Shown here piece by piece: positions 1-64,000 of a stretch of DNA of 64,000 nt (position 1 is its first letter; each line of letters opens with the position of its first letter). Both the position numbers and the translations under genes were made by a program. The DNA lies in assembly GCF_023028105.1 (NCBI RefSeq), contig NZ_CP095491.1, forward strand, positions 1,798,001 to 1,862,000, read 5' to 3'. The stretch comes from Halosolutus gelatinilyticus. Its GTDB lineage: Archaea; Halobacteriota; Halobacteria; Halobacteriales; Natrialbaceae. Below the pieces are notes generated by a model, which searched no databases, had not been told where the DNA came from, and saw only the letters and a program-made list of their open reading frames with translations.

Positions 1-1
1 C

Positions 2-1123
2 GGCGGCGTCGCGCTCTCGGCGTCGCTGTTCGTCCTCCTCGGGTTCGTGGCGGTCGCCCGGTTCGACTCGGTGAACGAGTACTTCATCAGCGCCGTCGGT
101 TGGGGGACGGTCGCGTTCCTGCCGCTGTTCGGCGCCGTCGGCCTGTTCGAGACGCGCCTGTTCTACCTGCTGCCGGCCCAGCCGACGCTGCTCCTCGTCG
201 AGGGCGGCTTTCGATCGTTGCCGGCGTGGCAGTTCGCGTACGCCCTCGCCTACCTCCTGTCCGCGAACGTCGTCGCCTACCAGTGGGCGCGGCGCGCGTT
301 CCGCCGGCACATCGTTCGCGGCGGCGATCCGGGAGTCCAACTCGGACGCGGCGAGGTCCGGGAACGACGGATGGAGCGCGATCGAGCCGCGACCGACGAC
401 CGCGCTCCGGCGGTCGCGCTGGCGCTCGCGGACCTCCGCAACTGGTTCCGGGATCCGATGCTGGTCGTCGCGGCGACCGGCCCGTTCGCGCTCGCGATAG
501 TGATTCGAGCGGCTGCGCCGACCGTCGCCGAACTGGCCGCGCCGACGATCGCCCTCGAACCGTACTATCCCGCGATCGCCGGCTCGCTCGCCGTCTTCGG
601 CCCGTCGATCTACGGCTTCGTCGTCGGCATGTTCGTCCTCGAGGACCGCGAGCAGGGGGTGCTCGCCGCCTACCGCGTCAGCCCGCTCTCGCCTCGCGGT
701 TATCTGCTGTACCGCGGGGCGACGGCGTACGTCCTGAGCCTCGCCGCGACCGCTCCGGCCCTGGCCGCGGTCGGGCTGGTGTCGGCGTCGCCAACGGTCC
801 TGGTCGGTACGGCCGCCGTCGCCGCGCTCGGCGGTCCGGCGATCGCCCTGGCGTTCGGGGCCATCGCGTCGAACACCGTCGAGGGGGTCGCGCTCAGCAA
901 ACTCCTCAATCTGCTCGTGCTCGCACCCGTCGTCGCCGTCGCGGTCGTCCCGACTCCGCTCCAGTTCGTCGCGGGAGCCGTCCCCGCCTACTGGCCGGTG
1001 AAGGCGTTCGTCGCCGGCGCGGCCGGGGCGTCCGAGTGGCCGCTGTATCTGCTCGTCGGCGCCGGCTCGTACCTGATCGTGCTCGCCGTCCTCGATCGGG
1101 CGTTCGTCCGGCGAGCCGAGTGA
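2..1123 (+). CDS. ABC-2 type transporter permease (5'-truncated by window edge)
   Basis: The reading frame is open from base 2 and begins inside a hydrophobic segment, so the true start lies upstream. A GTG at 47 is internal. The protein is almost all transmembrane: several helices, a charged linker around residues 100-125, then a second run of helices that opens with a short ALADLRNWFRDP motif typical of the cytoplasmic start of ABC-2 permeases. It therefore looks like two permease halves fused head to tail. Such proteins form the membrane channel of export ABC transporters and need a separate ATPase, probably encoded upstream. The family resembles haloarchaeal drug-export permeases; the substrate cannot be told from sequence. 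Confidence 0.75.
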   Translation, partial: GGVALSASLFVLLGFVAVARFDSVNEYFISAVGWGTVAFLPLFGAVGLFETRLFYLLPAQPTLLLVEGGFRSLPAWQFAYALAYLLSANVVAYQWARRAFRRHIVRGGDPGVQLGRGEVRERRMERDRAATDDRAPAVALALADLRNWFRDPMLVVAATGPFALAIVIRAAAPTVAELAAPTIALEPYYPAIAGSLAVFGPSIYGFVVGMFVLEDREQGVLAAYRVSPLSPRGYLLYRGATAYVLSLAATAPALAAVGLVSASPTVLVGTAAVAALGGPAIALAFGAIASNTVEGVALSKLLNLLVLAPVVAVAVVPTPLQFVAGAVPAYWPVKAFVAGAAGASEWPLYLLVGAGSYLIVLAVLDRAFVRRAE

Positions 1124-1227
1124 CCGAACGGGCGGATCCGCTCGCGAGGATCGACGCGGGGTCGGCGAATGCACACCTGGTGGAGCGCAAGCGCGTGTTT
1201 GAATACGTCCGACGGGATATCCCAGGT

Positions 1228-1983
1228 ATGGATCCCGCGGTACTGCGCGAGGACATGGTCGACGGGCTCGAATCCCCGCCGAAGGAAGTCCTCGCGGACG
1301 AGGCCCTCGCAGTGGCGATGCGCGACGTCCCTCGCCACGAGTTTGTCGGCGACGAGCGAACGGCCTACGCCGATCGCGAGCACGAAGTTCTCGGGACGCG
1401 CGTCCTGTCCCCGAGTACGGCCGCGCAACTTCTCGAAGCGCTCTCGATCGAGGGCGACGAAACGGTGCTGATCGTCGGCGCCGGAGTCGGCTACACGGCC
1501 GCCGTCGTCGCCGAACGGGTCGGCGAAACGAACGTCCACGCCATCGACATCTCCCGGCCGCTCGTGATCGAAGCGCGGCGCAACCTCGCGGATGCGGGAT
1601 ACGAGGGCGTCCTGGTCGACTGTCGCGACGGGGCGAACGGGCTCCCGGAGTACGCTCCGTTCGATCGGATCCTGCTCGAAGCCGCCGCGGTCGAACCCCC
1701 GCGAGCGCTGCTCGATCAGTTGACCGACGACGGACGACTCGTCTTTCCCCGCGGGACGAACTGCCAGCGGCTGGCGGCGGTGTCGCCGACGGGCGAGACG
1801 GAGACGTTCGCCGCAGTTTCGTTCGATCCCCTGCTGGTCGAGGGCGAACAGTCGGGGGCCGTCGAACGAAATCGAACGGCACGCGAGGACCGGGAACACG
1901 CCCGTCGACGCGCCGAATCCCGCCGCGGCTGGGAGCAGGAGTGGATCGAGTGGGACGAGACGGTCGGCTCGCGATCGCGGTGA
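1228..1983 (+). CDS. pcm: Protein-L-isoaspartate O-methyltransferase
   Basis: Repair methyltransferase that uses S-adenosylmethionine to methylate isoaspartyl residues in aged proteins. The 251-residue product has the SAM-binding glycine motif VGAGVGYTAAV at about residues 80-90, the acidic VHAIDIS strand end that follows it, and an FDRILLEAA motif IV region. A preceding DVPRHEFV stretch is characteristic of the family. The ATG at 1228 is chosen because homology starts close to it and the upstream part of the open frame is a shadow of the permease gene. The C-terminal 30 residues are highly charged. It lies 104 nt after the permease, so it may be separately transcribed. Confidence 0.88.
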   Translation: MDPAVLREDMVDGLESPPKEVLADEALAVAMRDVPRHEFVGDERTAYADREHEVLGTRVLSPSTAAQLLEALSIEGDETVLIVGAGVGYTAAVVAERVGETNVHAIDISRPLVIEARRNLADAGYEGVLVDCRDGANGLPEYAPFDRILLEAAAVEPPRALLDQLTDDGRLVFPRGTNCQRLAAVSPTGETETFAAVSFDPLLVEGEQSGAVERNRTAREDREHARRRAESRRGWEQEWIEWDETVGSRSR

Positions 1984-2117
1984 GAGCCGATCGGCCCGAA
2001 AGCGGGACCGAGACGGACTCGAGAGCGGACCGCTCCGCTAATCGTCGAGTTCACTGAAACGATCGAGGCGGCTCCGGTACGGAAGTCGCGGTGACGTCTC
2101 TCGAAATCGTTAGAGTA

Positions 2118-2146
2118 GGGAAATGGGGGTGGGGGATTGGGGGTGG
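2118..2146 (+). other. G-quadruplex-forming motif
   Basis: Four G-runs of 3, 5, 5 and 5 bases are separated by short loops of 4, 1 and 3 bases, which satisfies the canonical G4 rule. It sits in the 258-nt gap between the ends of the convergent pcm and regulator genes, on the + strand. An AT-rich stretch follows at about 2180-2240. No gene is visible in the gap. A role in transcription termination or pausing is only inference. Confidence 0.6.
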
Positions 2147-2241
2147 CGACAGTCTATCTCAGATCGCCAGATACTCGTATGGACTGATGTGGGTTAAATA
2201 TAATCTCTAACTGTTTTGGAATCTCTGACATCGGGCACTAA

Positions 2242-4353
2242 TTAACTAGAGGTCCCGTCGAATGCCAGCGTGACCAGCTTTCGCTGGGCCGCCCGAAGGT
2301 GATAGTGGTAGGTCGGCGGCGAGACGTCGAGCGCCTCGGCGAGATCCTCGCCGGTGCTCTCGCGGGGCCAGTCGAAAAACCCGCTGTAATGGGCCGCCTG
2401 CAGGGCTTCGAACTGTTTTTCCGTGAGTCGTTCCTCCAGGTGCGTATCGAGTTGTCGGGCCGACACCGTCGCCGTCGTTTCCCGCCGGGCGTCGAGCGAG
2501 GTCTCCGGATAGTTGTGCCGTATCGCCTCGATTAACGATCGCGTCTCGACCCGCTGGGGCACTTCGAGGACGAAGGTCGTCGTCCCGTTTTCGGTCGTCG
2601 CAGCCCGCAACTGGACGTCGTACGTCCGCAAAACGTCCAGAATCGGCGTCGACGAGAAGGTCAACTCGAACAGCGTCTCGTCGTCCCCGTCGGAGACGAC
2701 TGTCGCGCTCTCGACCGACGCCCACTCGCCGACGGCCGCCCCGAGTTCGGTCCCCGCGGGAACGCTCACGAACACGACGACGTCGTTACCCCGATCGATC
2801 ACGCCCTCTAACGTGGCGAGGCCGTCGATCCGATCGGACAGCCGGTTAAACAGTAGTCGCTCGTCGCGACACGTTAACTCGAGTTCGACGCGACTGTCGG
2901 TGAGCATCGCCCGCGTCTGCTCGACCGACCGGATCGCGTGGCCGATCGTCTCCCCGAGTTCGCCGAGCACCTCGCGTTCGCTGTCGGTGATCGAATCGAC
3001 GCCCGGAACGTGGACGAGTAACGCCCCGTAGCGGCGTTCGTCGTCGCGAAGCGGCACCGACAGCACCGTCTGGTAGCCGTAGGTGAGCGCGTCCTTTCGT
3101 CGCCGATCCCAGTCGTCGGCCTCGAGCACGTTCCGCACGACCTGGACCCGTTCGGACGCGAGCGTCTCCCGCACCAGATCGACCTCGGGCGCGCGGTCGT
3201 CATCGTCACGGACGCGATCGATGTAGGCCGCGTCGACGCCCGCCCACGTCGTCGGCACCGGCGTCTCCTCGTCGGTCGCCGCGATCCACGCGAACAGGTA
3301 TCGATCGGTGTCGGCGAGCCGATCGCAGACCGTCGTCTCGATCTCGTCGCGCGTCGACGCCTGCGCGACGCCGTGATTGATCTTGCGAACGATCTCGTTC
3401 GTGTGGTTGAGCCGCGTCAGCTCCTCGTTTTGCTGGGTCAACGTTCGATCGTGTTCCCGGAGCAACTGCTCGCGCTCGGCCCGATCGAGCGCCGCTTCGG
3501 TGTTCGCCGCGAGGATGTACAGCAGTTCGGTCATCGTCTCGTCGAACCCGTCGACGTCCTCGGTGCCCGCCACCAACACGCCGTGCGTCCCGAGCGGGAC
3601 GATCAGCTCGCTCCGACACAGCGTCTGGGAGTGCTCGACGCCCGCGCGCTGAACGTCCTCGTAGTACGCGCTCTCGCCCTCGGAGAACACCTTCCAGACG
3701 AGCCCCTCGCCGCGTTCGAACGACAGCTCGGGATCCACCAGTTCGCGGGAGTCGCGCATCGAGGCGGCGTGTTCGAGCGTCCCCGCCGTCGGCTCGAACG
3801 CGTAGGCCGCCGCGACCGGCACGTCGAGGATCTCGCCCGCGGTGTCGACGGCAGACTGATAGATGTCGTCTTTCGTCTCGGCCCGCATCAGATCCCGCGT
3901 CGTCTCGTGGAGCGTCGTCAGCGTCCGCTCGTACCGCCGCTCGCTCTCGCGGAGCTCCGTCTCCGTGCGGTACTGGGTGACCGCGTTCGTGATCTGGTTT
4001 GCCAGCAACGCGTACCGCTCCTCGCCCGGTTCCTTCTGGAAGTACTGCGTCACTCCCGCCGCGATCGCCTCGCTCGCGAGTTCTTCCGATCCGCGGCCCG
4101 TGTACAGGATGAACGGCAGATCCGGGTCGTCGTCTCTGACCCGCTCGAGCAACTCGAGACCGGTGATCGTCGGCATCTCGTAATCGCTGACGATACAGTC
4201 GACGCCCTGCTGTTCGAGTATCGACAGTGCTTCTTCGGCGCTCGTCGCGGCGACGGACTCGATCGCGTCGTGCTCGCGTTCGAGCATCGTTCCCGCGAGG
4301 TCCGCGAACCCGGGTTCGTTGTCGACGACGAGAACGGTGATCGGCTGAGTCAT
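2242..4353 (-). CDS. Receiver-GAF-GAF-HTH_10 transcriptional regulator (bacterio-opsin activator type)
   Basis: 703-residue haloarchaeal regulator. Residues 1-125 form a CheY-like receiver with acidic residues at 11-13, the phospho-acceptor D57 in SDYEMP, the ILYTGRG strand and a Lys in QYFQKEP. Two GAF-like sensor modules follow (about 150-300 and 320-480), then a bacterio-opsin-activator-like region (about 490-630). The HTH_10 DNA-binding domain ends the protein, recognisable by LTEKQFEALQAAHYSGFFDWPR and PPTYHYHLR. This architecture is typical of regulators of bacteriorhodopsin and light or redox responses. No histidine kinase is encoded beside it, so the partner is unknown. It converges with pcm. 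Confidence 0.9.
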   Translation of the reverse strand: MTQPITVLVVDNEPGFADLAGTMLEREHDAIESVAATSAEEALSILEQQGVDCIVSDYEMPTITGLELLERVRDDDPDLPFILYTGRGSEELASEAIAAGVTQYFQKEPGEERYALLANQITNAVTQYRTETELRESERRYERTLTTLHETTRDLMRAETKDDIYQSAVDTAGEILDVPVAAAYAFEPTAGTLEHAASMRDSRELVDPELSFERGEGLVWKVFSEGESAYYEDVQRAGVEHSQTLCRSELIVPLGTHGVLVAGTEDVDGFDETMTELLYILAANTEAALDRAEREQLLREHDRTLTQQNEELTRLNHTNEIVRKINHGVAQASTRDEIETTVCDRLADTDRYLFAWIAATDEETPVPTTWAGVDAAYIDRVRDDDDRAPEVDLVRETLASERVQVVRNVLEADDWDRRRKDALTYGYQTVLSVPLRDDERRYGALLVHVPGVDSITDSEREVLGELGETIGHAIRSVEQTRAMLTDSRVELELTCRDERLLFNRLSDRIDGLATLEGVIDRGNDVVVFVSVPAGTELGAAVGEWASVESATVVSDGDDETLFELTFSSTPILDVLRTYDVQLRAATTENGTTTFVLEVPQRVETRSLIEAIRHNYPETSLDARRETTATVSARQLDTHLEERLTEKQFEALQAAHYSGFFDWPRESTGEDLAEALDVSPPTYHYHLRAAQRKLVTLAFDGTSS

Positions 4354-4609
4354 TTGTTTTCACGCCAGCTGGCCACGCCCGACCCCTGCGCCGGTCGTCG
4401 CCAATCGCATTCACTATACGGGCGTTCGAATGTACTAATAGATTAGGATCCCGTGACTATCGATACTAACCGATTACATGGATCGTCACGTTCTCCGTCG
4501 AGACGATCGCCGACGCCGACTCCTCGCCGACCGAGGCTCCGACCGCCTCCCGTTCTCTGTGTAACAATCCCGAAACGATGTTTCTCACATTCGGCTATAT
4601 GCCGGATTT

Positions 4610-5209
4610 ATGCCCGATCGTTTCCTAGATCTCGGTTCCGTGACCCGTCGGGAATACTTACAGATGATCGGGACGGCGGCGCTGGGTTCGGTCGTCGCGG
4701 GGTGCGGCGACATCGATCTCCTTCCGTCGCCCGAACCGCAGGACATCGAGACCCGGGTTACCGACGACCGGTTTCAGACGAGACGAAACGGGGGACGGTG
4801 ACGGGACTTCCTCGTTCACGGCGTGAATCTCGGCATGGGGAAGCCGGGACGATTCCCCGGCGAAGCGGCGATAACGAAATCGGAGTACAGCCGATGGTTG
4901 GACGATATTTCGGAGATGAACGCGAACGTCCTGCGGACGTACACGCTCCACCCGCCGGCGTTCTACGAGGCGCTAGCGGAGCACAACGTCGATCGGGACG
5001 ACCCGTTGTTGCTCTTGCACGGAAACTGGCTCACCGAAGAAACGCTGCTCGAAACGCGCGACGCGTTCGATCCCGAGATCATCGCCGAACACCGCGAGGG
5101 CATCCAGCACGTCATCGACGCCGACGATCGACGTTCGGAATCGGACGCGTCAAGGAACGGCGGTTCGCTCCGCGTTCGTACCGCAGCGAGCCGATTGCTT
5201 GCGAGTTGA
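4610..5209 (+). pseudogene. Decayed Tat-lipoprotein gene (frameshifted and truncated)
   Basis: The first part (4610-4801) encodes a Tat lipoprotein leader: RREYLQ followed by a hydrophobic stretch and the lipobox-like VVAGC. It stops at 4799-4801. The next reading frame continues from about 4805 with FLVHGVNLGMGKPGRFPGEA and NANVLRTYTLHPPAFYEAL, as in larger haloarchaeal and bacterial extracellular proteins of the glycoside-hydrolase-like kind. The homology-like signal stops near VIDAD at about 5120 and the remainder looks random. One frameshift plus loss of the C-terminal part make this a relic. The break lies next to tRNA-Asp fragments, so recombination at the tRNA cluster may have removed the rest (inference). 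Confidence 0.65.
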
Positions 5210-5219
5210 GATCAGAAAA

Positions 5220-5241
5220 CGCCCGAGGCGGGATTTGAACC
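5220..5241 (-). repeat. tRNA-Asp 3'-end fragment
   Basis: These 22 bases are identical to the discriminator, acceptor 3' strand and T-arm start of the complete tRNA-Asp genes at 5354 and 5857, but the homology then stops. The T-loop part is mirrored by a perfect 10-bp inverted copy at 5268-5277. Partial tRNA 3' ends beside intact genes are typical scars of integration and excision events at tRNA genes (inference here). Confidence 0.7.
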
Positions 5242-5353
5242 ACGGTCGCAGCGAAGCCGCTCCCTGATTCAAATCCCTCTGTGGGGCATTCTCCGCTCAT
5301 GGATGCCGAGCACACGCTTCGCGGTGCTCGTCGGAGTTGTTCGCGGAAGAAGA

Positions 5354-5426
5354 CGCCCGAGGCGGGATTTGAACCCGCGTCACGACCGTGACAGGGTCGT
5401 ATGATGGGCCACTACACCACCCGGGC
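5354..5426 (-). tRNA. tRNA-Asp (GTC), copy 1
   Basis: Complete 73-nt cloverleaf on the minus strand. The acceptor stem GCCCGGG pairs with CTCGGGC with one G-U pair, the discriminator is G, the anticodon loop reads CTGTCAC (anticodon GTC) and the T-loop is TTCAAAT. CCA is not encoded. A TATA-like CTTAATATT lies about 30 nt upstream (5453-5461 on the plus strand). It is identical in sequence to the copy at 5857-5929. Confidence 0.95.
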
Positions 5427-5856
5427 TCGCAACTCACCGTTTCCGGGTCGGAATATTAAGGGTTGTGTTCTCACCTCGCCGTGGTATTGCGTCTCTCATC
5501 GATTTTTCGGGCGGGACGCCGTGCGATCGTCCGCTCCGACCGAGCGCGGACCCCGATCGAAAGCGACGCGCTTCTCTCCGCGATCCGAACGGGACGATCT
5601 CGGCCCGGCGGCGATCGCGGAAACGGGTACTCGTGAACGGGAGTCGAAAATTCGATCGGTCGATTGCAACACGGTACACTGGTTGCTCGTGCGAGACGAG
5701 TTTGAGACGACGTCCGAGGCGGAATTTAAACCCGGCAGAGACGTTCCGGGCTGCGGGCTCACTTCGTTCGCAGAACCTCGGTGTAGTTCAAATCCGCGTG
5801 TCTACGTTTTCGAGGAACAGCGACTCGCTTCGCTCGTCGATCGGTTCCTCGAAAAG
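5427..5856. other. Spacer between tandem tRNA-Asp genes
   Basis: A 430-nt spacer with no convincing coding gene. It contains the promoter of tRNA copy 1 and a degenerate tRNA-Asp-like fragment at 5711-5733, followed by a T-loop-like TTCAAATCC near 5787 in the opposite orientation. The short open frames here have no recognisable protein features and are dominated by Arg and Ser, as expected of non-coding GC-rich DNA. Confidence 0.6.
5711..5733 (-). repeat. Degenerate tRNA-Asp 3'-end fragment
   Basis: This stretch resembles the acceptor/T-arm segment of the flanking tRNA-Asp genes with several substitutions, and like the fragment at 5220 it is followed by an inverted T-loop-like sequence. It appears to be an older relic of the same duplication or integration process. 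Confidence 0.5.
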
Positions 5857-5929
5857 CGCCCGAGGCGGGATTTGAACCCGCGTCACGACCGTGACAGGGT
5901 CGTATGATGGGCCACTACACCACCCGGGC
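5857..5929 (-). tRNA. tRNA-Asp (GTC), copy 2
   Basis: Second complete 73-nt tRNA-Asp with anticodon GTC, identical over its whole length to the copy at 5354-5426. Its upstream flank (about 5931-5965) also matches that of copy 1 with substitutions, including a TATA-like CTTAATACT, so gene and promoter were duplicated together. It is divergent from the RNA polymerase operon. Confidence 0.95.
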
Positions 5930-6139
5930 TTGCAATTCCTCGTTGCCGGGTGGCAGTATTAAGACTTTCCAATCGAATACCGTGTGGTACGGACAAGCGC
6001 GACACTCAGCCGGAGCCTGCACCGTGTCACTGTATCGCATGGCCCACAAGGAATATAACTGATAACCGGCTATCTTCGTACGTGATCGTCGATTCCGGTC
6101 AGGTCTGCCCGGCCGGATAGCTGCGCTTCTGACCCGAGT

Positions 6140-6160
6140 TAGTAACCCTTAACTGCCTGC
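6140..6160 (+). promoter_or_regulatory. Probable promoter region of the RNA polymerase operon
   Basis: The 300-nt gap between tRNA-Asp copy 2 and rpoH holds no gene. A TATA-like AACCCTTAACTGCC lies about 80 nt before the rpoH ATG, which would give a leadered transcript. A second AT-rich patch, GAATATAACTGATAACC, is at about 6051-6067. The exact start site cannot be set from sequence. Confidence 0.4.
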
Positions 6161-6229
6161 CACCGCTACGTGCCTGTAGTATCTCGTGACAGCCGCTTCT
6201 CTCCCGATAGCCCACACGCACACCAACAC

Positions 6230-6457
6230 ATGGTAGACGTAAGCCAACACGAACTCGTGCCGGAGCACACGGTTCTCGAGGAGGACACCCTCGAGGAGGT
6301 GCTCTCCGAGTACGACATCGACCGCACAGACCTGCCGAAGATCAAGCGCAACGACCCCGCCCTGCCGGACGAGGCGGAGATCGGCGACGTCATCAAAATC
6401 GTCCGCAACTCACGCACAACCGATCAAGCAGTCGTATACCGACTCGTGGTGGAATAA
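6230..6457 (+). CDS. rpoH: DNA-directed RNA polymerase subunit H
   Basis: 75-residue archaeal RNA polymerase subunit H, related to the C-terminal domain of eukaryotic RPB5. The sequence begins [13 protein letters not shown] and contains the family-typical [10 protein letters not shown] and [10 protein letters not shown] segments. The ATG at 6230 gives the usual family length; the frame is open further upstream but that part lacks homology. The stop codon is immediately followed by the rpoB'' ATG, so it heads the polymerase operon. Confidence 0.96.
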
Positions 6458-8032
6458 ATGGCAATGGAACTCGATCGATCGAAACGACGGGACATCTCGC
6501 GCGAATACTTCTCGAGGGACCGGCTCGCCGAACACCACTACCGGTCGTTCAACGCCTTCCTCAACCGCGGCATGCAGGAGGTCGTCGACGAGAAGGCGAC
6601 GATCGATACCGACATCGGCGACAAGGAGGGCGAGGAACCGGTTCACGTCGAGCTCGGCGACGTTCGCGTCGTCACACCCCGCGTTCGGGAGGCCGACGGC
6701 TCCGAGGAACTGCTCTACCCCCAGGAGGCGCGCCTTCGCAACATCACCTACTCCGCGCCGGTGTTCATGGAGATGTCGATCGTCAAGGGCGAGGAAGGCG
6801 ATCGGCGGGTCGTCGACTCGACCGAGACGAAGATCGGACGGATGCCGATCATGGTCGGCTCCGAGAAGTGTAACATCGCCGGCTTCTCCGACGAGGAACT
6901 GATCGAGATCGGCGAGGACCCCGCCGATCCCGGCGGCTACTTCATCGTCAACGGCTCCGAGCGGGTGCTGATGACCAGCGAGGACCTCGCGCCGAACAAG
7001 ATCCTCGCGGAGTACGACACCAAGTACGGCGACGAGATCCAGGTTGCAAAAACCTTCTCGCAGCGTCGCGGCTACCGCGCGCTGGTCCTCTGTGAACGGA
7101 CGCGAAACGGGCTGCTCGAGGTCTCGTTCCCCTCGGTTTCGGGATCGATCAACTTCGTCACGCTCGTTCGCGCGCTCGGCCTCGAATCGGACGAGGAGAT
7201 CGTCCACAAGGTCTCGAACGACCCCGAGGTCGTCAAGTACATGCTCGAAAACCTGGAAGAGGCGGAGGTCCAAACCGAGGAGGAGGCGATCGAAGCGCTC
7301 GGGAAACGCGTCGCCTCGGGTCAGGGGAAGAACTACCAGCTCAAGCGCGCGAACTACGTCATCGACCGCTACCTCCTGCCGCACCTCCACGAGGACGGCG
7401 TCGAGGAAGAAGACGTCCGGATCAACAAGGCTCACTACCTCTGTCGGATGGCCGAGGCCTGTTTCGAACTCGCGCTCGGTCGCCGCGACGCCGACGACAA
7501 GGACCACTACGCGAACAAGCGGCTGAAGGTCAGCGGCGACCTGATGAAGGATCTGTTCCGGACGGCGCTGAACAAGCTGGCCCGGGACGTGAAATACCAG
7601 CTCGAGCGCGCGAACATGCGCAACCGGAACCTCTCAGTGAACACGGTCGTCCGATCGGACGTCCTGACCGAGCGACTCGAGCACCCGATCGCGACGGGCA
7701 ACTGGGTCGGCGGCCGTTCGGGCGTCTCCCAGCTGGTCGATCGGACCAACTACATGGGTGTGCTCTCACACCTGCGCCGACTGCGGAGCCCGCTCTCGCG
7801 AAGTCAGCCGCACTTCGAAGCGCGCGACCTGCACGCGACGCAGTGGGGCCGAATCGGACCCTCCGAAACGCCTGAGGGACCGAACTGTGGGCTGGTGAAG
7901 AACTTCGCCCAGGCGGTGGAGCTCTCCCAGAACATCGAGGACGAACAGGCGCTCAAACGCGAACTGGCATCGATGGGGGTTCAGGGCATTCCCGGCCTCG
8001 AAGGGATCGAACGATCGACGGCGGACGACTGA
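6458..8032 (+). CDS. rpoB2: DNA-directed RNA polymerase subunit B''
   Basis: N-terminal half of the RNA polymerase beta-type subunit, 524 residues. In haloarchaea rpoB is encoded by two adjacent genes, and this product ends where that split normally lies. Landmarks are GGYFIVNGSERVL (about 165-177), the rifampicin-region equivalent SQLVDRTNYMGVLSHLRR and the downstream GPSETPEGPNCGLVKN motif near residue 467. It starts directly after the rpoH stop and ends six bases before the rpoB' ATG. No intein is present. Confidence 0.97.
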   Translation: MAMELDRSKRRDISREYFSRDRLAEHHYRSFNAFLNRGMQEVVDEKATIDTDIGDKEGEEPVHVELGDVRVVTPRVREADGSEELLYPQEARLRNITYSAPVFMEMSIVKGEEGDRRVVDSTETKIGRMPIMVGSEKCNIAGFSDEELIEIGEDPADPGGYFIVNGSERVLMTSEDLAPNKILAEYDTKYGDEIQVAKTFSQRRGYRALVLCERTRNGLLEVSFPSVSGSINFVTLVRALGLESDEEIVHKVSNDPEVVKYMLENLEEAEVQTEEEAIEALGKRVASGQGKNYQLKRANYVIDRYLLPHLHEDGVEEEDVRINKAHYLCRMAEACFELALGRRDADDKDHYANKRLKVSGDLMKDLFRTALNKLARDVKYQLERANMRNRNLSVNTVVRSDVLTERLEHPIATGNWVGGRSGVSQLVDRTNYMGVLSHLRRLRSPLSRSQPHFEARDLHATQWGRIGPSETPEGPNCGLVKNFAQAVELSQNIEDEQALKRELASMGVQGIPGLEGIERSTADD

Positions 8033-8038
8033 TCAATA

Positions 8039-9868
8039 ATGAGCAGCCAACAACGAGAAGCCAAGGTATACGTCAACGGGTCGCTGGTGGGGACGCACCC
8101 GAACCCGAACGAACTGGCGGAACAGATCCGAGAAGCGCGACGCATCGGCGACGTCAGCGAGATGGTCAACGTCTCGGTGAAACAGCGCACTCGCGAAGTG
8201 ATCATCAACGCCGACGCGGGCCGCGCTCGCCGGCCGCTGCTGGTCGTCGAGGACGGCAAACCGCGCATCGCCGAACAGGAGATCGAGGCCCTCCGCGACG
8301 GCGACCTCGACTTCGACGACCTGGTCGACCACGGCTACATCGAGTTCATCGACGCCGAGGAGGAAGAGGACATCTACGTCGCCGTCGACGAGGACGACCT
8401 CACCGACGAGCACACGCACCTCGAGATCGACCCGTCACTGATCTTCTCGATCGGCGCGGGGATGATCCCGTACCCCGAGCACAACGCGTCGCCCCGGATT
8501 ACGATGGGAGCGGGGATGATCAAGCAGTCGCTCGGGTTGCCGAGCGCGAACTACCGCATCCGGCCGGACACGCGCCAGCACCTGCTGCACTACCCGCAGC
8601 TTTCGATGGTGAAAACCCAGACGACGGACCAGATCGGATACGACGACCGACCTGCCGCCCAGAACTTCGTCGTCGCCGTGATGAGCTACGAGGGGTTCAA
8701 CATCGAGGACGCCCTCGTCATGAACCGGGCCTCCGTCGAGCGCGCACTGGCCCGATCGCACTTCTTCCGCACCTACGAGGGCGAGGAGCGCCGCTACCCC
8801 GGCGGCCAGGAGGACCGCTTCGAGATCCCCTCCCAGGACGTCCGCGGGGCTCGCGGCGAGGAGGCCTACGCGCACCTCGACGAGGACGGTCTCGTCAACC
8901 CCGAGACGAAGGTCGACGAGAACTCGGTGCTGCTGGGCAAGACGAGTCCGCCGCGGTTCCTGGAGGAACCGGACGACATGGGCGGCCTCTCGCCCCAGAA
9001 GCGCCGCGAAACGTCCGTGACGATGCGATCCGGCGAGTCGGGCGTCGTCGACACGGTCACGCTGATGGAAGGCGAGGACGGCTCCAAGCTCTCGAAGGTG
9101 TCGGTGCGCGACGAGCGGATCCCGGAACTCGGGGACAAGTTCGCGTCGCGACACGGCCAGAAGGGGGTCGTCGGCCACCTCGCGCCCCAAGAGGACATGC
9201 CCTTCACCGAGGAGGGCGTCGTGCCCGACCTCGTGGTCAACCCGCACGCGCTGCCGTCGCGGATGACCGTCGGGCACATCCTCGAGATGATCGGCGGCAA
9301 ACTCGGCGCGATGGAGGGCCGTCGCGTCGACGGCACGCCGTTCCTCGGCGAGGAGGAGGAGGCCCTCCGGAACGGCCTCGAGGAGGCCGGCTTCAACTCC
9401 GCCGGCAAGGAGACCATGTACTCCGGCGTCACGGGCGAGAAGATCGAGGCCGAGATCTTCATGGGCGTGATCTTCTACCAGAAGCTCTACCACATGGTCT
9501 CGAACAAGCTGCACGCCCGATCGCGCGGGCCGGTGCAGGTGCTCACCCGCCAGCCCACGGAGGGTCGCGCCCGCGAGGGCGGGCTCCGTATCGGGGAGAT
9601 GGAGCGCGACGTGTTCATCGGCCACGGGGCGGCCATGACGCTGAAGGAACGACTCCTCGACGAGTCGGACCGCGAGTTCATCCACGTCTGCGGTAACTGC
9701 GGGATGAGCGCGGTCGAGAACGTCGAACAACGACGGGTCTACTGTCCGAACTGCGACGAGGAGACCGACATCCACGAGATCGAGATGAGCTACGCGTTCA
9801 AGCTTCTGCTCGACGAGATGAAGGCGCTCGGCATCGCGCCGCGACTCGAACTGGAGGACGCCGTCTAA
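8039..9868 (+). CDS. rpoB1: DNA-directed RNA polymerase subunit B'
   Basis: C-terminal half of the split beta-type subunit, 609 residues, forming part of the catalytic centre. It contains GYNIEDA-type [13 protein letters not shown], the conserved [13 protein letters not shown] loop (about 365-377), [17 protein letters not shown] and a C-terminal zinc ribbon with paired cysteines (CGNCG and CPNCD, about 551-575). It is translationally close to the B'' gene and is followed four bases later by rpoA'. Confidence 0.97.
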
Positions 9869-9872
9869 AACC

Positions 9873-12803
9873 ATGCAAAACGGGACACCAAAAGACATCG
9901 GAGCGATCAACTTCGGGCTCATGGAGCCCGAGGAGTACCGGGAGATGAGCGCGACGAAGATCATCACCGCCGACACCTACGACGACGACGGCTTCCCGAT
10001 CGACATGGGGCTGATGGACCCCCGGCTGGGCGTCATCGACCCCGGGCTGGAGTGCAAGACCTGCGGGAAGCACTCGGGGTCGTGTAACGGCCACTTCGGC
10101 CACATCGAACTCGCCGCGCCGGTCATTCACGTCGGCTTTACGAAACTTATCCGGCGACTCCTGCGAGGGACCTGCCGCGAGTGTTCTAGGCTCCTGCTGA
10201 CGGAAGACGAGCGCGAGGAGTTCCGCGACCAGATCACGGAGTCTCGCAAGCTCGGCCGCGACCTGAACGACGTGACTAAGGCCGCGATCCGGCAGGCCAG
10301 AAAGAAGGACCGTTGTCCGTTCTGTGGCGAGATCCAGTACGACATCGATCACGAGAAGCCGACCACCTACTACGAGGTCCAGCAGGTCCTCACCAGTGAG
10401 TACTCCCAGCGCATCGCTGGCGCGATGCAGGGCGACGAGGAGGCTGGCGTCGAGCGGACGACGCCGGACGAACTCGCCGAGGAAACCGGAATCGAACTCA
10501 CGCGGATCAACGAGATCCTCTCGGGTTCGTTCCGTCCGCGCGAGAACCAGCGCAAGGCGATCGAGAAGGCGTTAGATATCGACCTCACCGAGGAGGACAC
10601 GAACAAGCTGATGCCCTCGGACATCCGGGACTGGTTCGAGGACATCCCGGATGAGGACATCGAGGTCCTGGGAATCGATCCCGAACGCTCCCGACCGGAG
10701 TGGATGATCCTCACCGTCCTCCCCGTGCCCCCGGTCACCGCGCGGCCGTCGATCACGCTGGACAACGGCCAGCGCTCCGAGGACGATCTCACGCACAAGC
10801 TGGTCGACATCATCCGCATCAACCAGCGGTTCATGGAGAACCGCGAAGCCGGCGCTCCGCAGCTGATCATCGAGGACCTGTGGGAGCTGTTGCAGTACCA
10901 CGTGACGACGTTCATGGACAACGAGATCTCGGGGACGCCGCCGGCCCGCCACCGATCGGGCCGGCCGCTCAAGACCCTCTCCCAGCGGCTGAAGGGCAAG
11001 GAGGGACGCTTCCGCGGCTCGCTGTCCGGGAAGCGCGTCAACTTCTCCGCGCGAACCGTCATCTCGCCGGACCCGACCCTCTCGCTCAACGAAGTCGGCG
11101 TCCCGGATCGCGTCGCAAAGGAGATGACCCAGACGATGAACGTCACCGAACGCAACGTCGAGGACGCGCGGCGGTTCGTCGCGAACGGCCCCGAGGGCCA
11201 TCCGGGCGCGAACTACGTGCGCCGGCCCGACGGTCGCCGGCTGAAGGTGACCGAGAAGAACTGCGAGGCGCTCGCGGAGAAGGTCGACGCCGGCTGGGAG
11301 GTCAACCGCCACCTGATCGACGGGGACATCGTCATCTTCAACCGGCAGCCGTCGCTGCACCGGATGTCTATCATGGCCCACGAGGTCGTGGTCATGCCGT
11401 ACAAGACCTTCCGGCTGAACACCGTCGTCTGTCCGCCGTACAACGCCGACTTCGACGGCGACGAGATGAACATGCACGCCCTCCAGAACGAGGAGGCCCG
11501 CGCCGAGGCGCGCGTCCTGATGCGCGTCCAGGAGCAGATCCTCTCCCCGCGGTTCGGCGAGAACATCATCGGGGCGATTCAGGACCACATCTCCGGAACC
11601 TACCTGCTGACCCACGACAACCCGCGGTTCAACGAGACGCAGGCGCTCGACCTGCTGCGGGCGACCCGGATCGACGAACTGCCCGAACCCAGCGGCATCG
11701 ACGACGAGGGCGAGCCGTTCTGGACCGGCCGCGACGTCTTCTCCGAACTGCTGCCCGACGACATGAACCTCGAGTTCACGGGCACCGTCGGCGACGACGT
11801 CGTGATTGAGGACGGCCAACTCGTCGAGGGAACCATCGCCGAGGACGAGGTCGGCGAGTTCGGCGGCGAGATCGTCGACACGATCACCAAGGTGTACGGC
11901 AACACCCGCGCTCGGATCTTCATCAACGAGGTCTCGACGCTCGCGATGCGGGCGATCATGCACTTCGGGTTCTCGATCGGCATCGACGACGAGACCATCC
12001 CCGAGGAAGCGGAAGCCCGCATCCAGGAGACGATCGAGGACGCCAACGATCGCGTCGAGGAGCTGATCGAGGCCTACGAGCGCGGCGAACTCGAGAGCCT
12101 CCCGGGCCGGACGATCGACGAGACCCTCGAGATGAAGATCATGCAGACGCTCTCGCGCGCCCGAGACAACGCGGGTAACATCGCGGAGGAGCACTTCACC
12201 GAGGACAACCCGGCGGTCGTCATGGCCTCCTCCGGTGCGCGCGGATCGATGCTCAACCTGACCCAGATGGCCGGCTGCGTCGGCCAGCAAGCGGTTCGGG
12301 GCGAGCGGATCAACCGCGGCTACGAGGACCGAACCCTCAGTCACTACAAGCCCAACGACCTCTCCGCGGAGGCCCACGGCTTCGTCGAGAACTCCTACAC
12401 CGGCGGGCTCACCCCGCGGGAGTTCTTCTTCCACGCGATGGGCGGCCGCGAGGGGCTGGTCGACACTGCAGTCCGGACCTCGAAGTCCGGCTACCTGCAG
12501 CGCCGGCTCATCAACGCGCTCTCCGAACTCGAAACCCAGTACGACGGCACCGTCCGGGACACCTCGGACACGATCGTTCAGTTCGAGTTCGGCGAGGACG
12601 GCACCTCGCCGGTGAAGGTCTCCTCCGGCGATGACAACGAGATCGACGTCGCACAGATCGCCGACCAGGTGCTCGACGCGGAGTTCGACTCCGAGGAGGA
12701 GCGAGCCGAGTTCCTCGGGACGAAACGCGAACCGACGAACCTCTCCGAGAAGGCGGACGACAGTCTCTTCTACGGTGAAACGGAGGTGACCTCCGATGAC
12801 TGA
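9873..12803 (+). CDS. rpoA1: DNA-directed RNA polymerase subunit A'
   Basis: N-terminal two thirds of the beta'-type largest subunit, 976 residues. The zinc-binding CKTCGK...CNGHFGHIE motif lies near residue 60, with further Cys pairs at CRECS and CPFCG. The universal active-site motif NADFDGDEM occupies residues 524-532, with metal-binding aspartates 526, 528 and 530. The bridge-helix region is marked by [12 protein letters not shown]. The gene overlaps rpoA'' by eight bases, the normal archaeal A'/A'' arrangement. No intein is present. Confidence 0.98.
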
Positions 12804-13983
12804 AGTCGAGTACGACGTCGACGACGACGTGATCGCGGTCGTCGAGGACACGGACCTCCCGCGCCGGCTGAAGGACGACGTCTACGAGACGATCGAGGAT
12901 CGCGGCGGCGCGACCGTCGAAGACGCCAACCAGCTCGCGAAGGCCGTCGAAGCCCGCTACGTGGACACCCGCGTCGATCCGCTCGACCCCGTCGGTACCG
13001 TTTCGGCGCAGTCGATCGGCGAACCCGGGACGCAGCTGACGATGAACACGTTCCACTACGCGGGCGTCGCGGAGATCGACGTGACGCAGGGGCTGCCGCG
13101 GCTGATCGAACTGGTCGACGCCCGGAAGACCCCAGACACACCGATGATGACCGTCCACCTGGAGGACGAGTACGCCACCGAGCGCGAGAAGGCCCACGAG
13201 GTCGTCTGGAATATCGAGGCGACCAAGATCCTCGCGCTGGGCGACGTCTCGACCAATGTCGCGGACATGCGGGTCCAGATCTCGCTGAATCGGGACACCC
13301 TCGAGGAGCGGATGATCACGCCCGAGGAGGTCGCCGAGACGATCGAGGATCACCTCGGCGTCAGCACGGTCCAGCAGGGCACCCAGATCGAGTTCGGTCC
13401 CGAGGAACCGTCCTACCGGGACCTGCTTCAGCTCGTCGAGGAGCTGCGCGAGATCACGTTCAAGGGGATCGAGGAGGTCTCTCGGGTCGTCATCCGCCGC
13501 GAGGAAATGGACGACGGCAGCGAGGAGTTCGTCCTCTACACCGAAGGGTCGGCCTTCGGCGACGTCTTGGAGATCGAGGGCGTCGACGCCTCTCGGACGA
13601 CGTGTAACAACATCCACGAGATCCACCGCAACCTCGGCATCGAGGCCGCCCGCGAGGCGATCATCGAGGAGACGAACAACACGCTCGCCGAACAGGGGCT
13701 GGACGACGTGAACGTCCGCCACCTGATGCTCGTCGCGGACATCATGACTAACCGCGGCGAGATCGAGTCGATCGGTCGCCACGGTATCTCCGGCTCGAAG
13801 GAGTCCGTGCTCGCCCGCGCGGCGTTCGAGGTGACGGTCAACCACCTGCTCAACGCCGCGATCCACGGCGAGGTCGACGATCTCGACGGCGTCACCGAGA
13901 ACGTCATCGTCGGCAAGCCGATCAAGCTCGGCACCGGCGACGTCGACCTTCGGATGGGCTCTACCACCGGACGGGCCGACTGA
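12796..13983 (+). CDS. rpoA2: DNA-directed RNA polymerase subunit A''
   Basis: C-terminal part of the largest RNA polymerase subunit, 395 residues. The trigger-loop segment [19 protein letters not shown] sits near residue 75, and the conserved C-terminal [18 protein letters not shown] lies near residue 335. The start overlaps the end of rpoA' by eight bases, implying coupled translation. nusA follows after three bases. Confidence 0.97.
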
Positions 13984-13986
13984 TCG

Positions 13987-14418
13987 ATGGCGGTCCGGCT
14001 CACCGACGACGCTCGCCAGTACCTCGCCCTGTTCGAGGACGTGACGGGCGCAACCGGGACGGACTGTCTCATCGACGATACCAACGACGAGAATCGACTG
14101 CTCGTCGTCGTCGCGAGCGGCCAGATGGGCGACGCGATCGGCCCCGGCGGACGAACGGTCCGGCAGTTCGAGGATCGGGTCGACGCCCGTGTCCGCCTCG
14201 TCGAAGACGCCGACGACCCCGCCGAGTTCGTCGCGAACGCGCTCGCCCCGGCGGCCGTCTACAACGTCACCGTCAGCGAGAACGGAGATACCGTCGCCTA
14301 CGTCGAGGTCGCCGAGGAGGATCGCGGGGTCGCGATCGGATCGAACGGCGAGACGATCGACGCCGCGCGGACGCTCGCCAATCGCCACTTCGCGATCGAC
14401 GACGTGCAGTTGATCTGA
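13987..14418 (+). CDS. nusA: Archaeal NusA-like transcription factor
   Basis: 143-residue archaeal NusA, consisting essentially of two KH domains without the bacterial N-terminal and S1 parts. The GXXG-type loops are visible as GPGGRT (about residue 54) and GSNGET (about 118). It closes the polymerase operon, three bases after rpoA''. In related genomes rps12 and rps7 usually follow directly; here they are about 3.2 kb away. Confidence 0.9.
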   Translation: MAVRLTDDARQYLALFEDVTGATGTDCLIDDTNDENRLLVVVASGQMGDAIGPGGRTVRQFEDRVDARVRLVEDADDPAEFVANALAPAAVYNVTVSENGDTVAYVEVAEEDRGVAIGSNGETIDAARTLANRHFAIDDVQLI

Positions 14419-14491
14419 CCGAATCTGCTCGTTCTACTGAATCCGGTTTGCGCCAGCGGCCTTCTCGGCATCGCGGCGCTCGAGCCACCGT

Positions 14492-14764
14492 TCAGAGAGA
14501 TATCGCGGCGGCAAAAAAGAGGAGCAGTCCCACGACGCTACTCGCTCGAACTACTGTAGCGACTCTCACGCGATTAGCGGGGAGTGACTCTGCTATCCCT
14601 ATCATCACGAGGGAGAGTCCGAGAAAGATCGACTGAAATCCTGCTGGCCTCGCCGTATTGACCGCGACGATCCCGTATGCGAGGGGGAAGATCCCTCCAG
14701 CGATCGGAGCCCACGCACATCGCCCTCCTCTGGGCTCGATTACTATCGACTTCGGTAGTGCCAC
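14492..14764 (-). CDS. Small hypothetical membrane protein
   Basis: 90 residues from a GTG start, family not recognised. Three hydrophobic segments are visible (about residues 20-34, 44-57 and 70-90), the last running to the C-terminus, with basic residues between them as expected of a small inner-membrane protein. The gene is convergent with nusA, and codon choice is less GC-biased than in the polymerase genes. The 293 nt between it and the aldehyde dehydrogenase hold no recognisable gene. Confidence 0.5.
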   Translation of the reverse strand: MALPKSIVIEPRGGRCAWAPIAGGIFPLAYGIVAVNTARPAGFQSIFLGLSLVMIGIAESLPANRVRVATVVRASSVVGLLLFFAAAISL

Positions 14765-15057
14765 ACTGTGCTATCGGTACGATCACATACAACGTTTTTG
14801 TCGATACTCCCGTTCGGAGGAGATTATTTTGTAGAGTCTGTTCCGAACTCGGAGCCACGCGAACGCCAGGTCAGCCGTCGATCAGGCGGATCATCTCGTG
14901 AACGTGTCGAATAGCGCCAGCAAACGGTACGGTCGGCGATGAATGAACGTAGCGCGTTCGGTCCTTGATGCGATCCGTGATGACTTCGGAAATACGTATT
15001 CGATCGAGAATGTCATAACCAAACCAATAAGCGGATTCCATCGAGAGGGGGATTCGT

Positions 15058-16569
15058 ATGACGGATACGAGCAAATCATCCGCCGAAGGGATCGACGTGG
15101 ACGAACTCGATATCGCGCCGGAGAACGGGTGGAACGCCCTGTACCTCGACGGTGAGTGGCTCCCCGCCGGCGATCGAGATCTGATCGACGTCGAAAATCC
15201 CTCGACGCGGGCGACCCTGACGACGGTTCCCTCGGGGACGGCCGACGACGTCGACGAGGCGTACGCGATCGCGGAACGGGCCCAGCCGGAGTGGGCCCAG
15301 CGACCGCCCCAAGAGCGTGCCGCGATCGTATCCGAGGCCCGCAGGCTGCTGGGCGAGTACGCCGACGACCTCGAGACGCTGTTCGCCGTCGAGTGCGGCG
15401 GTGTTCAGCTGAAAGCCGGTTTCGAGACGCAACTCGCACAGGGGACGATGGAGGTCGGTGCCGGCCTGGCGATGCGCGACGGCGGCCGTCGAAAGGATTC
15501 GATCACGCCCGGCAAGGAGAATTTGCTCGTGCGCGAACCGGCCGGCGTCGTCGGCGTCATCACGCCGTGGAACTTCCCGCTGTACCTCTCCAGTCGAGTC
15601 GTCGCGCCCGCCATCGCGCTGGGCAACAGCGTGGCGTTAAAGCCCGATGAGCACACCCCGCTGACGGGCGGGCTCGTGCTCGCGAAGGTCTTCGAGGAGG
15701 CCGGCCTCCCGGGCGGCGTCTTGAACGTCGTCCCCGGCTACGGCCCCGAGATCGGCGATCACTTCTCGGCGCACCCGGTTCCGTCGGTGATGTCGTTTAC
15801 CGGCTCCTCGGAGGTCGGCCGCCGCGTCGGCCGGCGCGCCGTCGGATCGTACACGGAACCCGCGCTCGAACTCGGCGGGAATAACGCACACATCGTGTTG
15901 CCGGACGCCGACTTGGAGCGCGCGATCGCCGCCGGAGCGTTCGGGTCGTTCACCCATCAGGGTCAGGAGTGTATCTCGATCAACCGCCATCTCGTCCACG
16001 AATCGCTGTACGACGAGTACGTGGCGGGGCTGGCCGACCGCGCAGCGCAACTCCCCATCGGCGATCCGCTCGAAGAGGGCGCCCTCGTCGGACCGGTCAT
16101 CAACGAGCGCCAGCGCGACAAGATCGTCGGGTTCGTCGAGGAGTCGATCGCACGCGGCGCGACAGTCGAGGCCGGCGGCGGCCACGACGGCCTGTTCGTC
16201 GAGCCCACGGTGCTGTCGGGCGTCACCAACGACATGCCGATCGCCCGCAACGAGCACTTCGGGCCGATCGCGCCGGTCATTCCCTTCGAGACCGACGAGG
16301 AGGCGGTCCGGATCGCCAATGACACCCAGTACGGCCTATCGGGATCGGTTCACTCGCCGGACGTGGCTCGGGCGCGCGACGTGGCCGACGCGATGGAGAC
16401 CGGCATGGTCCACATCAACGACCAGCCGTTGAACGACGAACCGCACGTCGCGTTCGGGGGCGTCGGTGCGTCGGGGATGGGTCGGTACAACGACGAGTGG
16501 ATCCTCGACACCTTGACGACGGTGAAGTGGATCTCGATCCAGCGCGAGCCTCGACAGTACCCGTACTGA
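15058..16569 (+). CDS. NAD(P)-dependent aldehyde dehydrogenase
   Basis: 503-residue aldehyde dehydrogenase oxidising an aldehyde to the acid. Signature elements are TPWNFPL in the cofactor-binding region, the KPDE motif, FTGSSEVG, the general base E271 in LELGGNN, the catalytic nucleophile C305 in HQGQECISI, and the C-terminal EHFGPI. Length and motif order match the standard family. The substrate cannot be assigned; acetaldehyde from the eut operon is possible but the genes are far apart. The gene stands alone between nusA and rps12. Confidence 0.92.
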   Translation: MTDTSKSSAEGIDVDELDIAPENGWNALYLDGEWLPAGDRDLIDVENPSTRATLTTVPSGTADDVDEAYAIAERAQPEWAQRPPQERAAIVSEARRLLGEYADDLETLFAVECGGVQLKAGFETQLAQGTMEVGAGLAMRDGGRRKDSITPGKENLLVREPAGVVGVITPWNFPLYLSSRVVAPAIALGNSVALKPDEHTPLTGGLVLAKVFEEAGLPGGVLNVVPGYGPEIGDHFSAHPVPSVMSFTGSSEVGRRVGRRAVGSYTEPALELGGNNAHIVLPDADLERAIAAGAFGSFTHQGQECISINRHLVHESLYDEYVAGLADRAAQLPIGDPLEEGALVGPVINERQRDKIVGFVEESIARGATVEAGGGHDGLFVEPTVLSGVTNDMPIARNEHFGPIAPVIPFETDEEAVRIANDTQYGLSGSVHSPDVARARDVADAMETGMVHINDQPLNDEPHVAFGGVGASGMGRYNDEWILDTLTTVKWISIQREPRQYPY

Positions 16570-16648
16570 TATCGGGTGTGCGTTCGACGCAGAACTCGTT
16601 TCGAGCGTCTATACCGCCAGCCGCGGACCGGTCACGGCGCGGCCGTAA

Positions 16649-17302
16649 TCACAGCCACTCGACGCGGTACTCGCAGCGGTGGCCGCCGTCCGATCGGCAC
16701 TGATCGCCGACCTCCTCGACTTCGACGGGGTTGTTGGCAAACTTTCTCGCAACGCCCCTGATGAGTCCTTTGTCGAATTCACACGGGTACGGGTTCTCAC
16801 AGACCATGATCCCCTCGTTCGGTCCCTCTTCTTGGAACTCATAAAACCCGATCTCGCTGCCGCGGTGGTTCGCGTGATACGCCGTATCGATCGACCGTAA
16901 CGCGTTATCGACGTCGGTGATGTCCGGGGGGAATTCGACGTGCTCGGGGATGTTCTGCCCCATATTCCGCATTCTGACGCCGCCGTACTCGTCGCGCATG
17001 TCGTACAGCATAGCCAGCGGAATTGTGAGCGGGTACCATTCGTCGGGATCGATGTCCTCGAGCCCGTATTCAGCGAGTTTATTGGAGATCTGATTCCCCA
17101 CGAACGACGAGACGGATTCGCCCGCAGCGATATACGATAGGGGGCTCCGCCCGATTACTTCCGCGTCCTCGAGTGACCCGTCGAATCCGATTCGACCGTC
17201 TACTACCGGCGATTCGTCGGCGGATTGGGTGTTTCCGTTGGAAAGACCGAGGAGTCGCTTGAACCAGGACGTGGTGGCGAAAACCGTGCTGAGTGGAGCC
17301 AT
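16649..17302 (-). CDS. V4R-like sensory/heme-NO-binding-type domain protein
   Basis: 217-residue protein. The C-terminal 80 residues resemble a 4-vinyl-reductase (V4R) domain: a CENPYPC stretch, FDKGLIRGVARKF, then the cysteine pair C202-x7-C210 in the form QCRSDGGHRC, which matches the usual V4R end. The N-terminal part is helical, with no recognised motif. V4R domains bind small ligands or metals and often serve as sensors. The convergent aldehyde dehydrogenase may be unrelated. Weaker alternative: a stand-alone heme-NO-binding domain. Confidence 0.6.
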   Translation of the reverse strand: MAPLSTVFATTSWFKRLLGLSNGNTQSADESPVVDGRIGFDGSLEDAEVIGRSPLSYIAAGESVSSFVGNQISNKLAEYGLEDIDPDEWYPLTIPLAMLYDMRDEYGGVRMRNMGQNIPEHVEFPPDITDVDNALRSIDTAYHANHRGSEIGFYEFQEEGPNEGIMVCENPYPCEFDKGLIRGVARKFANNPVEVEEVGDQCRSDGGHRCEYRVEWL

Positions 17303-17630
17303 AACGAGTGCGAGATATGACCCAGATAACTAATAACTTCTAGTTAATTATAACATCTGATAGCGAGAGTCGAATCGCTCGACTCTGTCGTCCGATGGCG
17401 ATAATCGTCACCGTACTACCGACGACGTCGGCGTTTGTCGGTCCGAGCTCCGTCTCGAATCGGCTGCGCCGGAGATCGCGCGTCGAATCCGTCGCGGACA
17501 GCCCGAGAGCCGCTACTCGGTGCCGAAACGCGCTCAGATTCCTTCATCGACCCCGATCGAGCGCTCTCGAGCCGTAACGTCAGTTCGAAACGGGTCGCTT
17601 AAGTGCCTTCGACGGATAGCGACGGGTACT
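17303..17630 (+). promoter_or_regulatory. Intergenic region with rps12 promoter
   Basis: 328 nt without a gene between the divergent V4R-like gene and rps12. An AT-rich block (TAATAACTTCTAGTTAATTATAA split over 17329-17352) lies just upstream of the V4R start and probably carries its promoter. A TATA-like GCTTAAGTGCC at 17597-17607 is about 26-34 nt before the rps12 ATG, which fits a leaderless or nearly leaderless transcript. Confidence 0.45.
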
Positions 17631-18059
17631 ATGGCAAACGGCAAATACGCCGCGCGCAAGCTCAAGAAGGACCGCCAAGAACAGCGGTGGTCCGACTCGG
17701 ACTACGCGCGCCGCGCACGGGGCCTCCGCGAGAAGTCCGATCCTCTCGAGGGAGCGCCACAGGGCCGCGGTATCGTCCTCGAGAAAGTCGGCATCGAAGC
17801 GAAACAGCCCAACTCGGCGATCCGAAAGTGCGTCCGAGTCCAGCTGATCAAGAACGGCAAACAGGTCACCGCGTTCTGTCCCGGTGACGGCGCCATCTCG
17901 TTCATCGACGAACACGACGAAGTCACCATCGCCGGGATCGGTGGCGCGAAGGGTCGTGCGATGGGCGACCTTTCCGGCGTCAACTACAAGGTCGAGAAGG
18001 TAAACGGCGTTTCCCTGCTCGAACTGGTTCGCGGCAACGCGGAGAAACCGGTGCGATAA
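17631..18059 (+). CDS. rps12: 30S ribosomal protein S12 (uS12)
   Basis: 142-residue archaeal uS12, part of the decoding centre of the small subunit. It carries the conserved [19 protein letters not shown] and FCPGDGA segments. The ATG at 17631 gives [15 protein letters not shown], the normal archaeal N-terminus; the upstream extension of the frame has no homology and would include the promoter. rps7 follows after two bases. Confidence 0.97.
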
Positions 18060-18061
18060 CC

Positions 18062-18670
18062 ATGGCGGCCGAAGATCAACCAGAACCCGACGCACCGGCC
18101 GGCGGCGCCGACGTCTCCGCCAAGCTATTCGGCACGTGGGAGATCGTCGAGATCGAGTACGCCGATCCGTCGACCGAACGCTACATCACGGTGACACCGA
18201 TCGCCCACACCGCCGGTCGTCACGCCAGCAAGCAGTTCAAGAAATCCCAGGTCTCGATCGTCGAGCGCTTCATCAACCGCTTGATGCAGACTGAGGAGAA
18301 CACGGGTAAAAAGCAGCAGACGCTCAACCACGTCCGTGACGCGTTCGAGCTCGTCCACGAGCGCACCGACGAGAACCCCGTTCAGGTGCTCGTATCGGCC
18401 GTCGAGAACGCAGCCCCGCGCGAGGAGACCGTCCGCCTGAAGTACGGTGGCATCTCCGTCCCCAAGGCCGTCGACGTCGCGCCACAACGCCGTGTCGACC
18501 AGGCGTTGAAGTTCCTCGCCGACGGCGTCAACAACGACTCGTTCAAGACCCCGACGTCGGTCGACGAAGCGATCGCCAGCCAGCTCATCGGCGCTGCCAA
18601 CTACGACGTCCAGACGTACGCGATCGGGCAGAAAGAAGAGAAAGAGCGCGTCGCGGCGGCCGCACGCTAA
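18062..18670 (+). CDS. rps7: 30S ribosomal protein S7 (uS7)
   Basis: 202-residue archaeal uS7, which organises the 3' major domain of 16S rRNA. Recognisable stretches are RFINRLMQTEENTGKKQ, NPVQVLVSAVENAAPREE and the C-terminal SQLIGAANYDVQ. It has the acidic, Ala/Pro-rich N-terminal extension usual in halophiles. It is co-transcribed with rps12. Its stop lies only 22 nt from the stop of the convergent CHAT gene, an unusually tight junction with foreign-looking DNA. Confidence 0.97.
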   Translation: MAAEDQPEPDAPAGGADVSAKLFGTWEIVEIEYADPSTERYITVTPIAHTAGRHASKQFKKSQVSIVERFINRLMQTEENTGKKQQTLNHVRDAFELVHERTDENPVQVLVSAVENAAPREETVRLKYGGISVPKAVDVAPQRRVDQALKFLADGVNNDSFKTPTSVDEAIASQLIGAANYDVQTYAIGQKEEKERVAAAAR

Positions 18671-18692
18671 CGCAGATTTCTTTAAAGCGAAG

Positions 18693-20711
18693 TCACAATT
18701 CGCTTATTTTAATTTCGTCGCTCCATCGTAGCTCACCATCCAATACCACTGGCATTTTTTCTCTATCAAGGAATTGGACAAGTTGTGGCTTCGAAATGTT
18801 GTTCTTGATAACCTCCCCTGGCACTAAATGATAATGCTCACAGAATTGAAGATCTGGGCGATAGATACCTCCTTTCGATTTTGTAATTCCTTGATGGAGT
18901 TTTAGTTTTATTGTGAAACCAGTACTATCGCGTTTAATCGAACAAACTTTAGAAACGCTATCTTCGGACTGTGATATAATTGATGTACCATCTCCAACTA
19001 ACTGGTATAAATGTCCGAATTTGGACATATTCCGTACAGCTTCTACAGCAACATATAATGGATGGCCATTGTCCAAAAATCGTGATACTGTGTTTCCAAT
19101 ATGAATTGCTTCCATGTTAACAATATCATCTGAGGTAACAATCCCTCCTATACTTCCTGCTTCTATTAAATAAATACCTTGTGTGAAAGATCGACAAGCG
19201 TTAAGAAAGAATGCCTTTGTTCCGACCATATCAAGCGAAGATGCACATAGGTTACCATCTATACAGCGAAATCCATCTGCATCAATGTGACCAATGTAAT
19301 GAACGAAGTCACTTTCTTTTTTTAGAACTTCTCTTAGTGACTTCCTGTCCAATGATTTATACACATTTACATTTAACAAAGATTCTTGCTCTCGATAGGA
19401 ACCATAAACATTGATAAGTTCTTCAGTCATCTTCTGGTCATTACAAATGACATTAATATCAAGAGGATCTATTCTTGGTGATCGTTCGATTCTATTATAT
19501 AATCCTGATAGAGGAACTGTACTTTTTGTTTTTGAACTTTCTCGACACTTCCAATATTGATTGATAGCTGGTGACGAAGAAATAGGCTGACTCTTTGTAA
19601 TATCGTGCTCAATTTGAGGGTGGTTCAGACAACTATTTTGATCAATTTTAGTAGATACAATCGCGAGATCATACGCTAAAAACGGCAGAAATTCAACGCT
19701 TGGTTCATCTGGGCTAATCTGTACTTTAAGCTGCCAATCATGAAGATATGGTTCGATCGTTGAATATGGGATCTCTAGATATGTCTTAATCCGGTCAGCA
19801 AGGGACTGTTTATATGTGGAAGAAATATCAAAACCAAGAATTGGTTTGGTCGTTTTACGCTCATATAGTGGACCCGGCCATCCACCTTCTGTGCGAACTA
19901 TACAATCTAAGAAAAACACTTGTTTGAGTGTACGTTCTACTGTTGATTCAAATCTTCCTTCATAACTGAATGAGTATTTATATCCCTTTTCGGTAAGTAG
20001 CTTCGGTTCTGAGCCTGGCACTACTTCGGCTCCGAGATAGTAGGCAAGAGGTGCGACTGTGAACACCTGATCAAGAGTTGGTTCTATTTCAATTCTCACT
20101 CCATTGTCTGGTAAACTAAACTTATCTGGAACGGTTAATTCATTGCCAAGTTTGAGGGTTGGTGGATGACCACGTAAAGTAGGAAAAGATTGCTCCGGAG
20201 TTGTTGTTTTTAAAGCAGATCCGAACGTTGATACAGCCCGCATCACATCTCTTGGCGATGAAGTCGTTGTGATTGTATCTGCAGGACGCGTGTGAAACGA
20301 CCGAGCGCCTATTGTTATCCTTGTTGGGTCATCAAAACATAAACACTTCTGGTTTCTGTCCGATATTATTTTCACAGATGATTCAAATAATATGTAAACC
20401 TTTATCTGTCTCGACAAATCGATAGTATATTCCCCATATGACAAGTATGTACTATTATTAACTATCACTTCATCTAACGCCTTCTCATCGTGGTTTAATA
20501 CATATATTGCCTTACTATCCGGTACTGTTATTGAACTGGTAGTAATCTCCACAGCTGAGTCAACAGAATATCCAACCTGATCTTTTTCTACTTGAACAGG
20601 TGTTGAGTGATTAGAAATTTGTAACTGATATCTACATCGTTCAATCGGATCGATAATTTCGATCCCATTACCTTCAGATTTGAATTTCGGACTTACTGAA
20701 TTACCACTCAT
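18693..20711 (-). CDS. CHAT-domain (caspase-like) protease, paralogue 1
   Basis: 672-residue protein of markedly low GC for this genome. The C-terminal third is a CHAT domain (about 405-560). The catalytic histidine H475 lies in HYIGHID and the nucleophile C506 in LNACRS, 31 residues apart, so the dyad is intact. GSIGGIVTSDDIV follows, with the conserved GNTVSRFL and GHPLYVAVEA helices. The N-terminal 400 residues contain IDPIERCRYQL (18-28), IGARSFHTRPA, FPTLRGHPPTLKLG and APLAYYLGAE, all shared with the paralogue at 21879; I know no function for this part. A conserved tail of about 90 residues follows the CHAT domain. CHAT proteases act in prokaryotic conflict and cell-death pathways; the role here is inferred. 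Confidence 0.82.
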   Translation of the reverse strand: MSGNSVSPKFKSEGNGIEIIDPIERCRYQLQISNHSTPVQVEKDQVGYSVDSAVEITTSSITVPDSKAIYVLNHDEKALDEVIVNNSTYLSYGEYTIDLSRQIKVYILFESSVKIISDRNQKCLCFDDPTRITIGARSFHTRPADTITTTSSPRDVMRAVSTFGSALKTTTPEQSFPTLRGHPPTLKLGNELTVPDKFSLPDNGVRIEIEPTLDQVFTVAPLAYYLGAEVVPGSEPKLLTEKGYKYSFSYEGRFESTVERTLKQVFFLDCIVRTEGGWPGPLYERKTTKPILGFDISSTYKQSLADRIKTYLEIPYSTIEPYLHDWQLKVQISPDEPSVEFLPFLAYDLAIVSTKIDQNSCLNHPQIEHDITKSQPISSSPAINQYWKCRESSKTKSTVPLSGLYNRIERSPRIDPLDINVICNDQKMTEELINVYGSYREQESLLNVNVYKSLDRKSLREVLKKESDFVHYIGHIDADGFRCIDGNLCASSLDMVGTKAFFLNACRSFTQGIYLIEAGSIGGIVTSDDIVNMEAIHIGNTVSRFLDNGHPLYVAVEAVRNMSKFGHLYQLVGDGTSIISQSEDSVSKVCSIKRDSTGFTIKLKLHQGITKSKGGIYRPDLQFCEHYHLVPGEVIKNNISKPQLVQFLDREKMPVVLDGELRWSDEIKISEL

Positions 20712-21032
20712 GAAATTATGTTAACTACTTTCGGATTTTTATAGGATATCCATGCGTCCGTTTTTCGCTACTAATTCCTATTCAGAGTGATAATCACTCT
20801 ATCGATTTCATCTCTTCTTCTCCTAATACTATTTAATATACCTACGGGACATTAGAATAGTTCCCTCACTACTTTGCTGGAAGGTTATCAACACGATCGT
20901 TCATAACCACTTTCAATATTCTAAACAAGATCCATTCTTATTTCAGCTGCGTTTAACAAGGGTCTTGAGAACTCACGTGCTCTAATCATATTTAATAAGG
21001 CCTACCCAACAGTATCGATATAATCCGTACCA
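20712..21032. promoter_or_regulatory. AT-rich divergent promoter region
   Basis: 321 nt between the divergent CHAT gene 1 and HalX gene, with no ORF of substance. Several TATA-like AT-rich stretches are present, for example TATTTAATATACC at about 20828-20840 and CATATTTAATAAGG at about 20987-21000. The latter lies about 33-46 nt before the HalX start. Base composition is far from that of the chromosome. Confidence 0.4.
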
Positions 21033-21596
21033 TTGGAATCTACTGTAAGTCTATTCATCGTGTATCCAGGACTATCTCTGGATAACATGGAGACCACTGA
21101 TTGCTGCTTAGCCTTCAATATTTCCTACGCAGACTTCAGTAGAACGATTATTGAGCAAATCAATAATGCGTACGATTTGCTGATCCTTGATTGGACTCTT
21201 GATGCACCTAGTGCAAAAGGGATAGTTGATACAATGCGGCAGCGCGCCCCGAATACACAAATTTTAGCTTTAACCGATAACACCCCAACAGTAGACCCGA
21301 TCGACCGGGGCGCGGATGAGTTCCTTGTTGAGCCGGTCTCTGATAGAACGTTATCTGATACAATTGAATGGCTAGCTTTTCAAAAAGAATACGAACAGTT
21401 GATGGACGAATTTTTCCGATTGGCAACCGAGCGAGCCTTGCTACAGACGGAATTGGAGTCGGATATTAATGTGACAAACCAGTATTTGACTGTTGTTCAA
21501 GAGATGATGAAATGTCGTGAGCGGATAGCTACGATTCAATCAGCGCTTCCAGACGATGAGTTTGATCGGGTTCTGCGACAACTGCTTGATGATTGA
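21033..21596 (+). CDS. HalX-domain protein with degenerate receiver
   Basis: 187 residues, TTG start (an upstream stop at 21021 leaves little choice; a GTG near 21060 is the alternative). The N-terminal 115 residues resemble a CheY receiver: D53 in LLILDWTL and T81 are kept. The acidic pair at the N-terminus is replaced by FIVYPG, and the conserved Lys by E100 in FLVEPVS, so normal Mg-dependent phosphorylation is unlikely. Residues 120-187 form a helical HalX domain ending LPDDEFDRVLRQLLDD. HalX proteins are haloarchaeal signal-output modules without a DNA-binding domain. Its position between two CHAT genes suggests a regulatory partner (inference). Confidence 0.75.
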   Translation: MESTVSLFIVYPGLSLDNMETTDCCLAFNISYADFSRTIIEQINNAYDLLILDWTLDAPSAKGIVDTMRQRAPNTQILALTDNTPTVDPIDRGADEFLVEPVSDRTLSDTIEWLAFQKEYEQLMDEFFRLATERALLQTELESDINVTNQYLTVVQEMMKCRERIATIQSALPDDEFDRVLRQLLDD

Positions 21597-21763
21597 ACGA
21601 TATACTTATGTTCTGTTACTGGAATTGATTAATGATAATACTAGAGTCTGTTCTACTATTCCGCAAATTTCTCCCAATAAAACTATAGAATAATACTATG
21701 ATTACTACATCAGATATATTAAAATAAATTCATTAGGGGCATCCTCCAAGTAGAAGATGTACT

Positions 21764-21892
21764 ATGACAGACCTAACCGGATACCTGAAGAACCACCCAC
21801 GAATGATCGGTGTGCTGTTTACAATTGTGATGATACTATCGAAAACTGGGGCTGTCGCAGCAAAAAATAGTTCTGGAGTCAGCGGTCCATAA
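21764..21892 (+). CDS. 42-residue single-pass membrane peptide (DUF7503-like)
   Basis: Starts MTDLTGYLKNHPRMIG, then a single hydrophobic helix (GVLFTIVMILSKTGAVAA), and ends in a short polar tail NSSGVSGP. From memory it resembles a family of tiny haloarchaeal proteins (DUF7503 type) often found near HalX and DUF7504 genes. An AT-rich TATA-like ATATATTAAAATAAAT lies at about 21714-21729, 35-50 nt upstream. The last 14 bases overlap, antisense, the 3' end of CHAT gene 2. Signal peptide is an alternative to membrane anchor, since the AVAA-K could be a cleavage site. Confidence 0.6.
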   Translation: MTDLTGYLKNHPRMIGVLFTIVMILSKTGAVAAKNSSGVSGP

Positions 21893-23966
21893 GTTTTTTG
21901 AGTCCATCTCTTAGGATGTCTCTACTCCAATCGACTTCACCATTCCATATTATGGGCGTGTCATTTAGATCCAAAAATTCCTCGAACTCTTCTCTAGTGG
22001 AATTTATTTTGTTAGTCTCGCCAGGATGTAAATAATGGCAATCAGCTGACTCTAAGTGCGGGGTAAATAAGCTTCCTTTTCTATTCCCTGATGACAGATA
22101 TGTTTTCATTCTCACATTCACACAATCACTATCGTGGTCTACAGAACATACATTAGGTACTCCCATCTTTGGCTGCGCTATTGTTGTAAGCCCATCTCCA
22201 ACAATATGATATTGTTCTGCAATGATATGGTCTTCTCGAGCAATATCCAGTGCAGCATAGAGTGGGAAACCTTGGTTCAGTAGTCGTGCAATTGTGTTTC
22301 CTACACTGATTGCACCATCATTAACGACATCTCCGAAAGTAACGATCCCTCCGCTACTACCTGCTTCAATTAAAGAAATCCCTTGTGAATGAGATTGACA
22401 AGCATTAAGTAAAAATGCTTTGACGCCTACATTTTCAAGTGATGATGCGTCAAGTTTTCCGTCTGAACATTGGAATCCATTCTCATCTATATGTCCAATA
22501 TAATGACAAAAATCACCCTCTTGTGACAAAATTTCCTGTAATTCGTCCTTTGATGTATTATAGTGTACTATGACCTCAAATAGGAGTTCAGCATGGTTCC
22601 CATAAACTTTATTCACGCGTTCTGCTTCTTCGCTCATAGTAGGATCATTACATATAAGATTAATTGTGATTGGTCCTTCTCTTGGAGTTCTTCCAATACT
22701 ATTATAGAATGATGAAATTGGAGTAGTACTATTAATATTAGAAAAGGTTGTACCATTCCAGGATTGCTGAATCGTTGGAATTGACAGTTTATTAGATATG
22801 TCTGAAACAATATCTACGTCTTGAGGGCCTCTCTCTTGGATCGAATTGCTCCTTGTGAATTGCTCGATGGCTTGTGTGTGGCTTTGTGACGATGTTGACG
22901 AATTCGCATCGCTTAATTCATCCATTACTTTCACTGAAGCAAGGCGATCAGCAATATATGGAAGAAACTCAATAATTTTTGGGACAGGTTTTACATTCAC
23001 TTTTAGATGCCATTTTGTGAGGTAGGCCTCTATAGCCTCCGATGGAACTTCCAAATATTTTTCTATTTGCTCATGAATTGGGAGTTTATATACTTCTTCA
23101 ATGTCAAATTTGAGAACAGGCTCAATTAATTCTCGTTCATGTAAAGATAGTGGTATTATACCTTCTGTTCGAACAATGCAATCTAAGAAGAAAATTTGCT
23201 TTAAAATTTGATCGACTGTTGGCTCAAAACGATCATCAAGTGAATAGGAATATCCAGATTGAGTGGTAAGACGAGGTGTTGAACTTGGTACTAGATCTGC
23301 TCCGAGATAGTATGCAAGAGGTGTTATAACAAATATATGCCGTAATGTCGGAGGGATACCAATTTGTATACCTGTTTTACTTTCATTAATATTCTCTGGA
23401 ATGGATAGATTCTCACCAAGTTTAATTGCTGGCGGATGCCCTCGAAGGGTTGGGAAGGCTCGGTCAGCCGTCTTCGTCTTTAAGGCAGATCCAAATGCTG
23501 ATATTGCCTTCATCACGTCGTTTGGATCTGCTGGCGTAGTAATCGTTGCTGCTGGGCGTGTATGATAAGATCGTGCGCCTATAATGACATCCGGAAAGCC
23601 ACCGAAATAAACATAGGTGCGGTCAGAATCCGAATACACATTTATTTCGTCATTAACATGCACATATAATTTTAGAGCTGACGAGAGATCAATAGTGTAT
23701 ATTCCTGATGGAAAAGACTGTTGTTCATTTGGCCGAACCTCCGCTATCATCGATCTATCTCTTCCATAGATGTAGATAGTATCTTTTGTCGGCAACGTAA
23801 GCATATCCGTCGTAATCTCGACGGCTGCATCGATCGGGTACTGAATCGTTTCGCAATCGACTGGTGTGGGATCCACCTCGGTATGCGTCGTTAGCCGGTA
23901 TCGATGCCGCTCGATCGGGTCGATAATTTCGAGTCCGTCTTCGATCGGTTCGAAAGTTGGTTTCAT
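21879..23966 (-). CDS. CHAT-domain (caspase-like) protease, paralogue 2
   Basis: 695 residues, colinear with the CHAT protein at 18693. It has the same N-terminal landmarks (LEIIDPIERHRYRL, IGARSYHTRPAATI, FPTLRGHPPAIKLG, TPLAYYLGADLVP) and a CHAT domain with H492 in HYIGHID and C523 in LNACQS, again 31 residues apart. A Ser/Gln-rich linker of about 55 residues before the CHAT domain is longer than in paralogue 1. The conserved C-terminal tail is also present. The first 50 codons use GC-rich haloarchaeal codons while the rest is AT-rich, suggesting a recombination joint or partial amelioration. The DUF7504-like gene ends 70 nt upstream on the same strand, so the two may form an operon. Confidence 0.82.
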   Translation of the reverse strand: MKPTFEPIEDGLEIIDPIERHRYRLTTHTEVDPTPVDCETIQYPIDAAVEITTDMLTLPTKDTIYIYGRDRSMIAEVRPNEQQSFPSGIYTIDLSSALKLYVHVNDEINVYSDSDRTYVYFGGFPDVIIGARSYHTRPAATITTPADPNDVMKAISAFGSALKTKTADRAFPTLRGHPPAIKLGENLSIPENINESKTGIQIGIPPTLRHIFVITPLAYYLGADLVPSSTPRLTTQSGYSYSLDDRFEPTVDQILKQIFFLDCIVRTEGIIPLSLHERELIEPVLKFDIEEVYKLPIHEQIEKYLEVPSEAIEAYLTKWHLKVNVKPVPKIIEFLPYIADRLASVKVMDELSDANSSTSSQSHTQAIEQFTRSNSIQERGPQDVDIVSDISNKLSIPTIQQSWNGTTFSNINSTTPISSFYNSIGRTPREGPITINLICNDPTMSEEAERVNKVYGNHAELLFEVIVHYNTSKDELQEILSQEGDFCHYIGHIDENGFQCSDGKLDASSLENVGVKAFLLNACQSHSQGISLIEAGSSGGIVTFGDVVNDGAISVGNTIARLLNQGFPLYAALDIAREDHIIAEQYHIVGDGLTTIAQPKMGVPNVCSVDHDSDCVNVRMKTYLSSGNRKGSLFTPHLESADCHYLHPGETNKINSTREEFEEFLDLNDTPIIWNGEVDWSRDILRDGLKKLMDR

Positions 23967-24036
23967 TTCAAATGATTTACAAATGTGCTGCGATCACGAA
24001 GCCACGGGTGGCTCTCGGCTGCTGGCGCTCCTACCG

Positions 24037-24735
24037 TTATGAATCTGGTGGACTGATCCATCCTGAACTGTGGTCCGTACGCGGGAGCGTCCATCGCTCC
24101 TGAACGATGCCGTTTTGCTCGCGGAGTTCGACGAGCACGTCGAACAACGGTTTCAGGACCGGCACCACAGTGGCGTCTCGCTCGATCGGGAGCCGGTAGT
24201 GGATCATCCCGTCGGCGGCTTTCACGCGTCCGTTAGTCAGGTGGATGAATTTGAACACTTGTTCGGTGTCGTAGTCTTCGAGCAGTGGGAGTAACGAATC
24301 GACGCCAACCCGGAGTTCGCTCGGCTCGAACTCGCTCTCGCTTTCGAACGCCTCGATCGCACTCGAGATCGCGATCCCGAGGTCGCCGAGCGTTTCGGCG
24401 GTGGGCTGGTCGTCGATCGACGGCGTGGCGGACCCGTCGGTAGTCGGCGCCTCTGCAACGGTACAGCGCGTCTGGCTCTCGTAGCGGACGACTCGAATCG
24501 TCTCCGCCGGAGATAATTCGTGCAACAGGGCATCGCCGTTAGCGGTCGAGACGAATACGCGGCGACGAAGCTGATCGGTTGCGTGTCCCAGCAAACGCCG
24601 GGAGAGCGCCCACTGCTGGTCGGGATGGACGGAGCCGAGGACGAGGACGCTCGCACCGTGCTGTTTCAGCCGCGATAACGCGTCGGTGAACGACGCGTCG
24701 GTCGATCCCTGTTTGCGATCCTTTGCCGAGAACAT
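24037..24735 (-). CDS. DUF7504-like signalling protein (degenerate P-loop)
   Basis: 232 residues; the ATG at 24735 is preferred to the TTG directly before it. The N-terminal GASVLVLGSVHPDQQWALS aligns with a Walker-A position but lacks GKT, as in KaiC/RecA-like sensory families that no longer bind ATP. RRRVFVSTANGDALL, an acidic middle, and a C-terminal half with DSLLPLLEDYDTEQVFKF and DGMIHYRLP follow. This matches my memory of haloarchaeal DUF7504. A TATA-like GTTTAATATTC lies about 30 nt upstream. GC content is higher than in the CHAT genes. Gene order suggests a sensor or adaptor for CHAT protease 2 (inference). Confidence 0.55.
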   Translation of the reverse strand: MFSAKDRKQGSTDASFTDALSRLKQHGASVLVLGSVHPDQQWALSRRLLGHATDQLRRRVFVSTANGDALLHELSPAETIRVVRYESQTRCTVAEAPTTDGSATPSIDDQPTAETLGDLGIAISSAIEAFESESEFEPSELRVGVDSLLPLLEDYDTEQVFKFIHLTNGRVKAADGMIHYRLPIERDATVVPVLKPLFDVLVELREQNGIVQERWTLPRTDHSSGWISPPDS

Positions 24736-24906
24736 CAATTGTATGTTTCATCCGTTGTTCGCGTCGAATATTAAACGTTCGGGTCGATCGATCGCACGGG
24801 TAATTCCCAATAACGACGGCAACACGTCCGGCGCGCGGAACCCGATCGGCGGAGTCGATTCCGACGAACTCGCCTGCCGGCGATCGAAGGTGCAACCCGC
24901 GCAGTG

Positions 24907-25662
24907 CTAGTCGGCTGCGTGTCCCTTTCCGCTGACGTAGGATCGGGTCGTCTCGACGAGTTCCTGTCGGTAGCTACTCGAATCGGGTTCGCGTGCGAGC
25001 TCCCGGAACCGGCGTTTGAACTCGCCGATCGGGACGTGCGGAGCGTCCATCGCGGCCGCGTGTGCGATATCGTACAGCCGGTGATCCTCGTCGATGAGGG
25101 CGTGTCGTTCCGCGAGCGCCAGCGCGAACGCCGCGTTCACGGCGGTGATGTCCGGGTCCGCACTCGTCGAGATGCGTTCGAGTCCCGGCCGTGGCGGGGT
25201 CTCGGGTCGATCGGCGACCGCGGCGGCGAGACTCGATTCGAGAAACGACAGCAGTTTCTCGCCCGGCCCCACCGAGAGGGTGATGTCGTCGGCGTAGATG
25301 TCCTTCATGTGGTTCGCGATCTGATAGCAGTGGGCGAGTTTGCGCCGTTCGACGGACTTGCCGGCGAACGCGAGGTACAGCGCCTCTTCGGTCGACTGGA
25401 CGTGCGAGGGGTGTTCCTGTTCGTATCTGGCCATGTGAGCGAACTCGTGGAGCGCTAACTCGCGGGCCATCGCCGAGGAAGCGACATGCTGCGAAATGTT
25501 CAGGACGTGGCGGTCGTCGTAGTGGCCGGCCCAGGTTCGCTCGTCGGGATCGTCCCGCAACCGGACGTGGACCGGGAGCGAGAGATCGTGTTCGGTTTCG
25601 AAGAGGTCCCGGGCGCTGAGGAAAGGGGAGGTGGGACCGGGGCCCTGGACGTGGAGATCCAT
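24907..25662 (-). CDS. HExxH putative metalloprotein (DUF5781-like)
   Basis: 251 residues from the ATG at 25662 (MDLHVQGPGP); the frame is open further upstream but that part is basic and unlike the rest. It has an HEFAH motif at residues 72-76 followed by MARYEQEHPSHVQSTEE, as in zinc-dependent metallopeptidases, then a helical C-terminal half. I recall this as a family confined to haloarchaea (DUF5781). No signal peptide or membrane segment is visible, so it is cytoplasmic. It is divergent from elongation factor 2. Proteolytic activity is plausible but unproven. Confidence 0.6.
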   Translation of the reverse strand: MDLHVQGPGPTSPFLSARDLFETEHDLSLPVHVRLRDDPDERTWAGHYDDRHVLNISQHVASSAMARELALHEFAHMARYEQEHPSHVQSTEEALYLAFAGKSVERRKLAHCYQIANHMKDIYADDITLSVGPGEKLLSFLESSLAAAVADRPETPPRPGLERISTSADPDITAVNAAFALALAERHALIDEDHRLYDIAHAAAMDAPHVPIGEFKRRFRELAREPDSSSYRQELVETTRSYVSGKGHAAD

Positions 25663-26005
25663 GGTTATCGGTACCACGTGCTCGAAGGCCATCACTGTGA
25701 CGGCGATTATCGGTTTCGTCGGGTTCGTGGGCGGGCGATCGGTCGCGGATGGCCCGCTCGATCGGCTCCGTACTGTCTCTCGTCTCGTCCGTCTGTCGGA
25801 ACGATATACTCGCGGACTGAACTGTGTCAGTCGGTGAATACGTTCGCAGCTGGGCCGTCTGATCACGGCGGCGACGACGCAGGAAAACTGCGTGTCATTC
25901 ACTCACGTAAACTGGACATTCAGCCCGTCGATCGGGGTCTCCGGCCCGTTTCCGGTGGGGACGAAACACTACCCTTTTGACCCCGGTACCGGTAATGGGG
26001 GGTAT
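25663..26005. promoter_or_regulatory. Divergent region upstream of EF-2
   Basis: 343 nt between the DUF5781-like gene and fusA. A TATA-like ACCCTTTTGACC at about 25970-25981 sits roughly 28 nt before the EF-2 ATG. No convincing coding sequence is present: the open frames extending into it from either gene lack conserved features. Confidence 0.45.
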
Positions 26006-28192
26006 ATGGGCCGACGCAAGAAGATCGTCCAAGAGTGTGAACGGCTGATGGACGAACCGGAGAATATCCGGAACATCGCCATCGCCGCTCACGTCGACCA
26101 CGGAAAAACCACCCTTTCTGACAATCTCCTCGCCGGCGCCGGCATGATCTCCGACGAGACGGCCGGCCAGCAGCTCGCGATGGACACGGAGGAAGACGAA
26201 CAGGAGCGCGGGATCACGATCGACGCGGCGAACGTGTCGATGACCCACGAGTACGACGGGACCAACCACCTCATCAACCTCATCGACACGCCGGGCCACG
26301 TCGACTTCGGAGGCGACGTGACCCGTGCGATGCGCGCCGTCGACGGTGCGCTGGTCGTCGTCGACGCCGTCGAGGGTGCCATGCCCCAGACCGAGACGGT
26401 TCTCCGCCAGGCGCTTCGCGAGGGCGTCAAGCCGACGCTGTTCATCAACAAGGTCGACCGCCTCATCTCCGAGCTCCAGGAAGGCCCCCAGGAGATGCAG
26501 GACCGACTCCTCGCCGTCATTCGCGACGTCAACGAACTCATTCGCGGCATGACCGAGGACATGGACGATGTCGGCGACTGGACCGTCTCCGTCGAAGACG
26601 GCACCGTCGGCTTCGGCTCCGCGCTGTACAAGTGGGGCGTCTCGATGCCCTCGATGCAGCGCACCGGGATGGACTTCGGCGACATCATGGAGATGGAGCG
26701 CAACGACCAGCGCCAGGAACTCCACGAGCAGACCCCGCTGTCGGACGTCGTACTCGACATGGTCTGTGAGCACTTCCCGAACCCGGTCGACGCACAGCCC
26801 CGCCGTATTCCGCGCATCTGGCGTGGCGACGACGACTCCGACCTCGCAGAGGCGATGCGCCTCGTCGACGAAAACGGCGAGGTCGTCTTCATGGTCACGG
26901 ACATCTCGATGGACCCCCACGCCGGCGAGATCGCCAGCGGCCGCGTCTTCTCGGGTTCGCTCGAGAAAGGACAGGAACTCTACGTCTCGGGCACCGCGGG
27001 CAAGAACCGCGTCCAGTCCGTCGGCATCTACATGGGCGGCGAGCGCGAGGAAGTCGAAGAGGTGCCGGCCGGGAACATCGCCGCCGTTACCGGCCTCAAG
27101 GACGCCATCGCCGGCTCCACCGTTTCCAGCGTCGAGATGACGCCGTTCGAGTCGATCGAGCACATCTCCGAGCCGGTCATCACGAAGGCCGTCGAGGCCC
27201 AGAACATGGACGACCTGCCGAAGCTCATCGAGACCCTCCGACAAGTGTCCAAGGAGGACCCGACGATCCAGATCGAGATCAACGAGGACACCGGCGAGCA
27301 CCTCATCTCCGGGCAGGGCGAACTCCACCTCGAAGTCATCACCCAGCGTATCGAGAAGAACCAGGGCATCCCCGTGAACACGGGTGAGCCGATCGTCGTC
27401 TACCGCGAGCAGCCCCAGACGGCGAGCGACGAGGTCGAGGGCATCTCGCCCAACCGCCACAACCGGTTCTACATCTCCGTCGAGCCGATGACGGACGAAC
27501 TCGTCAACACCATTAAACTCGGCGAGGCCTCGATGGACATGCCCGAGCAGGAACGCCGCGAGGCCCTGCAGGAAGCCGGCATGGACAAAGATACGTCCCA
27601 GAACGTCGAACACATCCACGGGACGAACATCCTCGTCGACGACACGAAGGGTATCCAGCATCTGAACGAGACGATGGAACTCGTGATCGAGGGGCTCGAG
27701 GAGGCCCTCGACAACGGCCCGCTCGCGAACGAGCCGGTCCAGGGATCGCTCATCCGCCTGCACGACGCCAGGCTCCACGAGGACACCATCCACCGCGGTC
27801 CGGCGCAGGTCATTCCCGCGACCCGCGAGGCCGTCCACAAGTCGCTGATCGACGGCCAGATCAAGCTGCTCGAGCCGATGCAGGACGTCCGTATCGACGT
27901 GCCGAACGACCACATGGGCGCCGCCTCCGGCGAGATCCAGGGTCGACGGGGCCGCGTCGACGACATGTACCAGGAGGGTGACCTCATGGTCGTCGAGGGT
28001 ATCGCGCCCGTCGACGAGATGATCGGCTTCGCCTCCGACATCCGCTCCGCGACGGAGGGTCGCGCGTCCTGGAACACTGAGAACGCCGGCTTCGAGGTCA
28101 TGGCCGACTCGCTCCAGCGCGAGAAGATCATGGAGATCCGCGAGCGCAAGGGCATGAAGCTCGAACTGCCGCCGTCGATCGACTACATCTAA
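26006..28192 (+). CDS. fusA: Elongation factor 2
   Basis: 728-residue archaeal EF-2, the GTPase that translocates the ribosome. The G1 motif AAHVDHGKT lies near residues 28-36, followed by DTPGHVDF and NKVD. The diphthamide acceptor H596 is in [13 protein letters not shown]. The ATG at 26006 gives the usual [15 protein letters not shown] start; the longer upstream frame is not conserved. It normally follows rps7 directly; here 7.3 kb of other genes separate them. A T-run and hairpin follow the stop. Confidence 0.97.
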
Positions 28193-28197
28193 CGACC

Positions 28198-28228
28198 TTT
28201 TTTCTCTCGGGTCAGCCTTCGGCTGACC
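28198..28228 (+). terminator. Terminator region of fusA
   Basis: Six T residues begin five bases after the fusA stop, a typical archaeal oligo-T terminator. They are followed by a perfect 8-bp hairpin (GGTCAGCC, loop TTC, GGCTGACC; 28210-28228). An A-run at 28236-28242 would serve as oligo-T for the convergent minus-strand gene. Confidence 0.6.
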
Positions 28229-28330
28229 ACTCGAGCAAAAAAGACCGTTCGCGTCTTCGACGCTCGCGGATGCAAACGGTGTATGTCACCGTATTTCTCA
28301 CCGCCAATACCCGTAACCGCTGCCAGTCCG

Positions 28331-28780
28331 TCACTCGATCGGTTCTCGCCGCTCCATCATCCCCAGCGCGCGGTAGGAGATGACGGGTTCGTCGCGCTGG
28401 TTTCGCCCGATCGTCTCCAGCGTCACGTTCCCGATCGCGGGGTACGTCTCGTTCGGCTCTTTCGCGACGAATTCGGTCTCGACGGAGAGCGTATCGCCCG
28501 GTCGAAGCGGCCGGATCCACCGGAGGTCGTCGACGCCGCGCGCGCCGGCGAACCGCCGATCGCGCATGTGGTCGACGTTCTGTCGCATGCAGAGGCAGGC
28601 GGTCTGCCAGCCGCTGGCGACGAGTCCGCCCAGAAAGGAGTCCTTCGCGGCCTCCTCGTCCAGGTGAAACGGCTGGGGGTCGTACTTCTCGGCGAATTCG
28701 ACGATCTCCTCCTTCGTGACCTCGTAGCTCCCGCAGTCGATCGTCTCTCCGACTTCGACGTCCTCGTAGTAGCGGGTCAT
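28331..28780 (-). CDS. MaoC-like (R)-hydratase/dehydratase
   Basis: 149-residue hot-dog-fold protein. The hydratase motif is visible as YDPQPFHLDEEAA (about residues 33-45), which carries the catalytic Asp and His, followed by FLGGLVASGWQTA. A RWIRPLRPGDTL segment comes next, typical of MaoC dehydratases acting on (R)-3-hydroxyacyl-CoA or related thioesters. It may contribute to fatty-acid or polyhydroxyalkanoate metabolism, consistent with the acyl-CoA ligases and thiolase elsewhere in the window. Single gene, convergent with fusA. Confidence 0.85.
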   Translation of the reverse strand: MTRYYEDVEVGETIDCGSYEVTKEEIVEFAEKYDPQPFHLDEEAAKDSFLGGLVASGWQTACLCMRQNVDHMRDRRFAGARGVDDLRWIRPLRPGDTLSVETEFVAKEPNETYPAIGNVTLETIGRNQRDEPVISYRALGMMERREPIE

Positions 28781-28941
28781 AGTCGATGAGGGTCGCGGCT
28801 TCGTATAACCTCTTGCGGGTTCGGCGTCGACCGCACGTTTCTAACTCGCGAGGGCCGGATCGAACGATCGCCCCGTCGACCGCGGATCGGCTGCCGATCG
28901 CCGGCGGCCGCCGCTTGCATGCCGCCCCGACCGCGAGCGGC

Positions 28942-29088
28942 TCAGGCCGCGAGCACCCTGGTGAAAAACGGAATCATCGCTCCGAACGCGACCAGCGCGA
29001 GCCAATACGGAAACAGATGCAGGACGCCGATAGCGAACAGCAGTCCGATGCTCGAGGCGGTTAGTTTCTGCCGGATACTGAGATACAT
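28942..29088 (-). CDS. Small hypothetical membrane protein, 48 residues
   Basis: Begins MYLSIRQKLTAS and has two closely spaced hydrophobic segments (about residues 11-24 and 26-44) around a PYW turn, ending near FTRVLAA. A TATA-like TTACGTATTCTTAC lies about 20-33 nt upstream of the ATG on the minus strand. No family is recognised. It could be a real two-helix membrane peptide; the case rests on hydropathy and promoter spacing only. Confidence 0.45.
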   Translation of the reverse strand: MYLSIRQKLTASSIGLLFAIGVLHLFPYWLALVAFGAMIPFFTRVLAA

Positions 29089-29246
29089 GATCGAGGTACA
29101 GAGTAAGAATACGTAACGCTTTCGGCGGATTCTACGAGGGGACGCTCTTGCGGTTCGGCCGGTGTCCGACGCGCGGTTCGATTCCGGCGATCGCTCGACC
29201 AGGCGCGTTCCGAAGACCCCGCTTCGAGTCCGCGATCGCGGGGCCG

Positions 29247-30626
29247 TTAGTCCCGATCGCCCGATCCGAGCGCGGCCTCGCCGACCTTCTCGTGGCCCTC
29301 GATGACTTCTTGGCCGCTCATGTACGGCCGCAGGGCCTCGGGGATCGTGATCGTGCCGTCTTCGTTCTGGTAGTACTCGAGGATGGCCACCATCACGCGC
29401 GGCAGCGCGAGCCCCGACGCATTCAGCGTGTGGAGGTATTCGGCGCTCTCGTGGCGTTCGGGACGGTAGCGCAGGCCGGCGCGGCGGGCCTGGAAGTCCT
29501 CGAAGTTCGAGGCCGACGAGACCTCGAGCCAGCGGCCGCCCTCCTCGGGGCCGTCGTCCATGTCGTCGGCGGGCGCCCAGACTTCGATGTCGTAGGTCTT
29601 CGCCGCCGTAAAGCCGAGATCGCCGGTACAGAGTTCGAGGATGCGGTAGGGAAGGCCGAGCCGGCGCAGGACCACCTCGGCTTCGTCGAGGAGTCCTTCG
29701 AGTCGATCGTAGCTCTCCTCGGGTTCGACGAAGTTGACGAGTTCGACCTTGTTGAACTGGTGGACGCGGACGATGCCCCGGGTTTCGGTGCCGTGCTCGC
29801 CGGCCTCGCGCCGGAAGTTCGGAGTGTAGGCCTGGTGTTTCAGCGGGAGATCCTCCTTGAGGAGGATGTCGTCGGCGTACATGTTGGTGACGGGCACCTC
29901 GGCGGTGGGACAGAGCCAGAGGTCGTCGTCCTCGTACTCCTCGTCGTTGCTCCCGCCCAGGCGGTAGGCGTCGTCGGTGAATTTCGGGAACTGCCCCGTG
30001 CCCCGCATGGCTTCGCTCTTGACGGGCACCGGCGGGAAGAGGTCGACGTAGCCCTGCTCGCGGTGGATGTCCATCATGAACTGGATCAGGGCGTGTTCGA
30101 GGCGCGCACCGTCGCCTTTCAGGAAGTAGAAGCCGGCTCCGGTCGTCTTCGCGCCGCGGGCCTCGTCGATGATGTCTAGTTCTTCCCCCAGATCGTAGTG
30201 CGGGGTGACCGCCGCCGGCAGCTCCCGCAGGTCGTCGAAGCCCCAGCGGCGATCCTCGACGTTGTGGCGTTCGTCGATCCCCAGCGGAACGCTTTCGTGA
30301 GGGATCTGGGGGATCTCGAGCATGCGCTGATCCAGTTCCGCCTTCAGTTCGGCGGCCTCGCTCTCGACGTCCTCGATCTCCGATTTCAGGTCCTTCGATC
30401 GCTCGATTGCCTCCTGGCGCTCCTCGTCTTTCCCCGCGGCGACCAGTTTTCCGATCCGCTTGGTGACCTGGTTGCGATCGTGGCGCAGTTCGTCGCCGCG
30501 GGCTTTCAGTTCCCGCCAGCGCTCGTCCAGATCGATGAGTTCGTCGAGGTCGACGTCGGCACCTCGGTTCTCGAGGGCGTCTCGAAGTACCTCGGTGTTC
30601 TCGCGCAGATAGGTCCGATCGATCAT
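29247..30626 (-). CDS. serS: Seryl-tRNA synthetase
   Basis: 459-residue class II synthetase charging tRNA-Ser. The N-terminal coiled-coil arm that contacts tRNA covers about residues 30-110 and is Lys/Glu/Arg-rich. Motif 2 is seen as NFRREAGEHGTETRGIVRVH and motif 3 as GLALPRVMVAILEYYQ near the C-terminus; WLEVSSASNFEDFQARR also matches the bacterial-type SerRS used by haloarchaea rather than the rare methanogen form. Length is normal and the ATG at 30626 matches the family N-terminus MIDRTYLREN. Confidence 0.96.
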   Translation of the reverse strand: MIDRTYLRENTEVLRDALENRGADVDLDELIDLDERWRELKARGDELRHDRNQVTKRIGKLVAAGKDEERQEAIERSKDLKSEIEDVESEAAELKAELDQRMLEIPQIPHESVPLGIDERHNVEDRRWGFDDLRELPAAVTPHYDLGEELDIIDEARGAKTTGAGFYFLKGDGARLEHALIQFMMDIHREQGYVDLFPPVPVKSEAMRGTGQFPKFTDDAYRLGGSNDEEYEDDDLWLCPTAEVPVTNMYADDILLKEDLPLKHQAYTPNFRREAGEHGTETRGIVRVHQFNKVELVNFVEPEESYDRLEGLLDEAEVVLRRLGLPYRILELCTGDLGFTAAKTYDIEVWAPADDMDDGPEEGGRWLEVSSASNFEDFQARRAGLRYRPERHESAEYLHTLNASGLALPRVMVAILEYYQNEDGTITIPEALRPYMSGQEVIEGHEKVGEAALGSGDRD

Positions 30627-30862
30627 TGCTCGTGCGTTCTTTGCGCCCGTCCAAAACCGTGTCGGAAGCTATCGTCGCAGTAAATCGGCGCCCGTCGGTC
30701 GGTTGATCGCGAGTGAGGGGGTCCGTGTCTCTTGCGAGCGTTACGAACACCGCTCGCTATCCGCCGATCGTCTCTGAACGAGATCGAACCGGCGGTCCCA
30801 CGTCCTGCTACTTGCAATCAGGGCGGGAAACGCTTTTTTGCCGAGCATGGCTCTGTTAGGGT

Positions 30863-32068
30863 ATGGACCCGCTCGAGGGCGAGGCGTCGGTACCGATCGA
30901 GTACGAGCCCGTCAACGTCAAGGACGTGCTCGTCGAGATGAAGGACACGGCGGAGCTGCTGATCGACCTCTCCTACTCGGCTGTGCTCCACTCGAGCGAG
31001 GACATCGCCGCGGAGGTGCTCCGGCTCGAAGAGCAGATGGACGTCCTCGAGATGCGAGCGCGGATGGGACTGATGATGGCGACTCGGAGCCCGGACGACG
31101 CCGAACGGCTCGCGCCGGTACTCGGCATCGTCGCCGCCGCGGACGGAATCAGCGACGCCGCCGGCGACATCGCGAAGGTCGTCCTCGAAGACATCGGTCT
31201 GCCGGAGGCGATGCGGGCGGCGCTGCCGGACGCCGTCGAAACGCTCGTTCGCGGCGTCGTCGCCGCCGACTCGCCGTACGCCGATCGGACGCTCCAGGAT
31301 ATCGACCTCGAATCGGAGACCGGGGTGCGCGTGATCGCGCTCCGCCGGGGCGACGACTGGCTGTTGAACCCCGGTCCGAAGACTGTCATCCGATCGGAGG
31401 ACGTGGCGCTGCTTCGGGGGCCCGACGTTTCGATACCGGACGTCTACGAGACGCTGACGGGTTCGGAGTACGAACCGCCGACCGCGGCCGCGCCCGACAT
31501 CGAGGACCTGGAACGAGCGGTGGACACGATCGTCCACATGAAGAACCTCTCGGAGCTGGCGGTCGACCTGGCCTACAGCGCCGTCCTGTTCGACAGCGAG
31601 GCGCTCGCCGAGGAGGTCCGCAATCTGGAGGTCGAGGTCGACGCGCTCGAATCGCGGTTCGAGGCGTGGACGCTCCGGGCGGCCGCCGACGCCGCGGATC
31701 CGGTTACCCTCCGCGGGCTGATCCACCTCGGCAGTTCGACGGAGGTCATCAGCGACGCGGCGGTCGACATCAGCGAGGGGGTCCTCCGGGACATCGAGGT
31801 CCACCCCGTCGTCGGGATGGCCGTCGAGGAGAGCGACGAGATCATCACCCGCGTCGCGGTCGAGTCGGGCAGCGACTTAGACGGCGTCGCGATCGTCGAC
31901 GGCCTGCCGGATACCGACACGACGATGTCGGTGATCGCGATCCGTCGACCGGAGGACGGCTGGCTGTTGGTCGGCGACGCCGACGCGGAGATCCAGGGCG
32001 GCGACGTGCTGATCTCCAAGGGGACGAGGACGGCGGCCGCGGCGTTCGAGGAACTGGCGCAGGTCTGA
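30863..32068 (+). CDS. Tandem PhoU / RCK_C (TrkA-C) regulatory protein
   Basis: 401 residues made of two repeats, each a helical PhoU-like bundle (about 15-125 and 210-305) followed by an RCK_C/TrkA-C ligand-binding module (about 140-190 and 310-390). Parallel signatures are LLIDLSYSAVLHSSEDIA and LAVDLAYSAVLFDSEALA in the bundles, and VRVIALRRGDDWLLNPG and MSVIAIRRPEDGWLLVGD in the RCK_C parts. Such proteins gate cation transporters. The MgtE halves at 46-47 kb or the antiporter at 44 kb are candidate partners, though not adjacent. Its 3' end is duplicated at 33167-33284. Confidence 0.8.
   Translation: MDPLEGEASVPIEYEPVNVKDVLVEMKDTAELLIDLSYSAVLHSSEDIAAEVLRLEEQMDVLEMRARMGLMMATRSPDDAERLAPVLGIVAAADGISDAAGDIAKVVLEDIGLPEAMRAALPDAVETLVRGVVAADSPYADRTLQDIDLESETGVRVIALRRGDDWLLNPGPKTVIRSEDVALLRGPDVSIPDVYETLTGSEYEPPTAAAPDIEDLERAVDTIVHMKNLSELAVDLAYSAVLFDSEALAEEVRNLEVEVDALESRFEAWTLRAAADAADPVTLRGLIHLGSSTEVISDAAVDISEGVLRDIEVHPVVGMAVEESDEIITRVAVESGSDLDGVAIVDGLPDTDTTMSVIAIRRPEDGWLLVGDADAEIQGGDVLISKGTRTAAAAFEELAQV
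31951..32068 (+). repeat. Direct repeat, left copy (PhoU/RCK_C gene 3' end)
   Basis: The last 118 bases of the PhoU/RCK_C gene, including its stop codon, recur in diverged form at 33167-33284. The lipoprotein gene lies between the two copies. This copy encodes EDGWLLVGDADAEIQGGDVL and stays in frame to the stop. Confidence 0.75.
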
Positions 32069-32227
32069 GGCTCCGGAACACCGTCTTCGATGGGCACACC
32101 GACGCCCGATTCCGATCGCCCCGGCCGATCGGTTGGCACCTGTGAGATGCCGCGCCCGGCGACGTTTCTGCCGGACCAGTTCAGACAGAAAACACTTGTA
32201 CGTGGCCGATCACGTGCGGTCTATCAA

Positions 32228-33154
32228 ATGGGGCCGTCGCTACGACGAAGACAGGTGCTCGGCGGCGTTGCCGCCGTCGTTTCTGCAACGCTGGCCGGTT
32301 GCGGGTGGCACGGCCCGTCGCTGGAGATGCGGGAGGCGACCGATTCCGACCTGCTCTCCGGAACGGTCAGGTCGATCCCGTCCGGCGCCACGTCCGACAG
32401 GTTTCGACCGATCGTCGAGACGATCGAAAACGGGACGGCAGACTTCCACAGTCGTTTTCCGCGCCCGGTCGTGGAACCTGCACAGCCGGTCGTCGCCCCG
32501 CTGGTCGGACCGCCGATCGAGTACGAGGGAACCTACTATAAGCTCCTGCTGACGAAGACCGTCGAACGGACGCTGACGGCGGTCGAGGTCCTGATCGGAT
32601 CGGCGGAGACGTCGTCCAACGATAGCGCCAACGCGGTCGAATACGACGGACTTCCCGCGGTAGACGGAGCGAACCTCGCCGACGAACTCCCGACGGAGAC
32701 CGGGGAGCGGGATAACGTGTCGGTTCACATCCTCTACGACGAACGAGAGGCGAACGCGTCGATGCTCGTTTCGGAACCCGACTACGACGCGATCGTTCGA
32801 AACGGCCGACGGTACTCGATCGACGTCACCGGTGTCACGGACCGACGGGGGTACACCTACCACTACGAGGCCGACCGCGTCGCATCGACGGACGACGAAT
32901 TCTTGCGGTGGCTCCGAGACCGGTACCGATACGAGTTGCGCGGACTGTCGGAGACTGAGCGGGACGTCGTCGACGAGGCGATCGCGGAACACAGGTACGC
33001 CGGGAGCGAGAGCGACGACGCATTCGTATCGTTGTGCGAACGACTTCTCTCGGAACCCGCGATCGACCGGGAGGACGGATACGGGGAGTGGGTCGTCCGA
33101 TACGACGGTAGCGAGTACGTGGCGGAACTCAACGCACCGCCGTCGTTTCACTGA
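32228..33154 (+). CDS. Tat-exported lipoprotein, function unknown
   Basis: 308 residues. The N-terminus LRRRQVLGGVAAVVSATLAGC is a twin-arginine signal with a lipobox whose Cys (about residue 25) would be lipidated, so the protein is anchored outside the membrane. The mature part is acidic, with no recognised domain; it contains a RYSIDVTGVTDRRGYTYHYE stretch and a C-terminal WVVRYDGSEYVAEL. The ATG at 32228 puts the signal at the N-terminus; the frame upstream is not signal-like. The whole gene sits between two copies of the PhoU gene's 3' end, which suggests insertion. Confidence 0.7.
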   Translation: MGPSLRRRQVLGGVAAVVSATLAGCGWHGPSLEMREATDSDLLSGTVRSIPSGATSDRFRPIVETIENGTADFHSRFPRPVVEPAQPVVAPLVGPPIEYEGTYYKLLLTKTVERTLTAVEVLIGSAETSSNDSANAVEYDGLPAVDGANLADELPTETGERDNVSVHILYDEREANASMLVSEPDYDAIVRNGRRYSIDVTGVTDRRGYTYHYEADRVASTDDEFLRWLRDRYRYELRGLSETERDVVDEAIAEHRYAGSESDDAFVSLCERLLSEPAIDREDGYGEWVVRYDGSEYVAELNAPPSFH

Positions 33155-33166
33155 CGGCGTCGCGTT

Positions 33167-33284
33167 GAGGGAGGGCTGGCTGCTGGTCGGCGACGCCGAC
33201 GCCGAGATTCAAGGCGGCGACGCGCTCATCTCGAAGGGGAACCCGGACGGCCGCCGCGTCGTTCGAGGAACTGGCCAGGCCTGA
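33167..33284 (+). pseudogene. Direct repeat, right copy: remnant of PhoU/RCK_C gene 3' end
   Basis: Encodes EGWLLVGDADAEIQGGDALI, as in the gene that ends at 32068, then shifts frame within the last 40 bases, although the final nucleotides (TTCGAGGAACTGGC) are still recognisable. No upstream portion of the gene is present. It is a non-functional remnant left by duplication or by insertion of the lipoprotein gene. Confidence 0.75.
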
Positions 33285-33424
33285 CCGGGTATCGAAGTCG
33301 AACTCGACGATCGTCTCGCGGCGACGATTTCTGCCGACGCTTTCGCGGTGCTTTCTCGCTTCCGAGCCACGCGCATACAGGCGTCGAACGCAAGCCCGTC
33401 GTGGTCGTAGCGAGGTGACGAACC

Positions 33425-34528
33425 ATGACCGACGAACTGAAGCCCCTCGACGAACAGGTGATCGTGATTACCGGCGCGTCGTCGGGCATCGGACTGGCGA
33501 CCGCGCGGATGGCCGCCGATCGCGGCGCGACGGTGGTCGCCGCCGCTCGGAGCGAGGACGCGTTGCGGAAGTTGACCGACGAACTCGCCGCCGAGGGCGG
33601 CGAAGCGACGCACGTGGTCGCCGACGTTCGGGATCGCGACGACGTACGCGAGATCGCGCGGGTCGCCGAGGAGGAGTTCGGCGGCTTCGACACGTGGGTT
33701 AACGGGGCGGCCGTCTCCATCTACGGCAGGCTCGACGACGTTCCGATCGAGGAGATGCGCGATCAGTTCGACGTCAACGTGTGGGGTCTGCTGTACGGGT
33801 CGCTGGAGGCCGCCGAGCACCTGCGTGACCGCGACCGAGAGCCGGACCGCGGCGGAGCCATCATCAACATCGGGAGCATCGTCTCCGAGCGCGCGATCCT
33901 CCTGCAGGGGAGCTACTCGGCGTCGAAACACGCCGTCAAGGGCTTCACCGAGGCCCTCAGGATGGAACTCGAGCGGGAGGACGCGCCGGTGTCGGTGACG
34001 CTCGTCAAACCGAGCGCGATCGACACGCCGTTCCCGGAGCACGCCAAAAACCACATGGACGAGGCGGCGACCCTTCCGGCGCCGGTCTACGCGCCGGAGA
34101 CGGTCGCCCGGGCGATTCTCCACGCCGCGGAACACCCCCAGCGCGAGGTGACCGTCGGCGCCGGCGGGAAGCAGATGACGGTCCTCGGCGAGGCCGCCTC
34201 GCGGCTGATGGACAAACTCATGGAGACCGTCTTCTACCGCGAGCAGCGAAAGGACGAGCCGCCGCGCGATATCGCCGATCGAAGCGGCCTCGACGAACCG
34301 GCCGGCGAACTTCGGGAACGCGGCGGCTACGACGGCCGCGTCGCCGAGTCGAGCCTCTACACCAGCCTTCGACAGCGCCGGGAGGTGCCGCGATCGGTCG
34401 CCCTCGGCGTGGGGCTCGCGGCGACGGCGGCGTACGCGGGATACAGGATGCTCAGGAACGGCGACGAAGCGGACGATGCAGATTCCCGGTCGGACGATCG
34501 ACGGATCGCCCGGCAGATCCGGACGTAA
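33425..34528 (+). CDS. Short-chain dehydrogenase/reductase with C-terminal extension
   Basis: 367 residues. The first 250 form an SDR: TGASSGIG nucleotide-binding motif at about 16-23, NxAA-type WVNGAAVS, catalytic S151, Y164 and K168 (YSASK). The product would be an NAD(P)-dependent oxidoreductase of unknown substrate. A further 110 residues follow, with one hydrophobic segment near residue 320 (VALGVGLAATAAYAGY) that could anchor it in the membrane, and a charged tail. This extended form is common among SDRs annotated in haloarchaea and actinobacteria. Confidence 0.88.
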   Translation: MTDELKPLDEQVIVITGASSGIGLATARMAADRGATVVAAARSEDALRKLTDELAAEGGEATHVVADVRDRDDVREIARVAEEEFGGFDTWVNGAAVSIYGRLDDVPIEEMRDQFDVNVWGLLYGSLEAAEHLRDRDREPDRGGAIINIGSIVSERAILLQGSYSASKHAVKGFTEALRMELEREDAPVSVTLVKPSAIDTPFPEHAKNHMDEAATLPAPVYAPETVARAILHAAEHPQREVTVGAGGKQMTVLGEAASRLMDKLMETVFYREQRKDEPPRDIADRSGLDEPAGELRERGGYDGRVAESSLYTSLRQRREVPRSVALGVGLAATAAYAGYRMLRNGDEADDADSRSDDRRIARQIRT

Positions 34529-34706
34529 CCGGTCTCGGCGGGGCGCGAACCGTTCGGGGGACGTGCTGTCGGGAGCTCCGCGGATCCGGGCCATCGACGC
34601 CCCGAACCCGAACGGAATCAGACTGGTCGCACGCCGGGCGGTGACGGAACGCCTGTTGAGACGCATAACCAACTTCTTTTATCGGTATCACGTCGCTGGG
34701 TGTAGT

Positions 34707-35177
34707 ATGGAACTCGACGACGTCGATCGGGGAATTCTCCATATGCTCCAGGACGACGCTCGGAACAACAGCGCCGCGGTTATCGCCGACGAGGTGGGGG
34801 TCGCGCCGAACACCGTCCGGAATCGCATCGAACGCCTCGAAGAACGCGGCGTGATAGACGGCTACTACCCGCACATCGACTACGAACGGGCGGGCTATCA
34901 ACTCCACGTCATCTTCGTGTGCTCGGTCCCGATCTCCGATCGGCGCGAGTTCGCCGACGCCGCGCTCGATACCGAAGGGGTCATCCGAGTGAACGAAATC
35001 CTTTCAGGACGCGAAAACCTGGCCGTCGAGGTCGTCGGTAGCGATAGCGAGGCTATCACGGCCATCGCGAGCGAACTCGAAGCGACCGGGTGTGACATCA
35101 GCGACGAGTGGTTCCTCAGAAACACCTCCGTAAAACCGTTCAATCACTTCGGGGCCGAGGAAGTCGACGGACAATAA
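34707..35177 (+). CDS. Lrp/AsnC family transcriptional regulator
   Basis: 156 residues. An N-terminal winged helix-turn-helix (about 3-60: LDDVDRGILHMLQDDARNNS, VAPNTVRNRIERLEERGVI) is followed by an AsnC-type ligand-binding domain (about 65-145). The ATG at 34707 is preceded by the TATA-like CTTCTTTTATCGG at about 34672-34684. The upstream frame overlaps the SDR end but lacks homology. Target genes are unknown. Confidence 0.85.
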   Translation: MELDDVDRGILHMLQDDARNNSAAVIADEVGVAPNTVRNRIERLEERGVIDGYYPHIDYERAGYQLHVIFVCSVPISDRREFADAALDTEGVIRVNEILSGRENLAVEVVGSDSEAITAIASELEATGCDISDEWFLRNTSVKPFNHFGAEEVDGQ

Positions 35178-35600
35178 ATTGTCTCCCGTTCTGAAGATAT
35201 TTCATCGAGTTACTTGCGGTAATGTTCACTCCATAGGATGAAGAATGGCGCAATATTGTCTCGATTCAGTGAGTGTATACTAGATGATTAGGGTGATATC
35301 TTATATGGGACGCAGCCTTTCACAACAGCGTCTTAATGAAGAGACACATGAGAAGGGGCGGGGATAGTTGGACAGTATCCCTGGTGACTGTGGTCGATCC
35401 GGAAGTCGGTACCCGATCGACGGCCCCTCCGCCGCTGTCCGATGGAATCGAGCCCGTCTTCCCGCACCGGGCGATCGGAGTACCCGTCGGATCGTCGGTC
35501 CCCTCGTTTTGGTTCCGAACCTGTCGAGCGCTCGGTGTCGGTGGTGGGGACGGCGCAGCGGCAGATCACATCGCCGACAATCGCACGGTTGATACCTGAA
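35178..35600. other. Intergenic region without recognised gene
   Basis: 423 nt between the Lrp/AsnC gene and the CheY-like gene. The first 160 nt are AT-rich, with promoter-like patches such as GATATCTTATATGGG near 35291-35305. The remainder is GC-rich and its open frames show no conserved feature. A small RNA or leader could be encoded but nothing specific is seen. Confidence 0.4.
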
Positions 35601-36056
35601 ATGTCCCACCTACAGCGTTCCGCTGACCCGGTCCACGTCCTCATCGCCGAAGACAATCCTGGCGACGTCCGCCTCATCGAAGAGTCCTTCGAGATGATCG
35701 ACTGCGAGGCCGTGCTCCACACGGTCGCCGACGGGTACGAGGCCCTCTACTTCTTGAAGCGTCGAAGTACGGTGGAGTCGCCGCCCCTTCCTGACCTCGC
35801 CCTCGTCGATCTGGATCTGCCGGGGAAAGACGGGTGCGACGTCCTCGAAGCGATCAGGGACGATCCGCAACTGCGGCGGCTTCCCGTGATCATGCTCACG
35901 GGCTCGGACGACGAGCGGGATATCGCCCGCTGTTACGACGCGCACGCGAACGCCTATGTCACGAAACCGACAGACCCGGGCGAGTTCGTCTCGCTGGTTG
36001 AGGGGATCGAACAGTTCTGGTTCCATTCGGTGCAGCTTCCCTCGATTCCGCGATGA
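35601..36056 (+). CDS. Single-domain response regulator (CheY/Rcp1-like)
   Basis: 151-residue stand-alone receiver. Acidic residues in VLIAEDNPGD, the phospho-acceptor D70 in LVDLDLPGKDG, the Thr in IMLTGSDD and the Lys in AYVTKPTDP are all present, so it should be phosphorylatable, unlike the HalX receiver at 21033. It has the long alpha4-beta5 region and FVSLVEGIEQFWF end typical of Rcp1-like regulators paired with histidine kinases in haloarchaea. No kinase is adjacent. Confidence 0.88.
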   Translation: MSHLQRSADPVHVLIAEDNPGDVRLIEESFEMIDCEAVLHTVADGYEALYFLKRRSTVESPPLPDLALVDLDLPGKDGCDVLEAIRDDPQLRRLPVIMLTGSDDERDIARCYDAHANAYVTKPTDPGEFVSLVEGIEQFWFHSVQLPSIPR

Positions 36057-36217
36057 GGGTCCGTTCTTCTGCGAGCGATCGCTCGCCCGGAAGCCGCTCC
36101 TGACGCACGTCGCGGTGCGGCCCGCAGCCTCCGGGAACATTCCCGCGAACGTACCGGAAGCGTACCGGCGTACGGGCGGTCGGCTCCCTTCGCAGCGGCT
36201 GCGGACGGCCCGACTCG

Positions 36218-36598
36218 TCAGTACCCGTCGGGGATCGGGCTCCCGCCGTCCAACTGCTGGGGGACCTGATCGGCGTTTTCGTGAATGGACTCGAAGACGA
36301 ACGCGACCTCGGTGAATCGGGGACCGCGGTACGCGCGCAGCGGCGCCGACTCCCAGCGGACGTACTTCGCGTCGGCTAATAGCGGCAGGTGGTGGTGGTG
36401 CAACTGGATCCACAGCGCGTCGGGGTCGACGGGTCGGATCGGACTGACTGCGGCCTCCGGCAGGCGAACCGGTTCGTCGGGTGCCACCTCGAGCAGTGCG
36501 TCGACGAGCCGTCGTCGGGGCTCGGCTCGTAGCGCGTCGAACACAGTATCCCATCTATCGACGGCCTGTTCTGGCGTTGAGGGGGCACGATCTGCCAT
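36218..36598 (-). CDS. DUF7344-type winged-helix regulator
   Basis: 126 residues. The opening DTVFDALRAEPRRRLVDALLE and LWIQLHHHHLPLLADAKYVRWES segments are those of small haloarchaeal winged-helix proteins (DUF7344-like), where the histidine-rich LHHHHLP contacts the wing. No ligand domain is present. It may be a transcriptional regulator. The gene is convergent with the CheY-like gene; crcB follows upstream on the same strand. Confidence 0.7.
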   Translation of the reverse strand: MADRAPSTPEQAVDRWDTVFDALRAEPRRRLVDALLEVAPDEPVRLPEAAVSPIRPVDPDALWIQLHHHHLPLLADAKYVRWESAPLRAYRGPRFTEVAFVFESIHENADQVPQQLDGGSPIPDGY

Positions 36599-36676
36599 GG
36601 GTCGTCATACAATATCGAAGATTTAATATTTGGGGCAAGGTAGCACGGAACGTCCGCGCCGATCGTCGGGCGCGGG

Positions 36677-37081
36677 TCAGGACCCAATCGCGATCCACGC
36701 GACTCCGATCGCCGCGAGCGACAGGCAGAGATTGCCCGCCGCATTCAGGATCGCGAGGCGCCGATCGCCGCGTTCGTACAACTGGACGGTTTCGACCGAA
36801 AACGACGAGAACGTCGTGAACGAGCCGCAGGCGCCGACGCCGAGCAACTGGAGCGACGAGCCGCTCAGGCCGGCGAAGATCGCAGCGCTCAGGACGAAAC
36901 TGCCGATCGCGTTTACCGCGAGCGTCGGCCACGGATACCCCTCGCTCGAGAACTGCCGGTAGACCCAGTGGCGGCAGACGGCGCCGATCGCGCCGCCGGT
37001 GCCGACCACGTGGGCCGGCTCGGGGTCGAACGCGGCGGTTTCGGCGACAATCGCGAGCACCGCCGCAGCCGGAGCGATCAC
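36677..37081 (-). CDS. crcB: Fluoride exporter FluC/CrcB, subunit 2
   Basis: 134-residue four-helix fluoride channel. Key features are GGAIGAVCRHWVYRQF (Gly-rich start with the conserved Arg), TLAVNAIGSFVLS with the pore Asn, and GSFTTFSSFSVET with the TTFSSF Phe-box. The gene overlaps the second crcB by four bases (ATGA), so the two are co-translated and probably form a heterodimer, as is common where two copies occur. It belongs to the transcript controlled by the fluoride riboswitch at 37505-37561. Confidence 0.93.
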   Translation of the reverse strand: MIAPAAAVLAIVAETAAFDPEPAHVVGTGGAIGAVCRHWVYRQFSSEGYPWPTLAVNAIGSFVLSAAIFAGLSGSSLQLLGVGACGSFTTFSSFSVETVQLYERGDRRLAILNAAGNLCLSLAAIGVAWIAIGS

Positions 37082-37491
37082 GCCGTCTCACCTCCGGTCG
37101 GCGTCGGCCCCCAACCGCTGACCCGTCTGGCCAGCCCGCGGCTCGCGACGACGCCCGCGAACCCGAGGCCGTAGTTCCCGACGACGATCGCGACGAGCAA
37201 CAGCGGCTCCGCCGCCAGCGCGGTCTGGACCGCGAACGTGCTGTAGGTCGTCAGCGAGGAGAGGAAACCAGTTGTGAGGACGAGCCGGGACTTTCGATCG
37301 ACGATCCCGGTGTACTGGGCCTCGTAGACGAGAAAGCCCAGGACGACGCTCCCGAGGACGTTGACGAGCAGTACCGCCGGCACGTCGGCGAGGACGCCGG
37401 TCGCGAAGTAGCGCAGATTCGACCCGGCGAAGCCGCCGATGCCGATCAGTGCGAGCGTTTCCAGTCGAACGAGGGGGTGGTCGGCTGCCAT
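37078..37491 (-). CDS. crcB: Fluoride exporter FluC/CrcB, subunit 1
   Basis: 137 residues; the ATG at 37491 gives MAADHPLVRLETLALIGIGG and places the start just after the riboswitch hairpin. Family motifs are GFAGSNLRYF, LLVNVLGSVVLG and FLSSLTTYSTFAVQT. It is the first gene of the crcB pair and exports fluoride from the cytoplasm. A longer frame extends upstream but passes through the RNA element and is not conserved. Confidence 0.93.
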   Translation of the reverse strand: MAADHPLVRLETLALIGIGGFAGSNLRYFATGVLADVPAVLLVNVLGSVVLGFLVYEAQYTGIVDRKSRLVLTTGFLSSLTTYSTFAVQTALAAEPLLLVAIVVGNYGLGFAGVVASRGLARRVSGWGPTPTGGETA

Positions 37492-37492
37492 G

Positions 37493-37506
37493 GCTGTCTC
37501 AGGACA
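37493..37506 (-). promoter_or_regulatory. Hairpin between fluoride aptamer and crcB start
   Basis: On the minus strand CTGTC, loop CTGA, GACAG forms a perfect 5-bp stem ending two bases before the crcB ATG. Its 5' arm starts directly at the end of the aptamer's closing strand, so alternative pairing between aptamer and hairpin could control access to the start codon. The mechanism is inferred. Confidence 0.5.
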
Positions 37507-37561
37507 GGGACCGTCAGCCGGCCGCGGCGCCGACGGTTGGGTCGGGCGGGCCCCATCGCCC
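37505..37561 (-). ncRNA. Fluoride riboswitch (crcB motif)
   Basis: Read on the minus strand it begins GGGCGATGGGGCCCGCCC, nearly identical to the start of the known fluoride aptamer of Thermotoga petrophila. GGGCG pairs with CGCCC; GGGGCC pairs with a downstream GGTCCC (one G-U pair); between them GTCGGC and GCCGGC form the third stem; the linker TGAC matches the consensus TGAT/TGAN before the closing strand. It ends about 14 nt before the crcB start codon. Gene context (two crcB genes) and structure agree. Confidence 0.88.
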
Positions 37562-37573
37562 GGATATCGTCGC

Positions 37574-37605
37574 CTTCGCAACCGATCCCAATGAGGGTTG
37601 CGAAG
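37574..37605. repeat. 10-bp inverted repeat between riboswitch and CDF gene
   Basis: CTTCGCAACC and GGTTGCGAAG are perfect inverted copies with a 12-nt centre. It lies in the divergent promoter region upstream of both crcB and the metal exporter, so it could be a regulator site or a hairpin. No family assignment. Confidence 0.5.
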
Positions 37606-37703
37606 CGTTCGCCATCCCGTGCTATCGTTTCGGATCGATCCGATGTCGTGGCACGACCCTTCGCGTTGCCGATCGGCGCACGATCGAAAAAGGAAAAGAC
37701 CCA

Positions 37704-37725
37704 AGGTTAGACTCCATCTAAACCT
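37704..37725. promoter_or_regulatory. Palindromic operator before the CDF gene (DtxR/MntR-like)
   Basis: AGGTTAGA and TCTAAACCT are near-perfect inverted arms around a short centre, ending five bases before the ATG of the CDF exporter. The half-site resembles the DtxR/MntR consensus TTAGGTTAG. At this position a bound repressor would cover the transcription start. Assignment to a metalloregulator is inference from motif and gene function. Confidence 0.55.
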
Positions 37726-37729
37726 GGCA

Positions 37730-38653
37730 ATGGCGGGCACCGCGGCCGGGGGAGCGGGCCGAGACGGGTTCACGAGAGCCTCGTGGGTCAACGTCGTCGG
37801 GAACGTCGCCAAAATCGTCGTCGAGGGCGTCGCGGGCCTCGCGTTCGGGAGCGTCGCCCTCCTCGCGGACGCGGCCCACTCGATCGCGGACCTGATCGCG
37901 AGCATCGTCGTCCTCGTTTGGGGCCGGAGTTCCTACGACGAGCCCGACGACACCCATCCTCACGGCCACGAGCGAATCGAGCCCCTGACGGCGCTGTTCG
38001 TCGGCGCGGTGATCGCGCTGTTGGGGCTGAATCTCCTGTACGAGTCCGCCAGCGGCATCGTCTACGGCGTTGACGTCGTCTTCAGCCCCCTGTTGCTCGG
38101 GGCACTCGCGTTCGCGATCGTCGACATGTACGCGGTCTACCGGTACACGATCCGGGTCAACGAGACGGTCGGATCGACCGCGCTCAAGGCGCTCGCGGCC
38201 GACTGCCTGAACGATATCTACACCTCCTTCGCGGCCGTCGTCGGGATCATCGGTGTCCTGCTCGGCCAGCCGCTACTCGACCCGATCGCCGGCGGCCTCG
38301 TCAGCCTGCTCGTCGTCTACCAGGGGGTCGAGATCGGCCGCGAGAACGTCGCCTACCTCATCGGCGCCGCGCCGCCCGAGCGAAAACGAGCGGAGGTCAC
38401 GGCGGTCCTCCGCGAGCATCCCCGGGTCCAGGGCGTCCACGATCTGGCGGTCTTCTACGACGGCACCAGCCTGGAGGTCGAGGTGCACGTCGAGGTCGAC
38501 GGCGACATGCCCTTCCGGCGGGCCCACGACCTCGAGTCCGAACTGGTGAGTCGCCTTCGCGCACTCGACGACGTCGGCGACGCGCACGTTCACCTCGATC
38601 CCTCGGGTATCGGCGAGTGGAAGGACCAGTCCGATCGACCCGACGAGCGGTAA
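37730..38653 (+). CDS. Cation diffusion facilitator (CDF) metal exporter
   Basis: 307 residues. Six transmembrane helices cover about residues 15-205. The metal-site motifs are ALLADAAHSIADL on helix 2 (D/H pair) and AADCLNDIYTS on helix 5 (D/D). A cytoplasmic domain (about 210-300) with AVFYDGTSLEVEVHVEVDGD and a His-containing AHVHLDPSG end follows. It exports Zn, Fe or Mn by proton antiport; the motif set does not decide which. The ATG at 37730 follows the palindromic operator immediately. Confidence 0.9.
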   Translation: MAGTAAGGAGRDGFTRASWVNVVGNVAKIVVEGVAGLAFGSVALLADAAHSIADLIASIVVLVWGRSSYDEPDDTHPHGHERIEPLTALFVGAVIALLGLNLLYESASGIVYGVDVVFSPLLLGALAFAIVDMYAVYRYTIRVNETVGSTALKALAADCLNDIYTSFAAVVGIIGVLLGQPLLDPIAGGLVSLLVVYQGVEIGRENVAYLIGAAPPERKRAEVTAVLREHPRVQGVHDLAVFYDGTSLEVEVHVEVDGDMPFRRAHDLESELVSRLRALDDVGDAHVHLDPSGIGEWKDQSDRPDER

Positions 38654-38770
38654 CGACTCGACCGGCGATAGCAACTCGGCGGACGGCGACGGCGCGATCG
38701 CGACGGGAAGTCGACGGCGAGTCACCCCTCGACCGCGAGGGTCGATCCGGAGCGGGCGACCGGACACACC

Positions 38771-38780
38771 TTTTATCTCG
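38771..38780 (+). promoter_or_regulatory. TATA box of the MBL-fold gene
   Basis: TTTTATCTCG lies 21-30 nt before the ATG at 38801, the spacing expected for a leaderless haloarchaeal transcript. It supports the ATG over a GTG at 38789. Confidence 0.55.
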
Positions 38781-38800
38781 TCGCGCGAGTGCCTACGGGT

Positions 38801-39733
38801 ATGGAACTCGGAGACGTCCGCGAGGTGACGGCCGGTGACTGTTCGGACCTGTACTACGTCGATACCGGGATGTACGACACGGGCGAGTACGGCGCGGCCT
38901 ACGTGCTCGACGACGATCGACCGGCCGTCGTCGAGACCGGCATCGGGACCAACTATGAATACATTCTCGAGGCGCTGGAGGACCTCGGCATCGATCGGGA
39001 CGAACTCGAGGTCATCGCGGTCACGCACATCCACCTCGACCACGCCGGCGGCGCGGGCTTCCTCGCCGAGGCGTGTCCGAACGCGGAGATCCACGTCCCG
39101 GCGCCGGGTGCGGGCCTGCTGATCGACCCGGAGCGACTGGTCGCAGGGACGAAAGCCGCCGTCGGCGACCAGTGGGCGTTCTACGTGGAACCGAAGCCTC
39201 TGCCCGAGGAGCGCGTCGTCGAGATCGAGGACGGCGACGCGATCGACCTGGGGGAGCACGAACTGCGCGTCCACGAGGCGCCGGGTCACGCGTTCCACCA
39301 GGTCGTCTTCTACGACCCGGCGAACGACGCCGTCTTCACCGGCGACGCGGCGGGGATCTGGGTTCCCGAGACCGAGGAGATCCGAGAGACGTCACCGCCG
39401 TCGAACTTCGACCTCGAGCAGTGTCTGGCGGACCTCGAGACGCTGGGGAAGATCGACCCCGACGTCCTTCTCTACACGCACTTCGGACCCCGGGAGGTTG
39501 GCGACGACCTCGATCGCGCCCTCGAGGAGTACGCGACGGTGCTCTCCGAGTGGGTCGACGCGGTCGAAGAAGCGCGAGACGAACTCCAGGACGACGACGC
39601 GGTGATCGAGCACTTCGCCGAGAACGCCGACCTGATCGACGTCTGGGGCGAGCGCAAGGCCCGCGCGGAGGCGGTGCTAAACACTCGCGGCGTTCTCGGA
39701 TATCTCGATCGGGAGCCTCGGAACGCGACGTAA
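38801..39733 (+). CDS. Metallo-beta-lactamase-fold hydrolase
   Basis: 310 residues. The binuclear metal motif THIHLDHAGG is at residues 75-84 (H76, H78, D80, H81). Further ligands are in PGHAFHQV (His), FTGDAAGIW (Asp) and LYTHFGPRE (His). No signal peptide, so cytoplasmic. The family covers many hydrolases (glyoxalase II-like, lactonases); the substrate is not determinable. It lies alone, upstream of the first acyl-CoA ligase on the same strand. Confidence 0.85.
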   Translation: MELGDVREVTAGDCSDLYYVDTGMYDTGEYGAAYVLDDDRPAVVETGIGTNYEYILEALEDLGIDRDELEVIAVTHIHLDHAGGAGFLAEACPNAEIHVPAPGAGLLIDPERLVAGTKAAVGDQWAFYVEPKPLPEERVVEIEDGDAIDLGEHELRVHEAPGHAFHQVVFYDPANDAVFTGDAAGIWVPETEEIRETSPPSNFDLEQCLADLETLGKIDPDVLLYTHFGPREVGDDLDRALEEYATVLSEWVDAVEEARDELQDDDAVIEHFAENADLIDVWGERKARAEAVLNTRGVLGYLDREPRNAT

Positions 39734-39776
39734 CCGGCGCTCGATCCGTCGAGAGGCGCAGTAAACCTGATTATCA

Positions 39777-39803
39777 ATGAAACCAGTTTCATCACGTTTT
39801 ATC
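39777..39803 (+). promoter_or_regulatory. Palindrome plus TATA box before acyl-CoA ligase 1
   Basis: ATGAAAC and GTTTCAT form a perfect 7-bp inverted repeat with a 2-nt spacer (39777-39792). It is followed directly by a TATA-like GTTTTATCGC that ends 26 nt before the ATG at 39829. The palindrome occupies the BRE position, where a repressor or activator of fatty-acid genes could act (inference). Confidence 0.6.
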
Positions 39804-39828
39804 GCACGGGAGCTACTGCCACACGGAT

Positions 39829-41784
<1,956 letters not shown>

Positions 41785-41831
41785 GGCTGCGATCGCCGAG
41801 GTACAAGAATCGACCGTTGATCGCCGAGGCG

Positions 41832-41860
41832 CGAAGAAACGGACGCCGTCCGTTTCTTCG
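41832..41860 (+). terminator. 13-bp inverted repeat between the two ligase genes
   Basis: CGAAGAAACGGAC and GTCCGTTTCTTCG pair perfectly around GCC, a strong hairpin 48 nt after the stop of ligase 1. No long T-run follows. It could end the first transcript, protect its 3' end or bind a regulator; termination is the favoured inference. Confidence 0.5.
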
Positions 41861-41905
41861 CCATCGATCGTGATAGATCCCATCCATTCATAATCCGCGC
41901 GTCCC

Positions 41906-43900
<1,995 letters not shown>

Positions 43901-44146
43901 CGCCCTCGATCGATCGACTGCGCCCCGAGACGGCGGCCGACGCGGCGATTCGCGTCGCCGGGGTTGGACGACGAGGACGGCCGAGGCGGAAGCGGACACC
44001 GACGATCGCAAGACGCTTCGCTTCTCGCCCGCACAAAAAGGTGCGCTTAACCGACTGGAGACGATCGTTCAACTAACGGATGCCGCTAGCCGAACTGACG
44101 ATCGGTCGCCACCGCGCCCGCGAGGGCGAGTCACAAGGGAAGCGCG

Positions 44147-46021
44147 ATGGCTAGTACCGACTTCCTCCTCGTCGTCGCCGCGATTATCGGTCTCGGCGTC
44201 AGCGCCCAGTTACTCGCGGCTCGCTTTCGCGTCCCGAGCGTCCTCTTTCTCATCACCGCGGGCATCGTGCTGGGTCCCGAAGGACTGGGCGTGGTTACCC
44301 TCGAGAACCTCGGCGGGATCGACGCGCTCTCGACGATCGTCGGCGTGAGCGTCGCGATCATCGTCTTCGAGGGGGCGTTTCACCTCAAAATCGATAAGCT
44401 TCGCCAGGCGCCGTCGGCGGTGATCCGGCTGATCACCCTCGGCGCGGCGATCGCGTTCGTCGGGACGGCGGTCGCCACCCACTACCTGATCGGCGCGGAC
44501 TGGGGCATCTCGCTGTTGATCGGTGCGCTCCTCGTCGCGACGGGACCGACCGTGGTCACGCCGATCCTGGCCGTCGTCCCCGTCAGGGATCGGGTGGCAG
44601 CCGCCCTCGAAACGGAAGGGATCGTCAACGACGTCACCGCGGCGATCGCGGCCATCGTCGTGTTCAAGGCGCTGGCGTCGGCAGAGATCCACGTCGATAC
44701 GTACGTCCAGGACTTCGTCAGTCGCCTGGGTGTCGGGTTATTCGTCGGCGTCGTCGTCGCGGCGATCGTCTGGGCCGTCCTGCAGTACGTGGATATGTCG
44801 CCGGACGACGCGCCGCAGAACGCTCGACTGTTGACCCTGGCCGGCGCCGTCGTCGCCTTCGGTGCGGCTGACTGGGTGTACTCGGAAGCGGGGGTGGCCG
44901 CGGCCGCGACCGCCGGCCTCGTGCTGGGGAACGCCGGTCTCCCCTACGAGGAGGAGATCGAGGCGTTCAAAGGCGACGTGACGTTGATCGTTCTCTCGTT
45001 CGTGTTCATCGCGCTCGCGGCGTTGCTCGATTTCGACCGGCTGTCCGCGCTCGGGTTCGGTGGTCTGGCGCTGGTCGTCGTCGTGATGGGCGTCTTGCGG
45101 CCGGCGGTAGTTTTTCTCTCGACGAGCGGTAAGCGGTTCACGGCTCGAGAGAAGCTGTTCATGAGCGCCGTCGGACCGCGGGGGATTATTCCGGCGTCGG
45201 TCGCGACCCTATTCGCGATCCGGCTGCAGGACTCCGAGCCGCCGACGAACGTCGCCGGTGCGAAACTGCTCGTCGGAACCGTCTTTCTCGTCATTCTGGT
45301 GACTGTCGTCGTCGAGGGCGGATTCGCCCGACAGATCGCGGAACGATTGGACGTGATACCCATGCGTGTACTCATCGTCGGCGGCGGCAAGGTCGGCCGC
45401 TCGCTGGCAGAACGACTGGAAGCGCGCGGCGAAAACGTAGTCCTGATCGAAGCGGACGAGACGATCCTCGAACGCGCCCGATCGGAAGGGTTCACCGTCC
45501 ACGCGGGCGACGGGACGAACACCGAAGTCCTCCTCGCGGCGGGGGCGGAAAACGCCAAGATCGTCGTCGCGGCGACCGGCGACGACGACGCGAACCTCCT
45601 GATCGCCCAGCTGGTCAAGTCCAAGTTCGACGTTGACCGGGTGATCGCCCGGGCGAACAATCCCGCCAACGTCGACGCGTTCGAAGAGCTCGACGTGCGG
45701 ACCATCTCGTCGTCCGAATCGACGGCGTGGGCGATCGACAACTTGATCGAGCGGCCGGCGCTCTCGAACTGGATGACCGAGATCGGTCGATCGGGCGACG
45801 TCCAGGAGATCGAGATCACCAGCGAGCACGTCGCCGGTCAGCGGATCGTCGAAATCAGCGACGAACTGCCCAACGGCGTCCTGATCGCGTTGGTGAGTCG
45901 GGACGGGGAGAGCGAGGTCCCCGACCCGGAGCTCACGCTCAAACTCGGCGATCACGTCACCCTTCTGGGTCGAACCGAGGCGGTTCACGAAACGCTCGAC
46001 CGGTGGCATCCACACGACTGA
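44147..46021 (+). CDS. CPA-type cation/proton antiporter fused to RCK domains
   Basis: 624 residues. Residues 1-400 contain about 12 transmembrane helices of a Na+(K+)/H+ exchanger, with the acidic ETEGIVNDVTAA motif (about 150-160) as ion site. From about residue 406 a TrkA-N/RCK Rossmann domain starts, VLIVGGGKVGRSLAERL, binding NAD(H) or nucleotide. An RCK_C module (about 540-620) completes the regulatory tail. The protein exchanges monovalent cations for protons, important at high salt. No downstream partner on the same strand. Confidence 0.9.
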   Translation: MASTDFLLVVAAIIGLGVSAQLLAARFRVPSVLFLITAGIVLGPEGLGVVTLENLGGIDALSTIVGVSVAIIVFEGAFHLKIDKLRQAPSAVIRLITLGAAIAFVGTAVATHYLIGADWGISLLIGALLVATGPTVVTPILAVVPVRDRVAAALETEGIVNDVTAAIAAIVVFKALASAEIHVDTYVQDFVSRLGVGLFVGVVVAAIVWAVLQYVDMSPDDAPQNARLLTLAGAVVAFGAADWVYSEAGVAAAATAGLVLGNAGLPYEEEIEAFKGDVTLIVLSFVFIALAALLDFDRLSALGFGGLALVVVVMGVLRPAVVFLSTSGKRFTAREKLFMSAVGPRGIIPASVATLFAIRLQDSEPPTNVAGAKLLVGTVFLVILVTVVVEGGFARQIAERLDVIPMRVLIVGGGKVGRSLAERLEARGENVVLIEADETILERARSEGFTVHAGDGTNTEVLLAAGAENAKIVVAATGDDDANLLIAQLVKSKFDVDRVIARANNPANVDAFEELDVRTISSSESTAWAIDNLIERPALSNWMTEIGRSGDVQEIEITSEHVAGQRIVEISDELPNGVLIALVSRDGESEVPDPELTLKLGDHVTLLGRTEAVHETLDRWHPHD

Positions 46022-46115
46022 TCGACACCGCGCCGGCTGCGACCGCGGCGGTACGCGATCGCGTCCGCGGTGACGGACCGCGCGATCCAAACGGGGGCGG
46101 GGCTGTGTTCGGCGC

Positions 46116-46715
46116 TCAGAGGACGATCGCGACGACGCCGAAGAGGATGAGGACGCCGGTGATGTCACAGATGTTCGTGACGACCGGGATCGTCGTGTCG
46201 TCGGGATCGTAGCCGAGCCGGTAGGAGGCGTAGACGGAGGCGGAGCTGACGACGACGACCCAGACGGCCAGCAGCATGCCGCTGACGATCGTGATCACCA
46301 GGAGCGTTCCGAGGCCGAGCGTCCCGCCTAACACGTTACCGATCGCCCACGAGGCGAACCCGAGCAGGACGAACACCGTCGCGGCCAGGCCCATGATCGC
46401 GCCGACGTTCGCCCGGATGCCGGGGTTTCGCGGGGAGAATTCGAGGGTCCCGAGGTGCAACTGGGTCGAGAGCCGCGCGCACATGATCGAGCCGAGGTTG
46501 CCCGCGGTGCCGATCATCACCGGCACGAGGATGAGAAGCGAGGGGTTCTCGAGCAGTTGCTCCTCGTAGCTCTCGAGGACGGTCCCCGAGACCATCTGCA
46601 GGATCGACATCGCGACGAGCAGCGGGACGAGCGTCGTCACGATGTTTCGGACCGTCCAGTCGCCGACGAAGTCGTCGTCCAGCTCCTCGCCGCGGAGGAC
46701 GTCGCCGCCGCTCAC
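46116..46715 (-). CDS. MgtE-like divalent cation transporter half, subunit B
   Basis: 199 residues, essentially the five-helix membrane domain of MgtE without the N-terminal and CBS domains. Signature parts are PVMIGTAGNLGSIMCARLST and a closing DDTTIPVVTNICDITGVLI, in which Pro and the Asp of the Mg-selective motif are kept. It overlaps the upstream gene by four bases, so both halves are co-translated and probably assemble as a heterodimer. Mg2+ or another divalent ion is the likely substrate. Confidence 0.87.
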   Translation of the reverse strand: MSGGDVLRGEELDDDFVGDWTVRNIVTTLVPLLVAMSILQMVSGTVLESYEEQLLENPSLLILVPVMIGTAGNLGSIMCARLSTQLHLGTLEFSPRNPGIRANVGAIMGLAATVFVLLGFASWAIGNVLGGTLGLGTLLVITIVSGMLLAVWVVVVSSASVYASYRLGYDPDDTTIPVVTNICDITGVLILFGVVAIVL

Positions 46716-47284
46716 AGCACCACCCCGGCGACCCCGATGCCGACCAGCAGGAAGACGACGCCGAAGACGTCGCCGACGGTCGTCACCACCGGCCCGATGA
46801 CGTTGTCCGGATCGAGTCCCCGCCGGTAGCCCTTAAAGATCACGGTGAGCAACACCCCTAGCATCGCGAACGCGCTCAGTAGCGCGGCGACGAACAGGAC
46901 GATGAGCAACTCCAGCAGGCTCCCGTTCCGGCCGAGGGCGAGTAAGACGCTCCACGCGAGGACGGCGATGAAGACGGAGACGATCATCCCGTTGAGAAAC
47001 GACGCGACGATCGCGTTCCTGAGGCGGCCGTTCCACTCGAAGTGCGGGTCGATCAGCCCCTGGTGGAGGCCGCTGGAGAGGCGGGCGCCGAGGGAGCCGT
47101 AGACGCCGCCACGAGTCGCGAGAAACGCCGGCAACAACAGCAAGGTACCGGGGACGCTTTCGATCCCCTCGCGCATCGTCTCGGTGCCGAGCAACGTACC
47201 CGCGAACAGTCCTGCCACGAGACTGATGATAATGACCGGCAGCGCCTGCCGGTACACACCGAGGGCGGAGTCGTGGCCTGCCAT
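46712..47284 (-). CDS. MgtE-like divalent cation transporter half, subunit A
   Basis: 190 residues with five hydrophobic helices; LPAFLATRGGVYGSLGARLSS and DNVIGPVVTTVGDVFG correspond to the same positions in subunit B. Soluble regulatory domains are absent from both genes; in haloarchaea a separate PhoU/RCK_C protein may take that role, such as the one at 30863 (inference). It is the first gene of the pair, and its stop codon overlaps the subunit B start. Confidence 0.87.
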   Translation of the reverse strand: MAGHDSALGVYRQALPVIIISLVAGLFAGTLLGTETMREGIESVPGTLLLLPAFLATRGGVYGSLGARLSSGLHQGLIDPHFEWNGRLRNAIVASFLNGMIVSVFIAVLAWSVLLALGRNGSLLELLIVLFVAALLSAFAMLGVLLTVIFKGYRRGLDPDNVIGPVVTTVGDVFGVVFLLVGIGVAGVVL

Positions 47285-47376
47285 CTATCCGAAGGTGATC
47301 CGCCGTCGAGTTAAGTATTGGTTTCCCCGATAGTGTCGGCAGGACCGATCGCGACGGACGCTCGCTCGCGCCGGGA

Positions 47377-48669
47377 CTACCGGATCGCGACCTGTTCTTC
47401 GTCGCCGCTGAGATAGATCGTTCCGTCGTCGACCGCGAGGTCGTAGCGGAGATCGCCGTGGCGGTTGGCGAGTTGCGGAACCGCTTCCAGGTGGAGACAC
47501 CAGCGTTCGCGTCCGCTCTCGAGGTCGAATCCCTTGAGGAACTCCCTGTCACGCTCGTCGAGCGCGACGACGAGCACGGTGTCGCCCGCGATCGTCGGCG
47601 TTCCGTACGATTGCGCGTCGTCGCGGACCCAGCGCGTAATCCACCGGTCCTCGGTCGCGTCGACGTCCGTCGCGCGGAGTTCGTTCCCGCCGACGGTCCC
47701 GACGAACGTGTCCTGGGCGATAGCGGCCGGGCCGCCGCCCGAAATCGGATTCAGAACGTCACCCGTCGTCGCGTCGACGACCCTCGTCTCGAAGGTCGTC
47801 GAGGCGTCGTAGACGAAGACGTAGTTCTCGGTCGCCGCGACGCGAGCGCGCAACGTGCCGTTCGGATGGACCGTCCACAGCGTCTCGCCCGACTCAGGCT
47901 CGAGCGCCACGACCTGGCGCTGTTCGGGTGGGGTCCCGACAGTGGCGTAAACCGCGTCGGTCGTGACGGCCAGCGAGTACGCGTGGAACGTATCGTACGA
48001 CCAGTAGGGGTGATCGCCTTCGTCGATCTCGTCGATGGAGTGGCGTTCCCACCGAACCGAGCCGTCCGCCGGGTCGACCGCGTACAGGCGCTCGTCGTCG
48101 GTGGACGCGTAGATCGTTCCGTGCGCGAACTCCGGCTGGTAGACCGTCGGCGAGTCGTCGCCGTCGCCGAACGCCCGCCGCCAGCGAACCTCGCCGGTGT
48201 CGGCGTCGAGGGCCGTCAGCGCCTCGCCGCCGACGTAGAGCCAGTCACCCACCACCACCGGCGCGCTGTTCGGCGCGTCGTCGACGCCGAGGTCGTCGCT
48301 CGTCCACGCGACCGAGCCGTCCGTCGGATCGAGGGCGCGGATCCTGCCCGTACCGTCGTGACGGTAGACCCGCTCGTCGCCGATCGCGATGCCGTCGCGC
48401 GACTCGATGTCGTCGTGTCGCCAGCGAACGGCGTCGGGGGCGTCGGGTTCGTTCGCGGCCGAGACGGCACGGGTGCTTCCGGCGTCGGCTCGGAACGCGT
48501 ACCAGCCGTCGTGGGGCTCGGCGGTGAACGCAGTGTCGTCGGTCGCTCCGGATCGTTCTTCGTCCGCCTCGGTGTCGTCTCCGCTGCCGGCGCCGATCGT
48601 CGCGAACGCACTGCCGGTCAGGAGCGCCGGTCCGGTCGCGATCACTGTCCGTCTGTTTGGGTTCGGCAT
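47377..48669 (-). CDS. Exported PQQ-like beta-propeller repeat protein
   Basis: 430 residues. The start at 48669 gives MPNPNRRTVIATG, a twin-arginine-like leader followed by an Ala/Thr hydrophobic stretch and an acidic segment, so the protein is probably exported by Tat. The remainder has repeated blades of the type WLYVGGEALTALDADTGEVRW, IYASTDDERLYAVDPADGSV and VVALEPESGETLW, forming a PQQ/quinoprotein-like propeller. No PQQ or substrate residues can be assigned; many such proteins only mediate protein contacts. Divergent from the AOR gene. Confidence 0.8.
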   Translation of the reverse strand: MPNPNRRTVIATGPALLTGSAFATIGAGSGDDTEADEERSGATDDTAFTAEPHDGWYAFRADAGSTRAVSAANEPDAPDAVRWRHDDIESRDGIAIGDERVYRHDGTGRIRALDPTDGSVAWTSDDLGVDDAPNSAPVVVGDWLYVGGEALTALDADTGEVRWRRAFGDGDDSPTVYQPEFAHGTIYASTDDERLYAVDPADGSVRWERHSIDEIDEGDHPYWSYDTFHAYSLAVTTDAVYATVGTPPEQRQVVALEPESGETLWTVHPNGTLRARVAATENYVFVYDASTTFETRVVDATTGDVLNPISGGGPAAIAQDTFVGTVGGNELRATDVDATEDRWITRWVRDDAQSYGTPTIAGDTVLVVALDERDREFLKGFDLESGRERWCLHLEAVPQLANRHGDLRYDLAVDDGTIYLSGDEEQVAIR

Positions 48670-48928
48670 ACGCCGGGTTGCGTGGCCACCCGGTATTGCT
48701 ATCGTCGTCTTATCACAGTGTTGAATGGAAGCGAACTGTTTTATCTGCGAAACCGTTCGCAATCTATCCGCAACCGTTGCCGCTCGCCGGCGACCCGGGG
48801 CCGCTCTACGCCCGTGTGCGCCCTTCGCCGTCGCGTCCGGATTTCGATTCGCGTTCGGAGCTTCCTCGCGACGCGGCGCACCGGCCGAAACCAAACCATT
48901 TTTCGATAGCACAACCGCATAATAGACT

Positions 48929-50614
48929 ATGAAACACGTACGCGGCCCGCTCTGTTCGATCGACCTCGGCGACCGCACCGTCGAGACGGAATCGATCGAC
49001 GACGAACTCGAGTCGTTCATCGGCGGCCGGGCGCTCGGGACGAAGCTGGCGCACGATCGCATCCCGTTCGACGCCGATCCGCTGGGGTCCGAAAACCGGC
49101 TCTACCTCGCGACTGGCCCGCTCCAGCACGCGACGATGAGCTTCACCGGACGGATGTCGGCGACGGGCCTCTCGCCGCTGACCGACGGCCTGCTCTCCTC
49201 GAATGCCGGTGGCTTCCTGTCGCGGAACTTCACGGCGACGGGCTACAGCGCCGTCGAGATCGCCGGCGAGAGCGACGAGCTCGTGATCGTCCACGTCACG
49301 GACGAAGGCGTCGAGTTCGAGGCGGTACCGGAGCTCGAGGGCGCCAAGACGTCCGAGACCTGCGCCTATATCGAGGACGAGCACGGCCTCGGTGACGATC
49401 ACACGGTCACGATCGGCCCCGCCGGCGAGAACGAGGTGCGCTTCGCCTCGATCATGACCTCGCGCGAGCGGGCGTTCGGCCGCGGCGGCCTCGGCGCGGT
49501 CCTCGGGTCGAAGAACGTGAAGGCGATCACGTTCGACGGCGACTCCACCCGCGAGGTCGAGATCCCGCCGCTGCAGATGGACGTCCACCGCGAGGCGGCC
49601 CAGTCCGACCACATCATGCGCCGCCAGGGGACCTCGTCGATGACGGAGTTCGCGAACACGGTCGAGGCGCTGCCGACGCGCTATTTCTCGGAGCTCTCCT
49701 TCGAGGGCGCCGAGGGGATCAGCGGCGACCGCGTCGAGGAGAAGAAGTACAAGAAAGGGACCTGCTCGGCCTGCGCGTTCGCCTGCAAGCTGCCGACCCG
49801 CGACGAGGAGTCGGGTCTCGAGACCGAAGGCCCCGAGTACGAGACCGTGATGGCGTTCGGCTCGAACTCGGGGGTCGACGACATCGTCGACGTGATGCAG
49901 TCGAACAAGCGCTGCGACGAACTCGGGCTGGACACCATTTCCTGCGGCGACGTCGTCGCCGCCTACCTCGCCAGCGAGGACGAGTTCGGCAACGTCGAGC
50001 TGATCCACGAGACCGTCGAGAAAATCGCCCGCCGCGAGGGGATCGGCGACACGCTCGCCGAGGGCGTCGATCGGTTCCACGACGAACTGGACGTCGAGAA
50101 CTGGTCCGTCAAGGGCCTCGAGTTCCCCGCCCACGACGGTCGGACGCTCAACGGCCAGGGGCTCGCGTTCGCCACCTCGAACCGCGGCGCCGACCACATG
50201 TACGCCGAGTTCTACTCGCTCGAGTACCCCCTCGTCGACGAGTCGAAGGCGGTGAGCAAGAACGGCCTCGAGGGCAAGCCCCCGAAGGTCGTCGAGAAGG
50301 AGAACGAGAACGTCATCAAGGACAGCGCCGTCCTCTGTAAGTTCTCGCGGGACTTCGTCTCGCCCGACCGCCTCTCGACGCTGCTCGACGCCGACTACGA
50401 GGACCTGCTCGCGGTCGGCGGCCGCGTCGTCGCCCTGGAACGGCACTTCAACAACCAGCGCGGCTTCGACCGCGCGGACGATCGGCTGCCCTACGAGCTG
50501 CCGGACTTCGAGGACGCCCTCGACGAGTACTACGCCGAGCGCGGCTGGGACGACGACGGCACGGTTCCCGACAGTCGGTTCGAGGACGCCGGCGGCGTTC
50601 CGGCCGACGACTGA
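48929..50614 (+). CDS. aor: Aldehyde ferredoxin oxidoreductase family (W-pterin enzyme)
   Basis: 561 residues. The enzyme family oxidises aldehydes to acids with a tungsten- or molybdenum-bis-pterin and reduces ferredoxin. Cysteines C279-x2-C282-x3-C286 and the distant C470 (VLCKF) form the 4Fe-4S site; GGRALGTKL near the N-terminus and ERAFGRGGLGAVLGSKN are pterin-binding stretches. Length is a little below the usual 600. It could remove acetaldehyde formed by the eut operon a few kb away (inference). TATA-like sequence CGCATAATAG lies directly before the ATG. Confidence 0.92.
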   Translation: MKHVRGPLCSIDLGDRTVETESIDDELESFIGGRALGTKLAHDRIPFDADPLGSENRLYLATGPLQHATMSFTGRMSATGLSPLTDGLLSSNAGGFLSRNFTATGYSAVEIAGESDELVIVHVTDEGVEFEAVPELEGAKTSETCAYIEDEHGLGDDHTVTIGPAGENEVRFASIMTSRERAFGRGGLGAVLGSKNVKAITFDGDSTREVEIPPLQMDVHREAAQSDHIMRRQGTSSMTEFANTVEALPTRYFSELSFEGAEGISGDRVEEKKYKKGTCSACAFACKLPTRDEESGLETEGPEYETVMAFGSNSGVDDIVDVMQSNKRCDELGLDTISCGDVVAAYLASEDEFGNVELIHETVEKIARREGIGDTLAEGVDRFHDELDVENWSVKGLEFPAHDGRTLNGQGLAFATSNRGADHMYAEFYSLEYPLVDESKAVSKNGLEGKPPKVVEKENENVIKDSAVLCKFSRDFVSPDRLSTLLDADYEDLLAVGGRVVALERHFNNQRGFDRADDRLPYELPDFEDALDEYYAERGWDDDGTVPDSRFEDAGGVPADD

Positions 50615-50637
50615 GAGGACTGGTTCGTCCGGCGGAG

Positions 50638-51813
50638 TTAATCGGCGGTCGTCTCCGCCGTCGGCGCGTCCGGCGTGCCGGTCCACAGCCACGTCGCCGC
50701 GATCGTCGCCGTGAGCGCGCCCGCGATGGCGACCGCGAGCCACAGCGCCCGATCGAGGCCGTACAGTTCGGCCAGGACGCCCACGACGGCGGGGGCGATC
50801 GCGATGCCCGCGTAGGTCGCGCCGGCGGTGAGCGCGGCGAGCGGGCCGCTGTACTCCGGCGCGGCCTCGACCGCGTACGCCGACAGCGTCGGGAAGACGC
50901 TGCAGAGCCCGACGCCGGCGACGAAGACGGCCAGGAACAGCGGGGGACCGGCGATCCCGGAGAACGCGATCGCGAGCGCGGGGACCGTCGGGAGGGTCGC
51001 GACGAGCAGCAGCGCGAGGTGGGGCACGCGATCGACGAGGACGGTGTAGCCGGCCCGCGCGGGAACGTACGCGAGGAGGTACGTCGACAGGAGCAGGTTC
51101 GCCGTCGCGGTCTCGTAGAGGCCGCTCGCGTAGTAGGCGAGCCAGGTGAAGAGGATTCCCTCCACCGAACCAACGAACAGCATTCCGGCGCAGGCGCCGA
51201 CGACGGCGGGTCGCCGGAGGAGTTCGCGCAGCGCGTCCGTCGACAGCGATCGCTCGGCCGACATCGCAGGGAGGTCGACCCTGCTCGCGACGATCGCGAT
51301 CGGGACGAAACAGAGCCCGATCGCGAGGAAGACGGCCCGCCAGTCGGCGACGGCCAGCACGGCGCTGACCAGTTGCGGGCCGATGACGGCGCCGACGGCC
51401 CACGCGAGCGCGTAGGCGGTGAACACCCGGCCGCGCCGATCGGCGTGGAGATGGCTGAGCACGACCCGATCGAGGCCGCGAAACACGCCCGCGGCGGTTC
51501 CCTGGGCCACGAGCGCGAGCAGGAAGAGGGCGTACACCGGCGCGCCCGCCATCAGAATCAACGCGGCGCAGACGCCGACGACGCCGATCAGGAGCGCCCG
51601 CCGGATCCGGAGCCGACCGGCGAGCAACCCCGTGGCGATGATGGCCACGACGAACCCGGCCGTCCCCGCCGGCGCGACCAGGCCGAGCGCGGCCTCGGAC
51701 ACGCCGAACGCCGATTCGAGGCTGGTGAGAATCGGTCCTCGCGCCTGCATCGCGATCGCATCGCCGATGACGAACAGAAAGATGGCGAGGGTCCAGATGC
51801 GCGCCCGGTCCAT
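50638..51813 (-). CDS. Major facilitator superfamily transporter
   Basis: 391 residues with twelve predicted transmembrane helices. The loop between helices 2 and 3 has LAGRLRIRRALLIG, the MFS motif-A region, and a long central loop (SRVDLPAMSAERSLSTDA) divides the two halves. Substrate unknown; the topology resembles bacterial drug/sugar efflux permeases. It converges with the AOR gene with only 23 nt between the two stops. Confidence 0.88.
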   Translation of the reverse strand: MDRARIWTLAIFLFVIGDAIAMQARGPILTSLESAFGVSEAALGLVAPAGTAGFVVAIIATGLLAGRLRIRRALLIGVVGVCAALILMAGAPVYALFLLALVAQGTAAGVFRGLDRVVLSHLHADRRGRVFTAYALAWAVGAVIGPQLVSAVLAVADWRAVFLAIGLCFVPIAIVASRVDLPAMSAERSLSTDALRELLRRPAVVGACAGMLFVGSVEGILFTWLAYYASGLYETATANLLLSTYLLAYVPARAGYTVLVDRVPHLALLLVATLPTVPALAIAFSGIAGPPLFLAVFVAGVGLCSVFPTLSAYAVEAAPEYSGPLAALTAGATYAGIAIAPAVVGVLAELYGLDRALWLAVAIAGALTATIAATWLWTGTPDAPTAETTAD

Positions 51814-51953
51814 AGTGGGGCTGGCGGGTCCCGGAGGAAAACGATGTCTATGTCGGACGGAGTGTATCGGCTACTCAAGCAGTCCGCGGATTCAGCTCGC
51901 AAACTGGTTCGAGAACGGGCCGCGGTACTCGGCTGCTCGACCGTGAACGAGGG

Positions 51954-52637
51954 TCAGTCTGCGCGTCTTCCGAATTCCCGCCCCGAGTAGAACAGCAGGC
52001 CGATTCCGAGCGCATATAGCGTCGGCCCGAGCAAGGCGATGGCCACACCTTTGGTCGAGTGCGACCGTCTCGAAAACCTCGTGACGACGTAATACTCCCC
52101 GTCGTGCTCGACGATCTCGTTGCGCTCGAACGCCTCGATCTGATCGCCGTAGACGGTGATCGATCCCGTTTCGACGGCCTCGCGAACCTCCGGAGGCAGA
52201 TCCGCTGCGGGGACGGCCGCGCGTTCGACCGCTTCCGCTGAACTGAGTTCGGTGAGGGTTAGCACCGTTCCGTTCTCCTCGTACTCGTGTTCCGGCAGGT
52301 ATGGTGTCCCCTCGATTCTGACGACCGGGTACCAGCCGGGGTCCTCGTAGCGTTCGGAGCGTTCGTCGAACGACTGGACGTGCCCGTCGTACTCGACGGC
52401 ACCGTCCTCGAGAACTCGCTCTTCCGCCGCGCAGAGCCGGACGCCCGGACAGTTCACCACGCGTTCCGACAGCGCGATCGCCCCATCGGCCATCGCCTCG
52501 TTTTCGACCCTGTCCACGTGATACGTTCGTTCGCCGCCGCCGCCGGCGTCGGGATAGAGGTAGACCGGGTTCAGGACGAACACGACGCCGAGGAGCGCGA
52601 GGACGAGTATCCGGTACCGGCTGTCCATACGGACCAT
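51954..52637 (-). CDS. Hypothetical membrane-anchored protein
   Basis: 227 residues, no family recognised. One N-terminal helix (about 8-26) is followed by an extracellular acidic domain of about 150 residues with a VVNCPGVRLCAAEE cysteine pair, then a C-terminal helix (about 196-217). A TATA-like ATTTATTGCC lies about 15-25 nt before the ATG at 52637; the ATG three codons later is an alternative. The start of the broken patatin gene's remnant adjoins it. Confidence 0.6.
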   Translation of the reverse strand: MVRMDSRYRILVLALLGVVFVLNPVYLYPDAGGGGERTYHVDRVENEAMADGAIALSERVVNCPGVRLCAAEERVLEDGAVEYDGHVQSFDERSERYEDPGWYPVVRIEGTPYLPEHEYEENGTVLTLTELSSAEAVERAAVPAADLPPEVREAVETGSITVYGDQIEAFERNEIVEHDGEYYVVTRFSRRSHSTKGVAIALLGPTLYALGIGLLFYSGREFGRRAD

Positions 52638-52679
52638 CAGTCAAACGGCAATAAATTCGTTCCTGTTTTAGAGTGGACG

Positions 52680-53063
52680 AAATGAAGCCGTCGATCGACC
52701 GCGGCACCGACTCGCGGCGCTTCGGGTTGATCTGGACGATCCAGATCTCGTCGGGCTTCTCTCGCCCGCGGTCGGGCATCGTCAGGAAGTCCCGGATCGG
52801 GGATTCTGCGAAAAGAGGCCGTCCCAGTAGTAGTCGCTGTCGTCATCGGACGATGTCCGATCGCTCGAGGAGCTCCGCTCCTCGCTGATCTCGACGGCCT
52901 CAAACAGCGTCGGAATCGCCGTCGACGCGAGCACCGCCTTCGGGGTCACCCCCTCGTTGTGGATGGTGTCGAACTCGCCCGCGGTGAAGGCGGTGTGGCT
53001 GCCGCCGCCCTGGCAGGCGATCGCGACGCGGGTGGGATCGTCGGTGTCGGCACCTTCTATGTC
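52680..53063 (-). pseudogene. Patatin-like phospholipase gene remnant
   Basis: The minus strand opens with RVAIACQGGGSHTAFTAGEF, the oxyanion-hole start of a patatin. It then jumps directly to DTIHNEGVTPKAVLASTAIP and YYWDGLFSQNP, which normally lie near residues 190-230; the GxSxG serine region between is missing. A frameshift follows near 52795, after which LTMPDRGREKPDEIWIVQIN is read in another frame. No ATG starts the frame (ATA stands at the expected place, after an in-frame stop) and the C-terminus is absent. It is clearly non-functional. Confidence 0.75.
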
Positions 53064-53224
53064 CCCTACTCCACCACGGACGACGACTTAATGTCCGGGG
53101 CGCCCCGGTCGTGCGCTCGCCGCCGGCCTCGAGTCCAGCTACACTTTCAGTACGACAACTGCGCTTTGATAACGTATGGCAAACCATCAAGCACGTTCCC
53201 GCCGTAGTGGCGCGCATCCGTCCC

Positions 53225-54586
53225 ATGTCGATCCAGACCACGAACGAGGCGGCCGGGGACCGATTCGACTCGATCGTCGAGGTGTTGGCGAAGGCCAACG
53301 AGCCGAAGACCGGCGACGAGCTGGCGGGGATCGCAGCCGAGTCCGACGCCGAGCGGGTCGCCGCGAAGCGCGCCCTCGCCGGGATGCGCCTCGAGACGCT
53401 CCGCGAGAACCCGGTCGTTCCGCCCGACGGGGACGAGGTGTCGCGCGTCATCCAGGATGCGGTGCGGGAACCCGTCTACGACGAGATCAAAGACTGGACG
53501 GTCGCGGACCTCCGGGAGTTCCTCGTCGACAGCGCGACGGGCGAGCGCGAGATCGCGGCGATCCGACCCGGATTGACGAGCGAGATGATCGCCGCGGTGA
53601 CGAAGCTCATGTCGAACATGGACCTCGTGCTCGTCACGTCGAAGATGGAGGTGACGGCCCGCTGCAACACGACGATCGGCGAGGAGGGAACCCTCTCGTT
53701 TCGACTGCAGCCGAACGATCCCGCCGACGACGTGGACAACATCGTCGACGCGACTCGGGAGGGGCTGGCCTACGGCGTCGGCGACGCGGTGATCGGCGTC
53801 AACCCGGTGACGGACAGTGTCGAGACCACGACGCGGATCCTGGAGGCGACGCACGAATTCATCCGGGAGTGGGACGTCCCGACGCAGAACTGCTGTCTCT
53901 CCCACGTCACCACCCAGATGGACGCCCTCCGCGAGGGCGCGCCGGCGGACCTCGTCTTCCAGAGTCTGGCCGGCACCGAGGCCGGCAACGACGAGTTCGG
54001 CGTCGACGTCGAGTTGCTGGACGAGGCGCACGACCTGGCGCAGCGCCGCTGTACCTCTTCGGGGCCGAACGTGCTGTACTTCGAGACGGGACAGGGCGCG
54101 GAGCTCTCGGGCGACGCCCACCACGGCGTCGACCAGCTCACGCTCGAGGCGCGCTGTTACGGCCTCGCGAAGCGGTACGATCCGTTCCTCGTCAACACCG
54201 TCGTCGGCTTCATCGGCCCGGAGTACCTCTACGACGGCCAGCAGGTCATTCGCGCGGGCTTAGAGGACGTGTTCATGGGGCAGTTGCACGGCATCTCGAT
54301 GGGCATCGACGCCTGCTACACGAACCACATCCAGGCCGACCAGAACGACATCGAGAACCTCGCCGTCCTGCTCGCGGCCGCGGGAACGAACTACTTCATC
54401 ACGGTCCCGATGGGCGACGACGTGATGCTGAACTACCAGTCGAACAGCTACCACGACGCCGCCGCGCTCTGGGAGATCTTCGATCTTGAACCCGCGCCCG
54501 CCTTCGCGGAGTGGCTCGCCGAGCAGGGCCTCTGGCGCGACGGCCGACTGACCGATCGCGCGGGCGACCCCACGATCTTCACCTGA
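53225..54586 (+). CDS. eutB: Ethanolamine ammonia-lyase large subunit
   Basis: 453 residues, the exact usual length of EutB. The adenosylcobalamin-dependent enzyme splits ethanolamine into acetaldehyde and ammonia. Colinear conserved blocks are VLAKANEPKTGDELAG, GVGDAVIGVNPVTDSVE, VTTQMDALREGAPADLVFQS, FETGQGAELSGDAHHG, YDPFLVNTVVGFIGPEYLY and GRLTDRAGDPTIF. The ATG at 53225 matches the family N-terminus. eutC follows after 32 nt. A possible TATA, GCTTTGATAACG, lies about 60 nt upstream. No shell-protein genes accompany it. Confidence 0.96.
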   Translation: MSIQTTNEAAGDRFDSIVEVLAKANEPKTGDELAGIAAESDAERVAAKRALAGMRLETLRENPVVPPDGDEVSRVIQDAVREPVYDEIKDWTVADLREFLVDSATGEREIAAIRPGLTSEMIAAVTKLMSNMDLVLVTSKMEVTARCNTTIGEEGTLSFRLQPNDPADDVDNIVDATREGLAYGVGDAVIGVNPVTDSVETTTRILEATHEFIREWDVPTQNCCLSHVTTQMDALREGAPADLVFQSLAGTEAGNDEFGVDVELLDEAHDLAQRRCTSSGPNVLYFETGQGAELSGDAHHGVDQLTLEARCYGLAKRYDPFLVNTVVGFIGPEYLYDGQQVIRAGLEDVFMGQLHGISMGIDACYTNHIQADQNDIENLAVLLAAAGTNYFITVPMGDDVMLNYQSNSYHDAAALWEIFDLEPAPAFAEWLAEQGLWRDGRLTDRAGDPTIFT

Positions 54587-54618
54587 CCACCATCTTCGCT
54601 GTCCACCGAATTCAGACC

Positions 54619-55392
54619 ATGTCATCCGATACGAACCCACCCACCGAGACCGACCTCGAAGACCGCGCCGACGAGGAGGCGCTCCGCCGCATCGTCGATC
54701 GAACGCCGACGCGACTCGGCGTCGGCCGCGCCGGCCCGCGCCCGACGACGGACGCGTTGCTCGAGTTCCGGGCGGATCACGGTACCGCCCGCGACGCCGT
54801 CCTCTCGCACGTCGACGACGGCGTCATCGACGACCTCGGGCTGGTGCGACTTCGGACGCGAGTTGCCGACAAGGACCAGTACCTGGCCCGCCCCGACCTC
54901 GGCCGTGAACTCGCGCCGGAGAGCGTCGAGACCCTCCGCGAGGAGTGTGCGTCCGCGCCCGAGGTCCAGATCGTCGTCAGCGACGGCCTCTCCTCGACCG
55001 CAGTCGAGACGAACGTTCCCGAACTGCTCCCGGTTCTGCAAGCCGGCCTCGCGGACCGCGACGTCCAGGTCGGCACGCCGGTCTTCGTCGAGTACGGCCG
55101 CGTCGACGTGATGGACGCGATCGGCGAGGAACTCGACGCCGACTGCTGCGTGAACCTCGTCGGCGAACGCCCGGGCCTCAGATCGGCCGAGAGCCTGAGC
55201 GCGTACCTCGTCTACGGGCCGGAACGGGGCGCGCCGACCGCGAAGAAGTCCGTGATCTCGAACGTCCACGACGGCGGCCTGCCGCCGATCGAGGCCGGCG
55301 CCGAACTCGTCGACCTCCTCGTCGAGATGCTCGAGAGGGAGGCCAGCGGGATCGACCTCCAGGAGGCCGACCGCGAGTTCAAACCGGAGTAA
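54619..55392 (+). CDS. eutC: Ethanolamine ammonia-lyase small subunit
   Basis: 257-residue partner of EutB that helps bind adenosylcobalamin. Recognisable parts are TPTRLGVGRAGPRPTTDALLEFRADH, DKDQYLARPDLGREL, VQIVVSDGLSS, and the C-terminal GPERGAPTAKKSVISNVHDGG. The ATG at 54619 sits 32 nt after eutB, in the same operon, and eutA starts six nt after its stop. Confidence 0.95.
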   Translation: MSSDTNPPTETDLEDRADEEALRRIVDRTPTRLGVGRAGPRPTTDALLEFRADHGTARDAVLSHVDDGVIDDLGLVRLRTRVADKDQYLARPDLGRELAPESVETLREECASAPEVQIVVSDGLSSTAVETNVPELLPVLQAGLADRDVQVGTPVFVEYGRVDVMDAIGEELDADCCVNLVGERPGLRSAESLSAYLVYGPERGAPTAKKSVISNVHDGGLPPIEAGAELVDLLVEMLEREASGIDLQEADREFKPE

Positions 55393-55398
55393 CCTGGG

Positions 55399-56877
55399 GT
55401 GATCGTCGTGACGGATCCTCCGCGGACGTTGACGAGCATCGGCGTCGACGTCGGGACGACGACCACGCACGCGATCGTCAGCCGTCTGCGCGTCGAGACG
55501 CCGCCCGGCGGCGGCGCGAGTCCGACGATCGCCGATCGCGAGATCGTCCACCGCGGCTCGGTACGCGAGACGCCGCTGCTCGACGCCGAAACGATCGACG
55601 TCGAGCGGGTGGCCGAACTCGTCGAGGACGAACTCGACGCGGCGGGCGTGGCGCCCGCGGCGATCGACACGGGGGCGGTCATCATCACCGGCGAGACCGC
55701 TCGTCGGGAGAACGCCGAACCCCTCGCACACCGGCTGGCGGACGACGCGGGTCAGTTCGTCGCGGCGACGGCCGGCGCCTCGCTCGAGGCGATCCTCGCG
55801 GGGCGGGGCTCCGGCGCGGCAGCGCGGGCCGCCCGTTTCGGCGGCCTCGTCGCCAACGTGGACGTCGGCGGCGGGACGACGAACGTGGCGATCTTCGACG
55901 GCGACGATTCGAGTCGCGGTGCGTCGGGCTCGCCCGGCGACCCCGTCGCCGTCCGGGAGACCCGCTGTCTCGACGTCGGCGGCCGCCTCGTCGCGTTCGA
56001 CGACGCGGGCCGGATCGCGTCGATCTCGCCGCCCGCCCGGACTCTCGTCGAGGCGATCGACGCGCCGATCGCCGAGGGCGAGTCGCCCGACGAGGCCGCG
56101 CTCGAGGCCCTCGCGGCCGCGATGGCCGATCGGATCGTCGATCTGGTTGCGGGACCGCCGTTCGACGAGCGAACGCGCGCGCTCGCGATCGGGAACCTCC
56201 CCGAGGACCCGATCGACCTTTCGGGCGTCGTCTTCAGCGGCGGCGTCGGTCGACTCGTCGCGTCCCCGCCCGAGGACCCCTTCGCCTACGGCGACCTCGG
56301 CGGGCCGCTCGCGGCCGCGCTCGCCGACCACAAGCGGGTTCGATCGTGGCCGGTTCGCGACCCCGCGGAGGACATCCGGGCGACGGTCGTCGGCGCGGGC
56401 ACGGAGACGACGACGCTCAGCGGCCGAACCGTCTCGCTCGATCCGTCGGCGCTCCCCCTGCGAAACGTGCCGGTCGTCCCGGTTTCGAACCTCGCTGACT
56501 GCGATGGCGATTCGCTCGCGTCCCGATTCGACGCCGCCGTCGCGGAGCACGCCGAGCGTCGAGAGTTCGACGCGGTGGACGCGATCGCGCTCTCGATCGA
56601 CGACGTGGGGCCGCTCTCGTACGATCGACTCGTCGCCGTCGCCGACGCGCTCGCCGGCGCGCTCGGGTCGCTCCCGCCGTCGCTCCCGGTGGTCGTCGTC
56701 ACGCGACAAAACTGCGCGAAGGCCCTCGGACAGGCGCTTCGCCGGAAGCGCGATCGCCCCCTGGTGGTCCTCGACGAACTCGCCCCCGCGGGCGGGGACT
56801 ACCTCGACGTCGGCGAGCCGATGACCGGCGGCGAGAGCGTTCCCGTCGTGGTAAAAACGTTAGCGTTCGGCACCTAA
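55399..56877 (+). CDS. eutA: Ethanolamine ammonia-lyase reactivase EutA
   Basis: 492 residues from a GTG start. EutA is an actin-like ATPase that exchanges damaged cobalamin in EutBC. The phosphate-1 motif IGVDVGTTTTHAIVS is at about residues 15-29; the phosphate-2 motif VDVGGGTTNVAIF follows near 155; GETARRENA and VFSGGVGRL also match the family. Its presence implies that the operon yields a working, reactivated enzyme. It closes the eutBCA unit. Confidence 0.92.
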   Translation: MIVVTDPPRTLTSIGVDVGTTTTHAIVSRLRVETPPGGGASPTIADREIVHRGSVRETPLLDAETIDVERVAELVEDELDAAGVAPAAIDTGAVIITGETARRENAEPLAHRLADDAGQFVAATAGASLEAILAGRGSGAAARAARFGGLVANVDVGGGTTNVAIFDGDDSSRGASGSPGDPVAVRETRCLDVGGRLVAFDDAGRIASISPPARTLVEAIDAPIAEGESPDEAALEALAAAMADRIVDLVAGPPFDERTRALAIGNLPEDPIDLSGVVFSGGVGRLVASPPEDPFAYGDLGGPLAAALADHKRVRSWPVRDPAEDIRATVVGAGTETTTLSGRTVSLDPSALPLRNVPVVPVSNLADCDGDSLASRFDAAVAEHAERREFDAVDAIALSIDDVGPLSYDRLVAVADALAGALGSLPPSLPVVVVTRQNCAKALGQALRRKRDRPLVVLDELAPAGGDYLDVGEPMTGGESVPVVVKTLAFGT

Positions 56878-56914
56878 TGCGCCGTCGGTCCGTCACGGTC
56901 CCGGGGCGACGGCG

Positions 56915-57244
56915 TCACTCCGTTCGTTCGGACTCCCGGTCCGCGTCGTCGTCCGGCGAGCGCCGATCGTCACCTCGTGACGGCAACGGCGCGTCGTCGG
57001 CGCGCGAGGGGTGGATGTTGAAGTTGTTCCCGCGGTACGGATCGCTCTCCGGGTCGTAGGAGAGCTCGCTCCGCTCGAAAAGGTAGGCGAAGAAGCCGAA
57101 CACCGGTACGCAGAAGGTGATCGCCGCCCACTTCTCCCGGGGCTTCAGCCCGACCCGGGCGGCGTCATAATAGGTGAACGCCGTAAGCCCGAGGTGCCAG
57201 GCGAGCGGAACCCCCACGACCGCGGCCAGCAGCAGGGTGCGCAT
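56915..57244 (-). CDS. Small two-helix membrane protein
   Basis: 109 residues. The ATG at 57244 begins MRTLLLAAVVGVPLAWHLG. Two hydrophobic segments (about 3-22 and 38-55) flank a conserved-looking YYDAARVGLKPREKWA loop; an acidic C-terminal tail with FERSELSYDPESDPYRGN follows. It resembles small haloarchaeal proteins of the phospholipase-D-nuclease N-terminal type. It converges with eutA. The frame upstream of 57244 lacks any hydrophobic or conserved feature. Confidence 0.6.
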   Translation of the reverse strand: MRTLLLAAVVGVPLAWHLGLTAFTYYDAARVGLKPREKWAAITFCVPVFGFFAYLFERSELSYDPESDPYRGNNFNIHPSRADDAPLPSRGDDRRSPDDDADRESERTE

Positions 57245-57634
57245 AGGCGACGTACGGGCCGAAGGTACAAAATCACCCTCCGGGTCGGATGACGGTCGGA
57301 ACGCGCCCGCGACCGACGCCGATCGGTGCGGGGAGTCGTCGAGTCTCTCCGCCAAACGAGTCGGCGTTCCGGCTCGTTCGACGCGGTCGTTCGACTCGAT
57401 ACACGAATGCGGGCCGCTGAACCCAGTTAACCACACGCTACGTCGGCGAAACGAGCCGCGGTTCGCGTTCAATCGTTCTGACAGGACGGGGATCCCGCAC
57501 GGCGCTTTCCGGACTCCTTCGCAGGTTTGGGTTCGCTTTCAGCGGCGAAACCCGTTATTCCAGCGTCGAACGGTTTGGTCGATTTATTCCGGTCGTCGGT
57601 GACGCTGCCGTTGCCCTGCGGGGCAAATCACCTT
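57245..57634. other. Intergenic region without recognised gene
   Basis: 390 nt between divergent genes. A TATA-like TCGATTTATTCCGG near 57577-57590 and CACCTTATGA at the start probably belong to the secreted acidic protein. Nothing else specific is seen. Confidence 0.4.
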
Positions 57635-58015
57635 ATGACTCGGATAGGACGCGGTACGGCGAGACGAACGGTGCTCATCGTCGCGATCGCAGTCGGCCTC
57701 CTCGCGATGACCCTCGGTGCCGGAACGGCGGCCGCACAGACGGACGGTATCGAACAGGTTAGCAACGAGTCGGACGAGACTACCGAAGTCGTCGAAGACG
57801 ACTCGAACAACGAAGTCGACGAGCAGGAGGACGCCGAGGTCGACGAGGAGACGGAGGAGATCACGGCTCCCGACGACCTCCCGATCGATGACACGGTCGC
57901 ACCGGAGGTGCCCGAGATCGAAGAACCCGAAGTCGAAGAGCCTGAAGTCGAAGAGCCCGAAGTCGAGGAACCAAACGTAACGGTTCCCGATCTCAACTCT
58001 AGCGAGTTGCTCTAG
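57635..58015 (+). CDS. Secreted acidic repeat protein
   Basis: 126 residues. A signal peptide with positive start RIGRGTARR, hydrophobic core VLIVAIAVGLLAMTLGAG and cleavage site AAAQ is followed by a highly acidic mature part (Asp/Glu about 40 percent by eye). Near the C-terminus an EPEVE unit of five residues is repeated about four times, ending PNVTVPDLNSSELL. No domain is recognised. Such low-complexity acidic proteins may bind cations or the cell surface. Confidence 0.7.
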   Translation: MTRIGRGTARRTVLIVAIAVGLLAMTLGAGTAAAQTDGIEQVSNESDETTEVVEDDSNNEVDEQEDAEVDEETEEITAPDDLPIDDTVAPEVPEIEEPEVEEPEVEEPEVEEPNVTVPDLNSSELL

Positions 58016-58077
58016 GCGCGCTGCCGCTGCGTGATTTTTTCTCCGGCGGGAGGCCGAGGGTCCGATAGTAGATCGTC

Positions 58078-58121
58078 GATCGATCGCCTCAGTTAACCTC
58101 GAACTCGATCGCTGCACCCTG
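58078..58121 (+). repeat. 44-bp direct repeat, copy of thiolase 3' end
   Basis: Perfect copy of 58200-58243, which covers the thiolase stop codon and its last 11 codons on the minus strand. The 78 nt between the copies include CACTCACTTCGTTCGTGAG, a partly palindromic stretch. The copy is not linked to a gene body. Confidence 0.85.
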
Positions 58122-58199
58122 GCGCGACCACCTTTTGTCTCGGCCGACTCACTCACTTCGTTCGTGAGCGCCCTCGCAAAATCTGGTCCAAAAGGCTCA

Positions 58200-58243
58200 G
58201 ATCGATCGCCTCAGTTAACCTCGAACTCGATCGCTGCACCCTG
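58200..58243 (+). repeat. 44-bp direct repeat, thiolase copy
   Basis: This copy includes the genuine 3' end of the thiolase gene (stop at 58211-58213) and 11 nt downstream of it. Identity with the copy at 58078 is complete over 44 bases, indicating a recent duplication. Confidence 0.85.
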
Positions 58244-59347
58244 ACCGAAGCCGACGCAGAGCGTCGCGAGGCCGAGTCCGCCGTCCCGGCGTCGCAGTTC
58301 GTGGATCAGCGTCACGGGCAGGCGCGCGCCGGAGGCGCCCAGCGGGTGGCCGAGCGCGATCGCGCCGCCGTTGACGTTGAACCGCTCGGGATCGGCGCCG
58401 AGTTCGTCCCGAGAGTAGACGGCCTGGCTGGCGAACGCCTCGTTGAGTTCCACGAGATCGTACTCCTCGATATCGCGGCCGTTGCGCTCGAGCAAGCCGC
58501 GGGTGGCGGGCACCGGGCCGATCCCCATCACGGTCGGGTCGACGCCGGCGACGTTGTTCATGCCGACCTCGGCGAGGATTTCGAGGTCGTGCTCCTCGGC
58601 GAACGCCTCGCTCGTCACCAGCAGGGCCGACGCCCCGTCGGAGATCTGGGAGGCGTTGCCGGGCGTGACGGTCCCGTCGGACTTGAAGACCGTCGGCAGT
58701 TCGGCCAACTTCTCCTTCGTGGTCCCCGGTCGGATGCCCTCGTCCTCGGAGACGGTACCGTCCTCGGTCTCGATCGGGACGATCTCGCCGTCGAACCGAC
58801 CCTCCTCGGTCGCCTCGGCGGCGCGCTGTTGGCTCCGGGCGGCGTACTCGTCCTGTTTCTCGCGGCTGACGTCGTACTCCTCGGCGACCTTCTCGGCGGT
58901 CATCCCCATCTGGAGCTCGCCGATGTTGTAGAGTTCGGCCAGTCGCGGGTGGACGTTATGGGTGTTCTCGCCCATTGGAACCCGGCTCATCGACTCCACG
59001 CCGCCGGCGATGACGGCGTCGCGGTTCCCCGCGGCGATCGCGTCCGACGCGGAGATGACCGCCTGCATCGAGGAGGCGCACCAGCGGTTGATCGTCGTCG
59101 CGGGGACGTTCTCACCCAGTTCGGACAGGAGGGCGATGACGCGGGCCAGGTTGTTGCCCTGCTCGCCGCGCTGCTGCGCGCAGCCCCACATGAGGTCGTC
59201 GATCTCCTCGCCCGAGAGCCCCGTCTCCGCGAGAATCTCGTCGATCAGCGGCACCGAGAGGTCTTCGCTGCGAACGTCGGCGAAGACGCCGTCTTCTTTC
59301 CCCTGCGGCGTTCGAACTGCCTCGACGATGACCGGTGTCTGTGTCAT
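58211..59347 (-). CDS. Acetyl-CoA C-acyltransferase (thiolase)
   Basis: 378 residues. The nucleophilic C90 is in [11 protein letters not shown], followed by [28 protein letters not shown] with the catalytic His, and CVGFGQG near the C-terminus complete the active site. The enzyme cleaves or forms 3-ketoacyl-CoA; with the ligases and MaoC gene it fits fatty-acid breakdown. The ATG at 59347 is preferred because a TATA-like GGATTTAAGTTCG lies about 20-32 nt upstream; an earlier in-frame ATG at 59368 would fall next to that box. Confidence 0.93.
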
Positions 59348-59424
59348 ACCGTACCGGATGTCCTTCACGAACTTAAATCCGGTACAACTCTACGGGACGG
59401 GCTCGCGGTTTACGCGCTCTACTT

Positions 59425-59444
59425 GGTGAAATCGGCGTTTCACC
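59425..59444. promoter_or_regulatory. Inverted repeat in thiolase/propeller divergent promoter
   Basis: GGTGAAA and TTTCACC are perfect 7-bp arms with a 6-nt centre, located between the divergent thiolase and beta-propeller genes. The TGAAA...TTTCA core recalls the palindrome before acyl-CoA ligase 1 (39777) but with different spacing. A TATA-like TTTGTTTATC follows at about 59452-59461 for the propeller gene. Confidence 0.5.
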
Positions 59445-59484
59445 TACCGCTGTTTGTTTATCACAGTGATACGATAGCTCGTAC

Positions 59485-61467
59485 ATGGCAGATAGAACGA
59501 CGGTACTCGCGATCGCGCTCGCCGCGTTGCTCGTCGGGTCGGCGATCGGTGCCGGACTCGCGGGCGTGTTCGACGGAACGCCGACCGCAAGCGCGGAGCG
59601 AGAGGAACCGGAATCCGACCGAACCCCGCTTGACGGCTCGGATGCCCCCGAACTCTCGACGTTCGAGTCCGACGAGGCGTTCGCCGCGTACTTCCAGAAC
59701 GATCGATCGGGCGCCTACATCATGGGCGGGTCGACGAACACGAGCGGCGGTGCTGACGACGCAGCGGTCGAAACAGACGCCGCTGAAGCGGCTGACGACG
59801 GCGGCGGCGCGAACGGTGCCGACGGTGACGCTGCCGCCGCCCGCTCTTCGTCAGGCGACGAGGCCGCCGGCGATCGTCGCCACTCCGAAACGAACGTCCA
59901 GGAGGCGGCGCTCGACGAGCCGGACGTCCTGAAGACCGACGGCGAGTCGGTCTACTACGCGAACGTCCGGTACGTCTCGCGCTGGGACGAGACGTCCGTC
60001 GTCGACGTGCGCGATCCCGCGAATCCGGAGACCGTCGGCTCGATCCCGATCTCGGGCCAGCTACTGCTCGCCAACGACACGCTCGTCGTCCTCGGCCACG
60101 ACCAGGTCGCCGGCTACGACGTGAGCGACCCGGCGAACCCCGAGGAACTGTGGCGCAAGACCCTCGACGCGCGGATCGAGACCGCGCGCCTCTACGACGG
60201 CGACCTCTACCTCGTCCTCGTCGATCGGCCGGGTAGCAACCCGTGTCCGATCGAACCGCTCGAGGGCGAGCCCATCGACTGCACCGACATCGTCCGACCG
60301 AACGCGCCGTCCGACGCCGACGTCGTCTACACCGCGATGCGCGTCGAGCCGGCGTCTGGAGACGTCGAGAGCGAGGAGAGCGTCGTCGGCTCCCAGCGCC
60401 ACGCGGCGACGTACGTCTCCGAGAACGCGATCTACCTCTCGTACACCCGCTCGACCCCCGAGTACGACCTCATGCAGTCGTACCTGGCGAGCGGCGACGC
60501 CGCCGACCTGTTCGACCGGGAGACCCGCGATCGCCTCCGGACGCTCGACGAGCTCGACATCTCCCACCGCGCGAAGACCGTCGAGCTCCGCGAGATCCTC
60601 GACGACTGGTTCCAGGGGATGGACGACGACGAACGCAGGGACGCCCGACAACGCTTGGACGAGGGTCTGAAGTCGTACGTCGAAGAAAACCACCGGAACC
60701 TCACCCGAACCGGGATCGTCAGGATCGATATCACCGCCGACAACCTGACCGCCGACGGCAGCGGCGAGGTACCGGGTTATCCGCTCAACCAGTTCTCGAT
60801 GGACGAACACGACGACCACGTCCGCATCGCGACGACGATCCCCGGAAGCCACGGCGTCGACTCCGAAAACGACGTCTACGTCCTCGATTCGAACATGGAG
60901 GTCGTCGGCGAGGTGACGGGCCTCGGCGTCGACGAGCGGATCTACTCCGTCCGCTTCGAGGGCGACGAGGGGTACGTCGTCACCTTCCGAGAGATCGATC
61001 CGTTTTACACGCTCAACCTCTCCGATCCGACGAACCCGACCGTCGACGGCGAACTCAAACTGCCGGGCTTCTCCGAGTACCTCCATCCGCTCGAAGAGGA
61101 CCTCGTACTCGGCGTCGGCCAGGAGGAGCGCCAGCCCAAACTCTCGCTGTTCGACGTGACCGATCCCGCGGACCCGATCGAACGCGACTCAGTGATCCTC
61201 GACGACGAGCACTACAGCGACGTCAGCCGAACGCACACCGCCTTCCTGCAGGACGAAGAGCACGGCGTCTTCTTCGTCCCCGGCAGCGAACACAGCTACG
61301 TGTTCAGCTACGAGGGCGGCGAACTCGAAGAGGTCGCCCGCGTCGACGTCGGCGGCCACGGCACCCGCGCGATGTACGTCGACGACTACCTCTACGTCTT
61401 CGGCGAGAGCGAGGTCGTCGTCCTCGACGAGACGACCTGGGAGGAAGTCGAACGGCTCGAACTCTAA
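59485..61467 (+). CDS. Secreted beta-propeller domain protein
   Basis: 660 residues. A hydrophobic N-terminal segment (about 7-27) serves as signal or anchor. An acidic, Ala/Gly-rich low-complexity stretch (about 85-135) leads into a large domain with YDVSDPANPEELW, LNLSDPTNPTVDGELKLPG and FDVTDPADPIERDS repeats, ending SYVFSYEGGELEEVARVDVGG. This is the secreted beta-propeller family (PF09826-like) known from haloarchaea and some bacteria, function undefined. A helical insertion (about 330-400) interrupts the blades. A TATA-like TTTGTTTATC lies about 24-33 nt upstream. Confidence 0.82.
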   Translation: MADRTTVLAIALAALLVGSAIGAGLAGVFDGTPTASAEREEPESDRTPLDGSDAPELSTFESDEAFAAYFQNDRSGAYIMGGSTNTSGGADDAAVETDAAEAADDGGGANGADGDAAAARSSSGDEAAGDRRHSETNVQEAALDEPDVLKTDGESVYYANVRYVSRWDETSVVDVRDPANPETVGSIPISGQLLLANDTLVVLGHDQVAGYDVSDPANPEELWRKTLDARIETARLYDGDLYLVLVDRPGSNPCPIEPLEGEPIDCTDIVRPNAPSDADVVYTAMRVEPASGDVESEESVVGSQRHAATYVSENAIYLSYTRSTPEYDLMQSYLASGDAADLFDRETRDRLRTLDELDISHRAKTVELREILDDWFQGMDDDERRDARQRLDEGLKSYVEENHRNLTRTGIVRIDITADNLTADGSGEVPGYPLNQFSMDEHDDHVRIATTIPGSHGVDSENDVYVLDSNMEVVGEVTGLGVDERIYSVRFEGDEGYVVTFREIDPFYTLNLSDPTNPTVDGELKLPGFSEYLHPLEEDLVLGVGQEERQPKLSLFDVTDPADPIERDSVILDDEHYSDVSRTHTAFLQDEEHGVFFVPGSEHSYVFSYEGGELEEVARVDVGGHGTRAMYVDDYLYVFGESEVVVLDETTWEEVERLEL

Positions 61468-61541
61468 GGGTCGGTTTCCCCGCTATCTCGGGCGATCGGC
61501 TCCGTTCACATTCGAATGGTGCTCCGAGCAGCCGCATTCGA

Positions 61542-61810
61542 GAACACCACGAAAGCCCCTGCCGGTTTCCGGTCGAGGGCCTCGCTGCGCGCTTCCCTCA
61601 CTTCGTTCGGTCAGTGCTTACTTCGTCCGTCTTCCCGGAAACCGGCAGGGGCTTTCATTCCCACCCGTGTCGGCTTGCCGGTCAGCCACTGTGGGTGGGA
61701 ATGAAAGGGGCTGGGCCGCTCGGCGATCCCGGACGAAGTAAGCACCGCAGCGAAGTGAGGAGCGCAGCGAGTCCTGGGAGTCGAGCGGCCCAGGGGCTTT
61801 CGTGGTGTTC
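61542..61810. repeat. Multi-hairpin palindromic element (MITE-like)
   Basis: The 269-bp element is bounded by perfect 20-bp inverted repeats (61542-61561 and 61791-61810). Inside are three successive hairpins: a perfect 22-bp stem 61551-61572/61635-61656, a 15-bp stem 61652-61666/61693-61707, and a 12-bp stem 61711-61722/61782-61793. The loops of the first and third both carry related sequence (CTTACTTCGTCC and its complement). It fills most of the 432-nt gap between the propeller gene and the DUF5806-like gene. No coding sequence or target duplication is visible. Confidence 0.7.
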
Positions 61811-61899
61811 AAGGCGGTCGCATATCCATTCCACTACGGTCTGATCGACGGCGAGAATCGAAGGGAACCCTTTTGCGTTCCGTTTCGGAATGCCACTCT

Positions 61900-62640
61900 A
61901 TGGACGGCAACGAGACAGTCGATCGGTCCGGGCCCGATCGGCCGGACCGCGACGGCGATCGATCGGTCGGAACGGCTGCGGATGCCGAGACTCCGACGGA
62001 GGCCCGCGACGACGGTGACGACGGCACTGCCGTCGACGAAACCGACGCGACGGCCGCCGAGACGGACGCGACCGAGCGCGACGCCGCCGCCGACGCGGAG
62101 AGCGCGGCGATGCCGGGCGTTCCGGACCCCGAGCCGGAGGGATCCGACGTCCCTGAGGACGTCCGAAAGTACGCCCGCTTCAAGAAGATGGACGGCGCCC
62201 AGTACGATCGGGTCAACGAGTTCCTCCGCGATCGAACGTACGTCACGGCCCGCGAATGGGCGATCGCCCGGCTCTGCTCGGACTTTCGGACGGAGACGGG
62301 CGTCGAGATGACCAAGATCGGGGAAAACCTGCCCGAACTCGTCCCCTTCATGACCGACACGTACACACCCCAGGCGGTCAACCAGGCGCGATCTTCGTTC
62401 GAGGAGAAGGTGCGCAAGGCCGGCGCGACCTTTCTGTACGGCGCGATGTGCGACTTCTTCACCGCCGAAGAGCTCGACGACGTGATGTACGAGGCGACGG
62501 AGGTCGCGAAGTTCCTCCTCGAGGTCGAGGGCGTCGATCTCTCCGTCGAGGAGGAACTCGAGGCCGAAGAGCGCATCTCGTCGGTGATGCGGGAGGTCCG
62601 GGCGGCGAGCGAAGAATTGCGGGAACAGGACGAGGAGTAG
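61900..62640 (+). CDS. DUF5806-like haloarchaeal protein
   Basis: 246 residues from the ATG at 61900. The first 85 are low-complexity, rich in Asp, Ala and Thr. A conserved-looking helical domain then follows (about 90-225) with YARFKKMDGAQYDRVNEFLR, VTAREWAIARLCSDFRTETG and MTKIGENLPELVPFMTDTYT. I recall this as a haloarchaeal family of unknown function (DUF5806). The MTKIGENLPELV segment resembles a short helix-turn-helix, so DNA binding is possible but unproven. No membrane segment. Confidence 0.6.
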   Translation: MDGNETVDRSGPDRPDRDGDRSVGTAADAETPTEARDDGDDGTAVDETDATAAETDATERDAAADAESAAMPGVPDPEPEGSDVPEDVRKYARFKKMDGAQYDRVNEFLRDRTYVTAREWAIARLCSDFRTETGVEMTKIGENLPELVPFMTDTYTPQAVNQARSSFEEKVRKAGATFLYGAMCDFFTAEELDDVMYEATEVAKFLLEVEGVDLSVEEELEAEERISSVMREVRAASEELREQDEE

Positions 62641-62721
62641 CGACCCTCCGCCGGACGGGCCGCGGGACAGGGCGACGAGTGTTCGTCCGGTCGTGCGGAT
62701 AATGTGGATGGATCCTGATGG

Positions 62722-62880
62722 CTACACGTCCTCGAAAAAGGCGGGAGACACGCGACAGCCACAGGGGGCCGCGATCCCGTCCGTCGGGCCGATGACGGTG
62801 ACGATCGAGATCGGCGTCGAACAGTAGGGGCAATTGACGAACGGCCACGCCTGGTTGCCCGCCTCGAGATCGTCGCTCAT
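62722..62880 (-). CDS. Small zinc-ribbon-like protein
   Basis: 52 residues. Four cysteines occur as CPYC and CGC (plus a preceding aromatic stretch AWPFVN), consistent with a small zinc ribbon. The ATG at 62880 begins MSDDLEAGN; the longer upstream frame is basic and not conserved. Such tiny zinc-finger proteins are frequent in haloarchaea and often essential for unknown reasons. It converges with the DUF5806-like gene. Confidence 0.6.
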   Translation of the reverse strand: MSDDLEAGNQAWPFVNCPYCSTPISIVTVIGPTDGIAAPCGCRVSPAFFEDV

Positions 62881-63616
62881 CGTGATCGCGCCTCGTCTCG
62901 CGGCCGGCGACGGCGCGGGGCTGCGGGCGGTCGCGGCGAGCGATTCGGCGGTTTCGGTCGACAGGCTTCCCCCGGCGAAACGTGTGCAACCATGGCTTCG
63001 ATCGGTAACTCGGAAGCTGCGTCGCGGCGGTGCGCCGGAGACGGTTCGCTGTCCGTCCCGAGCGGCGACCGCGTACGGCTTCCATGTGACGAATCGTGCC
63101 ACACTCACTTATGTCTATGTGTGATTACCAAAAACCATGTCTCCGATGCTACCGAGTAACGCGTGTCGACCTCGGTACCGATCGGTTTCGGAGCGGCGCT
63201 CGATCGCGTCGCGGATCGCCGATCGGCGGACGCTCGGCTCCAGGTCGCTGCGGAGGCATCCGGAGAACGCTCGTCCCGCGGTGACGCCGCGTGCGAGGCG
63301 AGAACCGCTCCGCTCGCACGATCCGTGTCCCTGTTCCCTGTCGAGACCGCACCGGGCCGTCCGACCCGGCGGGACGCCACCGGCGTTCAGACGTGTTCCG
63401 GCGCAGGCCATATATTTTCCGACCATTTTCAAGAACGAAGTATCGCAAGACGGAGCGGTGATACGGTTCCCGACTCGACGGCCCACGAGACCGCTCGAAT
63501 CGCCGCCAGACGGAGCAACGGGCCGGATCCGTCGCTCCTCGGACGAACCCGTCGTCGCGGCAGCTCGTAGACGCAGTGGTTGTGGACGCCGGACGATCGG
63601 CTGGGCGTAAACCGGA
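62881..63616. other. 736-nt region without recognised gene
   Basis: Between two minus-strand genes. Open frames exist on both strands but all are Arg/Ser-rich with no conserved motif. An isolated AT-rich patch, CCATATATTTTCC near 63408-63420, looks like a promoter on either strand; a small RNA or short peptide could start there. Nothing can be named. Confidence 0.4.
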
Positions 63617-64000
63617 TCAGGAGTCCCGCGGACCGCCCCGCTCGCCGGTCTCGTCGACGCGCTCGAGGACGATCGACTCGGCGTCGGGATCCGCGTCGAC
63701 GAGCGCGTCCTCGACCGCCCGTCGAAGTCGGTCGGGGTCGGTCGATTCGCCGCCGTCCCGAACGCTTCCGACGGACGACGGATCGAACGGGACTCCGAGC
63801 GCGTCGTAGACGGCGTCGAGGACGGCCGCGAGTTCGTCGCGGTTGGCGACGAGCACGATGCCGGCGACGAGCGCGGCGTCGCGCCGAACGCGCTGGGCGA
63901 TCCCGACGACTTTCCGCCGGGTTCCGGCGGCGCCGATCGTCGACAGCGAGTGCGTGCCGGGACAGAAGGAGTCGGCCGGTTCGCCCCGCTCGACGTCGAG
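63617..64000 (-). CDS. Lipoate--protein ligase-like protein, C-terminal part (truncated by window edge)
   Basis: The frame is open to the window end, giving 127 residues of the C-terminal part. ADSFCPGTHSLST and RRKVVGIAQRVRRDAALVAG match the biotin/lipoate A/B ligase family as seen in haloarchaea, with the Lys of KVVGIAQ as lipoyl-AMP-contacting residue. The tail is acidic. The N-terminal half and the start codon lie beyond the window. Confidence 0.75.
   Translation of the reverse strand, partial: LDVERGEPADSFCPGTHSLSTIGAAGTRRKVVGIAQRVRRDAALVAGIVLVANRDELAAVLDAVYDALGVPFDPSSVGSVRDGGESTDPDRLRRAVEDALVDADPDAESIVLERVDETGERGGPRDS

Follow-up and report, generated by a model that had tools for sequence, protein, structure and literature searches.

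Among the described systems, Craspase is close to the locus presented here. Its TPR-CHAT protease Csx29 cuts a partner that inhibits a sigma factor, which leads to a change in transcription and sets a precedent for a CHAT protease in regulated signalling (PMC10028731). HalX, HalOD1 and inactivated KaiC have been catalogued as haloarchaeal signalling domains in a census that mentions neither CHAT, by a word search, nor DUF7503, the micro-protein family discussed below (PMC5847659). A high caspase-like activity has furthermore been reported in Haloferax volcanii with no gene assigned to it, and its discoverers called for a search for the protein behind it (PMC3615174).

The locus analysed in this study resembles Craspase in the CHAT/caspase fold of its prokaryotic protease and in the presence of a dedicated partner gene, with a regulator close by. 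In contrast to the Csx29 locus, it has no TPR, Cas7-11 or CRISPR genes, and neither Cas7-11 nor a Csx30-type substrate gene is found between rps7 and fusA. The N-terminal half of the protease CHAT1 consists instead of a beta-sandwich and an alpha/beta region, and whereas Csx30 is a sigma-factor inhibitor, the partner here is a 42-residue membrane-type peptide. The regulators beside the CHAT genes belong to the REC-HalX, HalOD1 and inactivated KaiC groups of the census. A functional account of the combination of CHAT, DUF7503, DUF7504 and HalX was not found in the open-licence papers searched; the initial annotation knew of no described function for it.

Gene content and composition of the locus

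The window, i.e. the whole stretch of DNA that was analysed, comprises 64,000 nucleotides of the Halosolutus gelatinilyticus genome. The initial annotation, made from the sequence alone, had placed two paralogous CHAT proteases, a HalX protein, a 42-residue membrane peptide and a degenerate P-loop protein of the DUF7504 type between rps7 and fusA, and all five genes were located there (Table 1). Starting from rps7, the gene order is CHAT2, REC-HalX, DUF7503, CHAT1, DUF7504, DUF5781 and fusA.

Table 1. Features of the locus, with positions counted from the first nucleotide of the window
Feature	Position	Strand	Basis or remark
rps12/rps7 flank	17.5-18.67 kb
CHAT2	18693..20711	(-)	ORF; tandem paralogue of CHAT1
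REC-HalX protein	21033..21596	(+)	TTG start; Pfam response regulator and HalX
DUF7503 micro-protein, 42 aa	21764..21892	(+)	Pfam PF24335, E 4.8e-19
CHAT1, 695 aa	21879..23966	(-)	ORF; predicted structure
DUF7504	24037..24738	(-)	Pfam PF24336, E 2.6e-51
DUF5781 and fusA flank	24.9-28.2 kb	(-) for DUF5781

The genes for DUF7503 and CHAT1 overlap tail to tail by 14 nt. The DUF7504 gene lies 5' of CHAT1 on the same strand with a gap of 70 nt, and REC-HalX is found directly upstream of DUF7503, whose strand it shares. CHAT2, which is 44% identical to CHAT1, represents a duplication common to other Natrialbaceae at the site between rps7 and DUF5781. Elsewhere in the same genome, DUF7504, CHAT and DUF7503 occur together once more, this DUF7504 being fused to two HalOD1 domains, and a fourth CHAT copy lacks the DUF7503 peptide. 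A search for RNA elements gave no Rfam match at the locus. The block had also been described as AT-rich, which applies from CHAT2 to CHAT1 (38-46% GC) but not to the DUF7504 gene, whose GC content of 61.5% is like that of its surroundings.

Domain structure of the encoded proteins

The predicted structure of CHAT1 (pLDDT 88.5, pTM 0.88) suggests an N-terminal beta-sandwich (residues 1-145), an alpha/beta region (148-318), a caspase-like region (approximately 319-600) with the CHAT catalytic domain at its end, and a C-terminal beta domain. A sequence search yielded no relatives among solved structures, and such relatives were seen by fold search only. The highest Z score was obtained with the gingipains RgpB and Kgp (Z 18.9, 2.8 Å, 240 residues), which together with separase (Z 15.5) share the caspase-like arrangement over residues 319-600 or so of the model. 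Gingipains are secreted enzymes, and separase is eukaryotic. CHAT1 differs from separase in the putative P1-Arg pocket: the residue at the presumed binding position for the P1 arginine is Asn549, so that cleavage by CHAT after the conserved Pro-Arg of DUF7503 is no safe guess.

The top Foldseek match of the catalytic domain was the activated filament of SAVED-CHAT (PDB 8tl0, E 2.3e-6), which aligned to CHAT1 with Z 16.5 and 2.4 Å over 169 residues, and Craspase Csx29 gave Z 11-13 with about 190 residues aligned. The likeness to SAVED-CHAT concerns the fold of the catalytic domain; unlike that system, the CHAT1 N-terminal half has no SAVED protein among its fold matches, and no nucleotide cyclase was seen among the recurrent neighbours of the locus. 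For residues 1-135, the fold matches were galactose-mutarotase-like and YidC-periplasmic beta-sandwiches (Z around 8, best 8.3), a likeness of the predicted domain that is too weak for naming a function. The region 148-318, which contains the invariant motif RGHP and the invariant Leu and Tyr of LAYYLGA, gave no clear match in the fold search.

The predicted catalytic residues are H492 and C523 in CHAT1 and H475 and C506 in CHAT2. Both dyads are thus intact as annotated. In the family, the motifs are HYIGH for the histidine and LN(A/G/S)CxS for the cysteine, and H488, H492 and C523 are invariant in all 70 CHAT sequences aligned. A plain Pfam search with the CHAT proteins of the window did not return PF12770 (CHAT), which is weakly matched by five of 33 relatives (best E 9e-4); the CHAT label was confirmed by the fold search. 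A CHAT/caspase fold (clan CD) is supported by the model of CHAT1, and the predicted His-Cys dyad by its invariance in the alignment. A CHAT clade without DUF7503 is present in the same genomes and in one non-halobacterial family, where one copy lacks both catalytic residues, suggesting that the scaffold can act without DUF7503 and even without catalysis.

The 42-residue membrane peptide was identified as DUF7503. It is built from a cytoplasmic-type N-terminal part that ends in P-R, a 20-residue hydrophobic segment that ends in AA, and a tail of 7-10 residues that ends in G-P. Within the aligned family a Pro and a Phe are invariant, a Gln and a Gly are conserved near the end of the hydrophobic segment, and an Arg or Lys followed by a hydrophobic stretch of exactly 20 residues is present in 67 of 71 sequences. 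The tail is variable, yet 60 of the 71 sequences terminate in GP. Small residues occupy positions -3 and -1 at the A-x-A-like end of the segment in 71/71 sequences, position -1 being placed by the motif itself. The pN/pS values of 0.11-0.33 in relatives reflect purifying selection. In one genome, tandem extra DUF7503 peptides are found beside a single CHAT protease.

The identity of the HalX protein was borne out by Pfam matches to the response regulator (4.9e-5) and HalX (3.1e-4) domains, each below the curated cut-off singly; in the whole-genome search the HalX domain, with its neighbours, exceeds its cut-off. The window genome has four HalX matches in all, one of them at this locus, and with a domain this rare its place beside DUF7503 is not due to chance. 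In alignments of the receiver, the phosphoacceptor-type Asp53 is kept, and the acidic pair is replaced in Natrialbaceae, which leaves the residue set for phosphotransfer incomplete there, and intact in Haloferax and Halobellus. DUF7504 is a KaiC/RecA-like domain without a P-loop, as its description as degenerate had implied. The Walker A motif GxxxxGK[ST] is absent from the window protein and its aligned relatives, and DUF7504 is therefore at most an inactivated KaiC-like member.

Co-occurrence and genomic distribution

The initial annotation regarded the genes as one system, and conserved co-occurrence had been set beforehand as the test on which this claim could fail. Of 61 related genomes, 54 have the CHAT family and 50 have DUF7503, and 69 of 74 DUF7503 genes are convergent with a CHAT gene and directly downstream of it, at gaps of -7 to 282 nt (median 46 nt). 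When 247 genomes were drawn from the whole phylum, those new to the analysis held 32 DUF7503 genes, all 32 of which are convergent with CHAT; all 35 DUF7503-bearing genomes of this draw also have CHAT, and DUF7503 occurs alone in none. Since 69/74 and 32/32 genes are convergent within approximately 300 nt, chance is excluded for the CHAT-DUF7503 pair.

The wider arrangement was assessed in 80 named haloarchaeal CHAT loci, which are the best 80 among the matches listed, so that the counts are proportions of that sample. DUF7503 adjoins CHAT in 69 of these loci; 41 have DUF7504 immediately upstream of CHAT, 24 have REC-HalX directly behind DUF7503, and 19 contain all four families together. CHAT and DUF7503 occur without a nearby DUF7504 or HalX in 28 loci, and the latter two are consequently not obligate. 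Thus, the CHAT-DUF7503 pairing is near-obligate, and DUF7504 and HalX recur at fixed places, in line with the view of the genes as a system.

The CHAT family is present in 46 of 50 good related genomes and is multi-copy in Halobacteria. The address between rps7 and DUF5781 is common to Natrialbaceae genera, whereas in Haloferax the block is flanked by aminotransferase/AsnC genes on one side and by TrmB/guaB genes on the other. The proposed insertion into the ribosomal operon hence describes the Natrialbaceae lineage but not Haloferax, and the site is best seen as an old lineage-specific address that is not part of the system. Across haloarchaeal families, the convergent pairing of CHAT and DUF7503 persists while the outer neighbours differ.

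Recent horizontal import, considered because of the low GC content, was discarded: CHAT orthologues at the same site have 41-63% GC in other genomes, and the gene order is common to genera. A virus-borne origin was dropped after one scan of viral contigs, in which none of 47 pattern matches was confirmed. A known defence system was likewise dropped, as the four module proteins had no match in PADLOC-DB 2.0.0 at E up to 1. The module does not show the patchy, mobile spread of anti-phage defence but is near-universal, with a site shared across genera. The locus therefore has the appearance of a resident signalling system based on a protease, and not of an island of foreign origin.

Proposed regulated proteolysis and alternative readings

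We give an even chance to the reading that the locus encodes a signalling module conserved in haloarchaea, with a putative cytoplasmic caspase-fold (CHAT) protease at its core and DUF7503 as its dedicated membrane partner. The N-terminal domains of CHAT and the HalX and KaiC-like proteins would control the timing of protease synthesis or activity, and DUF7503 would place the output at the membrane. The peptide is most likely a dedicated substrate, which CHAT would cut on the cytoplasmic side before or at insertion; a role as membrane tether is conceivable but judged less likely. The convergent layout would also let transcription of either gene run antisense to the other, possibly as an added control. 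Because the module is kept vertically and almost universally, a role in housekeeping or in stress signalling fits better than one in abortive defence.

Regulated proteolysis with DUF7503 as substrate or membrane anchor fits better than the cell-death or conflict label given initially, which fared poorly. According to that label, DUF7503 would be a membrane-damaging effector that does no harm until CHAT is activated by way of DUF7504 or HalX and frees it in a gasdermin- or Craspase-like manner. The fold matches of CHAT to SAVED-CHAT and Csx29, the small hydrophobic partner and the low GC content in this lineage are all in its favour. However, the module is near-universal, multi-copy, syntenic at the same site across genera and vertically inherited, PADLOC gave no match and the one scan of viral contigs confirmed none, and the GC content of the same-site orthologues speaks against recent import, which makes this reading rather unlikely. 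A toxin-antitoxin-like pair, in which DUF7503 is a small membrane toxin kept in check by CHAT or by the antisense 3' end of the CHAT transcript, would agree with the size and hydrophobicity of the peptide and with the tail-to-tail genes, which are separated by a short median gap and overlap in the window. Type I pairs are not known to involve a 700-residue protease, though, and given the strong vertical retention and the tandem extra peptides beside one protease in one genome, we regard it as quite improbable.

The termini of DUF7503 could instead suggest peptide signalling, in which a signal peptidase cuts after A-x-A, the 7-10 residue peptide ending in Gly-Pro is exported and sensed, and CHAT degrades the leftover or processes the precursor. 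The small residues at -3 and -1 in every sequence are compatible with such cleavage, though no more than that, and the short tail has a nearly fixed length and varies except for its frequent terminal GP. On the other hand, position -1 was itself placed by the motif, the 20-residue segment is longer and more conserved (Gln, Gly, Phe, Thr) than an ordinary signal peptide, and no conserved exporter or receptor gene was found near the locus; this possibility appears distinctly unlikely. That the genes are mere neighbours, with DUF7503 serving another process, is hardly plausible: vertical inheritance can hold gene order within a lineage, but the convergent pairing is kept across haloarchaeal families with differing outer neighbours, and the presence and absence of CHAT and DUF7503 match.

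The reading as a signalling module bears on the caspase-like activity of Haloferax. The H. volcanii genome, included as a control, matches DUF7503 and DUF7504, and the block with CHAT is present in other species of Haloferax. Caspase-like activity was likewise reported in methanogens, Pyrococcus and Sulfolobus (PMC3615174), and because it occurs in these other archaea too, the link between module and activity is a question to test and not a claim; the activity may be that of another protein. Tentatively, and as an unlikely proposition at present, an ancient caspase-fold pathway of the haloarchaea's own, with the micro-protein as substrate or messenger, may explain at least part of the orphan activity in haloarchaea.

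Nearly all of the haloarchaea examined thus have a caspase-fold family with an invariant dyad, which an ordinary Pfam search with the proteins of the window failed to reveal. Its near-obligate 42-residue partner DUF7503 provides a ready substrate candidate, and the CHAT family is a named gene candidate for the caspase-like activity of Haloferax (PMC3615174).

DUF7503 and other genes of the window

The terminal Gly-Pro of the micro-protein DUF7503 is conserved in 60 of 71 loci, and this end is kept both with and without overlap of its gene and the CHAT 3' end. Elsewhere in the window, the V4R-domain gene lies immediately upstream of rps12, and about 430 bases separate the two tRNA-Asp genes.

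CHAT relatives and a DUF7504 fusion outside the window

The DUF7504-HalOD1 fusion protein of locus L043 also matches the DdfA family (NCBIfam, E 2.7e-20). Most relatives have matches resembling the CHAT of locus L045, at about 34% identity; a glyA-like gene adjoins this CHAT, and DUF7503 is absent there. The hosts of the relatives in loci L128, L129 and L130 belong to a family that lies outside Halobacteria but shares the phylum of the window genome. Both catalytic positions, His and Cys, are lost in L128 and retained in L129 and L130.

Coordinates of the features, counted within the window or each locus
Feature	Location	Strand	Remark
DUF7503	window 21764-21892	+	
V4R-domain protein	window 16649-17302	-	Pfam E 1.5e-7
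tRNA-Asp (gtc)	window 5354-5426	-	
tRNA-Asp (gtc)	window 5856-5929	-	
DUF7504 fused to two HalOD1 domains	L043 9173-10507	-	upstream of CHAT
DUF7344 gene	L043 10510-10920	+	divergent from fusion gene
Fourth CHAT clade	L045 6690-8762	-	33% identical
Stand-alone CHAT relative	L128 6040-8100	-	near dnaG
Stand-alone CHAT relative	L129 5808-7454	-	near dnaG
Stand-alone CHAT relative	L130 6062-7900	+	near dnaG
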